From an uncultured Bacteroidia bacterium (lineage in GTDB: Bacteria; Bacteroidota; Bacteroidia; Bacteroidales; UBA932): a DNA stretch of 46,888 nt. Under the pieces are notes generated by a model. It was not told where the DNA came from, made no database searches, and saw nothing but the letters and a program-made list of their open reading frames with translations. Shown in pieces: positions 1-46,888 of the stretch (positions are counted from its first letter, which is position 1; the number at the start of each line of letters is the position of its first letter). The translations under genes and the position numbers were made by a program. Location: positions 1 to 46,888 of the forward strand of contig CADBPR010000106.1 in NCBI GenBank assembly GCA_902796555.1, given 5' to 3'.

Positions 1-2
1 AA

Positions 3-572
3 GCCCAGGAACTGGGTCTGCGGATTATCTCCCATATGGCGGAGAAAATCAACGGCTTCGCCGAGACCTTCCAGCACAACTTCACCTTCCTGGCCACGCC
101 GGCGGAGGGCCTGGCCGGCCGCTTCACCAAACGGGACAAGAAGACCTTCGGCATCATCCCCGGCATCACCGACAAGGACTATTACACCAACTCCAGCCAC
201 ATTCCGGTCTATTACCATTGCACCCCGGAGCACAAGGCGAAAATCGAAGGCCCGTACCACAAGTACGAGAACGCCGGCCACATCTTCTATGTGGAAATCG
301 ACGGCGACGCCACCCACAATCCCGAGGCCATCATGCGCATCGTGGACCTGATGGACAAGTACGACATCGGCTACGGCTCCGTGAACCATAACCGCAACCT
401 CTGCCTGGACTGCGGATATGAGGATGCCACCGAAGGGCTGGTCGAATGCCCGCACTGCCATGGCAACCACATCGACACCCTCCAGCGCATCACCGGCTAC
501 CTCGTGGGTACCACCGACCGCTGGAACTCCGGCAAGCTGGCGGAACTGAAGGACCGCGTCGTTCATAAATAA
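3..572 (+). CDS. nrdD: Anaerobic ribonucleoside-triphosphate reductase, C-terminal part (partial)
   Basis: This is the 3' end of the class III ribonucleotide reductase, which makes deoxyribonucleotides from ribonucleoside triphosphates without oxygen, using a glycyl radical. The reading frame is open from the window edge, 11 codons before the first internal ATG at 36, so the start lies outside. About 189 residues are visible. Two Cys pairs (CLDC and CPHC) form the C-terminal zinc site of NrdD. They are followed by RITGYL, whose Gly is the expected radical site, and by the NSGK stretch normally seen just after it. The gene ends directly against nrdG with no spacer, the usual arrangement of enzyme and activase. 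It implies an anaerobic or facultative lifestyle. Confidence 0.95.
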   Translation, partial: AQELGLRIISHMAEKINGFAETFQHNFTFLATPAEGLAGRFTKRDKKTFGIIPGITDKDYYTNSSHIPVYYHCTPEHKAKIEGPYHKYENAGHIFYVEIDGDATHNPEAIMRIVDLMDKYDIGYGSVNHNRNLCLDCGYEDATEGLVECPHCHGNHIDTLQRITGYLVGTTDRWNSGKLAELKDRVVHK

Positions 573-1079
573 ATGGAAATCCGCGTATTGGATATCCTGC
601 ATCAGACAATGGCTGACGGACCCGGGTTCCGGACAGCCATTTACTGTGCAGGCTGCGCCCACCACTGCAAGGGCTGCCACAACCCCCAGTCATGGAACTT
701 CGGAGGCGGGCACAAGATGGACGTAGAGGACTTGCTGGCCATCGTCAAGGCGGACAGCCTGAGCGACGTCACCTTTTCCGGCGGCGACCCTTTCTACCAG
801 GTGGACGCCTTCACGGAACTGGCCCGCCGCATCAAAGAGGAGACAGACAAGACCATCTGGTGCTGGACCGGCTTCACCCTGGAAGAAATCCAGGCCGACC
901 CGCATCTGGCCCAGCTGCTGCCCTGGCTGGACGTTCTGGTGGACGGGCCCTTTATCCTGGAGCAACGGGACACGACCCTGCTGTTCCGCGGCAGCCCGAA
1001 CCAGCGGATTATCTATCTGAAAGGGCAGCCCGACTGCGATGACATCCCCGGCACGGTGCCGCTGGTGCCGCTGCGGTAG
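573..1079 (+). CDS. nrdG: Anaerobic ribonucleotide reductase activating protein (radical SAM)
   Basis: NrdG uses an iron-sulfur cluster and S-adenosylmethionine to place the glycyl radical on NrdD. The 168-residue length is typical. Cys28, Cys32 and Cys35 form the CxxxCxxC cluster motif near the N-terminus, and FSGGDP follows as the SAM-binding GGE/GGD-type motif. The ATG starts on the base after the nrdD stop codon, so the two are translationally coupled. No other start is plausible because the cluster motif lies so close to the N-terminus. Downstream, hairpins separate it from the convergent malate dehydrogenase gene. Confidence 0.95.
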   Translation: MEIRVLDILHQTMADGPGFRTAIYCAGCAHHCKGCHNPQSWNFGGGHKMDVEDLLAIVKADSLSDVTFSGGDPFYQVDAFTELARRIKEETDKTIWCWTGFTLEEIQADPHLAQLLPWLDVLVDGPFILEQRDTTLLFRGSPNQRIIYLKGQPDCDDIPGTVPLVPLR

Positions 1080-1105
1080 TTCTCAGAACAATTCCTGCAG
1101 GTTTT

Positions 1106-1141
1106 CCCGTTCTGCCAGCAATGGCAGGCATAAAAAACGGG
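1106..1141. terminator. Hairpin with GCAA loop after nrdG
   Basis: An inner 6-bp stem (ctgcca / tggcag) closes a gcaa tetraloop and is enclosed by a second stem, cccgtt paired with aacggg, with an A-rich bulge. It lies 27 bases after the nrdG stop. No T-run follows on the + strand. On the - strand the run of T that faces the A-tract follows the larger structure at 1141-1233. Positions may be off by one base. The role as a terminator is inferred from position. Confidence 0.45.
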
Positions 1142-1233
1142 CTGGCCGAAAAAAGATGTCTCACTTCATCCGGCGTGACAGTTCGTGTCGCGCAGAGGCA
1201 GGCGAACCTGCCGAAACATCTCTTTTGGCCAGC
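1141..1233. repeat. Long palindromic, branched hairpin element
   Basis: An outer imperfect stem pairs 1141-1159 (gctggccgaaaaaagatgt) with 1216-1233 (acatctcttttggccagc). Inside it are two more hairpins: gcgtgaca / tgtcgcgc around a gttcg loop at about 1173-1193, and ggcagg / cctgcc around a 4-base loop at 1197-1212. On the - strand that last loop reads TTCG. The whole folds as a three-way junction. Read from the mdh side, it is followed within a few bases by six T residues, so it could terminate mdh transcription. Its size and nested symmetry are more like a dispersed REP/MITE-type repeat than a plain terminator; I see no second copy in this window. Confidence 0.55.
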
Positions 1234-1249
1234 TCGGAGAGGGATTTCG

Positions 1250-2236
1250 TTACAGATTCGGGTTGGACTTCTTCCAGTCAGCGGTGGCGGGGATGATGCC
1301 GAGGCTGATGATTTCGTCACGCATCTTGCACAGGTGTGCGTAGGAAGCGTCGAGGGCCGCCATTTCTTCGGCGGTGCCTTCCGGGTTGCAGAAGTGTGCG
1401 CCCGTCGCGTCGATCACGGTCGGCATGGCCATCATGACATGCTGGTACTTCTCGTTGTTGACATAGGTACCGGCCGGCCATGTGAACTTTTCGCCGCCCA
1501 TGGAAGCCTCAATCATCTTCACGGCGTTGTAAGCAGGGCTCTGGAAGGAGCTGCGGCCGCGGAGTTTGATGATGTTGGAACCGCCCTGGATGGTGTTGTG
1601 CTTGATTTCCTCGAAACGCTCGGCGGAAAGGCCCATCTCGGCGAGGGGTTTGCCGTCGATTTTGACCTGGGAAGCGAAGACCGCCATGGCCTCGCCGTGA
1701 CCGCCATAGGTATGGGCGCCGGTCACCTTGCACTGCTGTACGCCGAATTCCTGGGCCAGGGCCTCCTGCAGACGGGTGCTGTCCAGCGCGGCCAGGGAGG
1801 TGAGCTGTTCGGGCTTCAGACCGGAATGAATCAGGGCGGTGAGAGCCGTCACGTCAGCCGGGTTGAAAATAACCACGACATGCTTCACATCGGGGCAATA
1901 TTTGCGGATGTTGTCACCGAATTCGGCGGCAATCTGGCAGTTGCCCTTCAGCAGATCCTCGCGGGTCATGCCTTCCTTGCGGGGCGCGCCACCGGAGGAA
2001 ATGATATATTTGGCGTCTTTGAAAGCGACGGCAGGGTCGATGGTGGCGGTGAAATTCACGCCGGGGAATGCGCAGTGATCCATCTCGGCCAGGACGCCTT
2101 TCAGACCGGGCTCGAAGATATCATACAGGCAGATGTTGGGGGTGAGACCGAGCATAGCAGCGGTCTGGACCATGTTGGAGCCAATCATGCCGGCAGCGCC
2201 GACGATGACCAGTTTTTCGTTTGTCAGAAATTTCAT
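1250..2236 (-). CDS. mdh: Malate dehydrogenase
   Basis: NAD-dependent interconversion of malate and oxaloacetate in the cytoplasm, used in the reductive branch to fumarate and succinate in Bacteroidales. The 328-residue protein has the Rossmann glycine motif GAAGMIG at 13-19, a mobile substrate loop with Arg86 and Arg92 (GGAPRKEGMTRED), Asn125, Arg155 in LDSTR, and the catalytic His180 in GGHGE. It belongs to the LDH/MDH superfamily. The loop Arg86 rather than Gln favours malate over lactate, although substrate choice is inferred. It is a single-gene unit with its own consensus promoter (2282-2312) and faces nrdG, with the hairpin element between them. Confidence 0.92.
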   Translation of the reverse strand: MKFLTNEKLVIVGAAGMIGSNMVQTAAMLGLTPNICLYDIFEPGLKGVLAEMDHCAFPGVNFTATIDPAVAFKDAKYIISSGGAPRKEGMTREDLLKGNCQIAAEFGDNIRKYCPDVKHVVVIFNPADVTALTALIHSGLKPEQLTSLAALDSTRLQEALAQEFGVQQCKVTGAHTYGGHGEAMAVFASQVKIDGKPLAEMGLSAERFEEIKHNTIQGGSNIIKLRGRSSFQSPAYNAVKMIEASMGGEKFTWPAGTYVNNEKYQHVMMAMPTVIDATGAHFCNPEGTAEEMAALDASYAHLCKMRDEIISLGIIPATADWKKSNPNL

Positions 2237-2281
2237 GCTTGAAATATTTATTTAAATAATACGTTCATCGTTTACAGCCTG

Positions 2282-2312
2282 CAAATATAACCAATCTTGC
2301 CCACAATTCCAA
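2282..2312 (-). promoter_or_regulatory. Bacteroidetes-type promoter of mdh
   Basis: On the - strand TTG (2310-2312) is followed after exactly 20 bases by TATATTTG (2282-2289), matching the Bacteroidetes sigma factor consensus of TTG at -33 and TAnnTTTG at -7. The expected leader to the mdh ATG at 2236 is about 40 bases and A/T-rich. The rest of the intergenic region up to about 2440 shows no clear feature. Confidence 0.8.
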
Positions 2313-2444
2313 CCGAAACGCCGTTTGCCCCCTCTTGCAGCTATAAATTATTTTGCGCACCTGTGCCGCCCCCCGGCATCCTTTTTCCATCATTCCGGAA
2401 AAGTGCGTTTCAAATTTTTTTGTTCCCGTGCGTGGAAATCCGAA

Positions 2445-2461
2445 GATAATGATTATCTTTG
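2445..2461 (+). promoter_or_regulatory. -7 box overlapping a Fur-box-like palindrome
   Basis: GATAATGATTATC at 2445-2457 is a perfect inverted repeat of 6 bp around one central base and resembles a shortened Fur box (6-1-6 half-sites). Its right half overlaps TATCTTTG (2454-2461), a good TAnnTTTG -7 element. There is no convincing TTG at the proper distance upstream, which would fit a regulated promoter. A repressor bound here would cover the -7 box. It drives the small ORF at 2490 and the phosphopantetheinyl transferase gene. Confidence 0.5.
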
Positions 2462-2489
2462 CATTTGAAAAAGTTTTGTTTGATTTTAT

Positions 2490-2702
2490 ATGGAGCCTCC
2501 CAGTTCTATCAAAGCAGACCCAGGAAACCTGACGGGCCAGATTTCGGACGACCCGTTATCGCGTACCCTATCCCACGACTCATTCCTCATCGTTACCCGG
2601 CCCGTTGACGAAGACGGCCCGGATGAGACATTTGTCGTCTGTGCCTATTCGGCGCAGACCGGTCTTTCGTACTTAGGCAGAACCAGCTCCATTGTATCAT
2701 AA
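2490..2702 (+). CDS. Hypothetical protein, 70 residues
   Basis: I do not recognise a family. The ORF encodes 70 residues and is acidic, with a central hydrophobic stretch (SFLIVTR, FVVCAYSA) but no signal peptide or membrane segment. Support for it being real comes from its position: it begins about 28 bases after the -7 box at 2454-2461, and its stop codon lies 3 bases before the ATG of the transferase gene, the spacing expected of a coupled pair. It could be a true small protein or a translated leader that controls the downstream gene. Confidence 0.45.
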   Translation: MEPPSSIKADPGNLTGQISDDPLSRTLSHDSFLIVTRPVDEDGPDETFVVCAYSAQTGLSYLGRTSSIVS

Positions 2703-2705
2703 GTT

Positions 2706-3341
2706 ATGGCACTTTATCTTAAAAAAGAACTCGACAACAACGCAACCATTGCCGTCTGGCAGATTACCGAGACGGAACAGGAACTGATTGACCTCAGCTC
2801 CACCCCCTCCGATGAAATGGAAGAGATTTCCTTCCTGGGCAGCGAATCCCTACGCAAGCAGCGCCTGGCGGTGCGCGCCCTGCTCAATGAACTGTTTGAA
2901 GAAAAGGTTTATCTGAGCCATCACGACAACGGCAAGCCCTACCTCGAGAACATGGTCACCAACATCAGCATCACCCACACCAACAAGTATGTGGCGGTGA
3001 TTCTGCATGATGAAGAGGACGTGGGCATCGATATCGAGTCGCTGGACCGCGATTTCTCCGCCGTGGAGAAGAAAGCGCTCTCCGAAGATGAAATCGAAGA
3101 CCTGGATGACGAGCGCCGCAACGAGCAGCTGGCCATCTACTGGTGTGCCAAGGAAGCCATTTTCAAACTGGTTTCCGCCTATAACGTAGACTTTGCCGAG
3201 CAGATTGAAATCGAACGCTTCCGTCCCCACGGGGAAGGTGAACTGGAAGCCACTTTCATCAACAAACGCGGCTACGAAGAAGAATTCGAGCTGGAATACA
3301 TCACCTTCGACCGCCACGTCCTCGTCTGGGTGGTCGGATAA
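2706..3341 (+). CDS. 4'-phosphopantetheinyl transferase (Sfp/AcpT superfamily)
   Basis: The enzyme moves the 4'-phosphopantetheine arm of coenzyme A to a conserved serine of a carrier protein. The 211-residue length fits the longer Sfp-like branch. Key motifs are VGIDIE at 106-111 (Asp109 and Glu111 bind Mg2+) and WCAKEA at 146-151 (Glu150, the third metal ligand, and Lys149). No carrier-protein or polyketide/NRPS genes are nearby, so the partner is unknown; it may be the housekeeping acyl carrier protein. It is the second gene after the Fur-box-like promoter. The next gene, an ECF sigma factor, has its own promoter, so the unit probably ends here, although I see no terminator. Confidence 0.88.
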   Translation: MALYLKKELDNNATIAVWQITETEQELIDLSSTPSDEMEEISFLGSESLRKQRLAVRALLNELFEEKVYLSHHDNGKPYLENMVTNISITHTNKYVAVILHDEEDVGIDIESLDRDFSAVEKKALSEDEIEDLDDERRNEQLAIYWCAKEAIFKLVSAYNVDFAEQIEIERFRPHGEGELEATFINKRGYEEEFELEYITFDRHVLVWVVG

Positions 3342-3370
3342 GAAGCCGTGTTGCAAAATCACTTCTAAAA

Positions 3371-3401
3371 TTGGGCGTTTCCGGGAAATCATGTATATTT
3401 G
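3371..3401 (+). promoter_or_regulatory. Consensus promoter of the ECF sigma gene
   Basis: TTG (3371-3373), a 20-base spacer, then TATATTTG (3394-3401) match the Bacteroidetes housekeeping promoter exactly. The first usable ATG codons are at 3405 and 3408, only 4-7 bases after the -7 box. Transcription would therefore start at about the start codon and the mRNA would have little or no leader. Confidence 0.8.
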
Positions 3402-3404
3402 TGC

Positions 3405-3992
3405 ATGATGCAACAACCGGACTCCCGCATACCGCTTGTTTCCGCCGCCAGTCTGGCAGCGGATATTTGTCATGGAGACCGGAAAGCCTTCGAGCTGTTC
3501 TACCGGATGGAATATGACAACCTCGTCCATTTCGCCAGCCACTACCTGCACGACCGCCGGCGGGCCGAAGACGTCGTCCAGGAAACGTTCTGCACCCTCT
3601 GGGAACGGCACGCCCTTGTCGACCCGGCCAAAGGACTCCGTTCCCTGGTCTATACCATGGCCCGGAACAGGATGCTCAACGAACTGAAAAGCAAACAGTT
3701 ATTCGCAGGCGGAAACCGGCCGCAGCCCCTGGACGAAGCCCTCGCACAACTGGAAGACCCTTCGCTGGACAGCCTCATCGACGCCATGCAGCTGCAGGAC
3801 CTCATCGCCCGGACCTGGGAAACACTCCCGGAAAAAGCCCGCGCGTATTTTCTGCAGAGCCGGGAGGAAGGCCTGAAGAACCGGGAAATCGCCGCCCGCA
3901 ACGGGGTTTCCGTCAAGACGGTCGAATATCATATCCGCACGGCGCTGCAGCATTTCCGAAAGAAATTACACTTAGGAATGATAAAAGAATAA
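3405..3992 (+). CDS. ECF RNA polymerase sigma factor, FecI-like
   Basis: A group IV sigma factor that probably directs transcription of the adjacent uptake genes when released by its FecR-type partner. About 195 residues. Region 2 is seen in DRKAFELFY and in the AEDVVQETFCTLWE core-binding helix. Region 4 is the helix-turn-helix KNREIAARNGVSVKTVEYHIRTAL near the C-terminus. The frame is open upstream to a TTG at 3399, but that TTG is part of the -7 promoter box, so the start is one of the tandem ATGs at 3405 or 3408. The gene is followed by an 89-base gap and then fecR, the classical FecI-FecR-SusC order of Bacteroidetes. Confidence 0.9.
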   Translation: MMQQPDSRIPLVSAASLAADICHGDRKAFELFYRMEYDNLVHFASHYLHDRRRAEDVVQETFCTLWERHALVDPAKGLRSLVYTMARNRMLNELKSKQLFAGGNRPQPLDEALAQLEDPSLDSLIDAMQLQDLIARTWETLPEKARAYFLQSREEGLKNREIAARNGVSVKTVEYHIRTALQHFRKKLHLGMIKE

Positions 3993-4081
3993 GTTGCTCC
4001 CGTTAGAAGCTGTTGTTTTTTTGAATGACTTAGGGTAAAAGGCTCCCATGTTGTATTATAGGTAGAACAACCTTCAGCAAC

Positions 4082-4918
4082 ATGAATCATTCTGAACAGA
4101 ACCGGGAGCTGTTTGACTCCCTCCCCCATACCTGGCATACGGGAAAACTCCCCGTCTACGACCGTGTCCGACGCCTGCGCCGCATCGCTTGGTCCGGCGT
4201 CGCGGCGGCCCTGCTGCTGCTTCCGGCCGCCATTGCCGGCCTGCGGAAACAGGCCGTCCAGCCCCGTTTCCAACAACAGACCCTCGCCGCCTACCACGTA
4301 GACAAAGGGGTCAAGGGCAAGGTGGTGCTTCCGGACAGCACGATTATCTACCTGAACAGCGCCAGCTCCGTCAAGGTCCTGTCCGACTTCAGTACGCAGG
4401 AACGGAAAATCTGGCTCGACGGAGAAGGCTGGTTCGAGGTCAAATCCGACCCGCAGCACCCCTTTTATGTCATGACCCCTTCCGGCGTGCAGGTCAAGGT
4501 GACAGGGACGCGCTTCAACCTGTCCAGCTACCGGGATGAGCCCCTGCGGGTGCTGCTGGAAAGCGGCCGGCTGGAGCTGCAGGAAAAGAACCATACCACC
4601 GTCCGGCTGCTGCCTGACCAGGCCGTGACGCTGCAACAGTCCGCGCCGCAGGTTTCCATGACGGACGAAGAAAGCCGCCGCGAGGCCACGGCCTGGCGGG
4701 AAGGGATGCTGGTATTCAACGACACCCCCATGGACGAGGCCATCGCCCGGATTGAACGCTGGTACGGTGTGCATGTACGGGTCAGCAACACCCGCCTGCT
4801 GGAGGAACGCCTGACGGGCGAGTTCGTGACGGAAACGGTCGCGGAAGTATTCCACATCCTCTCGCTGACGCACGGATTCGAATATACGATTGACAACAAG
4901 GAAGTTACGCTCCGCTGA
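4082..4918 (+). CDS. FecR-type anti-sigma factor
   Basis: An inner-membrane anti-sigma protein that holds the ECF sigma factor until the cognate TonB receptor signals across the periplasm. It has 278 residues, shorter than the usual 320-390 because the cytoplasmic N-terminal part is brief (about 35 residues). One membrane segment lies at about 36-55. The FecR domain with the KGVKGKVVLPDSTIIYLNS signature follows, and then a C-terminal DUF4974-like domain at about 205-275 (FNDTPMDEAIARIERWYGV) that contacts the receptor's STN domain. The 1-base gap to the SusC gene suggests one transcript. The 89-base region before it contains no obvious TAnnTTTG box and may carry an ECF-dependent promoter, which I cannot define. 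Confidence 0.88.
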   Translation: MNHSEQNRELFDSLPHTWHTGKLPVYDRVRRLRRIAWSGVAAALLLLPAAIAGLRKQAVQPRFQQQTLAAYHVDKGVKGKVVLPDSTIIYLNSASSVKVLSDFSTQERKIWLDGEGWFEVKSDPQHPFYVMTPSGVQVKVTGTRFNLSSYRDEPLRVLLESGRLELQEKNHTTVRLLPDQAVTLQQSAPQVSMTDEESRREATAWREGMLVFNDTPMDEAIARIERWYGVHVRVSNTRLLEERLTGEFVTETVAEVFHILSLTHGFEYTIDNKEVTLR

Positions 4919-4919
4919 C

Positions 4920-7900
4920 ATGAAAACGCTCCGAATCATCACCCTGTTGGCCTGCCTGCTGGTCGGGTGGACGCTGCGCGCCCAGACCCCGATTACCCTC
5001 GACGTGCAGGATGCCAGCCTGGGCAGCGTGCTGAAAAGCATCTCCGCCCAGACCGATTACAAATTTGCCTACAACAGCAAGAACGTGGATGTCTCCCGCC
5101 CGGTGACGGTACGGTTTGAATCCACGGACATCCGCCAGGTCCTGGACCGTGTCCTGGAAGACAGCGGAATCGGCTATACAATTGTCGGTCAGCAAATTGC
5201 GCTGTTCAAAAAGACGGAGCAGCAGCCTGCCCGGCGCTATACCGTGACCGGGACCGTTACCGATGACGGCGGCTCGCCCCTGCCGGGGGCGGGATTGCAG
5301 GTGGTCGGCACGAACAAAGGAACGTTCACCGATGCGGACGGACGCTTCTCGCTGGAAGTCAGCAGCCCTGAGGACCAGATTGCCGTAACCTACATCGGGA
5401 TGGACGACACGGCGGTGTATGCCGGTTCGGGAAGGCCCCTGGTCATCATCATGAAGCCCAACTATGAATTTCTCAACCAGGTCGTCGTCACCGGCTACCA
5501 GACGCTGTCGAAGGAGCGCAGCGCCGGTTCTTTCGCCACCGTCAAGGGCGCGGAAGTCCAGAATCGCGCCAATGCCGCCGGGAGCCCGCTGAAAGGCCTG
5601 GAAGGAACGGTCGCCGGCCTCAACGTCCAGGCGAGTTCCGAAGGGACGACCTACCTGATCCGCGGTATGTCCTCCATCAATGCCAAAACGGAGCCGCTGT
5701 ACATCGTCGACGGCGTGCCCATGAGCCGGGACCTGCTGGAAAAGATGGTCAGCCCGGGCAGCATTGAAAGCGTTACCTTCCTGAAAGATGCCACCGCCGC
5801 TTCCATCTGGGGCGCACAGGCGGCCAACGGCGTCGTCGTTTTCACCACCCGGAGCGGGTCCGCATCGGCGAAACCGTCCGTGACCTATAACGGCACCTTC
5901 ACCTACCGGGGCAAACCGGACTGGACGTATCAGGACCGGATGGACAGCGCACGCTTCATCGATACGGCGCGGGAAGTCTTCGACCCCTACACCTACTCCT
6001 GGAGCGATATTTCCAACACGACCTACGGCGGCACCGCCAATTACCCCATCGTCTACCCCCACGAGGATGCCCTGTACCGCTATTATCTGGGCGAAATCAG
6101 CCTGGACGAACGGGATGCCCGTCTCCGTGCGCTGGCGGCTTCCCAACGGCAGGACAGCTATGAAAAATACCTGATGTCCAACGCCTGGCTCACGACACAT
6201 TCCCTCTCCCTGTCGGGCGGCAGTGACCAGCACACCTACTTCCTTTCCTTTGATTTCCAGGGGAATCAAGGCACGGCACGGGACAATTCCCAGGAATACA
6301 AAGTCTATATGCGGGACATCCTGCGCCTGGGCGACTGGCTGCGGCTCGACGCTTCCTTGGGCGCCATGCGCGCGCGGAACGTGCAGCACCTGACCGCATC
6401 CGACGAATTCTCCCACTATGAGACCGACCTTCCCTATGCCGCGTTTACGGACGCAGACGGGAACTTCCGGGACATGTCGGGGTATTTTATCAGCCCCGCC
6501 ATGCTGGAAAAAGTCCGCAACCTCGGCGGCATCGACCTGGGCTATTATCCGGTGCAGGACTACCTGAACTGCCAGACCCAGTCCGGGCAGTTCGCCGTTC
6601 GCGGCAATCTGGGCCTGACCATCGACATCACCCCCTGGCTGACCTACGAAGGACGGTTCCAGTATTCCCTGACCGGGAACGGCAGCGAGTCCTATTACCC
6701 GCAGGACAGCTTCATGGTCCGGGTGGAACGGGCCTACGCCCTGGGTCCGGACGGCAAGGGCTACCTTCCCTCCTCCGGGGGCCGCTTTACCGACAGCCAT
6801 ATTTCCACCAGCGCTTACACGGTCCGCAACCAACTGAGTTTCAATAAGGATTTCGGCGAAAAGCACGCACTGACCGCCCTGGCCGGCTTTGAATTCAACG
6901 CCGACAAGACCGCCACGAAATCCACCTTCGTACGCGGCTACGACCGGCAGACGATGCAGTATATCTTCTACGACGATTACTTCCTGTATACCACCGGGGT
7001 CAAAAATCCCCTGCTGCCCATGCTGTCCGGCGCCACGGCCAACACCTTCGAACCGAACGCCTTCACGCAGGGCGAGACCGAGTATCGTTTCGTATCGATG
7101 TATGCCAATGCGGGATACACCTTGCTGGACCGCTATTCGCTCAACGCCAGCGTCCGCGTAGACCAGTCCAACCTCTTCGGCAGCGATCCCTCCGTCCAGT
7201 TCAAGCCCATCTGGTCCGTCGGCGCCATCTGGAACATGAAGAAAGAGGCCTGGATGCAGGACTTCTCCTGGCTGGACCGCCTCAACCTGCGGCTGAGCTG
7301 GGGCTTGGCCGGCAACTCGCCCAACCCCGGACAGGGCGGCCCGTACAACCTGATCAGCTCCGTATCCGACCCGGCCTTCGCCCGTTTCGGCCTGGGCTAT
7401 ACGATCCAGACACCGGCCAACAACAAACTGACCTGGGAACGGACCCGGACCTGGAATGTCGGGGTAGATTTCACCGCATTCAGCGGCCGCCTGGATGTCA
7501 CGCTCGACGTCTATGACAAATATACCACCAACCTGCTGACCGCCGTCCCCGTAGACCCCACCACCGGATTTACCAGCGTCCTGTCCAACATCGGAGAGAT
7601 GTCCAACCGGGGCTTTGAGCTGGCCGTAAACGGAACGCTCCTGCAGACCCGCGACCTGCGCTGGGACGCCTTTGCCAACCTGACCTGGAACCGGAACCGC
7701 CTGGTCAGCATGTACATCACCCCGCCCGACACGCCTTCCGCCCTGATTGGCTATTCCTACTGGGAAGGATATCCGTACGGGACCCTGTTCGGCTACCGCT
7801 GGGCCGGGCTCGGCCCGACAAACGGCCGCTCCCGGGTCTATAATGAAAACGGAGAGGTCGTCAGCACGGTTTCGGACGTCAAAGACGCGTCGGCCGTACC

Positions 7901-8429
7901 CTATCTGGGCACCACCATACCGCCCTGGTTCGGTTCGCTGGGCACGTCCCTCAGCTGGCGGGGGCTGACCCTGTCCGTCTTGTTCATCTACAATCTCGGA
8001 CACCGGCTCCGCAATGATGTCAACACCCAATATACCTACCGTCTGACCGGCGGCCTGCACAACGACTTCGCACAGCGGTGGAAAACGCCCGGCGACGAAT
8101 CCCGGACGGATGTCCCGGCCTACTTCCCCCTGTCGGACACCAGCGTCAGCGAAAGCGATGTGACGGCCCTGTACCGCTATGCCGACATCAATGTCCTGTC
8201 CGCTTCCTACCTGAAACTGCGGGACCTGTCGCTGCGCTACACCCTGCCGGAGACCTTTGTCCGCAAACTGGGTCCCCGCAGCGTCACCGTGGGGCTTCAG
8301 GTCAGCGATTTGCTGACGCTCGCGGCAAACGGCCAGGGCATCGACCCGGAGGCCTTCTATCTGTCCGGCGGCTCGCGCGGAGACCGTTTCCGTCCCGCCT
8401 TCACCGCCAACCTCAACATTGAATTCTAG
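4920..8429 (+). CDS. SusC/RagA-like TonB-dependent receptor with STN domain
   Basis: A large outer-membrane transporter, about 1169 residues, that imports a ligand captured with its SusD partner. After a signal peptide ending near ALRAQ comes an STN (secretin/TonB short N-terminal) domain at about 26-85, a CarboxypepD_reg-like domain at about 105-190, and a plug with VVVTGYQTLSKE and IRGMSSINAKTEPLYIVDGVP, then a long barrel ending in EF. The STN domain marks it as a signalling receptor that talks to the FecR protein upstream. The start chosen is the ATG at 4920, one base after the fecR stop, which gives a proper signal peptide; the frame is open ten codons further upstream inside fecR. The substrate is not evident: no glycosidase or peptidase gene accompanies it. 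Confidence 0.93.
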   Translation: MKTLRIITLLACLLVGWTLRAQTPITLDVQDASLGSVLKSISAQTDYKFAYNSKNVDVSRPVTVRFESTDIRQVLDRVLEDSGIGYTIVGQQIALFKKTEQQPARRYTVTGTVTDDGGSPLPGAGLQVVGTNKGTFTDADGRFSLEVSSPEDQIAVTYIGMDDTAVYAGSGRPLVIIMKPNYEFLNQVVVTGYQTLSKERSAGSFATVKGAEVQNRANAAGSPLKGLEGTVAGLNVQASSEGTTYLIRGMSSINAKTEPLYIVDGVPMSRDLLEKMVSPGSIESVTFLKDATAASIWGAQAANGVVVFTTRSGSASAKPSVTYNGTFTYRGKPDWTYQDRMDSARFIDTAREVFDPYTYSWSDISNTTYGGTANYPIVYPHEDALYRYYLGEISLDERDARLRALAASQRQDSYEKYLMSNAWLTTHSLSLSGGSDQHTYFLSFDFQGNQGTARDNSQEYKVYMRDILRLGDWLRLDASLGAMRARNVQHLTASDEFSHYETDLPYAAFTDADGNFRDMSGYFISPAMLEKVRNLGGIDLGYYPVQDYLNCQTQSGQFAVRGNLGLTIDITPWLTYEGRFQYSLTGNGSESYYPQDSFMVRVERAYALGPDGKGYLPSSGGRFTDSHISTSAYTVRNQLSFNKDFGEKHALTALAGFEFNADKTATKSTFVRGYDRQTMQYIFYDDYFLYTTGVKNPLLPMLSGATANTFEPNAFTQGETEYRFVSMYANAGYTLLDRYSLNASVRVDQSNLFGSDPSVQFKPIWSVGAIWNMKKEAWMQDFSWLDRLNLRLSWGLAGNSPNPGQGGPYNLISSVSDPAFARFGLGYTIQTPANNKLTWERTRTWNVGVDFTAFSGRLDVTLDVYDKYTTNLLTAVPVDPTTGFTSVLSNIGEMSNRGFELAVNGTLLQTRDLRWDAFANLTWNRNRLVSMYITPPDTPSALIGYSYWEGYPYGTLFGYRWAGLGPTNGRSRVYNENGEVVSTVSDVKDASAVPYLGTTIPPWFGSLGTSLSWRGLTLSVLFIYNLGHRLRNDVNTQYTYRLTGGLHNDFAQRWKTPGDESRTDVPAYFPLSDTSVSESDVTALYRYADINVLSASYLKLRDLSLRYTLPETFVRKLGPRSVTVGLQVSDLLTLAANGQGIDPEAFYLSGGSRGDRFRPAFTANLNIEF

Positions 8430-8438
8430 GAACGCGCC

Positions 8439-9845
8439 ATGAAAAAGATTCTGTTTTGTCTGATGCTGGCTGCTGCAACGGTTTCCTGCAGCCGCTACCT
8501 GGATGTCAAGCCCCGGGGCTACGACATTCCCACCACCCTGGCGCAATACGAAGGCCTGATTTACGGGCAGGAATACGCCATGATGGACGAAGTCTTCGAA
8601 TTCATGGGCTTCGAATTCACGACCGACGCCGACGGCTACGGCAACGTCTACGCCAACATGGGCCGGGACATCTGCAATGCCTATTGCTGGAAAAAGGACA
8701 TCTTCCTGCCGGATGAAAACTGCGGAGAATGGAACAGACCCGCCTCTTTCCTGTATCCGATGAACGTCGTCATCGCCGAGGTGATGAACGCGGCGGACGG
8801 GACGGAGGCCGAGCGCAAGGCCGTGCAGGCCGAAGCCCGTATGGTCCGGGCCTGGATGCTGTTCACGATGGCCCAGTTCTTCGGCAAACCCTACGACCCG
8901 GCAACCGCCGCGTCCGACCCCTGCATCCCCTTGATTACCACGGCCTCTACGATGGAAACGGATTATCCGCGCAAGACTGTCGCCGAGGTCTATGACTTCA
9001 TCCTGACAGAAATGCGGGAAGCCCTGCCCGACCTGCGGGACGAACCGGAGCACTACCGCCGTGTCTTCCGGCCTACCGGCGCGGCCATGTTGGGAAAAGT
9101 ACTCTGGATGACAGGTGATTACGATGCCGCGCTGCCCCTGCTGCAAGAAGCGCTGACGGGGGCGCTCGCCCAGGGCTGCGCCCTGCTGGACTACAATGCC
9201 CGCATCAAAGACGACAATACGCTGGACCTGCCGACGGACTGGCTCCAGAATACGGAATATCTGTTCCTGTTCGAGTCGATGGCCCGCCTGTGGCCCGCCG
9301 TCTATACGACCTACTACAATTCCATCCTGTTCTCCATCAAAGACGAGGTCCTGGACCACTATTTCCGCAGCGGAGACACCCGTCTGGCCACCCTGACCGG
9401 CATTCCTTCCGGCGTGAGCGGCTACCCGAAGCGGAAAGCCGGGGACCGGTACGCCCCCAATACCAGCCACATGCTCACGAACCTGGGCATCGGCCTGGCG
9501 GACGTCTACCTGATGACGGCCGAGTGTCTGGCCCGGGCCGGTGAAGACGCCGAAGCCGCCCGGCTCCTGGAAGAGCTGCGTGCGCACCGGATGGCACCGG
9601 CGGACGCCCCTGTTTCCGGGGACCTCGTGGTCGCGGCCGTAGAAGAGCGGATGCGGGAATTCATCGGCTTCGGCAACTCCTGGTTCGACATGCGGCGGCT
9701 CTGGAACGACCCCGACTTCCAGTATATGAAAGCCTGGTATACCCATACGGACGGCACGACGGAATACACCCTCAGCGCCGACAGGCTGGTGATGGAGATT
9801 CCGCCCGTCATCCTGTCCTGGCATCCCGAATATGCAAATAATTAA
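8439..9845 (+). CDS. SusD/RagB-like surface lipoprotein
   Basis: The ligand-binding lid for the SusC transporter just upstream, held on the outer membrane by a lipid on Cys17 (lipobox VSCS). The 468-residue length is in the normal range. The N-terminal segment after the Cys (YLDVKPRGYDIPTT) and the TPR-like region with AEARMVRAWMLFTMAQFFGKPYD are typical of the family. The C-terminal part contains MREFIGFGNSWFDMRRLW, the usual SusD ending. It starts 9 bases after the SusC stop and is clearly cotranscribed. The ligand cannot be told from sequence. Confidence 0.93.
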   Translation: MKKILFCLMLAAATVSCSRYLDVKPRGYDIPTTLAQYEGLIYGQEYAMMDEVFEFMGFEFTTDADGYGNVYANMGRDICNAYCWKKDIFLPDENCGEWNRPASFLYPMNVVIAEVMNAADGTEAERKAVQAEARMVRAWMLFTMAQFFGKPYDPATAASDPCIPLITTASTMETDYPRKTVAEVYDFILTEMREALPDLRDEPEHYRRVFRPTGAAMLGKVLWMTGDYDAALPLLQEALTGALAQGCALLDYNARIKDDNTLDLPTDWLQNTEYLFLFESMARLWPAVYTTYYNSILFSIKDEVLDHYFRSGDTRLATLTGIPSGVSGYPKRKAGDRYAPNTSHMLTNLGIGLADVYLMTAECLARAGEDAEAARLLEELRAHRMAPADAPVSGDLVVAAVEERMREFIGFGNSWFDMRRLWNDPDFQYMKAWYTHTDGTTEYTLSADRLVMEIPPVILSWHPEYANN

Positions 9846-9857
9846 CCTTCATACACC

Positions 9858-11180
9858 ATGAAAGCATTACACATTCTCGCTGCTTCGGCAGCCCTGCTGG
9901 CAGTATTCGCCTGCAACAAAGACAACCGGGGCAAAACCCCCGACAACAACGTTTCCGTGACGGTCTCTCCGTCCAGCGTAACTCTTCCCGGTGAAGGCGG
10001 CAGCGCCAAACTCGCCGTAGAGACCACGGCCGAGCCGGTCACCTGCGAAGTCTCCGACGCCTGGCTGACCGCCCAGGTCAACGGTAAGGAAATCACACTG
10101 ACCGCTGCGGCCAATCCCGACACCGAGGCTTCCCGCCAGGCCACCCTCACCGTCAAGGCCGGCAGCGGTTCCGCTACGGTCGCCGTGACGCAGACCAAGG
10201 GCAGCGCCTTCCCGGGCTATACGGAATTGACCGTAGCTGACGGCTATTATTCCGGTATCATGATGCTCAAGATGGTTGGCGCCACCGATTACGACGGCGG
10301 CTGGATGACCCTGAGCCTGGGCTCGGAAGACGGCCGCTACAGTCTGATTCTGGAGTGCTATACCGAGTGCTTTGAAACGGCTGATGCGGTGACTCTCACC
10401 ACCGGCACCTACGCCAAGGGCGAGGACAATCCTGCTCTCTTGAAGTATGTCGGCAAGAAACTGACCTGGGTCCCCGGAGCCCTGTACACCATCGAGGACG
10501 AGGATGGGACCGAAGAGCTCCAGTATGGTTCCTGCCTCTATACCACCATCGGGGAAGAAGAAAGCGTACAGCAGATTACCGACGGCAGCTTCACGGTAGA
10601 AGAAGCTGACGGCATCTATACCATCAAGGCGGACCTCAAGGCGGAAGACGGTTCCGATGTCAAATTCTATCATATAGGAAAGATTAACATCACTACCGAT
10701 GGTGCCGTCTATCCCGGAGAAAGCCGCGCCAACCCCGAAGCTTTCGACAGCGTATCCTGCACCTTGATGGGTGAGGACGAAGACTGCAGCAACCTCCAGA
10801 TTACCCTCATGTGCGAGGGCGGCATGCCTGCCACCACGTTCTCCATCTACACGGACATCCTCGCCTTTGACGACCTCGCAAATACCGACCTGAGCGGCAC
10901 CTATTCTTCCGACAAGACGGGAGCCGGCAGCTGCGACCTCGGCACCGCCCTGGAGATGGGAGACTTCACCTTCCCGATGGGTTCCTACATCATGTTCGCC
11001 CTGATGGATTACTTCATCCCGGACAGCATGGTCGTCCTGACCCTCAAGAAGAGCGGCAACGGATACATTGTCACCGGCACGATGGAAAACAGCGACGGTG
11101 AAACCTATTCATTCATGGACGACAAGACCGTCTGGGAGTTCGAATACGCGGACGGAACGGCTGAAGAGGAGGAGGACTAA
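9858..11180 (+). CDS. BACON-domain lipoprotein
   Basis: A 440-residue lipoprotein (lipobox VFACN, Cys19) with an N-terminal BACON domain at about 32-115, an all-beta fold common in Bacteroidetes surface proteins and thought to bind or space. Its signature is visible as VSPSSVTLPGEGGSAKL, DAWLTAQVNG and the closing VAVTQTKG. The remaining 320 residues are acidic and beta-rich and match no family I can name. Its position as the third gene after susC and susD, with a 12-base gap, suggests an accessory surface ligand-binding protein of the SusG/SusE type. A catalytic role is not apparent. Confidence 0.85.
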   Translation: MKALHILAASAALLAVFACNKDNRGKTPDNNVSVTVSPSSVTLPGEGGSAKLAVETTAEPVTCEVSDAWLTAQVNGKEITLTAAANPDTEASRQATLTVKAGSGSATVAVTQTKGSAFPGYTELTVADGYYSGIMMLKMVGATDYDGGWMTLSLGSEDGRYSLILECYTECFETADAVTLTTGTYAKGEDNPALLKYVGKKLTWVPGALYTIEDEDGTEELQYGSCLYTTIGEEESVQQITDGSFTVEEADGIYTIKADLKAEDGSDVKFYHIGKINITTDGAVYPGESRANPEAFDSVSCTLMGEDEDCSNLQITLMCEGGMPATTFSIYTDILAFDDLANTDLSGTYSSDKTGAGSCDLGTALEMGDFTFPMGSYIMFALMDYFIPDSMVVLTLKKSGNGYIVTGTMENSDGETYSFMDDKTVWEFEYADGTAEEEED

Positions 11181-11183
11181 GCG

Positions 11184-12536
11184 ATGAAAAAGATTCTCTT
11201 CAGCATCCTGGCTCTGGCGGCCCTGACGGCCTGCCAGAGCGGGAAAACCACCGTTAACGGAAAGATTCTCGGCTATGCCGGGGAATACACCGAGTTCTTT
11301 ATCGCGAATGACCAGGGCGGGTTCGACGAGTATCCTGCCGAAGTGGCCGAGGACGGCACCTTCACCCTGAAACTGGACATGAAGGAAGATTGGCTGGACG
11401 CGCCTTTCTTTGTGGACAAGTTTATGTTCCGCACCTGCATCGAGCGGGGCAAGACCTACAACGCCACCTTCGACATCACCGTACCGGAACGGGAAGACGA
11501 GTTCCATTTCACCGGAGAAGGTGAGGCCGAAAACGAGTTCTGCCGCTTCTATTTCAACCATTTCTTCGGTGCCTGGCAGTTTATCGACGAAATCGGTACG
11601 CCGACCGGATTCCGGGATTATACCACCATCGTCAACGCCCAGGCCGACCGGTGCCGGGAGCTGCTGAAGGCCACCGGAAACCAGAAGGTCATCGACTACT
11701 ATACCCCGCTGATTGACAACAAGCAGAAGGAGTATTCCTACTATTATCCCTTCATCGCCCTCGCCCGGGACGGCCAGGTGACCGAGGATGTGGATTATAC
11801 CGCCTTTGTCGCGACCAACAGCCCCGACGCCATGCAGCTGGAGGACCAGCAGAGCGTCTTCAACGCCGTGGCAGCGTATGCCGCCGGCCTGAAGAACCTG
11901 CCGCTCGTTCCCGCCGTGGAACTGGCCGGAAGCACCTTCCAGGACGCATCGCGCAACAACTTCTTCATGACGTCCCTGCTGCAGAACTACCTGTCGCTGG
12001 GCAACACGAAGGACGCCAAAGAGGCGTACGCCCTGTATACCGCCCGTTGCCAGGACCCGCAGTATATCGGCCAGATTGCCGACCTGTATGAAGCGACCGT
12101 GACCCTCGCCCCGGGCAGCGAAGCACCGGAAATCGAGATGGAAGACCCGTCCGGCGCCAAGGTGCTGCTCTCCAGTCTCCGGGGTCAGGTCCTGTACATC
12201 GACTTCTGGGCTACCTGGTGCGGTCCCTGCCAGGGTGAAATTCCGCACATGGCCAAACTCGCCGAGAAATATGCCGGCAACAAGAAGATTCGTTTCGTCA
12301 GCATTTCCCTGGACGAAGACAAGGAAGCCTGGAAGAAACAGATTGACGAAGAAAAACCGGCCTGGGCCCAGTATGTGCTGACCGAAAAGGGCCAGGAGGA
12401 TGTCGCGCAGCGCTATAAGATTTCGGCGATTCCGCGTTTCATCCTGCTGGACAAGGACGGCAAGATTCTTGCACTGAATGCCGAGCGCCCCTCATCTGCA
12501 GGCGTTACGGAACTGATTGAAAATGCAATAGAATAA
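11184..12536 (+). CDS. TlpA-like thioredoxin lipoprotein
   Basis: A periplasmic thiol-disulfide oxidoreductase of 450 residues, anchored by Cys17 (lipobox LTACQ). The N-terminal 300 residues include a DUF4369-like beta domain at about 22-105 and a helical middle. The C-terminal TlpA/ResA domain (about 308-450) carries the active site WCGPC (Cys346, Cys349) and the cis-proline loop AIP at 416-418. The residues after the lipidated Cys are not acidic, so export to the cell surface is not indicated. It follows the BACON gene by 3 bases and precedes the DsbD gene by 1 base. DsbD is the natural electron donor, so this is probably a reductant for a disulfide in the uptake system or its ligand. Confidence 0.9.
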   Translation: MKKILFSILALAALTACQSGKTTVNGKILGYAGEYTEFFIANDQGGFDEYPAEVAEDGTFTLKLDMKEDWLDAPFFVDKFMFRTCIERGKTYNATFDITVPEREDEFHFTGEGEAENEFCRFYFNHFFGAWQFIDEIGTPTGFRDYTTIVNAQADRCRELLKATGNQKVIDYYTPLIDNKQKEYSYYYPFIALARDGQVTEDVDYTAFVATNSPDAMQLEDQQSVFNAVAAYAAGLKNLPLVPAVELAGSTFQDASRNNFFMTSLLQNYLSLGNTKDAKEAYALYTARCQDPQYIGQIADLYEATVTLAPGSEAPEIEMEDPSGAKVLLSSLRGQVLYIDFWATWCGPCQGEIPHMAKLAEKYAGNKKIRFVSISLDEDKEAWKKQIDEEKPAWAQYVLTEKGQEDVAQRYKISAIPRFILLDKDGKILALNAERPSSAGVTELIENAIE

Positions 12537-12537
12537 C

Positions 12538-14382
12538 ATGGTGAAAATGCTCATCGGGGCCTTGCTGCTCATCGCAGGGGCCCTGCAGAATCCGACGGTC
12601 GACTGGAAGTCGGAAGTCAAAAAAGCCGGAGACGGCTGGCAGCTCGTTCTGACCGGCCGGATTGAGGATGGATACTATACCCATCCGATGGAAGCCAAAT
12701 ATGTCGGCACCACCCTGCAGGTGGACTGGAACGACCAGGTTCAGCCCGCCGGGGAGCCGGTAGAGGAATACAAACCCTCTGATTACAAGGGCGAAAAGGT
12801 CGTTACCGGCACCTATGTAATCCGGCAGGGGCTGGTCTTGAGCGGGGAAAGCCCCGCCCATGTGGCCGGCACCGTAACCTGGAGCGCCTGCAGCGGAGAC
12901 CAGTGCAACATGCCCGAGGAATATGCCTTCCAGCAGGATGTGAAACTCCCGGCGGAAGGCGCCGGCAGCGGGCTGTGGGCCCTGATTCTGGAAGCCATTC
13001 TGTGGGGCTTCCTGATGCTGCTCACGCCCTGCGTGTTCCCCATGGTGCCCATGACCGTATCCTTCTTCCTGAAACAGTCCGGCTCGGCCGCTTCCGGGCG
13101 GTTCAAGGCCCTGATGTACGGCATTTTCATCGTCCTGCTCTACACGGTCCCCATCTGCCTGATCATCGGTATCACCTGGGCGGTAGGCGGGTCGGCCGTG
13201 ACGGCGGACATCTTCAACTGGCTCAGTACCCACTGGCTGCCGAACATCCTCTTCTTCCTGATATTCATGGTGTTCGCTGCGTCCTTCTTCGGGGCCTTCG
13301 AGATTGTGCTCCCGTCCAAATGGACCAACAACGCCGACAAGAACAGCGAAAAAGGCGGTCTGCTGGGGGTATTCTTCCTGGCCCTGACCCTGGTGCTGGT
13401 CAGCTTCAGCTGCACGGGCCCCATCGTCGGTACCGTCCTGATCAAGAGTACCCAGGGCGAGTTCTGGGCACCGATGGTCACGATGCTGGCTTTCAGCCTC
13501 GCCTTCGCCCTGCCTTTCGTCCTGCTGGCTTTCTTCCCGACCGTCCTGAAGAAGCTGCCCAAGAGCGGCGGCTGGCTGAACAGCGTCAAAGTGGTGCTGG
13601 GGTTCATCGAAATCGCCCTGGGCCTGAAATTCCTCAGCACCGCCGACCAGACCTACCACTGGCACCTGCTGGACCGCGAGGTCTACCTGGCCATCTGGAT
13701 TGTCTGCTTCACCCTGCTGGGGCTGTATCTGCTCGGCAAAATCCGCTTCAAATACGACTCCCCCGTTGAGCATCTGTCCGTCGGCCGCCTGGCCCTGGTC
13801 ATCATCGACTTCACCTTCGTAGTCTACCTGATTCCGGGCATGTGGGGAGCTCCGCTGAAGGCCCTGAGCGGCTATCTGCCGCCGCTGGAGACACAGGATT
13901 TCGTGCTGCCGACCGAAGCCGTTCCGGTGGCCGCCGCCGTGACGACGGCGGAAGCGGCACCGTTGAAGCTGCCCCACGGGCTGACCGGGTTCGACACCCT
14001 GGAAGAAGCCTGCGAGGCCGCCCGGGCATCGGGCAAACGGGTGTTCGTGGACATTTCCGGGCACGGCTGCGTCAACTGCCGGGAGATGGAGGCGCGTGTC
14101 TGGAGCGACCCCCGCGTGCTGCAGCGTCTGCGGGACGACTTCGAGATTGTCACGCTCTATGTGGATGACAAGACGCGCCTGCCGGAAGACCAATGGGTGA
14201 CCACGCCGGATGGCAAAGTCCTCAAGGACGTCGGCCGGGTGAATTCGCGCCTGGTGCTGGACAAGTTCGGGGTCAATTCACAGCCGAACTACTTTATCCT
14301 GGACGCTGACGGCAAGATTCTCGCCGGTCCCCGCGGATACAACCTCGACGCAGACGCTTTCGTGACATTCCTGGACCAATAG
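12538..14382 (+). CDS. dsbD: Protein-disulfide reductase DsbD, full length
   Basis: It carries electrons from cytoplasmic thioredoxin across the inner membrane to periplasmic thiol proteins. All three modules are present in 614 residues. The N-terminal alpha domain has Cys118 and Cys123 (CSGDQC). The membrane beta domain, about eight helices from 146 to 450, has the paired cysteines in LTPCVFP (Cys165) and FSCTGP (Cys292). The C-terminal gamma thioredoxin domain has GCVNC (Cys511, Cys514). The sequence begins with a signal-like hydrophobic stretch. It lies 1 base after the TlpA-like gene, so the two probably form a dedicated reducing pair at the end of the SusCD operon. It converges with the symporter gene, with only 4 bases between stop codons. 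Confidence 0.93.
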   Translation: MVKMLIGALLLIAGALQNPTVDWKSEVKKAGDGWQLVLTGRIEDGYYTHPMEAKYVGTTLQVDWNDQVQPAGEPVEEYKPSDYKGEKVVTGTYVIRQGLVLSGESPAHVAGTVTWSACSGDQCNMPEEYAFQQDVKLPAEGAGSGLWALILEAILWGFLMLLTPCVFPMVPMTVSFFLKQSGSAASGRFKALMYGIFIVLLYTVPICLIIGITWAVGGSAVTADIFNWLSTHWLPNILFFLIFMVFAASFFGAFEIVLPSKWTNNADKNSEKGGLLGVFFLALTLVLVSFSCTGPIVGTVLIKSTQGEFWAPMVTMLAFSLAFALPFVLLAFFPTVLKKLPKSGGWLNSVKVVLGFIEIALGLKFLSTADQTYHWHLLDREVYLAIWIVCFTLLGLYLLGKIRFKYDSPVEHLSVGRLALVIIDFTFVVYLIPGMWGAPLKALSGYLPPLETQDFVLPTEAVPVAAAVTTAEAAPLKLPHGLTGFDTLEEACEAARASGKRVFVDISGHGCVNCREMEARVWSDPRVLQRLRDDFEIVTLYVDDKTRLPEDQWVTTPDGKVLKDVGRVNSRLVLDKFGVNSQPNYFILDADGKILAGPRGYNLDADAFVTFLDQ

Positions 14383-14386
14383 CGCA

Positions 14387-15763
14387 TTATTTCTTGGGCG
14401 CCTCGAATTCTTTCAGCGCCTTCAATGCCTTGGGACAGAGGAAGAACAGGGAGACGACGGTAATCCAGGCCATCAGGCCGACCCCGATGTCGCCCAGCTG
14501 CCAGATCAGGTCCGCTTCCCGCACCGCACCGAAAACGATGGCCGCGAGCATGATGGCCTGGAAGATGCGCAGGGCCACCTTCTCCGCCCGGTGACCGCGC
14601 CCCTGGAAGAGGTAGATCAGTCCGGACTCCGCATAGAAATAATAGGCCATGATGGTGCTGAAAGCGAAGAAGACCATGGCGATGGAGACAAAGCGGCTGC
14701 CGAACCCGGCGAAGACCGAATCGACGGCGCTCTGGGTATATCCCACGTAATTGTTGGCCAGGGCCGGCGCACCGGCATAGAGCAGTTCCCCGGTCTTGGC
14801 ATCCAGGATATTATAGGTGCCGGACGTCAGTATCATCAGGGCCGTGGCCGTACAGACCAGCAGGGTATCCACATACACCGAGAAAGCCTGCGCGAGACCT
14901 TGCTGGGCCGGATGCGGGACATCGGCCGCCGCAGAGACGATGGCCCCGGTCCCCTGCCCGGCTTCGTTGGAGAAAATCCCGCGCTTCACCCCCATCGCAA
15001 TCGTGGAGCCGAGAATCCCGCCGCAGACCGGATGGATGCCGAAGGCCCCTTTGACGATGGCGGCGAGCACGGCCGGAACCTCCTGGATATGGAAACCGAT
15101 GACCACCAGGGAAAGCAGGATGTAGCCCAGGGCCATGAAAGGCGTCACGAAGGAAGCGACCCGGGCAATCCGCTGCACCCCGCCGAAGATGACGAGGCCC
15201 AGCAGCACCGCCAGGGCAATGCCGGTGGCGAGGTTGGACACCGGGAAGGCATTGTGAACGGCGGAAGAAACCCCGTTGGCCTGCACCGTCGTCAGGAAAA
15301 AGCCGCAGGAGACGGCCGTAATCGCCGCGAAGGCGATGCCCAGCCAGCGCAGGCCCAGGCCCTTGTCGATGAAGCTGAACGGGCCGCCCCGGAAGCCCGA
15401 GTGGTGCGGGAATTTATACAGCTGCGCCAGGGTGGATTCCACAAACGCCGTCGAGGCGCCGAAAAACGCGACCACCCACATCCAGAAAACCGCTCCGGGA
15501 CCGCCGAACGCGATGGCGGTGGCCACGCCCACGATGTTGCCGGTCCCCACACGCCCGGACAGGGCGATGCAGAAAGCCTGGAAAGACGAAATTCCGTCTT
15601 TCCCGCCGTCGCGGCTGAACAGGGAGCGGACCATCAGGCCCAGACGCCGGACCTGCACAAAACGGGTGCGGAAAGAAAAATACAGGCCGGCCACAATCAG
15701 GAGCCCCACCAGAACGGGGTTCCACACGATTTCATTGACGACAGATATGATTTTTTCCAACAT
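14387..15763 (-). CDS. Alanine/glycine:cation symporter (AGCS family)
   Basis: A sodium-coupled importer of small neutral amino acids in the inner membrane. The 458-residue length and about 11 hydrophobic segments fit the AlsT/AgcS family. The family signature is seen in ALSGRVGTGNIVGVATAIAFGGPG near residue 70-95, and the N-terminus (LFKTRFVQVR-like FRTRFVQVRRLG) matches close relatives, supporting the ATG at 15763. That ATG lies only seven bases after the -7 promoter box. It is a single-gene unit converging on dsbD and diverging from the ABC transporter operon. The exact amino acid is not predictable; alanine or glycine is the family default. Confidence 0.9.
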   Translation of the reverse strand: MLEKIISVVNEIVWNPVLVGLLIVAGLYFSFRTRFVQVRRLGLMVRSLFSRDGGKDGISSFQAFCIALSGRVGTGNIVGVATAIAFGGPGAVFWMWVVAFFGASTAFVESTLAQLYKFPHHSGFRGGPFSFIDKGLGLRWLGIAFAAITAVSCGFFLTTVQANGVSSAVHNAFPVSNLATGIALAVLLGLVIFGGVQRIARVASFVTPFMALGYILLSLVVIGFHIQEVPAVLAAIVKGAFGIHPVCGGILGSTIAMGVKRGIFSNEAGQGTGAIVSAAADVPHPAQQGLAQAFSVYVDTLLVCTATALMILTSGTYNILDAKTGELLYAGAPALANNYVGYTQSAVDSVFAGFGSRFVSIAMVFFAFSTIMAYYFYAESGLIYLFQGRGHRAEKVALRIFQAIMLAAIVFGAVREADLIWQLGDIGVGLMAWITVVSLFFLCPKALKALKEFEAPKK

Positions 15764-15770
15764 CCGTTTT

Positions 15771-15778
15771 CAAAGATA
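15771..15778 (-). promoter_or_regulatory. -7 box of the symporter gene
   Basis: Reading on the - strand this is TATCTTTG, a clean TAnnTTTG element. It ends 7 bases before the ATG at 15763, so the transcript is likely leaderless or nearly so. At the -33 distance there is only a T-run instead of TTG. Confidence 0.65.
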
Positions 15779-15840
15779 CTGATTTATCGGAAATTATGAA
15801 AAAAAATCCGATTTTTCCGGAATGAACGGCCCGGATGAAA

Positions 15841-15888
15841 ATCCCCACAAATGGGGATATTCCGGCGAACTGCTTTTCACTACCTTTG
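15841..15888 (+). promoter_or_regulatory. Palindromic operator-like site and -7 box of the ABC/TonB operon
   Basis: ATCCCCA / TGGGGAT (15841-15858) is a perfect 7-bp inverted repeat around CAAA. Twenty-two bases later lies TACCTTTG (15881-15888), a TAnnTTTG box. The palindrome sits just upstream of the -33 position, where no TTG is present, so it is placed as an activator or repressor site. No regulator gene adjoins it. The first gene's ATG is at 15910, leaving a leader of roughly 15 bases. Confidence 0.55.
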
Positions 15889-15909
15889 CAGCCCAAACTG
15901 AAAAAGAGT

Positions 15910-16629
15910 ATGCAGGAAAGCATCGTTTGTTGTGAGCATCTTACGCATTACTATGGAAAACGGAAAATCTACGAGAATCTCAATTTTACCGTAGACAAAG
16001 GCCGCATTGTGGGGCTTCTGGGAAAAAATGGCACCGGAAAGACAACCACCATCAATATCCTGATGGGATACCTGAAGCCCCGGGGCGGCAGTTGCCGCAT
16101 TTTCGGAGAAGATGTTCAGCGCATCAGCCCGGAAACCCGGCGCCGCATCGCCCTTCTGCTGGAAGGCCATGTGCAGTATTCCTATATGACCATCGCCCAG
16201 ATTGAGCGATTCTACAGCGCGTTTTACCCCAAATGGGACCGGGACGCCTATTATTCCCTGATGGAGAAACTGAACGTGGCGCCCGGCCAGAAAATCGCCC
16301 GCATGTCCAACGGACAGCGCTCGCAGGTGGCCCTGGGGCTCATTCTGGCGCAGAACGCCGACCTGCTGGTGCTGGATGACTTTTCCCTGGGGCTCGACCC
16401 CGGCTACCGCCGGCTGTTCTGCGAGTACCTGCGGGATTATGCCAAGGACAAGGGCAAGACCGTCTTCCTCACCTCGCACATCATCCAGGACCTGGAAAAA
16501 CTCGTGGACGAGGTCATCATCATGGACTATGGCAGCATCCTTGTGCAGGAAAATGCCCGGAGCCTGATGGACCGGTACCCGGGGATGACGCTGGAAGACA
16601 TTTTCATAGAACTGACAGGAAAATATTGA
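15910..16629 (+). CDS. ABC transporter ATP-binding protein
   Basis: A 239-residue ATPase subunit of an ABC-2-type exporter. Walker A is GKNGTGKTT at 38-46, the signature is MSNGQRSQV (132-140), Walker B is LLVLDD at 152-157, and the switch histidine is His190. The residue after the Walker B Asp, normally the catalytic Glu, is Asp157, and the usual PT is FS, so hydrolysis may be slow or differently controlled. The frame is open to 15835, but the promoter at 15881-15888 lies inside that extension, so the ATG at 15910 is correct. It pairs with the permease that starts 1 base after its stop. Confidence 0.92.
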   Translation: MQESIVCCEHLTHYYGKRKIYENLNFTVDKGRIVGLLGKNGTGKTTTINILMGYLKPRGGSCRIFGEDVQRISPETRRRIALLLEGHVQYSYMTIAQIERFYSAFYPKWDRDAYYSLMEKLNVAPGQKIARMSNGQRSQVALGLILAQNADLLVLDDFSLGLDPGYRRLFCEYLRDYAKDKGKTVFLTSHIIQDLEKLVDEVIIMDYGSILVQENARSLMDRYPGMTLEDIFIELTGKY

Positions 16630-16630
16630 T

Positions 16631-17299
16631 ATGATACGGGCAATCCTCTATAAAGAATGGCTGAAGACGCGGTGGGTCGTCGCCGGCATCGCGCTAGTCG
16701 GGGCCGGGATGCTGTTTTACAGCTTTCTGAACCTGGCCAAGGTGGTTCAGTTCCGCGGGACGGAAATCCTGTGGAGCACCCTGATTGCAAAGGACACCGT
16801 CCTGCTCGAAGCCTTCAAGTTTATTCCGGCCGTGGCCGGGCTGCTGCTGGCGCTGGCGCAATGGCTACCGGAAATACAGCAGAAACGCCTCAAACTGACC
16901 CTTCACCTGCCGGTGAGGGCGTCCGTCATGACCGGTTGCATCATCGGCTACGGCCTGGTCGTGCTGGCGGTATTCTCCGCCCTTCACGCCGGCATCTGCG
17001 CCGCGGTGCTGGCACGGTGGATTCCCGCCGAACTGGTCTCCCGCATTCTCAGGACGATGCTGACCTGGTACCTGGCCGGATGGGCCGTCTACCTGTGGAC
17101 CTGCGCCATCTGCATCGAGCCGACGTGGCGCCTGCGGATTGTGCTGGCCGTGCTGCTGGCCGCCCTGGCGGGGCTGTTTTTCCTGTCCGGCATACCGGAA
17201 GCCTACAACGGGTTCCTGCCCTGGCTGGCCTTGTACACGGTCGAATCGGCCGTATTGGTCCTGGGTGGAACCGAACGATTCAAGGAGGGCGTGCAATGA
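16631..17299 (+). CDS. ABC-2-type transporter permease
   Basis: A 222-residue inner-membrane protein with about six hydrophobic segments (roughly 17-35, 55-77, 93-118, 135-155, 160-175 and 185-205) and a short charged N-terminus, consistent with the membrane half of the ABC pair. The sequence itself carries no substrate clue. It starts 1 base after the ATPase gene and overlaps the next gene by 4 bases (ATGA). It resembles the permease found in Bacteroides next to DUF4857 proteins; that recollection is not checked. Confidence 0.8.
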   Translation: MIRAILYKEWLKTRWVVAGIALVGAGMLFYSFLNLAKVVQFRGTEILWSTLIAKDTVLLEAFKFIPAVAGLLLALAQWLPEIQQKRLKLTLHLPVRASVMTGCIIGYGLVVLAVFSALHAGICAAVLARWIPAELVSRILRTMLTWYLAGWAVYLWTCAICIEPTWRLRIVLAVLLAALAGLFFLSGIPEAYNGFLPWLALYTVESAVLVLGGTERFKEGVQ

Positions 17300-18318
17300 T
17301 GAAAAAGATAGCGGCTGCGTGGATCATCCTGACGGTGGCGGTGGTCGTCATGACGGTGGTCCCCCAATTGTTCAACTTGCTGACAGCCAAGCCGGAGAGT
17401 ACGCCGTTTACCCTCTACAGCTGTGTCATACACGATTTTACGGCCCTGTATCAGGACGGGCACGACTACCGCTTCGCCGACCGCAAAGGAAATGTGTACG
17501 GCGACGAGGTCCAGCCGCTGTTCTACGCGTCCATCCTGGCCTCGCGCGGCGCCCTGCCCGACACGCTGGAAGGGCAGAAGGTGACCCTGGAAGAAATTGA
17601 ACGGAACAATACTTTCGTGACGATGGACCCTTCCGAGGTGAACAAGGTGGTGCCGCCGGTATACCTGCTGATGGAATCCGTTCCGGAAAGGCTGGAGCTG
17701 CAGGAGCCGGAGGAAGCCTTCGTATCCCGGGAAGACGGCCTGTATGTCTACCGGATGGGCGAAAACCGCCTGCTGGAAGAAAAGACCCGGAAACTGAACG
17801 ATGACCTGAAGGCGCTGGGCTTTGTCTTTCCCGCGAAACTGATTGAAGGGAATCCCACGGACCGGAAGGACCATGACGAAGGCTACCTGCTCACGGACCG
17901 GGAAGACAAGCTCTTCCGCATCAAACAAACCGGCGGTGAAATCCGGGCCGAGCATTTCCCGGGGGCCGACCAGCTCCGGCTGAAAAACCTGAAAATCACG
18001 GAGTTTGAAAATCACGCCACGCTGGGGCTGCTGGTAACCGGAGACGGACGGCTTGCTTTCTTGAAAGAAAACGGGGATGTCACGGTTTCGGAAGTGCCCC
18101 TGTGCCCGGAAAAGGAGGATATCCTCCTCATCGGGGACCTGTTCTACTACACCATCCAGGCATCGACCGCCGAAGGGGAACACTATTATGCCTTGAAAGC
18201 CGATGATTTTCAGCTGGTTGACACGCTTTCGAGGGCTTACCCGAAACACTTTTCCCTGCCGGGGATTTCCTTCATCTCCCACCTCCACAGCTACGTGAAG
18301 CCCCAGTTCGGAAACTGA
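17296..18318 (+). CDS. DUF4857-like membrane-anchored protein
   Basis: 340 residues. An N-terminal membrane helix (about 5-22) is followed by a soluble, probably periplasmic domain without cysteines. I recognise it tentatively as DUF4857, a Bacteroidales family without known function that travels with this ABC pair. The pattern of short repeated strands (YRFADRKGNVY, GYLLTDREDKLFRIK, GLLVTGDGRLAFLK) suggests a beta-propeller-like fold; this is inference. The start is one of two tandem ATGs (17296 or 17299), preceded by AAGGAGGG at 17282-17289, a strong Shine-Dalgarno that is unusual in this phylum. The 5' extension of the frame into the permease gene is not real. Confidence 0.75.
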   Translation: MMKKIAAAWIILTVAVVVMTVVPQLFNLLTAKPESTPFTLYSCVIHDFTALYQDGHDYRFADRKGNVYGDEVQPLFYASILASRGALPDTLEGQKVTLEEIERNNTFVTMDPSEVNKVVPPVYLLMESVPERLELQEPEEAFVSREDGLYVYRMGENRLLEEKTRKLNDDLKALGFVFPAKLIEGNPTDRKDHDEGYLLTDREDKLFRIKQTGGEIRAEHFPGADQLRLKNLKITEFENHATLGLLVTGDGRLAFLKENGDVTVSEVPLCPEKEDILLIGDLFYYTIQASTAEGEHYYALKADDFQLVDTLSRAYPKHFSLPGISFISHLHSYVKPQFGN

Positions 18319-18340
18319 CACGCAACCACATCCCGCGTCT

Positions 18341-20830
18341 ATGAAGAGTTTGCTCATATCCCTCCTGCTGGTGACGGCGCCCCCGGACACGGCCTGGAAA
18401 TATACGGACACGACAGCCGTATATGAAATCCGGGAAGCGGTCGTCACGGCCACGGAGAACCACGGGCTCACCTCGGCTTCCAAAATCGGCAAAGACGCCA
18501 TTGCGCACATCCAGCCCTCCAGCATAGCCGACCTGTTGGAACTTCTCCCCGGCGGCATTGCCCGGGACCCGGCCTTCGGGAGCCCGCAGGCCGTCAACCT
18601 CAGGGCGGCCGGCAGCCTCAACGCCAATTATGCCACACAAGCCCTCGGGACGCGTTTCACCATTGACGGGAAGCCGATTCTGAACGACGCCAACCTGCAG
18701 TTTACCCCGGCCTACAGCAACCTGGGGGCGGACAACGTAAACATGGGAACGGACATGCGGACCCTTTCTACGGAAGAAATCGAGTCCCTGGACGTCGTCC
18801 GCGGCATCGCCTCCGTAGAACACGGCGACCTCACCAGCGGACTGATTCAAATCAAACGCCGCCGCGGCGGCCGGGACCTGCACCTGCGGTTCAAATCCGA
18901 CATGAAAGCCAAACTGATGTACGCCGGGAAAGGGTTCGAGTGGGGCGGCGACGAAAAACGGACGGCCAATATCGGTCTCAACTTTCTGGATTCCAAGGCC
19001 GACCCCCGGAACCTGCGGCAAAACTACAAGCGCCTGACCGGAAGCCTGCGCGGAAGCCGGACCTGGCAGGAAAACGGGGATTACAGCAAAATCCTCACCG
19101 CCAACCTGGATTACACCGGCTCCTTCGACACCCAGAAATCCGACAAGGACCTGGACGAATTTGACGGAATCCCGGCCGAAACCTACCGGAGCAGCTATCA
19201 TCACATCGACCTCGGAGCAGATTTCACCCTCCGCGCCAAGTCCGCCGAAAAGGTGCTGAAGAGCATCGTGCTCACCGCCCAGCTCAGCTATGGCATGGAC
19301 CGCATCGAGCGCTTCAAGCACGTCATCCTGTCCGCCGAAGAGCCGATTTCCATTTCCCGTGAACCCGGAGAGACGGACGCCTATCTGCTGCCGTCCCGCT
19401 ACGACGCCACCCTGACCGTGGACGGAAAACCCTTCTACGCCTATCTGAGGGCCGTTTCCCGCTTCCGGCTTTTGGGACAGAACCTGATGGCCGGGGCGGA
19501 ATGGACCCTGGACAAGAACTTCGGCGGGGGCTCGGTCTTTGACGTGACACGTCCCCTGAATCCCGGCATGGGAACCCGGCCCAGGCCCTATTATGATATT
19601 CCGGCAGAAAGCACCCTGGCGGTATTCGCGGAAGAGAACGGCCGGGGGAAAATCGGGGCCTTCGGTCTGGAATGGCAGCTGGGCCTGCGGGCTTCCACCC
19701 GGCACGGGATGCACGCCCTGGACCCCCGGGGCAACATCCGGCTGAATTTCCCGACACTCATGCCCGGCGGATACCGGCTGGAGGCAGGCATCTACGGCGG
19801 AGCCGGCCTTCATACGAAGTTCCCCACCATGGACATGCTCTACCCCGCCCTGATGTACGGTGACAAAATCCAGTTGAATTACTGGCCTGCGGAGAGGGCG
19901 CTCCGGCGCGTCAATTTCCTGGTCTACACCATCGACGCGACACCGCATGACCTCGCCCCGGCGCGCAATTTCAAATGGGAAATCGGAGCGGACGCCTCCT
20001 GGAATGGCTGGAGCGCTTCCGTGGACTTTTTCACGGAAGACATGCGGTCGGGATTCCGGAACGGGTCGGACTACATACGGCTGATATCCAAGGATTACGA
20101 TGAATCGTCCATCGACAAGAGCGCCCTCACCGGCCCTCCGTCAACGGAAACGACCCCTTATGTGCCGGACACCACACTGGTGGCCTACGCCCTGCAGACA
20201 AACGGCAGCCGGAGCCTCAAACGCGGAGTCGAATTCACGCTGTCCTCCGCCCGGATTCCGGTCATCAACACGCGCGTACACATCAACGGAGCCTGGTTCC
20301 GGACGCGGTATATGAATTCCCAGCCGGAATGGGAACGGCCGTCGGTCATGCTCAACGGAAAGTCCTATCCCTACATCGGCCTGTACGACAAAAACGACAG
20401 CCGGCTGTACGACTCCTTCACCAGCTCCTTCCTTCTGGACACACAGGTCCCGAGCCTGGGGCTCATTTTCTCCACCTCCTTCCAGTGCATCTGGTTTACG
20501 GCACAGCAATTCATGGCGGACGATTCCACCCCGGTGGCGTACCTGGACAAAGACCTGGTCCGGCACCCTTATACGGAAGAATCGGCCGCAGACGGGGTGT
20601 TGCGCCAGCTGAAACGGCAATACGCATCGGCGCTGCTGCAGTACACGGTAACCCCTTTTTCCATGCATGTAAACCTGAAAGTTTCCAAGACGCTGTTCCG
20701 GGGGAAAGCGACCGCTGCGCTGTTTGTGAACAGACTGTTCACCCTGGCGCCGGATTACTATATCGACGGGGTCCTGAAACGCCGTTCCAGCGTCCCCTAT
20801 TTTGGAATGGAACTCAGCATGAAGATATGA
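18341..20830 (+). CDS. TonB-dependent outer-membrane receptor
   Basis: 829 residues. A short signal peptide is followed directly by a plug domain: YEIREAVVTATENHG serves as the TonB-box region, then IADLLELLPGG and the plug core VNLRAAGSLNANYATQALGTRFTIDGKPI. The rest is a beta-barrel. It lacks the CarboxypepD and STN domains of the SusC group and has no SusD partner, so it looks like a metal-complex, haem, cofactor or peptide receptor. It lies 22 bases after the DUF4857-like gene and overlaps the next gene by 4 bases. Substrate unknown. Confidence 0.9.
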   Translation: MKSLLISLLLVTAPPDTAWKYTDTTAVYEIREAVVTATENHGLTSASKIGKDAIAHIQPSSIADLLELLPGGIARDPAFGSPQAVNLRAAGSLNANYATQALGTRFTIDGKPILNDANLQFTPAYSNLGADNVNMGTDMRTLSTEEIESLDVVRGIASVEHGDLTSGLIQIKRRRGGRDLHLRFKSDMKAKLMYAGKGFEWGGDEKRTANIGLNFLDSKADPRNLRQNYKRLTGSLRGSRTWQENGDYSKILTANLDYTGSFDTQKSDKDLDEFDGIPAETYRSSYHHIDLGADFTLRAKSAEKVLKSIVLTAQLSYGMDRIERFKHVILSAEEPISISREPGETDAYLLPSRYDATLTVDGKPFYAYLRAVSRFRLLGQNLMAGAEWTLDKNFGGGSVFDVTRPLNPGMGTRPRPYYDIPAESTLAVFAEENGRGKIGAFGLEWQLGLRASTRHGMHALDPRGNIRLNFPTLMPGGYRLEAGIYGGAGLHTKFPTMDMLYPALMYGDKIQLNYWPAERALRRVNFLVYTIDATPHDLAPARNFKWEIGADASWNGWSASVDFFTEDMRSGFRNGSDYIRLISKDYDESSIDKSALTGPPSTETTPYVPDTTLVAYALQTNGSRSLKRGVEFTLSSARIPVINTRVHINGAWFRTRYMNSQPEWERPSVMLNGKSYPYIGLYDKNDSRLYDSFTSSFLLDTQVPSLGLIFSTSFQCIWFTAQQFMADDSTPVAYLDKDLVRHPYTEESAADGVLRQLKRQYASALLQYTVTPFSMHVNLKVSKTLFRGKATAALFVNRLFTLAPDYYIDGVLKRRSSVPYFGMELSMKI

Positions 20831-21216
20831 AAAAAACAGTTCTCGGCATCGTATTGCTCATTCTGTCCGCCTGCTCCGGCCGGGTGGAGCCCGTGCTGTT
20901 CACGGAGGTCGAAATGGTGCTCGCGACGCCGGACGGCCTGGGGGTACGGTCCATGACCGTCGACCCGCAGCTCCCGGGCAACAAGTTCCTGAACCTCAAT
21001 ACCGGCCGGAATTATCCCTACCCGGCCTTCGCCGACGGGAAGGCGCTGCTGACGGTGCAGAAAGGCGTATACACCCTCGCGTTTGACGGGAAAGCCGAAA
21101 TGGAAGACGGCACTACCCGCACGCTGCGCTCCTATGCACATGCCGACCCCATCAAAGCCGTCAACCTGGTTTCCGGCCGGGAAACCCTTGTCCTGGATGT
21201 CATATACTTGTACTGA
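20827..21216 (+). CDS. Small lipoprotein of the TonB/ABC operon
   Basis: A 129-residue lipoprotein (lipobox LSACS, Cys16). The mature part is beta-rich, with a VTLVVQKGVYTLAFDGKAE-like strand pattern (LLTVQKGVYTLAFDG) and a hydrophobic end (LVLDVIYLY), consistent with a small immunoglobulin-like or FimbE-type beta domain. I do not know the family for certain. The ATG overlaps the TonB receptor stop (ATGA at 20827-20830), and its own stop overlaps the next start (TGATG), so it is firmly part of the operon. Probably a periplasmic or surface accessory. Confidence 0.8.
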   Translation: MKKTVLGIVLLILSACSGRVEPVLFTEVEMVLATPDGLGVRSMTVDPQLPGNKFLNLNTGRNYPYPAFADGKALLTVQKGVYTLAFDGKAEMEDGTTRTLRSYAHADPIKAVNLVSGRETLVLDVIYLY

Positions 21217-22601
21217 TGAGCCCGTTCTTTGTTTCCATACTTGCCCTGGCAGCCGCGGCCGATTCTCTCGGCGGCAGCCCTTCGTCGGCACTGTTCTCCG
21301 GACAGAAGCCCGCAACCCGCGTGGAAGCGGGGTGGAAAGGCCGCCAGGAGGCCGACCCGCTGCTGCCGGAAGAGGGGTCCGCCGAAGGCAAGGGCATCGT
21401 GGACATCCGCACGCTGGTCAGGCCGGACTCCCGGAGCGCGGTTTTCGGCCGGGTCCGGTACGAGAAAGGCTTCAAAAACGGGGTGCAACGGAACACGTCG
21501 TCGGACTATGACGTGGTGTACCCGTATGTGATGGCCGACACCCTGACGGGGCATGTCAAACGCGAAACCTATGCCTTCTCCGGAGGATATTCCCGGCGGT
21601 ACGAAGCCTGGCATTTCGGACTGGAAGCCGGTTACCGGGCCCTTCATGAATGGCGGGAGACCGACCCGCGGCCCCGGAATATCGTATCGGACCTCAGCGC
21701 CGGGGTATCGGCCGGAAAAAAGGTTTCTCCGGATTACGTGCTGGATGCCAGCCTTTTCTACCGTCGGTACGCCCAGAGCAACAGCGTGTCGTATTTCAAC
21801 CCGCGCGGCGCCAATACGGCACAGTTCCATCTCACCGGCCTGGGGACTTATTTTTCCCGGTTCTCGGGGACCATCCCGTCGTATCTGTACACCCGCTACG
21901 CCGGCAACGGTGCAACCCTCGGGCTGATGCTGTTCCCTCTGACAGAAAAGGGCTGGCGCGCGGCCGTCCGGTACCGGATTCTGGACAATATCCATTATCT
22001 GCCCAATCTGAACGAAACACCTTATACAGAGCTTATTACGCAGGACGCCCATCTTTCCGCGGAGTATGCGGGCGGTTCCTGGCGGGCCGGCGCCGACGTG
22101 CAGGTTCAGCTGCGAAGCGGGCTTGAACATGTGCTGGACAACGGCATTGCCGGCGCATACAACAGCCTCCTGTGCTTTCACATGTATGACGGGGCTTTCT
22201 ATGAAGCCCGCATCCACGGCGCATACCGGGCCGGGCGGCACTGGCAGTTTTCGTCAGCCGCTTCCTACCGCGGCCTGTCCGAGCAGTACGCCTATCCGGG
22301 CCGGCGTTTTGCGCTTTCTGCAGTCAGGGCTTCGGCGGGCACCCGGTACAGTTTCGCCGCCCGGGCCTGGCGATTCAGAACCGGGTTGGCAGCCCACGGC
22401 GTACTGCCGGTTTCGGCCCGGGCGACGGGTTATGAGGAGCCCCGGCTGCGGCGGTTCTCGGCGGCCGTCCTGGGACTCGACGCCGGCTTCCTGGCCGAAA
22501 GGCCCGTGTGGAGGTCCATCAGCGGATTTGCGCGGGTCGGTCTCCATTACGACACCCTTAACGCTGTATATTATTCAATCACAATAGGTATTCAATTATG
22601 A
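21216..22601 (+). CDS. Outer-membrane beta-barrel protein, DUF6850-like
   Basis: 461 residues. A signal peptide (about 1-15) is followed by alternating amphipathic strands rich in Tyr, Arg and Gly from end to end, closing with an aromatic/aliphatic C-terminal strand (YYSITIGIQL), all marks of an outer-membrane barrel. I match it tentatively to DUF6850, a Bacteroidales barrel family found beside TonB receptors and DUF4876 proteins. It shares one base with the stop codon of the lipoprotein gene before it and four with the next gene. It may act with the TonB receptor as a second pore or as an assembly partner. Confidence 0.78.
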   Translation: MSPFFVSILALAAAADSLGGSPSSALFSGQKPATRVEAGWKGRQEADPLLPEEGSAEGKGIVDIRTLVRPDSRSAVFGRVRYEKGFKNGVQRNTSSDYDVVYPYVMADTLTGHVKRETYAFSGGYSRRYEAWHFGLEAGYRALHEWRETDPRPRNIVSDLSAGVSAGKKVSPDYVLDASLFYRRYAQSNSVSYFNPRGANTAQFHLTGLGTYFSRFSGTIPSYLYTRYAGNGATLGLMLFPLTEKGWRAAVRYRILDNIHYLPNLNETPYTELITQDAHLSAEYAGGSWRAGADVQVQLRSGLEHVLDNGIAGAYNSLLCFHMYDGAFYEARIHGAYRAGRHWQFSSAASYRGLSEQYAYPGRRFALSAVRASAGTRYSFAARAWRFRTGLAAHGVLPVSARATGYEEPRLRRFSAAVLGLDAGFLAERPVWRSISGFARVGLHYDTLNAVYYSITIGIQL

Positions 22602-23653
22602 AAAAAGTATTTCTGCTCGCGGCAGCAGCCGCCCTGGCCTTTTCGGCCTGCGTGAAACCGGTCTATGAGGACAAACCCGGAAAAGAAGAAGAAAAGACGG
22701 TCCCCGAAGAAAAGGAAAAAACCGACACCCCGGATACCCCTCCGGAGAAAACCGACATTCCCGCCGCACCCAAGGCCGGAGAGTTGCTCATCGAAGAGGT
22801 CTACTACGCCGGTACGCTCATCCAGGGGGCCGAACATGCCTCTGACGACCAGTACATCAAACTCACGAACGTCTCGGACCACACCGTTTATGCCGACCGT
22901 GTCCTGTTCGTCATGAATTACATCCAGGGAGACAAGACGGACGTGGGCGCGTACTACGAGTATCCGGAGCTGAACGACGGCCTTGCCGTCAATGACATGT
23001 ACCTGATTCCGGGGAACGGGACGGACCATCCCGTCAAGCCCGGCGAATCGCTTGTCCTCGCGCTGGCCGCACTGGATTATACCCAGGGCCGCACCGAAGG
23101 CGAAGGCGAGGATGCTGAGACCATCGAGGGCAATCCCGACGCCATCGACCTGACCGGCGCCGACTTTGAATTCTACGACGAGAATGACGTCTATCCCGAC
23201 ACCGACAACCCCGATGTGGAGAACCTTGTCATCTGGTTCAAGAGCTCGGCTACCATCACGACCCTCCACCACAGCGGCCTGCAGAGCTATGCCATCGCCC
23301 TTGTCCCGGAAGGTGAAACCGCCGAGAAAATCATGGCCGAGCGCCACTGGAGCGGCACCTATTACTTCCACTTCGACGAGTACAATTTCGACTACGCGAT
23401 TGAAGATGACGACGTATGGGTGATTCCGGGAGAATGGGTCCTGGACGCCGTGAACTGCAGCGCCGAGGACAGCTATTTCCGCAATCCCTGGGGCCCTGCC
23501 TTCGATGCCGGCTATGCCTGGACGGTAAAAGTGTTCAACGACATCGCCCGCTTCGGCAAGAGCGTACGCCGCCAGATTGTGGACGGAAAACCGGCCGACA
23601 CCAACAATTCCACCAACGACTTCGCCGCCGGCACGCCTTCGCTGAAAAAATAG
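22598..23653 (+). CDS. DUF4876-like lipoprotein
   Basis: 351 residues. The lipobox FSACV (Cys19) is followed by a Lys/Glu/Pro-rich linker at about 23-60 that would hold the domain away from the membrane. From about 63 the protein has a lamin-tail-like start (GELLIEEVYYAGT, QYIKLTNVSDHTVYADRV) typical of DUF4876. The end (NNSTNDFAAGTPSLKK) also fits that family. The ATG overlaps the stop of the barrel gene. It is the last gene of the operon; a strong terminator follows at 23732. Probably surface exposed and ligand- or substrate-facing; no catalytic motif was seen. Confidence 0.78.
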   Translation: MKKVFLLAAAAALAFSACVKPVYEDKPGKEEEKTVPEEKEKTDTPDTPPEKTDIPAAPKAGELLIEEVYYAGTLIQGAEHASDDQYIKLTNVSDHTVYADRVLFVMNYIQGDKTDVGAYYEYPELNDGLAVNDMYLIPGNGTDHPVKPGESLVLALAALDYTQGRTEGEGEDAETIEGNPDAIDLTGADFEFYDENDVYPDTDNPDVENLVIWFKSSATITTLHHSGLQSYAIALVPEGETAEKIMAERHWSGTYYFHFDEYNFDYAIEDDDVWVIPGEWVLDAVNCSAEDSYFRNPWGPAFDAGYAWTVKVFNDIARFGKSVRRQIVDGKPADTNNSTNDFAAGTPSLKK

Positions 23654-23731
23654 AGGACGCGCTCTTCCGGGGTGCGGAAGAACGACGACGCAATTGCGTT
23701 AAGAAATGATAAAAAAGCCCCCGGGTCCTTC

Positions 23732-23766
23732 GGCCGGGAATGCAGGCTTGCATTCCCGGCCTTTTT
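23732..23766 (+). terminator. Rho-independent terminator of the ABC/TonB operon
   Basis: A perfect 13-bp stem (ggccgggaatgca / tgcattcccggcc) around a ggct loop, followed by five T. On the opposite strand an A-tract at 23711-23716 gives a T-run further on, so it may also stop the convergent gene at 23801. The 78 bases before it hold two smaller symmetric sequences (cttcc...ggaag; acgcaattgcgt at 23688-23699). Confidence 0.9.
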
Positions 23767-23800
23767 CGTCAGAGCGGCAACGCAGCCCCGGACGGCCGCA

Positions 23801-24847
23801 TCACGTATTCTGCATATCCGTCGTCCCGCTCAGGACATCGACCATGAGGAGCATGTTGGAAGCAATCGGGAACACCCGCTGGTCCTGCATGTGCTCCTTC
23901 AAGGAGTACCAGGTGGCCGGGGAATCTTCGATGTGGTCGCAGAACGCAATCCCCGGGAACCGCTCGGACAGATTCGTGCGGAAAACGGCCGTATAGCGGT
24001 CGCACAGGCCTTCGATTTCTTTCTCCAGCGCCTCGTGCGCCTCCTGCTCGCGGTATTCGGCGTATACTTCGGTGAATTCACGATAGATTTCACTGCGGTT
24101 GATGGTAATCCCGTCGAAGCTCTCGTTCAGCAGCCAGCAATGATTCACTTCGTCTTCGTCCCGGACGATGGCCAGGTCATTGAGCTTTGTGAAACGCACC
24201 CCGAAAAGTGTCAGAACGCCATCCTGGACAGAGAACTTGATGCGGGTGAAATCAATGCCGATGGAGGCTTTCATATAGTATTTGCCGATGTACAGAACCC
24301 GGCGCTCTCCCGGATGCGAAACGGAGTCCAGCCACTTGCTGAAGCGGTCCACGAGCCCGTTTTTACCGGCAAGTCCGTAGGCAGGGTCCTCCAGGAAGCG
24401 CTCCAGCGGCTCTTCCTTGACGATGTAGCCCGACTTGTCGTATGTCATCGTCTCCACCTTGAAACTGAGATTCAGGTTCGCGGGCACGCCGGCGGTCTGT
24501 TCCCAAGAATCAATCTTGCGTTCCAACTCCTGATTGGCCGATTCCAATTCGACGACACGTTCCCGAAGCGCCGTCTCCTCCTGACGCTGCGCGACCAGTT
24601 CTTCAGCTTTCTTCTCGAACTCGTGCTGCAAAAGGAGGTTGATGGGACGCAGGGCCATCAGCATCAGGATAACCGTGATGGCATTGGACAGGATGATGGC
24701 CAGCGGCGCCAGCAGATTGGGGAGAAAGATGAACAGGGCGGCATTGCACGCAATCAGGAAAAAGCATGCACCTGTCAGAAAATAGCTGGTCGCCATCTTG
24801 CTCTTGTCGACGGCCTTTTTCGCGGTCTTGGATATGAAAAGTCCCAT
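23801..24847 (-). CDS. Membrane protein with coiled coil, possibly DUF4230-like
   Basis: 348 residues. Two membrane helices lie at about 21-41 and 43-66, then a coiled coil at about 75-112 (EELVAQRQEETALRERVVELESANQELERK), then a soluble domain. That domain contains a stretch (YYMKASIGIDFTRIKFSVQDGVLTLFG) that resembles the core of DUF4230 membrane-anchored proteins; this is a weak match made by eye. No catalytic motif is visible. It is the second gene of a two-gene unit, 18 bases after the RidA-like gene, and faces the terminator at 23732. Function unknown. Confidence 0.7.
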   Translation of the reverse strand: MGLFISKTAKKAVDKSKMATSYFLTGACFFLIACNAALFIFLPNLLAPLAIILSNAITVILMLMALRPINLLLQHEFEKKAEELVAQRQEETALRERVVELESANQELERKIDSWEQTAGVPANLNLSFKVETMTYDKSGYIVKEEPLERFLEDPAYGLAGKNGLVDRFSKWLDSVSHPGERRVLYIGKYYMKASIGIDFTRIKFSVQDGVLTLFGVRFTKLNDLAIVRDEDEVNHCWLLNESFDGITINRSEIYREFTEVYAEYREQEAHEALEKEIEGLCDRYTAVFRTNLSERFPGIAFCDHIEDSPATWYSLKEHMQDQRVFPIASNMLLMVDVLSGTTDMQNT

Positions 24848-24865
24848 AGATGATTGGCGGCGCTG

Positions 24866-25438
24866 CTATTTCACCGCAATGCACTCAATCTCCACCAGCG
24901 CCCCCTTGGGAAGGGTCCGCACGGCGACGGCGCTGCGGGCGGGGAAGGGGGCACGGAAGAACTGGGCATAGACCTCGTTCATGGCGGCAAAATCGCCCAT
25001 GTCCGCCAGGAACACGGTCGTCTTGACGACGCGGGTGAGGTCCAGACCGACCGACAGGAGGATAGCGGAGGCATTAAGCAGGCTCTGGCGTGTCTGTTCC
25101 TGAATGCCGCCTTCCGGGAAAGCTCCCGTTGCGGGGTCTATCGGCAGTTGGCCGGACACGAAAACCACCCCCATACCGGTATCAATCGCCTGACTGTAAG
25201 GGCCGATTGCCGCGGGAGCATGCTCCGTCTCAATACGAGCGATTTCGACAGGAGCCTCCCCGCGAAGCCGGGACTTGGCCTGCTGGGCCGTCTCGCCCTC
25301 TTTGGCGAACAACTTCTCGACAGCCGCATCTTCCACCTTCTGGTAGCCCTCGACGGCAGCTTTCTCTACCCGTTTGTAGGTATCGACCACGGCATCTTCA
25401 ATCTTGTCGTAAATGTTCTTGATGTCTTCTTTGTCCAT
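24866..25438 (-). CDS. RidA-family deaminase with N-terminal 11-residue repeat extension
   Basis: The C-terminal domain (about 64-190) is a complete RidA/YjgF protein, which hydrolyses reactive imines such as 2-aminoacrylate. Family marks are GPYSQAI (79-85), FVSGQLP (93-99), the substrate Arg168 in PARSAV and Glu185 in EIECIAV. In front are about 60 extra residues with three 11-residue repeats, in which Tyr recurs at 10, 21 and 32 in a Y-x-K/R-V/I-E-x-A-V/A pattern; ordinary RidA proteins are about 125 residues. The repeat should form one amphipathic helix. The ATG at 25438 is well placed behind a consensus promoter. It is cotranscribed with the membrane protein gene downstream. Confidence 0.88.
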   Translation of the reverse strand: MDKEDIKNIYDKIEDAVVDTYKRVEKAAVEGYQKVEDAAVEKLFAKEGETAQQAKSRLRGEAPVEIARIETEHAPAAIGPYSQAIDTGMGVVFVSGQLPIDPATGAFPEGGIQEQTRQSLLNASAILLSVGLDLTRVVKTTVFLADMGDFAAMNEVYAQFFRAPFPARSAVAVRTLPKGALVEIECIAVK

Positions 25439-25466
25439 AGTAACGGTCTGTTTGTTAACGATGATT

Positions 25467-25497
25467 CAAAAATAGGCATAATCCCGTTAAAATCCAA
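25467..25497 (-). promoter_or_regulatory. Consensus promoter of the RidA unit
   Basis: On the - strand TTG (25495-25497), a 20-base spacer and TATTTTTG (25467-25474) match the Bacteroidetes consensus. The leader to the ATG at 25438 is about 22 bases. Confidence 0.78.
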
Positions 25498-25508
25498 ATC
25501 CCGCATGC

Positions 25509-25540
25509 TTTGGATAAACCACAAAAAATGGCTATCTTGC
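25509..25540 (+). promoter_or_regulatory. Promoter of the LOG-Nudix-kinase operon
   Basis: TTTG (25509-25512), 20 bases, then TATCTTGC (25533-25540), one mismatch from the TAnnTTTG -7 box. It lies back to back with the RidA promoter, their -33 elements 12 bases apart. The leader to the ATG at 25566 is about 20 bases. Confidence 0.6.
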
Positions 25541-25565
25541 ATCCGGAAAACGGAACATCGAAATC

Positions 25566-26177
25566 ATGCATCTTCAGAAAATCGCCATCTTCTGCTCGGC
25601 CAGCCGGGTCGTGCCCAAAGTATATAACGAACAGGCTGCGCCGGTGGTCGCCGGTCTCTGCCGAAAGGGCTACGCCATTGTCTCGGGAGGGTCCTTCCTC
25701 GGAACGATGGGCGTTGTGTCCGAAACGGTTGCACAATGCGGCGGCTATCACAAAGGCGTCCTGCCGCGGTTCATGGAACAATATGCCTATCAGGAGCTTA
25801 CGGAAACAGTCTGGACCGACACGATGGCCCAGCGCAAGGAAGAAATGCGCAGGGATACGCTGGCGGTCATCGCACTCCCCGGCGGCATCGGCACCCTGGA
25901 CGAGCTCATCGAGACCCATGTCCTGAAGAAGCTGGGGCAGTACAGCGGCCGGGTCGTTCTGCTCAACACCGAAGGCTTTTTCAACCCCTTCCTGACCCTG
26001 CTGGACCACTATGTGGCCACGGGTATGCTGACGCCGAAGGACCGGGCGCTGGTGGAATGTTTTGATACGCCGGAGGCCCTGCTGGCCAGTTTTCCGGCGG
26101 CGGTGAACGACTCACCCGACGGCAGCGGCTGCAACGAATCGAAGGCCGGCACACCGGCGGAGAACACCCTGTCATGA
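25566..26177 (+). CDS. LOG-family nucleotide phosphoribohydrolase (TIGR00730-type)
   Basis: 203 residues. Members of this family cleave the N-glycosidic bond of nucleoside 5'-monophosphates, and LOG itself activates cytokinins; most bacterial copies are annotated loosely as lysine decarboxylase-like. The two defining motifs are present: MAQRKEEM (Arg90, Lys91) and PGGIGTLDE at 105-113. An earlier SGGSFLGTMG stretch (40-49) forms the phosphate-binding part. The last 25 residues are low in hydrophobics and probably disordered. It overlaps the Nudix gene by 4 bases (ATGA), suggesting that both act on nucleotides. Confidence 0.9.
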   Translation: MHLQKIAIFCSASRVVPKVYNEQAAPVVAGLCRKGYAIVSGGSFLGTMGVVSETVAQCGGYHKGVLPRFMEQYAYQELTETVWTDTMAQRKEEMRRDTLAVIALPGGIGTLDELIETHVLKKLGQYSGRVVLLNTEGFFNPFLTLLDHYVATGMLTPKDRALVECFDTPEALLASFPAAVNDSPDGSGCNESKAGTPAENTLS

Positions 26178-26581
26178 AACGGATTGAAGTTGTCGCCGCC
26201 ATTATCCGAAAAGGCGATGCCGTCTTCGCCACCCAGCGCGGCTACGGCGAATGGAAAGACTGGTGGGAATGGCCCGGCGGCAAAATAGAAGCCGGAGAGA
26301 CCCCCGAGCAGGCCCTTGTCCGCGAAATCCGCGAGGAACTGGATACTGCCGTTTCCGTCGACAAGTTCCTGTATACCGTGGAATGGGACTATCCCGCCTT
26401 CCACCTTACCATGCACTGCTTCATGTGCTCCCTGCTCAGCGGCGCCCCTCACCTGAACGAGCACGAGGCCGCCCGCTGGCTGACCCGGGAACAGCTGTCG
26501 GAAGTCAACTGGCTGCCGGCCGATGTGATGCTGCTCCCCCTGATTGCGGAAGAACTGAACAGCAACCCAACAACGCGTTAA
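26174..26581 (+). CDS. Nudix hydrolase, MutT-like
   Basis: 135 residues, the usual size for 8-oxo-dGTP diphosphatase relatives. The Nudix box runs from Gly36 to Leu56 (G-x5-E42-x7-R50-E51-I-R-E54-E55), complete except that the usual glycine after EE is Asp57. The N-terminus (VVAAIIRKGDAVFATQR) and WWEWPGGKIE closely follow MutT, which removes oxidised dGTP. Substrate specificity cannot be fixed by sequence alone. Its start overlaps the LOG gene's stop, and the phosphotransferase gene follows after 4 bases. Confidence 0.9.
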   Translation: MKRIEVVAAIIRKGDAVFATQRGYGEWKDWWEWPGGKIEAGETPEQALVREIREELDTAVSVDKFLYTVEWDYPAFHLTMHCFMCSLLSGAPHLNEHEAARWLTREQLSEVNWLPADVMLLPLIAEELNSNPTTR

Positions 26582-26585
26582 CAAT

Positions 26586-27449
26586 ATGCCAGTTATGGAA
26601 TCTTACGCAAAAATCGACCTTTCGGCTTGGACAAAAGTCGGGGAAGGCGGCAACGGAATCACCTACGAAAACTCGTCAGAGCCGGACGTTCTGCTGAAAG
26701 TCAACAAGGCCGGGATGAACGACCTGGCAACGGTAAAAAGGGAATTTGACCTTTCGACTTCCGTCGCAAAGCTGGGGATTCCCACGCCCGGAATGTTGGA
26801 AATCGTACGCGTGGGAGACGCCTACGCCACCCGCATGGAGCGGATTCGGGACAAAAAATCCGTCTTCCGCATCTGCCACGACGAGCCGGAGCGCATCGAA
26901 GAAATGGCGACGCAGTTCTGCAAGTTGGGAAAAGCGCTTTTCGCCACGCCCTGCGACACATCGGCTTTCCCGAGCCGCAAGGAAACGGCGCTGCGGGGCC
27001 TGGATTTGTCCTCGTGGCTGGGCAAAGAGACCTGCGGGAAACTCCGCCGTTTCATTGCATCCGTTCCCGAAAGCAGCGGCTGCGTGCATGGCGACTTCCA
27101 GCCTGGCAACCTCATCGTGGCGGGAGACAAATACTACTGGATAGACCTGGGACGCTTTGCCTGGGGAGACCCGATGTTCGATATCGGCCACCTGTACCTT
27201 TCCTGCGTAGTCTATGCATCCCAGCGGCAGACGCAGGCGATTTTCCATCTGAACGAGCGGCAGCTGAACCTGTTCTGGGACAGCTTCGCCAAGGCTTATA
27301 CCGGCCGGGCGGACCATGCCGATTTTGACCGCGAAGCCGCGCGCTTCGGTGCCGTAGACATCGTCGTCAGAAATGTGTACACCCACGCCTCCATCCTGCA
27401 CAAAATCTTTTTCCGGATCATCGTCCGGCGCCTGATGAAGTTCTTTTAG
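26586..27449 (+). CDS. Aminoglycoside phosphotransferase/choline-kinase-like protein
   Basis: 287 residues with the protein-kinase-like small-molecule kinase fold. The nucleotide-binding loop is VGEGGNGITYE (18-28), the lysine is Lys38 (LLKVN), the catalytic loop is VHGDFQPGN (167-175, Asp170) and the metal Asp is in IDLG (Asp187). The start and the GEGGNGIT loop resemble the TIGR02172 paralogous family. The phosphorylated substrate is unknown; resistance to a drug should not be assumed. The second ATG (Met4, 26595) could be the real start. It is the last gene of the LOG-Nudix operon and is followed by a strong stem-loop. Confidence 0.82.
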   Translation: MPVMESYAKIDLSAWTKVGEGGNGITYENSSEPDVLLKVNKAGMNDLATVKREFDLSTSVAKLGIPTPGMLEIVRVGDAYATRMERIRDKKSVFRICHDEPERIEEMATQFCKLGKALFATPCDTSAFPSRKETALRGLDLSSWLGKETCGKLRRFIASVPESSGCVHGDFQPGNLIVAGDKYYWIDLGRFAWGDPMFDIGHLYLSCVVYASQRQTQAIFHLNERQLNLFWDSFAKAYTGRADHADFDREAARFGAVDIVVRNVYTHASILHKIFFRIIVRRLMKFF

Positions 27450-27464
27450 CAGCTGAAAAATAAG

Positions 27465-27503
27465 AAATCAGGCACTTGCGAATCACCGTAAGTGCCTGAT
27501 TTT
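27465..27503. terminator. Bidirectional terminator
   Basis: A 13-bp stem (aaatcaggcactt / aagtgcctgattt) with a 12-base loop, flanked by A-rich sequence on the left and T on the right. It can end the kinase operon on the + strand and the tRNA-Pro transcript on the - strand, whose 3' end is 7 bases away. Confidence 0.85.
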
Positions 27504-27510
27504 CAATATG

Positions 27511-27583
27511 TCTGGATGAAAGGACTTGAACCTTCGACCTCCTGGTCCCTAACCAGGTGCGCTACCAACTGCGCCACATCCAG
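27511..27583 (-). tRNA. tRNA-Pro, anticodon AGG
   Basis: Seventy-three bases fold into a full cloverleaf on the - strand. The acceptor is CTGGATG / CATCCAG, the D stem GCGC, the anticodon stem CCTGG / CCAGG and the T arm GAAGG-TTCAAGT-CCTTT. The seven-base anticodon loop TTAGGGA gives AGG (codon CCU). C1-G72, A73 and G37 are proline identity features. CCA is not encoded. A34 is unusual for a bacterial tRNA-Pro; if it is deaminated to inosine the reading range would widen. The promoter is at 27599-27606 and the terminator at 27465-27503. Confidence 0.9.
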
Positions 27584-27598
27584 TTGCAAATGCGGATG

Positions 27599-27606
27599 CA
27601 AAGTTA
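27599..27606 (-). promoter_or_regulatory. -7 box for tRNA-Pro(AGG)
   Basis: TAACTTTG on the - strand, 15 bases before the tRNA 5' end. A TTTG lies 23 bases upstream (27630-27633), slightly too far for a standard -33 box. The A/T-rich 93-base region between the two tRNAs holds both promoters. Confidence 0.6.
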
Positions 27607-27648
27607 CACAAAATTTTAGAAAATAAAAGCAAATCTCGCAAAAATCCG

Positions 27649-27656
27649 TATCTTTG
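27649..27656 (+). promoter_or_regulatory. -7 box for tRNA-Pro(UGG)
   Basis: TATCTTTG, 20 bases before the first base of the tRNA at 27677. No TTG is present at the -33 spacing, only an A-rich stretch. Confidence 0.65.
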
Positions 27657-27676
27657 TAGTCCTTCTCTAAAAAAAT

Positions 27677-27750
27677 CGGGGTGTGGCGCAGTTGGCTAGC
27701 GCATCTGCTTTGGGAGCAGAGGGTCCCGTGTTCGAGTCACGGTACCCCGA
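27677..27750 (+). tRNA. tRNA-Pro, anticodon TGG
   Basis: Seventy-four bases with acceptor CGGGGTG / TACCCCG (one G-U pair), D stem GCGC, anticodon stem TCTGC / GCAGA, loop TTTGGGA and T arm CCGTG-TTCGAGT-CACGG. The anticodon is TGG (UGG). C1-G72, A73 and G37 support proline. CCA is not encoded. It lies head to head with the AGG isoacceptor, which has a similar D arm. The next ORF starts 17 bases later and may be cotranscribed. Confidence 0.95.
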
Positions 27751-27767
27751 CGAAAAGACTGTAACTG

Positions 27768-28610
27768 ATGACGTTGGCTACAGACAGAATGGAGCTTTCG
27801 CTCCACCACCCCACGGACGGGTTTTACCGCGGCACGCGCTTTGACCACAGCGGCATTTTCAGCAGCCTGCTGCTGGACGGAGAAGAGCTTTGCGGTCCTT
27901 GGTTCGAAACCTATCATCCCGACGCCCATGATGCCGTTCAGGGACCGTCAGAAGAATTCTCCCCCATCCCCGTTACGGAAAACACCCTGCTGAAAATCGG
28001 CGTAGGGCTGCTCGAAGCCGATTCGGCCTCCTATGACCGTTTCCGCTTGTATCCGGTTGCGGAGGCGGGGACCTGGGACGTCCTGCCGGGAACGGCAGCC
28101 GTAACGTTCCGGCACATCCTGCCGGGCTTTTATACCTACACGAAGGAAATCGTCCTGACCGGCGCCACGTCCTTCGACATCCGGCATTGCCTCTGCGCCG
28201 AACGCCCCCTGGAAGGCGAAGTCTATAACCATAATTTCTTCACGCTGAACCGGTTGGAAACCGGACCCGGGCGGACAGTCGATTTCCCTTTCCGACCGGC
28301 AGGAGACTGGCGTGCGGTATATGACAGCGTTGCCTTCACGCCGGCGGGCATCCGCTTCTCCCGGCCGCTTCAGGCCGGCGAATCCGTCTACTGCGGGAAC
28401 ATTCACGCGAGCGGGGAACAAGGCATGCCCTACGCCATCACCCTGGGCGACGGACCGGTCTCGGTCCGGATCAGCGCCTCCGTACCAGCCAGCCGGACGG
28501 TTTTCTGGGCCAACCACCGGATTGCCTGTCCGGAACCCTACAACCGCTTCCTGTCCCGGCCCGGCGAGGCTTACCGATGGACCATTTCGTATATCCTTGA
28601 CAGAAAATAA
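27768..28610 (+). CDS. Galactose-mutarotase-like protein
   Basis: 280 residues of all-beta character that look like the aldose-1-epimerase/galactose mutarotase superfamily. Features are DGFYRGTRFDHSGIFSSLLLDGEELCGPWFE at the N-terminus and a conserved-looking YNHNFFTLN segment near 155. No confirmed catalytic His/Glu pair can be placed by eye, so the reaction is uncertain; it might bind or epimerise a sugar. A second start at Met8 (27789) is equally possible. It sits only 17 bases after tRNA-Pro(UGG), with no promoter between, so its message may be made by processing of a tRNA-mRNA transcript. Confidence 0.7.
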   Translation: MTLATDRMELSLHHPTDGFYRGTRFDHSGIFSSLLLDGEELCGPWFETYHPDAHDAVQGPSEEFSPIPVTENTLLKIGVGLLEADSASYDRFRLYPVAEAGTWDVLPGTAAVTFRHILPGFYTYTKEIVLTGATSFDIRHCLCAERPLEGEVYNHNFFTLNRLETGPGRTVDFPFRPAGDWRAVYDSVAFTPAGIRFSRPLQAGESVYCGNIHASGEQGMPYAITLGDGPVSVRISASVPASRTVFWANHRIACPEPYNRFLSRPGEAYRWTISYILDRK

Positions 28611-28632
28611 GCTATCTGTCACTTTTTATTCT

Positions 28633-28640
28633 TATCTTTG
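28633..28640 (+). promoter_or_regulatory. -7 box of the DUF1538/PII-like operon
   Basis: TATCTTTG followed by a 20-base A/T-rich leader to the ATG at 28661. No good TTG lies at -33. Confidence 0.6.
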
Positions 28641-28660
28641 TAAATTAAGATAACACTGAT

Positions 28661-30187
28661 ATGTGGAAGGAGCTTTTCAATAAGACCAAAGAGTCCCTGA
28701 CCTCCGTACTGCCGGTGGGTATCATCGTCTTTATCCTGTCCCTGACGCCGCTGGTCTCGCTGACTGGCCAGGAACTGACGGGATTCGGCATTTCGGCCCT
28801 GATGCTCATCCTGGGCATTGCCCTGTTCAACCTGGGCGCCGACTTGGCCATGACCCCCATGGGCCACTTCATCGGAGAAGGCCTTACCAAAAGCAAGAAA
28901 CTGAGTCTGCTGCTGGCCGTCTGCTTTCTGATGGGCCTGCTGATTACCGTCGCGGAACCCGACCTCAGCGTCCTGGCTTCCCAGGTCAATTCCATCATGA
29001 ACGGAACGCTGCTGATTGCCATTGTCGGCATCGGCGTGGGCCTGTTCCTGCTGCTGGCGACGCTCAAAATCGTGCTCAAAATCGATTTGACCTCGCTGCT
29101 GCTCTTTTTCTACCTGGTGCTGTTCTCCCTGGCCGCCCTGCTGTATGTCTCCGGGAAAGAGGCCCTGCTGCCCCTGTCCTTCGACGCGGGCGGCGTGACG
29201 ACGGGCCCCATCACGGTACCGTTCATCATGGCCCTCGGCGTGGGTATCGCCATGACGGTCGGCGGACGGAACGCCAATGAAAACAGTTTCGGTCTGATTG
29301 CGCTCTGTTCCATCGGCCCGATTATCGCCGTCCTGATTCTGTCCATCTTCTCGAAGGGAACGCTGACGTACAACATCCCGGATTACAGCATGGAAACCAT
29401 CCTGGAAGAGGGTGTCGGCACCAAACTCCTCGACACGATGGGCGAAGTGGCCGCGTCCCTGCTGCTGATTGTCGCCTTCTTCATCATCCTGCAGCTGACG
29501 GTTTTGAAGCTTCCGCGCAAGGCCTTGATTTCCATTTCGTTCGGTATCGTTTTCACCTTTGTGGGGCTGGTCATCTTCCTGACGGCTGTCGCGGTCGGGT
29601 TCATGCCGGTCGGATACAAAATCGGCCTTTCGCTGGCAGAATACAACCCCCTTCTGCTGACGTTGTTCAGCTTTGTCATCGGCTTCGTCGTCGTACTGGC
29701 CGAGCCGGCTGTACATGTCCTCAACCAGCAGGTGGAAGAAATCACCAACGGGCAGGTTACCCGTCGCCAGATGATGACAGCCCTGTCCCTCGGCGTCGGC
29801 ATTTCCATCTGCCTGTCCGTGATTCGGATTATTTATGACTTTTCCCTGCTGTACTATCTGATTCCGGGCTATCTGCTTTCGCTGGGCCTGTCCTTCTTCG
29901 TCCCGAAACTGTACACGGCCATCGCCTTTGACTCCGGCGGTGTCGCCAGCGGTCCCCTCACCTCCAGCTTCATCCTCCCGCTGGCCATCGGCGCCTGCGT
30001 AGCGTTGAACGGAGAAACGGAAGTGCTGTCGCTGGCCTTCGGCGTCGTCTCCATGGTGGCCATGACCCCGCTCATCACCATACAAGCCCTGGGATTCAAT
30101 GCGGAAGTTGACCGCCTCCGCCGCAGGAACAAGGCCCGTCGCCGCCTGCTGAAAGCCGATGATAAACAGATTATCTATTTCGAATAA
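28661..30187 (+). CDS. DUF1538 membrane protein
   Basis: 508 residues, almost wholly hydrophobic, with 12 or more helices. I recognise the DUF1538 family from the start (LPVGIIVFILSLTPLVSLT). Two halves repeat the same signatures: LLITVAEPDLSVLASQV matches VVVLAEPAVHVLNQQV, and LSFDAGGVTTGPITVPFIMALG matches IAFDSGGVASGPLTSSFILPLA. Such duplicated membrane proteins with paired re-entrant Gly-rich motifs are usually transporters or channels. Two PII-like genes follow and overlap it by one base (TAATG) and eight bases, which suggests they gate it. No substrate is established for the family as far as I know. Confidence 0.88.
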   Translation: MWKELFNKTKESLTSVLPVGIIVFILSLTPLVSLTGQELTGFGISALMLILGIALFNLGADLAMTPMGHFIGEGLTKSKKLSLLLAVCFLMGLLITVAEPDLSVLASQVNSIMNGTLLIAIVGIGVGLFLLLATLKIVLKIDLTSLLLFFYLVLFSLAALLYVSGKEALLPLSFDAGGVTTGPITVPFIMALGVGIAMTVGGRNANENSFGLIALCSIGPIIAVLILSIFSKGTLTYNIPDYSMETILEEGVGTKLLDTMGEVAASLLLIVAFFIILQLTVLKLPRKALISISFGIVFTFVGLVIFLTAVAVGFMPVGYKIGLSLAEYNPLLLTLFSFVIGFVVVLAEPAVHVLNQQVEEITNGQVTRRQMMTALSLGVGISICLSVIRIIYDFSLLYYLIPGYLLSLGLSFFVPKLYTAIAFDSGGVASGPLTSSFILPLAIGACVALNGETEVLSLAFGVVSMVAMTPLITIQALGFNAEVDRLRRRNKARRRLLKADDKQIIYFE

Positions 30188-30561
30188 TGGATACCTTCGT
30201 CAAAAATAAAGCTCCGGAGAAATTGGAACTCCTGATTACCGTTGTCAAGGCCAAAAGTGCCGCCTATTTCGCCAACCTGATTCAGTCGGCGGATGCCAAT
30301 ATCCAGCTGACGATGCCGGCCAGCGGCACCTCTCCCAAAGCCATCATGGAGTATCTGGGCCTGCAGCAGTCCAACCGCAGCGTCATTTTCAGCGTCGTGC
30401 GGGAAGACAAAATCAAGGACCTGCTGGCGCTCCTGAATGAAAAGTTCGATACGGTAAAAGACGGCGGCGGCATCGCGATAACCGTCCCGCTTTCCAGCGT
30501 CATCGGCCTGTTGTCCTACGGGTTCCTCAGTAACGATAAAAGCACCATTACCCATGAATAA
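30187..30561 (+). CDS. PII-like signalling protein, first of two
   Basis: 124 residues with a GlnB-like alternation of strands and helices (KLELLITVVKAKSAAYFANLIQSADANIQLTMPASGT, then RSVIFSVVREDKIKDLLALLNEKF and GGGIAITVPLSSVIG). The classical T-loop Tyr and ATP-binding residues are not obvious, so it is a divergent PII-like protein. The overlap with the DUF1538 stop codon and with the following PII-like gene indicates a single functional set, probably a regulator of the membrane protein. Confidence 0.65.
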   Translation: MDTFVKNKAPEKLELLITVVKAKSAAYFANLIQSADANIQLTMPASGTSPKAIMEYLGLQQSNRSVIFSVVREDKIKDLLALLNEKFDTVKDGGGIAITVPLSSVIGLLSYGFLSNDKSTITHE

Positions 30562-30865
30562 AACAGCCTATCAGATTATTTTCTGCATCGTCAATGCAGG
30601 ATTTGCCCAAACGGTGATGGAGGCCGCCAAAAAGGCCGGAGCCAAGGGCGGTACGATTCTCCGCGCCCGCGGAACGGCCAACCCGGAAGCGGAAGAATTC
30701 TTCCATATCTCCATCCAGCCTGACAAAGAAATCCTGTTCATCATCGTCCCGACCGAAATCCGGGATGCGGTCATGCACAAGATTTATGAAGACACGGGGC
30801 TGGCGGAAAACAGCCAAAGCATCGCTTTCTCGCTTCCCGTTACCCACACGGTCGGACTGCACTGA
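30554..30865 (+). CDS. PII-like signalling protein, second of two
   Basis: 103 residues, closer to classical PII than its neighbour: FCIVNAGFAQTVMEAAKKAGAKGGTILRARGT resembles the B-loop and first helix, PDKEILFIIVPTEIRDAVMHKI the second repeat, and FSLPVTHTVGL the C-terminal strand. The T-loop is short. The start overlaps the upstream gene by eight bases. It converges with guaA, 15 bases from stop to stop. A likely partner of the other PII-like protein in a mixed trimer. Confidence 0.78.
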   Translation: MNKTAYQIIFCIVNAGFAQTVMEAAKKAGAKGGTILRARGTANPEAEEFFHISIQPDKEILFIIVPTEIRDAVMHKIYEDTGLAENSQSIAFSLPVTHTVGLH

Positions 30866-30880
30866 CGCACCCCCCCCGTT

Positions 30881-32407
30881 CTATTCCCACTCGATGGTTG
30901 CCGGCGGTTTGGAAGAAATATCGTAGACCACGCGGTTGACCCCGCGTACCTGGTTGATGATATCGCTGGAGACTTCGGCCAGGAATTCATAGGGCAGATG
31001 GACCCAGTCGGCCGTCATGCCGTCCACTGAGCTGACCGCCCGCAGGGCGACGCAATTCTCATAGGTACGCCCGTCCCCCATTACGCCGACGCTCTTGACC
31101 GGCAGCAGCATGGCGCCTGCCTGCCAGACCTTGTCGTACAGGTCCCAGGCCTTCAGGGCCCGGACAAAAATGGCATCCGCCTCCTGCAGAATCGCCACCC
31201 GCTCCGGCGTCACTTCGCCCAGCACCCGGATGCCCAGGCCAGGGCCCGGGAAGGGATGTCTGCCGAGAATCGCAGGGTCCAGGCCGAGCGCACGTCCGAT
31301 GCGGCGCACCTCATCCTTGAACAGCAGGCGCAAAGGCTCTACCAGCTTGAATTTCACGTCTTTGGGCAATCCGCCCACATTGTGGTGGCTCTTAATGGTC
31401 ACAGACGGTCCGCCCACGGAGACGGACTCGATCACATCGGGATAAATCGTCCCCTGGGCCAGCCATTTGACATCGCTGATGGTGGCAGCCGCAGCGTTGA
31501 AGACTTCGATATAATCCCTGCCGATGATTTTCCGCTTGGCTTCCGGGTCGGTCACCCCGGCCAAATCGCCCAGGAAACGGTCCGCTGCCCGCACGCCCTG
31601 TACCTGCAGGCCCATGCCCTCATAGGAAGCCAGCACCTGCTCGAATTCCTGCTTGCGCAACAGGCCGGAATCCACGAAAATGCAGTGCAGCTGCGACCCG
31701 ACGGCCCGCTGCAGCAGCAGGGCCGAAACGGAGGAATCCACGCCGCCGGACAGCCCGAGAATCACTTTGTCGCCGCCGATGCGCTCCCGCAGTTCCCGGA
31801 CGGTTGTTTCGATGAAACTCTCTTCTGTCCAGTCTCCCTGGCAACCGCAGATGGTGCGGACAAAATTCTCCAGCAGACGGGGACCTTCGACGCTGTGATG
31901 GACCTCCGGATGGAACTGTATCCCCCAGACCGGCTCACCTTCCAGCCGGAAGGCGGCGCAGGGCACGTCGTCGGTGGACGCGATAATCCGGAAACCGGAA
32001 GGACAGGAAACAATCGTATCGCCGTGCGACATCCAGACCGTGGAGGCGTCGCTCATCCCGGCCAGGAGCGGGTCCCGGGAGTCCTTCACATGCAGCACGG
32101 CCCGGCCATATTCCCGTTTGGGACAGGGAGCCACCGTGCCGCCGGCCGCATGCACCAGGTATTGGGCGCCATAGCAGATGCCCAGCACCGGCACCCGGCC
32201 GCGGAAACCGGTCAAATCCAGCCGGGGCGCATCCGGGTCGTTGACGGAGGCCGGACTGCCCGAAAGAATCACGCCTTTGATATCGGGCGTCAGGGCGGGC
32301 ACTTTGTTGTACGGAACGATTTCGGAATAGACGCCGGTCTCGCGCACCCGCCTGGCAATCAATTGGGTATATTGCGAACCGGAATCCAGAATGACGATTT
32401 TTTCCAT
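30881..32407 (-). CDS. guaA: GMP synthase (glutamine-hydrolysing)
   Basis: Converts XMP to GMP with ATP and glutamine. All 508 residues are present. The glutamine amidotransferase domain (1-190) has nucleophile Cys78 in GICYGAQ and the HPEV His/Glu stretch. The ATP pyrophosphatase domain has the P-loop [10 protein letters not shown] (about 220-229), and the dimerisation domain ends in the typical PPATIEWE. Its ATG shares one base with the guaB stop codon (TAATG at 32405-32409), so the two guanine-branch enzymes are made from one message. Confidence 0.97.
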
Positions 32408-33486
32408 TATCTGTGGTAGTTAGGAGCCTGTTTGGCAATTACGACATCATGGGGATGGTTCTCGGCCACCCCGTTGGCCGTAATCCGGACAAAGGAAGCG
32501 CCGTGCAGGGCGGTGATGTCCGCAGCACCGCAATAGCCCATTCCGGAACGAAGGCCGCCGGCCAGCTGGTAAATCACTTCGCCGACCGCGCCTTTATACG
32601 GGGTGCGCGCCACGACGCCCTCGGGGACCAGTTTCTTGGCGTTTTTCTGGAAGTAACGGTCGGCGGAGCCGGCTTTCATCGCATCGATGGAGCCCATGCC
32701 GCGATAGCCTTTCCATTGTTTCCCGTCCGCCTCGAACACTTCGCCCGGCGCTTCGTCCGTGCCCGCGAACAGGGAGCCGCACATCACGCAGTCAGCCCCG
32801 GCCGCCAGCGCTTTCACGATGTCGCCGGAATAACGCAGGCCGCCGTCGGCAATCACGGGAACGTCACTGCCTTCCGCCGCGCAGGCCACCTCGGAGATGG
32901 CCGTCAACTGGGGAACGCCCACGCCGGCCACGATGCGGGTCGTGCAGATAGAACCCGGACCGATGCCCACCTTGAGCCCGTCCGCGCCGGCCTCAATCAG
33001 GTCGCGCGCCGCCTGCGCCGTGGCGATATTGCCGACCACGACATCGACGGAAAAAGCGGATTTGACCTTGCGCAGGGCATCCATCACGCCTTTGGAATGG
33101 CCATGGGCCGAATCCAGCACAAGAACATCTACACCGGCCTCTACCAGGGCGGCCACACGGTCCAGAATGTCTTCCGTAATCCCGACGCCGGCCGCCACCC
33201 GACAGCCTTCGGCATGGACCCGGCGCACCTGGTCGGCCTGGGAGGCAATATCCATATTCTTATGAATCACGCCGATACCGCCTTCCCGCGCCATAGCAAT
33301 CGCCATGCGGGACTCCGTCACCGTATCCATGGCGGCGGACACAAAAGGAATATCCAGGGCTACCCGGCGTGAGAACCGGGTCCGGAGAGAAACCTCCCGC
33401 GGGAGCACTTCGGAATAAGACGGGACCAGCAGGACATCATCGAACGTGAGGGCATCCGCCACCAGTCTTTGTTCCAGTGATTTCAT
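32407..33486 (-). CDS. guaB: IMP dehydrogenase lacking CBS domains
   Basis: Oxidises IMP to XMP, the rate-limiting step to GMP. Catalytic Cys181 is in GPGSICTTR, the flap is KGYRGMGS (259-266), and RTPYKG (294-299) completes the active site. The [14 protein letters not shown] segment is that of IMP dehydrogenase rather than GMP reductase. The protein has only 359 residues. The sequence passes straight from QVRRV (86-90) to [11 protein letters not shown], where about 120 residues of two CBS domains normally lie. The barrel is otherwise uninterrupted. The start at 33486 matches relatives (12 residues before LTFDDVLL); 33513 is an alternative. The frame extends to 33597, past the promoter, and is not real there. 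Confidence 0.93.
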
Positions 33487-33530
33487 CTGCAGAGCAGGCA
33501 ACAAGCGCTTCATCTTGACGTTAGTTTTTA

Positions 33531-33538
33531 CAAAAATA
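33531..33538 (-). promoter_or_regulatory. -7 box of guaBA
   Basis: TATTTTTG on the - strand, 17 to 44 bases before the two candidate guaB starts. No TTG lies at the standard distance. The stop codon of the Na/phosphate cotransporter gene is only 28 bases upstream, and I see no terminator in between, so some read-through from that operon into guaBA is possible. Confidence 0.6.
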
Positions 33539-33565
33539 AGAATAATCCCACAAAAATCCGTCCGC

Positions 33566-35212
33566 TTACTTTCCGATGCCGAGACGCGCCTGGACAACGT
33601 TCTCTACGTAGCCCGTAAACCTCTGGCACTCAGCGATAAAGTCGGCATAAATCGTACCCTGGGCATAGGAATACTTGTGGTCGTTGACGTCCGCTATATT
33701 CTTGGTTTTCAAGTCTTCCGTATAGTACTTGATGGTGCGGCGGAAATCGTGTACTTCCACATTCGTATCCTTCAGCACGGCGTTCATCACGTCCAGGGAT
33801 TCTTTCAACATGCCGAACAGCTTTTCAACGGCCGCTTTCTGCTCGTCGTTGAAATGCTGGCCGCCCGTCTTGATCCGGTTCAGGATGCGGGCCATGCTCA
33901 GGCAGCTGTCGCCGATACTCTCCAGCTCGTTGATTTGGCGGAGCATGGAACGGATTTTGGCCTTCGTGCTGTCGCTCAAATGGGCGTCGCTCACCTCAGC
34001 GAGGTACTTGCCGATTTCGGCCTCAATCTTGTCGGACGAATCCTCCATCTTGCTCACGCGGGTCAGCAGCTCTTCGGTATCGCCTTCCAGCATTTCATGC
34101 ACGACATCCAGCATATGCGCAGTCTGTTCGGCATACAGTCCGATTTCTTTCTGGGCCTGGAGAACGGAGATTTCCGGGGTCTTCAGAATACCGCTCTGGA
34201 TGTAGGTCAGATGGAAGCCTTCATCGTCGGTCTCCTTGGGCTTGATGATGGCGCAGACCAGTTTCTCAATCTGCGGAATGAACCAGATGAGAATCAGGGT
34301 GTTGGTGACATTGAAAGCCGTATGGAAGGCCGCCAGGGCGAAGGACAGGCGGGTCGGGTCCTGGGCGTCGGCCGTCGGGTCCACGCCGACCCAGCTGCAG
34401 ACCATGTTCACGAAGGGATAGAACAGGCACAGAACCCAGAACACGCCGAACACATTGAAAAACATGTGCGACAGGGCGGCCCGGCGGGCCTGCGTATTGG
34501 CCGACATAGCGGCCAGGTTGGCTGTCACCGTCGTACCGATATTCTCGCCCATAACCAGGGCCAGGCCTTGGTAGATGGGGAGCACGCCGGTGGTGCAGAG
34601 CACCATCGTGATGGCCATCAGGGCCGCGGAAGACTGGGCCACGATGGTCAGGACGGTACCGATGAGCAGGAACAGCAGGATGGTCCAGTAGCTGCCGGTA
34701 TCGAAGGAGCCGAAGAAGTCGACGACGGCCTGGTTATGGGCCAGGTCCATTTCGCGGCCGGTGATGTTCAAGGTCCCGAGGGCGAAGAACAGGAAGGCAA
34801 CGCCGAAGATGAAGTCGCCGAGGTAGCGGCGCTTTTTGGAGGAAATCAGGATAATGGCCACCAGGAAGGCCGGCCAGACGAAGTTCGTGATATTGAAGGA
34901 GAAACCGGCCGACATAATCCACGCGGACAAGGTCGTACCGATATTGGCGCCCATAATCACGGAAATGGCCTGGGCCAGGGTCAGCAAGCCGGCGTTGACG
35001 AAGGACACTGTCATGACCGTCGTGGCAGCGGAAGACTGGACGGAAACGGTCACGAACATACCGGTCAGCAGGCCGGTAAAGCGGTTGGTCGTCATGGCCC
35101 CGAGCACATGCCGCAGCTGGGGACCGGCCATTTTCTGAAGCGCCTCGCTCATCATCTTCATACCGAAGATGAGCAGAGCGAGGGCGCCTAAAAGTTTAAA
35201 GAGTGTCAGCAT
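33566..35212 (-). CDS. Na/phosphate cotransporter with PhoU-like C-terminus
   Basis: 548 residues in two parts. The membrane domain (1-310) has the duplicated QSSAAT motif of the type II Na/Pi cotransporter family ([12 protein letters not shown] near 60; [12 protein letters not shown] near 210) with [10 protein letters not shown] and [10 protein letters not shown] repeats. The cytoplasmic part from about 345 is helical and resembles PhoU ([21 protein letters not shown]), likely sensing or gating. It imports inorganic phosphate with sodium in the family model. Its ATG overlaps the DUF5689 stop codon (TGATG), making it the last gene of the nuclease operon, which fits a route from nucleic acid to free phosphate. 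Confidence 0.9.
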
Positions 35213-36357
35213 CAGAATTTCGGTTCGTGAATAACGATATCTTCAAGCCGGTTGACCGTAATCTGAATCGTTCCCTGGTAGAGGGCCAGGACACCGGTCA
35301 CATCGACCGTCGCCTTGTGGGTCACGCCTTGGGCGTCTTCCACGCCGTACAGAACGGAATCCGGAATCACGGTGTCGGCAAACTTGGCATAGCCGCTGGT
35401 CCGGATGACCACCTCGGTACTGCCCTTGAGGAAGTACTGGCTGACTGTTGCTGCCGTCGCCGTGGAACGAATGCTTTCTTTGTTGTCGGGGTCGGCCACG
35501 GTGCCGTAGTTGTAGTCACCGGCATTGCCGATGCTCACCTCGTCGAAGAGCCCCTTGTCCAGGTATTCGATGAACTTGTTCTTGCTCATCGCCCAGGTAT
35601 TCACGCCGAAGGTCTGGTCCGAGAGGAACACCCGGTTGCGGGAATCCTTGTGGTTGGCATTGCTGTCGACATAGACCAGGGTAAAAATTTCGTCGTTATA
35701 AACCAAACCTTTGATGGTCACCAGTTTACCGATAGCGGAATTGTCCGCGAGGGTGGACAGGCGGCCGGGGAGGTCTGCTTCTTCCAGCACCACCGGGGTC
35801 ACTTTTTCCTGGATTTCGCCGCGGTAGATATGCTCGTTCACGATGGTCGTCGCATCCAGGTAGGAGGTTTCATACTCGGGCTCCGTGCCGGGCAGGTACT
35901 CGTATTGGTAACCAATCTGGACCATGCCGCTGCCGCCGGAAGGGCCGTCGTCATAGTTCTTGAGGTCCTTGTAGCCATACTCACCCAGGGTCAGGCCGGC
36001 CATCTTGACATAAATCATCTGGCCTTCCTTGTAGTCGGAATAGAGGCTGGTTTTGCCGATTTTGACCTCCATGCCGCCGGTCTCGTCCTGGATATAGAAA
36101 CTCTTGTAGAAGTTACCGGTCTGGTCGGAAGAGGAAATCCGGCCGCCGACGACCACGTCGCTTTCATATCCGAAGGTAATCGGATTGCCGTGCACGTACA
36201 TGGCGGCCAGTTCTTTCAAGGTCATGGTGGGCTCCATCGCGACCGTTTCATACGTCGCGGGAGCATCGTATTTTGTCGTAAAGACCGGCTGCCACTCGTC
36301 GCGGCAGGACACCAGCGCCGCCGCAGCGGCCAAGATGCAGAATAACTTGTTTCTCAT
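35212..36357 (-). CDS. DUF5689 lipoprotein
   Basis: 381 residues. The lipobox is LVSCR (Cys18). The mature protein starts with a short acidic/aromatic stretch, then has OB-fold-like segments (ISSSDQTGNFYKSFYIQDETGGMEVKIG and a second one near VYNDEIFTLVYVDSNANHKDSRNRVFLSDQ), the pattern of DUF5689 proteins next to TonB receptors and EEP nucleases in Bacteroidales. OB-like folds bind nucleic acids or oligosaccharides, which suits the neighbours, but binding is not demonstrated. It lies 4 bases after the TonB receptor gene and overlaps the phosphate transporter gene by one base. Confidence 0.85.
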   Translation of the reverse strand: MRNKLFCILAAAAALVSCRDEWQPVFTTKYDAPATYETVAMEPTMTLKELAAMYVHGNPITFGYESDVVVGGRISSSDQTGNFYKSFYIQDETGGMEVKIGKTSLYSDYKEGQMIYVKMAGLTLGEYGYKDLKNYDDGPSGGSGMVQIGYQYEYLPGTEPEYETSYLDATTIVNEHIYRGEIQEKVTPVVLEEADLPGRLSTLADNSAIGKLVTIKGLVYNDEIFTLVYVDSNANHKDSRNRVFLSDQTFGVNTWAMSKNKFIEYLDKGLFDEVSIGNAGDYNYGTVADPDNKESIRSTATAATVSQYFLKGSTEVVIRTSGYAKFADTVIPDSVLYGVEDAQGVTHKATVDVTGVLALYQGTIQITVNRLEDIVIHEPKF

Positions 36358-36361
36358 GGCC

Positions 36362-39316
36362 TTAGAATCTGAAATAAATATTCAACATGTAATTGAAACC
36401 GCTCATATAGAAGTACTTGGGATCGAACTTGTAAAACTGCACCTCATTCTGGGTGTTGTCCACGATACGGTTCTGTTCGAAACCGCCCGTACGCACATTC
36501 TTGTTGTTGAGCAGGTTCTTGGCATTCAGCGAGAAGCCCAGCTGGTATTTCCGGCGGATGTACCAAGACTTACCCACGTTCACGTTCAGCAGGAAAGCGG
36601 GGTCGAATCTCTCCTGGCCCGCCATGTATTCGACTTCCAGCGGAGAGACCGTACCGTCGGCACCGGCGGAGACGGCATCCATCCGGAACAAGGGGTTCAT
36701 CGCCAGGTAGGAGTTGGCGAAATAGTCGGCGCTCACATCGATGAACCAGTAGTTGTGGTTCCAGGCCAGGCCGAGGCTGGTGGCGAACTGCGGCGTGGAA
36801 GGCACATAGTGTTTCTGGTGATAGTCCAGCACGTAGTTGCCCTGGGCGTCGATATCATACCAGCCTTCCGCATCATGCTTGTAGACCGGATGGCTCATCC
36901 AGTAGGGCACGATTTCGTCTTCGATGACGACGGCCGAGCTGTTGTCCACCGTCTGGGTCAGACGCGGATTGGAGGTATAGATGTATTCACCCCAGGCCAG
37001 GACGCCCTGAACGGACAGGCCGGTCAGACCGGTCGGCACCTTGAAGCCGAGTTCGATACCCATGTTGCGCTGGTCGATACCGGTGAGGGCGAAGTTCGTG
37101 AAGGCATTCTGGAGGTCGTCATAGACGCTCATCACGTCGGACTGGTCCTTGATGGTGGTGTAGTAGGCCGTGGCGCGGACATTGAATCCGCCCGTGGACA
37201 ACTGGTAGTTGATATCCGTCGAGAAGGTCTTCGACGTGGTCAGGCCCTTCATCAAGGTGTTGCGCATACGCGGGGAGATGAAGGACTTGTTGAAGGTCGG
37301 AGCGTCGGTCAGATAGGCCACGTTCGCATAGACGCGGGAGTGACCGCCAATCAGGTATTCCAGGTTGGCTTTGGCCGTATAGGTGAAGAACTTGGCCGTC
37401 TTGGACTTGCCGTAAGAAGAAATCACTTCGCCGGTCAGGGCATCATAGCTGGTGAGGTTGACACCGGAAACCGGGTCAATAATCTCGTTCCCGCTGTCCC
37501 ACACGCCGGCAAAGAGACCGTTGCGCATCAAGCCGTCGCGCCAGAAAGCCGTATAGCCGAGCTTGCCGGCCACGGTGGCGCTGAAACGGCCCGTGGCAAA
37601 GCGGCCGCTCGCCCAGAGGTTGTACTGACGGACCTGGGCCAGGTAGTCATAGCCGTATTTGTCACCGAGGCCCAGCACTTTGGCCTTGCCGTTGGCGAAG
37701 TAGTAGTCCAGGTCGTTCTGGTAACGGGCTTCCTGGGCCGCGAAGTCGCGCTCTGCGAAGTTGTTGGTATTGAGGTAGTAGTCACCGCCCAGCAGGTCCG
37801 CGACAATCTTGTAATACTCCGTCCGGTTGATGCGGGCGTTCAGGCCGCCGTTCAGCGTGAAGCTGTCCACCGGACGCCATTTGGCCGACAGCGCCAGGTT
37901 GAAGTCGCGCTGGTCGACACGCCGCTCTTCCTGGATATATTTGGAACGGGCTTTGCCGGAAGCATCCCGGTTGAAGCGGTTCACATTATAGAGGCGGTCC
38001 CAGTTAATCTGGGTAATGGAAGGGTCGCGCATCACGGACCAGGAATCCTCCACCCAGGCCGCTTTGATTTCGCTGTAGCGCTGCAGGTCTTCGTTGTCAT
38101 ACATGAAGTAGCTCGGAAGATTGCGGTAGTAGTCCGGCTTCGGGTCGGCCGCATCGTTCCAGTCCAGGGCCGTATAGCCGTTCTTGCCGAAACGGTACAG
38201 GACGGTGGCGCTGGCCGAGAAGCGTTCGGTCGGGGTGAAGTCGTATTTCAACACGGCAATCGGCTCATGGGTCTTGCGGACGCGGGCGTTGCGCACCTTG
38301 CCGTTCTGGTAACCCCAGTTCGGATTGTACATGTTGTCGCCCATGAGGTCGTAGACTTCCTGGGTAGCCGCCATCTGAGCGCCCCGCTCGCCAGGGGCCG
38401 CCATGAACAGGGCACTCAGCTTGTGGGTTTCGTCAAACTTCTTTTCAACCGAGCCGTAATAGGCGAAAGAACGGTAGTAAACACCTTTAATCCAGTCGTT
38501 TCCGCCCAGACGCGTCGATACGTTGAAGGCGTAGGACCAGCCGTTGTCCAGGGGACCGGACGCATAGGAGAGCATCAGGCGGAGGCGGTACAGGGCACTG
38601 TTGGTCAGCACGCTGCCGCGCCATCCCTTGCGGACATAGGAGGCCGTTCCGGGGATGTTGGTCACACCGTTCACGCCGCCGACACCGTAGTCGGACGCTT
38701 CCGAGCCGCTGGTGCTCATTTTGGTACGGGTCGCCTCGTTCAGGCCGCTCCACAGGGAGAAGGGACCGTAGCCGGTCAGTGCGTCGTTCATCTTGACGCC
38801 GGCCAGGTAGACTTCCTGGGATTCGTTCGCCAGACCGCGGACGCGGAAACGGACGTTGCTGAAGTTGTACCCTGCGATGTTGCTGAATATATCGTTCTGT
38901 CCGAAGAGAACGGTCGGGTTGTCATTGTAACCGCCGCCGTCCGGGTCGAACTCCGCCAGGTCGTCGGCATCCGCGACGGACACCATCTTGGCCTGGGTCA
39001 TGGACAGGTTGAACATATTCTTGACATAGCCGTCCACGACGGTCACGTTGACCCGGGTCTGGAGGAATTCAGGCGCCTCGATGACCAGGTCATACATCCC
39101 GTCTTTCAGGCCTTCCACCAGGAAGTTACCGTCCTGGTCCGCCGTAGCGGACGCTACCAGGACAGCCCCTTGATAGAGATTCAGGGTCGCACCCGCAACA
39201 GGTTCCCTGTCGGCACGGTTGATTACCGTACCCTTGACTCCACCCGTATATTCCTGAGCCATCAGGTCCAGGGAGCAGAGCAAGGCGGCAATCGCCAGAG
39301 TTAGTTTTTTTGACAT
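36362..39316 (-). CDS. TonB-dependent receptor with carboxypeptidase-like N-domain
   Basis: 984 residues. After a signal peptide ending in LMAQ comes a CarboxypepD_reg-like domain at about 25-105 (GTVINRADREPVAGATLNLYQG), then a plug with VRFRVRGLANESQEVYLAGVKMNDALTG, and a barrel ending in YFRF. It is not of the SusC type, because the SusC plug signature and a SusD partner are both missing. Placed between an EEP phosphatase/nuclease gene and DUF5689, it probably imports the products of surface nuclease action. This is context inference only. Confidence 0.92.
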   Translation of the reverse strand: MSKKLTLAIAALLCSLDLMAQEYTGGVKGTVINRADREPVAGATLNLYQGAVLVASATADQDGNFLVEGLKDGMYDLVIEAPEFLQTRVNVTVVDGYVKNMFNLSMTQAKMVSVADADDLAEFDPDGGGYNDNPTVLFGQNDIFSNIAGYNFSNVRFRVRGLANESQEVYLAGVKMNDALTGYGPFSLWSGLNEATRTKMSTSGSEASDYGVGGVNGVTNIPGTASYVRKGWRGSVLTNSALYRLRLMLSYASGPLDNGWSYAFNVSTRLGGNDWIKGVYYRSFAYYGSVEKKFDETHKLSALFMAAPGERGAQMAATQEVYDLMGDNMYNPNWGYQNGKVRNARVRKTHEPIAVLKYDFTPTERFSASATVLYRFGKNGYTALDWNDAADPKPDYYRNLPSYFMYDNEDLQRYSEIKAAWVEDSWSVMRDPSITQINWDRLYNVNRFNRDASGKARSKYIQEERRVDQRDFNLALSAKWRPVDSFTLNGGLNARINRTEYYKIVADLLGGDYYLNTNNFAERDFAAQEARYQNDLDYYFANGKAKVLGLGDKYGYDYLAQVRQYNLWASGRFATGRFSATVAGKLGYTAFWRDGLMRNGLFAGVWDSGNEIIDPVSGVNLTSYDALTGEVISSYGKSKTAKFFTYTAKANLEYLIGGHSRVYANVAYLTDAPTFNKSFISPRMRNTLMKGLTTSKTFSTDINYQLSTGGFNVRATAYYTTIKDQSDVMSVYDDLQNAFTNFALTGIDQRNMGIELGFKVPTGLTGLSVQGVLAWGEYIYTSNPRLTQTVDNSSAVVIEDEIVPYWMSHPVYKHDAEGWYDIDAQGNYVLDYHQKHYVPSTPQFATSLGLAWNHNYWFIDVSADYFANSYLAMNPLFRMDAVSAGADGTVSPLEVEYMAGQERFDPAFLLNVNVGKSWYIRRKYQLGFSLNAKNLLNNKNVRTGGFEQNRIVDNTQNEVQFYKFDPKYFYMSGFNYMLNIYFRF

Positions 39317-39331
39317 ATCTTGAGTTGTTGT

Positions 39332-40402
39332 TTACTGGTTGCTGACGACGATGTACGTCGGAAAATGGTCGCTGTAGCCGTTGATGAAGGTACCGTTGGA
39401 GAAGGTACGCTTCGGCTGGTCTTTGTACTGGCCTTCGTCCTGCACCATGAAGGGCTTCTTGAAAATGCGGCCGTAGTACTTGTTCTTCACAATCGGGACA
39501 ATCCGCAGGGTGCCGGCCGGGGCCTTCGCCAGGAACTCGTTCACGATGAGGATATCATAGATATTCCATTCGCCGCGATAGGCCAGGGAGCCGTAACCGG
39601 CATGGAGCATGGAAACGAACGGAGAGAAGAAATCGCCTTCCGCCACGTCCTCGATGAACTCCTTGCCATGCATATAGACGGCCATGGACGGGTCGGTGGG
39701 GTTGTCGTTCATATCGCCCATCGCCACAATCTTGATACCGGGATATTCCTTCATCAGTTCGCAGGAGGCCTCATACATGATTTCACCGCCGCGGCTGCGC
39801 AGGTCCATGCCTTTGCCGCCGATACGGGACGGAAGGTGAGCCACGAAGAAGGCGAACATTTCGCCGCCGAGCAGGCCGCGGACCATGAGGATGTCACGGG
39901 TGCGGAAATTCTCCTGCTCCTCTTTGCTCATGTCAAACGTAATCGCGTCGCTGTCAAAATTGTACGGAAGGGAACGGCTCTCCAGGACCTGGAACTGGTC
40001 CGGACGGTAGAGCAGGGCCACATCCACGCCGCGGCGGTCGGGACCGTCGTAGTGGATAATCTGGTAATTGGCTTCGGCAATGGCCGGCTGGCTCACCAGG
40101 TCTTCGAGCACGTGGCGGTTTTCGATTTCGCTGACGCCCAGAATCGTGTGCCACACCTTGTTCTCGTCCTTCATCGCACGGATGACCTTAGCCATGTTGT
40201 AGAGCTTCTTCTCATATTTGGCATCGGTCCATTCGTTGGCGCCTTCCGGGAGATATTCGTAGTCATTCTTACCGTCGTCATGGTAGGTGTCGAAGAGGTT
40301 CTCCAGGTTGTAGAACCCGATGACATAACTCCGTTTCGGTCCGGCGAAGGACAGCGGAGCGGCCATCAAGGCGAGCAGGAGGATGAGTGCTATTCTTTTC
40401 AT
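39332..40402 (-). CDS. Secreted endonuclease/exonuclease/phosphatase (EEP) family protein
   Basis: 356 residues with a signal peptide of about 20 (ends LSFA). The DNase I-like metal-dependent phosphoesterase core is complete: FYNLENLFD (metal Asn/Asp), SEIENRHVL (Glu), RRGVDVALLY, HLPSR (catalytic His), GDMNDNPTD (Asp/Asn) and the terminal YSDHFP (Asp-His). It could cleave nucleic acid or hydrolyse phosphate esters; family members do both. It lies between the NUC1-type nuclease gene (18 bases) and the TonB receptor gene (15 bases). No lipobox, so it is periplasmic or secreted. Confidence 0.92.
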   Translation of the reverse strand: MKRIALILLLALMAAPLSFAGPKRSYVIGFYNLENLFDTYHDDGKNDYEYLPEGANEWTDAKYEKKLYNMAKVIRAMKDENKVWHTILGVSEIENRHVLEDLVSQPAIAEANYQIIHYDGPDRRGVDVALLYRPDQFQVLESRSLPYNFDSDAITFDMSKEEQENFRTRDILMVRGLLGGEMFAFFVAHLPSRIGGKGMDLRSRGGEIMYEASCELMKEYPGIKIVAMGDMNDNPTDPSMAVYMHGKEFIEDVAEGDFFSPFVSMLHAGYGSLAYRGEWNIYDILIVNEFLAKAPAGTLRIVPIVKNKYYGRIFKKPFMVQDEGQYKDQPKRTFSNGTFINGYSDHFPTYIVVSNQ

Positions 40403-40420
40403 TTTCCGTTGGTTTTCATA

Positions 40421-41683
40421 TTACCACCATAGATTGAGCGAAGCCACCGGTTTTTTCGGGTCTTCCGCTTCTATCTTGTCAGCCAGATTCTGTCCGACTT
40501 GGTCGGGCAGGTTGGCGAAAAGGTCGATTCCGATTTTCTTTTCCAGGTCGTCGATGCTGCAGAACAAATCCTTGCCGAGCGTCACGCTGCCGTAGTCCTT
40601 GTGGTCCAGCCAGATAGCCAGGCCACTGAATCCGCCGTAGCCGACGGTGGCGGTCCTGGCATGGCGGAGGATGGCCTTGTAATAACCGACCGGCACCGTG
40701 GAGGAAACGCCGTTGACGCGGCTGGACGATTTCTGGGAACTGCCTTTGACCATACAGCCCGTCACCACATAACAGGTGTCAGCGCCGGCCATCCGGGACC
40801 AGTCACGCATCCGCATTTCGAGCGATGCCCAGATACCGCCGTTGAATTCGTGGAGCTGGGGCGTCATGTTCGAGGCATAATAGGTCTGGGCATTGCCGTC
40901 GCCGACATAGCGGTCGGCGGAGGCAATCTGATGGCCGCGGCCGTAGATTCCGGAATTGGAATACGGTTCCGACAGGTCGGGCTGCCGGATACCGGCCTTC
41001 TGCAGCAGCGGGTCCATCGCCCAGGGTTCCGGATTGGGGCGGCTGCCCGAACCAATCAGGCTGCCGTTCATCGGATAGGCCACCCAGATGGAAACGCAGT
41101 CGGACTTGCTCCAGTAGAAGGAGTAATTCCGTTTGCGCACGCCGGTCACGGTCATGTAATGCGTGAAGAAGGCATACCCGTCGCCCAGGTCCGTCTGAGG
41201 CAGTTCGAGCCACCCGCCGGCGGTCATGGCCGGCGTGCCAGGGGTCTCCGGGTCGTCACTTTCGTCCACGCCGGCGCCCGGGTCGATACCGCTCTGGATA
41301 AAGGTCACATTGCTCATCTTGGAGCCGCTGCGGATGGTCAGGATGGCTTTGCGCGAAGCGGCGGCCGGATTGGGGTCACAGGTAAGGGCAACGGAGGAGG
41401 TGCTGCCTTCTCCGGAGACCGTGGCGCTGCGCTCCGCACCGTTTCTGAATCCGACCCAGTCGACCTGCTCACCGTTGAAGGTGATGCTGATGGTCCAGGA
41501 CGCGGAAGCCGTGACAGTGAGGAACTGGGTCCCGCCCTCCTGCTTTTCAGGATTGCGCTTGAAGCCCAGCTCCGGAACGATGGCCAGGTCGTCGGTCCCT
41601 GTTCCCGAGCAAGAAACGGCTGCCGGCAGCAGCGCCAGAAGCGCCGCCGCCATCGCCGCGAATATGTTGCTGCGCAGGTTCAC
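40421..41683 (-). CDS. BACON-domain DNA/RNA non-specific endonuclease (NUC1 family)
   Basis: A 420-residue lipoprotein (Cys25 in VSCSG) with a BACON domain at about 35-132 and a beta-beta-alpha-metal nuclease domain at about 155-420. Residues of the Serratia-nuclease active site are all present: Arg249 and His251 in RGHQIAS, Asn272 in SNMTPQ, Asn281 in FNGGIW and Glu289 in LE. The canonical DRGH begins with Gly248 instead of Asp. Cuts DNA and RNA without sequence preference, here presumably at the cell surface. The GTG start codon follows the upstream TAA directly (taaGTG), with no ATG nearby. Confidence 0.9.
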   Translation of the reverse strand: MNLRSNIFAAMAAALLALLPAAVSCSGTGTDDLAIVPELGFKRNPEKQEGGTQFLTVTASASWTISITFNGEQVDWVGFRNGAERSATVSGEGSTSSVALTCDPNPAAASRKAILTIRSGSKMSNVTFIQSGIDPGAGVDESDDPETPGTPAMTAGGWLELPQTDLGDGYAFFTHYMTVTGVRKRNYSFYWSKSDCVSIWVAYPMNGSLIGSGSRPNPEPWAMDPLLQKAGIRQPDLSEPYSNSGIYGRGHQIASADRYVGDGNAQTYYASNMTPQLHEFNGGIWASLEMRMRDWSRMAGADTCYVVTGCMVKGSSQKSSSRVNGVSSTVPVGYYKAILRHARTATVGYGGFSGLAIWLDHKDYGSVTLGKDLFCSIDDLEKKIGIDLFANLPDQVGQNLADKIEAEDPKKPVASLNLWW

Positions 41684-44600
41684 TTACTGGATATTAATCT
41701 GTTTGAAACAGAACTGTCCGGAAGTCTTCTTGTCGTTGGAGCCGAAGTCGTTGGAAGCACCTACCGTAAAGGTAACTTCCTGGGCCTGACCCGTCCAGGT
41801 AATAACCGTGTCCCCTTTCTTCTGCGCGACTACGCTGCCTGCAGAAGCCGTAATGGTGGCCGTCTGCTCCAGGCCTTTGCCCGACAGGGTAAAGGCGATG
41901 CCGTTCATGGTTTGTCCGGCGGGAGCGGTCACCGTAATCTTGCCGTTGGCATACATACGGATGTCTTCCTCCTGGGTACTTCCGTTAACCTTATAGATGG
42001 GTTTGGTCTGGCTGGCGCTACCATCGATGACGAAGGTATAACCCTGATATTCAAATTCCGAGACCGGGTCGTTGTCCTTCCACTGGTTCAGCTTGGCCAG
42101 CTCGGTGACCGTAATCGCCATGCCGTTCACCGGGTCGGTGGAGACGTCCGGATCCTGGGAATTGTCAGGGTCCTGGGAATCATCCGGGGCGGGATCCTGG
42201 GAATTGTCAGGATTCGTGTTGCCGCCTTCGCCGCTGTACACCTTCAGGTTGCGGATCTCCCATGTGGCGGCTGCTGCATCGGTGCTGGTGTAGACAAAGG
42301 CCAGGTAGATTTGTTCGCCGGCGAAATCGCTGAGATCAACCGCACCGGAAGAAACGAAGTTCCAGTCGCTGCCGGTGAACCAGTTGGGAATGTCGAGTTC
42401 AAACCACTCTTCCCCGTCCACGGATACGCAGACAAAGACCACTTCGCTCTTTTCCTGGCCTGCAGGGAAATACTGGCCGGTATGCTCAAAGGTCAGGAAG
42501 GCGGACTGAACATTGCTCAGGTCGATGGGGTCGGCCTTGTACAGCCAGGCCTCGGTCGCATAGGCTTTCTGGTAGTAGGCGGAAGCCTTCATGCACTGAT
42601 CCTGCTGGCGGTAAGACCATACATAGCTCAAGCCGGTGGGCAGTTCGCCGTTGTCAATGGTGAAGGAGCCCTCGCCCGTAGCGAAACTTTCTTCGAAAAT
42701 CAGTTCGCCGTCCACGGGCACCGGGTCATCGGAGAATCCGGGGTCCTCGCTCTGGTCCGGCGTGCCGCCCTGGGTGCCCAGATCGACGCCGCGGCCGAAG
42801 TCCACGGACTGGGAAGTGGCCGAAGCCGTCTCGCTGACCAGCGTCAGGTCGTCCAGACGGTAAGCGCTGGCCACGGAAGCGGTGAAGTACAGGTACAGGG
42901 TCTGGGTACCCTGCGGAACGGTGAAATGCGCCGTTGCCAGATCCCAACGACCGTTGGGCATGGTACCCTTGGCAAAATCATAATCGAGAGACACCCAGCT
43001 GGCACCGGTTCCGGTGTTGCTCACATAAACCTTGAACTCGTCCTTGTTGAACAGAGCATCGGCCTGGGTATACTTTTCGGTACCGAAACTCAGGGCGAAC
43101 GCCGTCGCACCGTCGGTTGCGATATTCTTGACATTCACATAGTTGTTGGCGCCGAAGAAGAGGTTGTTGGCTCCGGAACCGGCATAATCGGAATACGTGC
43201 CGTTGGAGGCGCTGTTCGCACGGACCGTGATGCCGGCGACGGCATAGTCCACATTGGCCGCACCGCTGCCGTTCTGATTCTTCCAACCGTCGAACTGGTC
43301 GGCGAAGGGCCAATGTTTGTTAGCATCCTGGGCAGCCGTGGTCTTGTCGAAGTTGTTCGCATATACGGTTCCAGCCGGTGCCGGGTCCTGGGAGGTATCG
43401 GGGTCCTCGCTCTGGTCCGAACCGCCACCCTGGGTGCCCAGATCGACGCCCTTGCTGAAATCGACAGCCGTACCGGCCTTTTCGGCGGCGGCGAGGGTCA
43501 GGTCATCCAGACGATAGGCGCTGGCAACGGAGGCTGCGATATAGATATACAGTTTGGAGGTACCGGAAGGAACGGTGAAATTGGCGGTAGCCAGGTCCCA
43601 TTTGCCCTCGGGGAGGCCGCCCTGCGCGAAGTCATAGTCGATGGAAACCCAGGTGGCGCCTTCGCCCGTGTTGCTGACGTAGACTTTGAATTCGTCCTTG
43701 TTGAACTTGGAATCAGCCTGCGTGTATTTCTCGCTGCCGAAGGTCAGGCTCAGGTTCGTAGCATCGCCAAGGGCGATGTTCTGCACCTGGAAGTGGGCGT
43801 TGGCACCGAAGAAGATGTTGTTGGCGCCGGATCCGGAATAGATGGAATAGTTTCCGTTGGAGGCGCTGTTCGCACGGATGGAGATACCGGTGAATTCGTA
43901 AGTGACATTCGCCGCACCACTGCCGGTGGGGTTCTTCCAGTTCTCGAACTGGTCGCCATAGGGCCAGCTGCTGCCGGAACCATAGGTCTGGGTAGCCGTT
44001 TCCTTGTCGAAATTGTCGGCGTAGATGGCGCCTTCGACCGGGGTCGGGCCCACAGGGTCGGTGCTGCCGTCACCGCTGCCCTGCTTCTCCGTCGAAACGG
44101 TGAGCGCATCCACTTCCCAGGTACCGGCCTTGGAAGCCGTGGACTTGTAGATGAAGGCGAAGCGGACGGTCTTGCCCTTATAGGCGGAAATGTCGATATC
44201 GCCGGAATTGACGAAGGTCCAGTTGGTCGGATAGGTAGGAATGGTCAGCTGCGTCCACTCCTCCTCACCGTCCGCCTTGGTTGCGGAATCGGAAATCCAG
44301 AAAGTAGCCTCATCCTTGATATTGCCGAAATACTGACCGGCGTGGGTGAAGGAGACATAGTTGGTCTCCGTGTCGGCCAGTTCGATGGCGGGCGACACCA
44401 GCCAGCTCTCGGAAGCGTAGTTGGTTCCGCCTGCATAGGCGGTCGCCTTCATGCCATACTTGGAGTCATACGTCCACACGGCGTCGATTCCCTCGGGGAG
44501 GGTTCGGTCCTCGATGGTCCAGGAACCCTGACCGGCGGTCTTGAGGCTGTAATCGTAATACTTGCCGGAAATGGGGGCTTCCCCTTCGGGGCCGTCCTGA

Positions 44601-44944
44601 TAGATGACATAGGCCCGGCTGATCAGTTTCTTGCCGACGACGAAGTTGACGGTACCGGTACGGTTGTACCCGTCGTTCGGCAGTACGGAAATCTCAATCG
44701 TCTGCGGCTTGACGGAGCCCTGGCCGGAGGTCTTGGTAATACCGATCCAGTCGTCTTCCGTGGTCGCGGTCCAGTCGCGGGATACCGTCACGTTGATGTT
44801 GGCGACACCCCCGTCCTTGTCGAAGGTGAGACTCTGCTGCCCGAAAGCGATTGAGGGGATGCCGAGATTCTCACGCTCCCGCTGACAGCCCGTCAGCACG
44901 GCGGCTGCAGCCAGCAGGGAGAGAAAAATGGTTCTGAATTTCAT
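41684..44944 (-). CDS. Multi-domain BACON / jelly-roll surface lipoprotein
   Basis: 1086 residues. Lipobox LTGCQ (about residue 19), a BACON domain to about 120, then a choice-of-anchor-J-type beta-sandwich (YDYSLKTAGQGSWTIEDRTLPEG...), two tandem DUF5017-like sandwich repeats (about 304-740), another anchor-J-like domain, an acidic linker of repeated SQDP units, and a final beta domain. No catalytic motif is seen. It looks like a surface adhesin or scaffold that captures substrate for the nucleases encoded after it. The ATG at 44944 gives a clean lipoprotein signal and lies 50 bases after a consensus promoter; the frame runs 35 codons further upstream but through that promoter. First gene of the operon. 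Confidence 0.85.
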   Translation of the reverse strand: MKFRTIFLSLLAAAAVLTGCQRERENLGIPSIAFGQQSLTFDKDGGVANINVTVSRDWTATTEDDWIGITKTSGQGSVKPQTIEISVLPNDGYNRTGTVNFVVGKKLISRAYVIYQDGPEGEAPISGKYYDYSLKTAGQGSWTIEDRTLPEGIDAVWTYDSKYGMKATAYAGGTNYASESWLVSPAIELADTETNYVSFTHAGQYFGNIKDEATFWISDSATKADGEEEWTQLTIPTYPTNWTFVNSGDIDISAYKGKTVRFAFIYKSTASKAGTWEVDALTVSTEKQGSGDGSTDPVGPTPVEGAIYADNFDKETATQTYGSGSSWPYGDQFENWKNPTGSGAANVTYEFTGISIRANSASNGNYSIYSGSGANNIFFGANAHFQVQNIALGDATNLSLTFGSEKYTQADSKFNKDEFKVYVSNTGEGATWVSIDYDFAQGGLPEGKWDLATANFTVPSGTSKLYIYIAASVASAYRLDDLTLAAAEKAGTAVDFSKGVDLGTQGGGSDQSEDPDTSQDPAPAGTVYANNFDKTTAAQDANKHWPFADQFDGWKNQNGSGAANVDYAVAGITVRANSASNGTYSDYAGSGANNLFFGANNYVNVKNIATDGATAFALSFGTEKYTQADALFNKDEFKVYVSNTGTGASWVSLDYDFAKGTMPNGRWDLATAHFTVPQGTQTLYLYFTASVASAYRLDDLTLVSETASATSQSVDFGRGVDLGTQGGTPDQSEDPGFSDDPVPVDGELIFEESFATGEGSFTIDNGELPTGLSYVWSYRQQDQCMKASAYYQKAYATEAWLYKADPIDLSNVQSAFLTFEHTGQYFPAGQEKSEVVFVCVSVDGEEWFELDIPNWFTGSDWNFVSSGAVDLSDFAGEQIYLAFVYTSTDAAAATWEIRNLKVYSGEGGNTNPDNSQDPAPDDSQDPDNSQDPDVSTDPVNGMAITVTELAKLNQWKDNDPVSEFEYQGYTFVIDGSASQTKPIYKVNGSTQEEDIRMYANGKITVTAPAGQTMNGIAFTLSGKGLEQTATITASAGSVVAQKKGDTVITWTGQAQEVTFTVGASNDFGSNDKKTSGQFCFKQINIQ
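42722..43381 (-). repeat. Tandem domain repeat, copy 2 (within the surface lipoprotein)
   Basis: Encodes a sandwich domain of about 220 residues that starts TVYANNFDKTT and ends near QSEDPGFSDDP. It closely matches copy 1 directly upstream on the - strand, with identical blocks such as NKDEFKVYVSNTG, SVASAYRLDDLTL and GVDLGTQGG, so the gene grew by tandem duplication. Confidence 0.8.
43382..44037 (-). repeat. Tandem domain repeat, copy 1 (within the surface lipoprotein)
   Basis: The first copy of the duplicated sandwich domain, starting GAIYADNFDKET and ending in SEDPDTSQDP. The two copies differ mostly in surface loops (for example TQTYGSGSSW against AQDANKHW). Confidence 0.8.
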
Positions 44945-44993
44945 TACTGTAGTTATTAATGTTATAAATTTATTGGCATAATCCACCATCCTG

Positions 44994-45024
44994 CAAAGAT
45001 AGCAAAAACAAATGGCATATTCAA
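44994..45024 (-). promoter_or_regulatory. Consensus promoter of the nuclease/phosphate operon
   Basis: On the - strand TTG (45022-45024), exactly 20 bases, then TATCTTTG (44994-45001), a perfect match to the Bacteroidetes consensus. The leader to the ATG at 44944 is about 45 bases and A/T-rich. I see no Pho-box repeat around it. The six genes from 44944 to 33566 are all on this strand with gaps of 18 bases or less. Confidence 0.85.
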
Positions 45025-45058
45025 TATGGAGCGACGGTGTTTCCGGCAATTCTTTTAC

Positions 45059-45091
45059 AGAAAAAAAACAGCCCGGCGGGTGCCGGGCTGT
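45059..45091 (-). terminator. Rho-independent terminator after the partial TonB receptor gene
   Basis: Read on the - strand: acagcccggc / gccgggctgt, a 10-bp perfect stem with a 4-base loop, followed by a run of T. It lies 25 bases after the stop codon at 45116 and separates that gene from the nuclease operon. Confidence 0.93.
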
Positions 45092-45115
45092 CAGTAGGTA
45101 TGTTTCTTCTCGGAA

Positions 45116-46888
45116 TTAGAAGCTGTACCGGGCGGTCAGCAGCATGTTCCAAGTAGAGAAGGTGCTCTTGTAAGGCTTCCAGGTAGGCTCGGTGAAAGTA
45201 TACGTACCAGCCTTGCTGTCCCAGTTGAGAATCTGGTCGCCGCTCAGCTGCTTGGGAACGCCCCAGTTGCTGTTGAACAGGTTGCCGATGTTGTTGATAT
45301 CCACACCGACGGTGAGGGTATGGACCTTCTTGCCGACATGGAACATGATATCCTGTGCAACCTTGACGTTGATGCGGTTGACCCAAGGCATCACGGCACC
45401 GCCGCGCTCGGAATACTGACCGCGGTGCGCGCTCAGGTACTTGTCGCTGGCGAGGAAGGCCTGGAAAGCGGCCTTGTTGTCAGCTGCAGTCTGGATTACA
45501 TTCTCGTCCTTGTCCTTCACATCGCCGAAAGGCATGGAAGCGAGGTCGGTATCCGTCGGGATGTAAACGAGGTTGGCAGCACCGCCGTCGCCCGTCACGT
45601 TGTTGAGGGTGTAGGAGTAGCGGGTGTAGGAGTAGTTGCCGATGTAGCCGAGGTTGAAGCCCTCATAGAACACACCGAGGGTGGTGGCGAGGAAGCGGCC
45701 TTCCGGAATGCGGTAGCCCACGTTCGCAATCACACGGTGAGGAGATACATAGGTGCCGTAGCCCAGTTCCGGGGTGTGGCTGCCGTTGACGTTGTAGGTC
45801 ATCGTGTTGTAAGCGGAGGAAATCTGGTCGCCGATACCGTCGGAGAGGGCCTTGCCGCCGCTGTAGGTGTAAGCCGCCATAAGGGACAGGCCGAAGGCGA
45901 AGTCCTTCTCGAGTTTGGCCGTACCGGAGTAGTAGTAACCCAGGTTCTTGTCTACATTGTAGATGTAGTACGGCAAAACTTTACCGCCCAGGGAGTTCTT
46001 GATGTTTTCGCCGGAGACTTTGGCACGGCCTGCAGGCTCGCCGGGGAGGGTCACCTCGCCGTCTGCTTTCTGGCCGAGCTTGTCAACATAGACACCGATG
46101 AGGTCCTTGTTGTAGATACCTTCGAGGGAGGCGCGGATGCCGCCGGGGAGACGGAAGTCGGCCGCCAGGGAGGTCTTCAGGGTCGTAGGCATGATCAGGT
46201 TCTTGTCCATGACGGTGGTACCCGTAGGAGCGTACAGGTCACCGGCCTTGAAGGTACCGCCGTAGAGGTCGTCGAGGATGTCGGTGACATTCTGGTGGAA
46301 GTTCGGGGTGTTGGCGTTGCCTTCACGGGCGTCGACGAACTGGGCCTGGAGGCAGTTGCTGTTACCCGCGGCGGACACAATCCACACGAAGGGGATACGG
46401 CCGGTGTAGATACCGGCGCCGCCACGCAGGACGACGGCACGGTTGCCGAAGAGGTCCCAGTTGAAACCGATTCTCGGGGAAATGTTCGTGCGGGAAGCAG
46501 GCATGTCGGAGGTCTTGTGACCATAGAGAGACGTGCCGGCGGTGGCCAGGCTGGTGAATTCCTTGTTCTCGTTACCCGGGATATTCGGATAAATCGGGAG
46601 TTCGAAACGGATACCGGCGGTCAGTTTGAAGCGGTCGCTGAAGGTCACCTCATCCTGGGCATACCAGGAAGCCTGCATATACTGGAAGGCCGGGAACACC
46701 TGCTTGAGGTCGTCACGGTTGGAGTGGGTGATGGCGAAAGCGGCGGGTTTGCCGGCAGCCTTGAACGCATCCCAGCTGTCATAGATATAGTAGCCGAGGC
46801 CACCCTGCATGAAACCGTTCTTGGTGTCGTTCCACTCGAACTGCAGACCGGCAGTCACGTTGTGGATACCGAAGCGGTAGTTGATTTC
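45116..46888 (-). CDS. TonB-dependent receptor, C-terminal part (partial)
   Basis: 590 residues of the barrel of a TonB-dependent or Oar-like outer-membrane protein, with the start beyond the window edge; the frame is open to the last base. Aromatic barrel strands alternate throughout (SWYAQDEVTFSDRFKLTAGIRFELP, NISPRIGFNWDLFGNRAVVLRGGAGIYTG), and the last strand ends in Phe (LLTARYSF), the outer-membrane insertion signal. Strands such as TLTVGVDINNIGNLFNSNWG are typical of the large carboxypeptidase-domain receptors of Bacteroidetes. It has its own terminator and is not part of the nuclease operon. Substrate unknown. Confidence 0.88.
   Translation of the reverse strand, partial: EINYRFGIHNVTAGLQFEWNDTKNGFMQGGLGYYIYDSWDAFKAAGKPAAFAITHSNRDDLKQVFPAFQYMQASWYAQDEVTFSDRFKLTAGIRFELPIYPNIPGNENKEFTSLATAGTSLYGHKTSDMPASRTNISPRIGFNWDLFGNRAVVLRGGAGIYTGRIPFVWIVSAAGNSNCLQAQFVDAREGNANTPNFHQNVTDILDDLYGGTFKAGDLYAPTGTTVMDKNLIMPTTLKTSLAADFRLPGGIRASLEGIYNKDLIGVYVDKLGQKADGEVTLPGEPAGRAKVSGENIKNSLGGKVLPYYIYNVDKNLGYYYSGTAKLEKDFAFGLSLMAAYTYSGGKALSDGIGDQISSAYNTMTYNVNGSHTPELGYGTYVSPHRVIANVGYRIPEGRFLATTLGVFYEGFNLGYIGNYSYTRYSYTLNNVTGDGGAANLVYIPTDTDLASMPFGDVKDKDENVIQTAADNKAAFQAFLASDKYLSAHRGQYSERGGAVMPWVNRINVKVAQDIMFHVGKKVHTLTVGVDINNIGNLFNSNWGVPKQLSGDQILNWDSKAGTYTFTEPTWKPYKSTFSTWNMLLTARYSF

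Follow-up and report, generated by a model that had tools for sequence, protein, structure and literature searches.

A candidate TonB-driven DNA-import operon with two predicted nucleases in an uncultured Bacteroidales bacterium

Genes, signals and predicted products of the locus

We analysed a stretch of 46,888 nucleotides (here called the window) from an uncultured gut member of the Bacteroidales and confirmed from its open reading frames the six co-directional minus-strand genes of the first-pass annotation, with intergenic gaps all of 18 bases or less (Table 1). In transcription order, the gaps are 0 bases between the large BACON lipoprotein gene and NUC1, 18 between NUC1 and EEP, 15 between EEP and the TonB-dependent receptor (TBDR), and 4 between TBDR and the DUF5689 gene, which overlaps the Na/Pi cotransporter gene by one base. 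The domain calls made earlier were borne out by profile matches: from the cotransporter upward these are Na_Pi_cotrans with PhoU, DUF5689 with a weak OB match, CarboxypepD_reg, Exo_endo_phos_3, and Endonuclease_NS with a weak BACON match. Signal peptides and lipoboxes were assigned by eye.

Table 1. Genes and candidate signals at the locus, in window coordinates
Feature	Position	Strand	Remarks
Na/Pi cotransporter with PhoU domain	33566..35212	-	1-base overlap with the unit; not a conserved member
DUF5689 lipoprotein, OB-like predicted fold	35212..36357	-	RA0C_RS04920 orthologue by sequence
TonB-dependent outer-membrane transporter (TBDR)	36362..39316	-	RA0C_RS04915 orthologue by sequence; predicted TBDT fold
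Secreted EEP (Exo_endo_phos_3) nuclease/phosphatase	39332..40402	-	PF19580, E 8e-89; matches RA0C_RS04910
BACON-NUC1 lipoprotein, DNA/RNA non-specific endonuclease	40421..41683	-	PF01223, E 4e-30
Large BACON lipoprotein, 1086 aa	41684..44944	-	N-terminal BACON, choice-of-anchor J; putative surface DNA binder
Promoter-like site TTG-N20-TATCTTTG, presumably Bacteroides -33/-7 type	44994..45024	-	Pattern count in window
Intrinsic-terminator-like site, strong	45067..45092	-	11 pairs, 8 G-C, then T run

The single consensus promoter proposed for these genes was supported by a loose pattern and missed by a stricter one. TTG-N20-TAnnTTTG, the spacer of which was set only after the site had been seen, has four matches in the window against 0.12 expected. 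However, the stricter TTTG-N18..22-TAnnTTTG has its single window match elsewhere (0.25 expected), and a sigma-70 scan listed nothing at the site, whose class we assign on an assumed consensus. Since the promoter-like site falls within the longer open reading frame of the lipoprotein, translation probably starts at 44944. The terminator-like site ends the upstream outer-membrane protein gene, separating it from the unit.

The predicted NUC1 protein aligns to the Anabaena NucA structures 2o3b and 1zm8, and R215, R249, H251, N281, E289 and R293, residues with catalytic roles in this family, are invariant in 20 of 20 aligned members. These residues and the profile match place it in PF01223. The active site had been described as complete, which is true of the R, R, H, N, E and R positions but not of the Asp of the DRGH motif; this is Gly in the window protein and Asp (11 of 20), Ala (5) or Ser (3) in aligned members. 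In the EEP protein, the metal-binding and catalytic residues N32, E94, H189, D230, N232, D345 and H346 are likewise invariant (20/20), and with the profile match they place it in PF19580.

No Pfam plug or barrel model matched the receptor, whereas its predicted fold agrees with the earlier call of a TonB-dependent transporter with plug and beta-barrel, the model matching PqqU (9c4o, E 2e-22) and SusC (5fq8, E 1e-18). For the DUF5689 protein (model pLDDT 87), the top Foldseek match was archaeal RPA (8aaj, E 4e-5), followed by an RPA-DNA filament and then HIN domains on double-stranded DNA. The best PDB matches of this model are thus OB-fold DNA binders, with weak similarity. Among the domains searched, the large lipoprotein of the window contains BACON and choice_anch_J only. 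The corresponding position in relatives frequently encodes OB folds or DUF5689: in 31 members scanned (the window copy and 30 of 38 listed members), we found BACON in 28, tRNA_anti-codon OB in 16 and DUF5689 in five. The product is therefore designated a putative surface DNA binder. Overall, the presence of a TonB importer and OB-like surface lipoproteins alongside two nucleases predicted to be secreted upholds the extracellular nucleic-acid theme that had been proposed for the locus.

Conservation of the unit and place of the cotransporter

The conserved unit consists of five slots: BACON lipoprotein, NUC1, EEP, TBDR and DUF5689. NUC1-EEP-TBDR was found in 39 of 40 chosen family regions, and among the testable loci of the best 80 in the named collection EEP was present in 77/78, NUC1 in 75/75 and DUF5689 in 77/77. 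Across 60 phylum-wide loci that we picked ourselves, DUF5689 was present in 57, and EEP adjoins TBDR in 47 of the 58 that were testable. At this scale conservation is strongest for TBDR-DUF5689 and weakest for NUC1. Surface nucleases degrade extracellular DNA (eDNA) in other bacteria, and the locus might accordingly form a surface nuclease barrier to DNA or phage arriving from outside, or serve to remodel an eDNA matrix, with the TBDR incidental. We consider this very improbable, as it fits poorly with a conserved core of TBDR-DUF5689 and a less conserved NUC1, and no PADLOC model matched any of the six proteins at E 0.001.

The gene order expected from the first-pass annotation therefore extends over five of its six slots and leaves out the cotransporter. 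Behind the unit, the cotransporter was found in one of 71 testable related loci (from the best 80 of the named collection) and in none of the 60 phylum-wide stretches, and in 22 of 22 comparable genomes of the genus it is encoded on a different contig or at a distance of about 200 kb. An M3 peptidase is downstream of the unit in 58 of the 71 loci, and a close relative (L073) has an opposite-strand gene directly after DUF5689. With the cotransporter outside it, the conserved unit does not span all six genes, and because the cotransporter so seldom adjoins the unit and lies elsewhere in all comparable genomes, the proposed coupling to phosphate uptake is unsupported. The idea that the locus scavenges phosphate from nucleic acids, with the cotransporter a functional member, draws on the one-base overlap in the window, on the sister species L074, in which the cotransporter is 18 bases behind the unit, and on the fact that phosphate esters are the substrates of the NUC1 and EEP families. 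Nevertheless, the surveys above make it improbable, and R. anatipestifer transforms less when phosphate is removed, according to the part of PMC8383284 available to us, which also argues against it. The cotransporter is probably a chance neighbour and not a part of the unit.

Relation to DNA uptake in Riemerella anatipestifer

Based on sequence comparison, the TBDR and DUF5689 protein are orthologues of RA0C_RS04915 and RA0C_RS04920 of R. anatipestifer, a duck bacterium. The TBDR is 28% identical to RA0C_RS04915 over its full length, and the receptor profile picked out a single strong match in each of two genomes, Riemerella (537 bits, next 52) and Flavobacterium johnsoniae (570 bits, next 110). 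EEP matches RA0C_RS04910 with 30% identity (170 bits). The order in Riemerella is recA, four genes, comEC, two genes, EEP, TBDR and DUF5689, which fits the tags RS04870, RS04895, RS04910, RS04915 and RS04920 one by one. As in the window, the TBDR is followed by the DUF5689 lipoprotein and adjoined by EEP. However, EEP is divergent in Riemerella, whereas EEP, NUC1 and the large lipoprotein are co-directional here, and neither NUC1 nor the cotransporter had a match within about 15 kb before the Riemerella TBDR or 12 kb behind DUF5689. In addition, DUF5017 matches weakly at the C-terminus of RS04920 and has no match in the window protein.

Markerless deletion of RS04915 or RS04920 abolishes transformation (detection limit ~4e-10, wild type 5e-5; Huang et al. 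2021, PMC8459023). In that report, RA0C_RS04910 appears merely as an upstream gene, the model of the essential proteins is presented as speculative, and the protein converting double- to single-stranded DNA is called unidentified. A role for TonB is in keeping with the lowered transformation of tonBA and tonBB mutants (PMC8383284). From the arrangement of the genes, their domains and conserved catalytic residues, the folds predicted for the products and the orthology, we think it likely that this unit represents a TonB-driven DNA-import operon of the Riemerella kind, in which two nucleases accompany the importer. Extracellular DNA would be captured at the cell surface by the BACON lipoprotein and the OB-like DUF5689 protein, and the NUC1 lipoprotein may nick or cut it there. 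TonB energy would open the receptor and DNA would pass through the outer membrane, and the secreted EEP, probably in the periplasm, would trim it, yielding ends, single strands or nucleotides. Once in the cell, DNA may be handed to ComEC and DprA for transformation, or digested as food.

TonB-dependent transporters usually carry small ligands, and the TBDR model finds its closest structural counterparts in PqqU, Fiu and OprC, as would suit a receptor that imports a metal, nucleotide or peptide needed for competence, its loss impairing transformation indirectly. An iron chelator reduces Riemerella transformation about 100-fold in the available part of PMC8383284, which points the same way. On the other hand, the receptor gene is linked to genes for predicted nucleases and OB-like proteins, and loss of the TBDR or DUF5689 protein is complete in effect, whereas tonBA and tonBB mutants are reported as decreased in transformation in the same portion of that paper. 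We therefore regard another ligand as unlikely.

Whether imported DNA serves gene transfer or nutrition is more finely balanced. Riemerella-type outer-membrane uptake includes a TBDR with a DUF5689 lipoprotein adjacent downstream, as found here, the periplasmic helix-hairpin-helix protein RA0C_RS02645, and ComEC and DprA, both of which are present in the genome of the window. ComEC is weak evidence, since it was detected in 285 of 294 genomes of the order. Because seven of nine genomes without detectable ComEC keep the TBDR, the locus is compatible with gene transfer and feeding alike. The same importer may thus only supply nucleosides, carbon, nitrogen and phosphorus from DNA or RNA, without contributing to gene transfer in the lineage. 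The two nucleases in one operon, the PUL-like logic and Endonuclease I (PF04231) in two of 68 neighbour proteins scanned (106 listed) favour feeding, which we hold to be a real but lesser possibility given that the Riemerella orthologues are essential for transformation.

The locus bears on how DNA crosses the outer membrane in Bacteroidota by supplying specific candidate components, namely two possible nucleases, a TonB channel and an OB-like DNA catcher, which occur as a set in many uncultured bacteria of the rumen and gut. Direct tests of DNA import, gut gene transfer and DNA as a nutrient become possible. More tentatively, TBDR and DUF5689 could form a phylum-wide TonB-driven DNA importer of Bacteroidota, with EEP as the nuclease still sought, which would ready DNA for ComEC. 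Rumen and gut relatives of Cryptobacteroides would then have a full surface machine with a DNA-entry nuclease and OB-fold DNA catchers, and natural transformation may be widespread among Bacteroidales of the gut.

Comparison with known systems

On our best reading, the operon is a new form of a little-known machine first found genetically in R. anatipestifer. EndA of Streptococcus pneumoniae, a DRGH-type non-specific DNA-entry nuclease serving transformation, offers an analogy with NUC1 from general knowledge. The PUS of Flavobacterium (Lidbury et al. 2020, PMC8115612) is similar in joining TonB transporters with phosphodiesterases, but here the cotransporter is not conserved at the locus and no PusD/SusD-like lipoprotein was matched among the six proteins. 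The orthologue of the TBDR in F. johnsoniae maps to 1.32 Mb, and therefore, by estimated position, is neither Fjoh_3841, the low-phosphate-induced TBDT (PMC8115612, Table 1), nor near Fjoh_0074. The six proteins gave no match to SusD (at E 0.001) or to a glycoside hydrolase family, and the likely substrate, nucleic acid, differs from that of a PUL (SusCD). Nevertheless, the PUL-like logic noted earlier holds in outline, since a single operon combines a TonB transporter with surface lipoproteins and secreted hydrolases.

Gene layout and the phosphate cotransporter

The window, contig C106, belongs to a genome of 2.13 Mb (107 contigs, 83% complete). Close relatives of this genome in the named collection are Bacteroidales assembled from metagenomes, chiefly of rumen and gut origin, with Candidatus Cryptobacteroides accounting for 5 of the 80 listed. 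The ORF listing bears out the six-gene minus-strand run proposed in the first-pass annotation, with intergenic distances of 0, 18, 15, 4 and -1 bases. In order of transcription, the genes encode a large BACON lipoprotein, a DNA/RNA non-specific endonuclease (NUC1), an Exo_endo_phos_3 nuclease/phosphatase (EEP), a TonB-dependent receptor (TBDR), a DUF5689 lipoprotein and a Na/phosphate cotransporter; lipoboxes and signal peptides were assigned by eye. Where a consensus promoter had been claimed there is a promoter-like site, but a stricter pattern has no match there; the large lipoprotein probably starts 3' of this site. Upstream, a strong terminator-like site closes an outer-membrane protein gene. 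The window's IMP dehydrogenase lacks a CBS domain, as if the regulatory insert had been lost in this lineage; in relative L093 the two halves of the profile match lie about 400 bases apart.

Features of the window and related loci (Pfam/NCBIfam families)
Feature	Position (strand)	Domains or remarks
IMP dehydrogenase	32410-33513 (-)	Full catalytic profile in 368 aa
Na/phosphate cotransporter		Na_Pi_cotrans, PhoU
DUF5689 lipoprotein		DUF5689
TBDR		CarboxypepD_reg
EEP		Exo_endo_phos_3
NUC1 lipoprotein		Endonuclease_NS, weak BACON
NUC1 residue 248	40940-40942 (-)	DRGH Asp position
Large lipoprotein	probable start 44944	BACON, choice-of-anchor J
Promoter-like site	44994-45024	
Terminator-like site	45092-45067	
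Outer-membrane beta-barrel gene	45116-46888 (-)	OMP_b-brl_4; cut by contig end
Second EEP, window's genome (L002)	G000:C92:10199-11080	Exo_endo_phos_3
M3-family peptidase, example	L033:14467-16488	
Riemerella Cas9-like protein	L225 4995-8432 (-)	1145 aa, by eye

Gene order was kept for NUC1-EEP-TBDR-DUF5689 in nearly all of the chosen family regions and testable named-collection loci, but the cotransporter lies directly behind DUF5689 in only one of the 71 loci that could be tested, that of sister species L074, where the gap is 18 bases. In L073, another close relative, a gene on the opposite strand comes after DUF5689. The cotransporter is present in 56/61 genus genomes; among the 27 genomes in both the EEP and cotransporter lists, it is linked in one (the window's own), apart in 22 and without a match in four. 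In those 22 it occupies a contig other than that of the best EEP or, in one, the same contig about 200 kb away, and it was seen in none of the 60 phylum-wide TBDR stretches. The cotransporter is therefore not borne out as an operon partner: the first-pass annotation was right that a nucleic-acid operon is present and wrong about its partner, a widespread gene that is placed here in one species pair. An M3-family peptidase gene is found within 4.5 kb downstream of the unit in 58 of 71 testable loci, for no obvious reason.

Conservation and predicted enzymes

EEP relatives occur in 283/299 family genomes (E 1e-20), and strong matches (E 3e-130 or better) in 59 of 62 genus genomes, the remaining three having weak matches only, as counted from the table. 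Part of the weak family matches are likely a second EEP. The window's genome encodes a second Exo_endo_phos_3 protein, and in L065 and L066, from two other family genera, a second EEP gene lies directly 3' of DUF5689. We read 40 regions, 20 within the genus and 20 from other genera, mostly high-scoring picks and hence biased towards the operon; NUC1-EEP-TBDR was contiguous in 39 of these chosen regions, the exception (L071) being a lone EEP, and DUF5689 came next in 38 of the 39 with a long enough contig. Among the best 80 of at least 585 TBDR relatives counted in the named collection, EEP accompanied TBDR in 77/78 testable loci (in the miss, L092, it is 0.7 kb further away), NUC1 in 75/75 and DUF5689 in 77/77. 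The slot 5' of NUC1, scanned in 31 proteins (30 of the 38 listed, together with the window's own), matched BACON in 28, OB-fold tRNA_anti-codon in 16 and DUF5689 in five; in this family scan the window's own protein matched neither of the latter two.

The NUC1 catalytic domain aligns with Anabaena NucA, and R215, R249, H251, N281, E289 and R293, which we take to be functional residues, are invariant in 20/20 aligned proteins. The DRGH Asp position holds Asp in 11 of these, Ala or Ser in eight and Gly in the window. Given this variation, NUC1 is treated as a predicted nuclease. The presumed metal and catalytic residues of EEP are kept in 20/20 aligned proteins.

The TBDR profile matches 145/294 order genomes and 89/179 genera (E 1e-60), and 40/247 genomes of the phylum draw (E 1e-40). 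Sixty of these TBDR loci were examined: 40 order-list matches, for the most part high-scoring ones, plus 20 of the 37 at class level. Since DUF5689 adjoins TBDR in 57/60, EEP lies beside it in 47/58 testable loci (45 divergent, two co-directional) and NUC1 is within 8 kb in 5/60, in varied arrangements, EEP-TBDR-DUF5689 looks like an old triad, and NUC1 and the BACON lipoprotein look like additions in the window's family and a few loci (L153, L154, L155, L173 and L188). L155 and L173 (order family f82) have the same parts in another arrangement, TBDR-DUF5689, lipoprotein, NUC1, and the intervening lipoprotein gives a weak, BACON-like match to the NUC1 profile.

Relationship to the Riemerella transformation genes

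DUF5689 appeared in the literature searched only in a transposon screen of Riemerella anatipestifer (PMC8459023). According to the portion of that paper available, markerless deletions showed that natural transformation needs each of two proteins: RA0C_RS04915, a PF13620 protein of the outer membrane, and RA0C_RS04920, which carries DUF5689. A published comEC primer matched 2/320 genomes, and in both the region reads recA (assigned by eye), four genes, comEC (PF03772), two genes, EEP, TBDR and DUF5689, in agreement with tags RS04870, RS04895, RS04910, RS04915 and RS04920. The last three proteins belong to the same Pfam families as in the window, with identities of 28% over the full length (TBDR), 30% (EEP) and 36% across 135 residues (DUF5689), and the TBDR profile gives a single strong match in each genome. 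The available text states that homologues are widespread in Bacteroidetes and also that RS04915 homologues are found only in Flavobacteriaceae; in contrast to the latter, the TBDR profile matches about half of the Bacteroidales genomes drawn. RS04910 is named once in that text, as an upstream gene; the available results and discussion say nothing of its nuclease family, and it has no mention elsewhere in the literature searched. At least about 1.4 kb behind the Riemerella DUF5689 gene there is a gene for a protein that looks like Cas9, accompanied by probable Cas1 and Cas2 genes.

Several observations sit less easily with DNA import for transformation. RS04910 is absent from the hits reported in the available text of the screen (PMC8459023). 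Riemerella tonB mutants show lowered transformation, with the tonBB effect ascribed to iron, and transformation drops when phosphate is removed, as reported in the part available of PMC8383284. F. johnsoniae, whose genome was inferred via a gldH primer, has TBDR and DUF5689, with no EEP found beside them within the 16 kb read; the available part of one study reports no transformation and lists type IV pilus homologues (PMC7965970). Imported DNA could instead be used as food, and the presence of TBDR in 7/9 order genomes without detectable ComEC, against 138/285 with it, fits such a role, although part of the ComEC absences may be assembly gaps. In the window's lineage, DNA may serve as genes, food or both.

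The 12 kb behind the Riemerella DUF5689 gene has no match to NUC1 or the cotransporter. We consider the window's unit best read as a DNA-import unit: its core is orthologous to the pair needed for transformation in Riemerella, and to this core are added a large surface lipoprotein and two nucleases predicted to be secreted.
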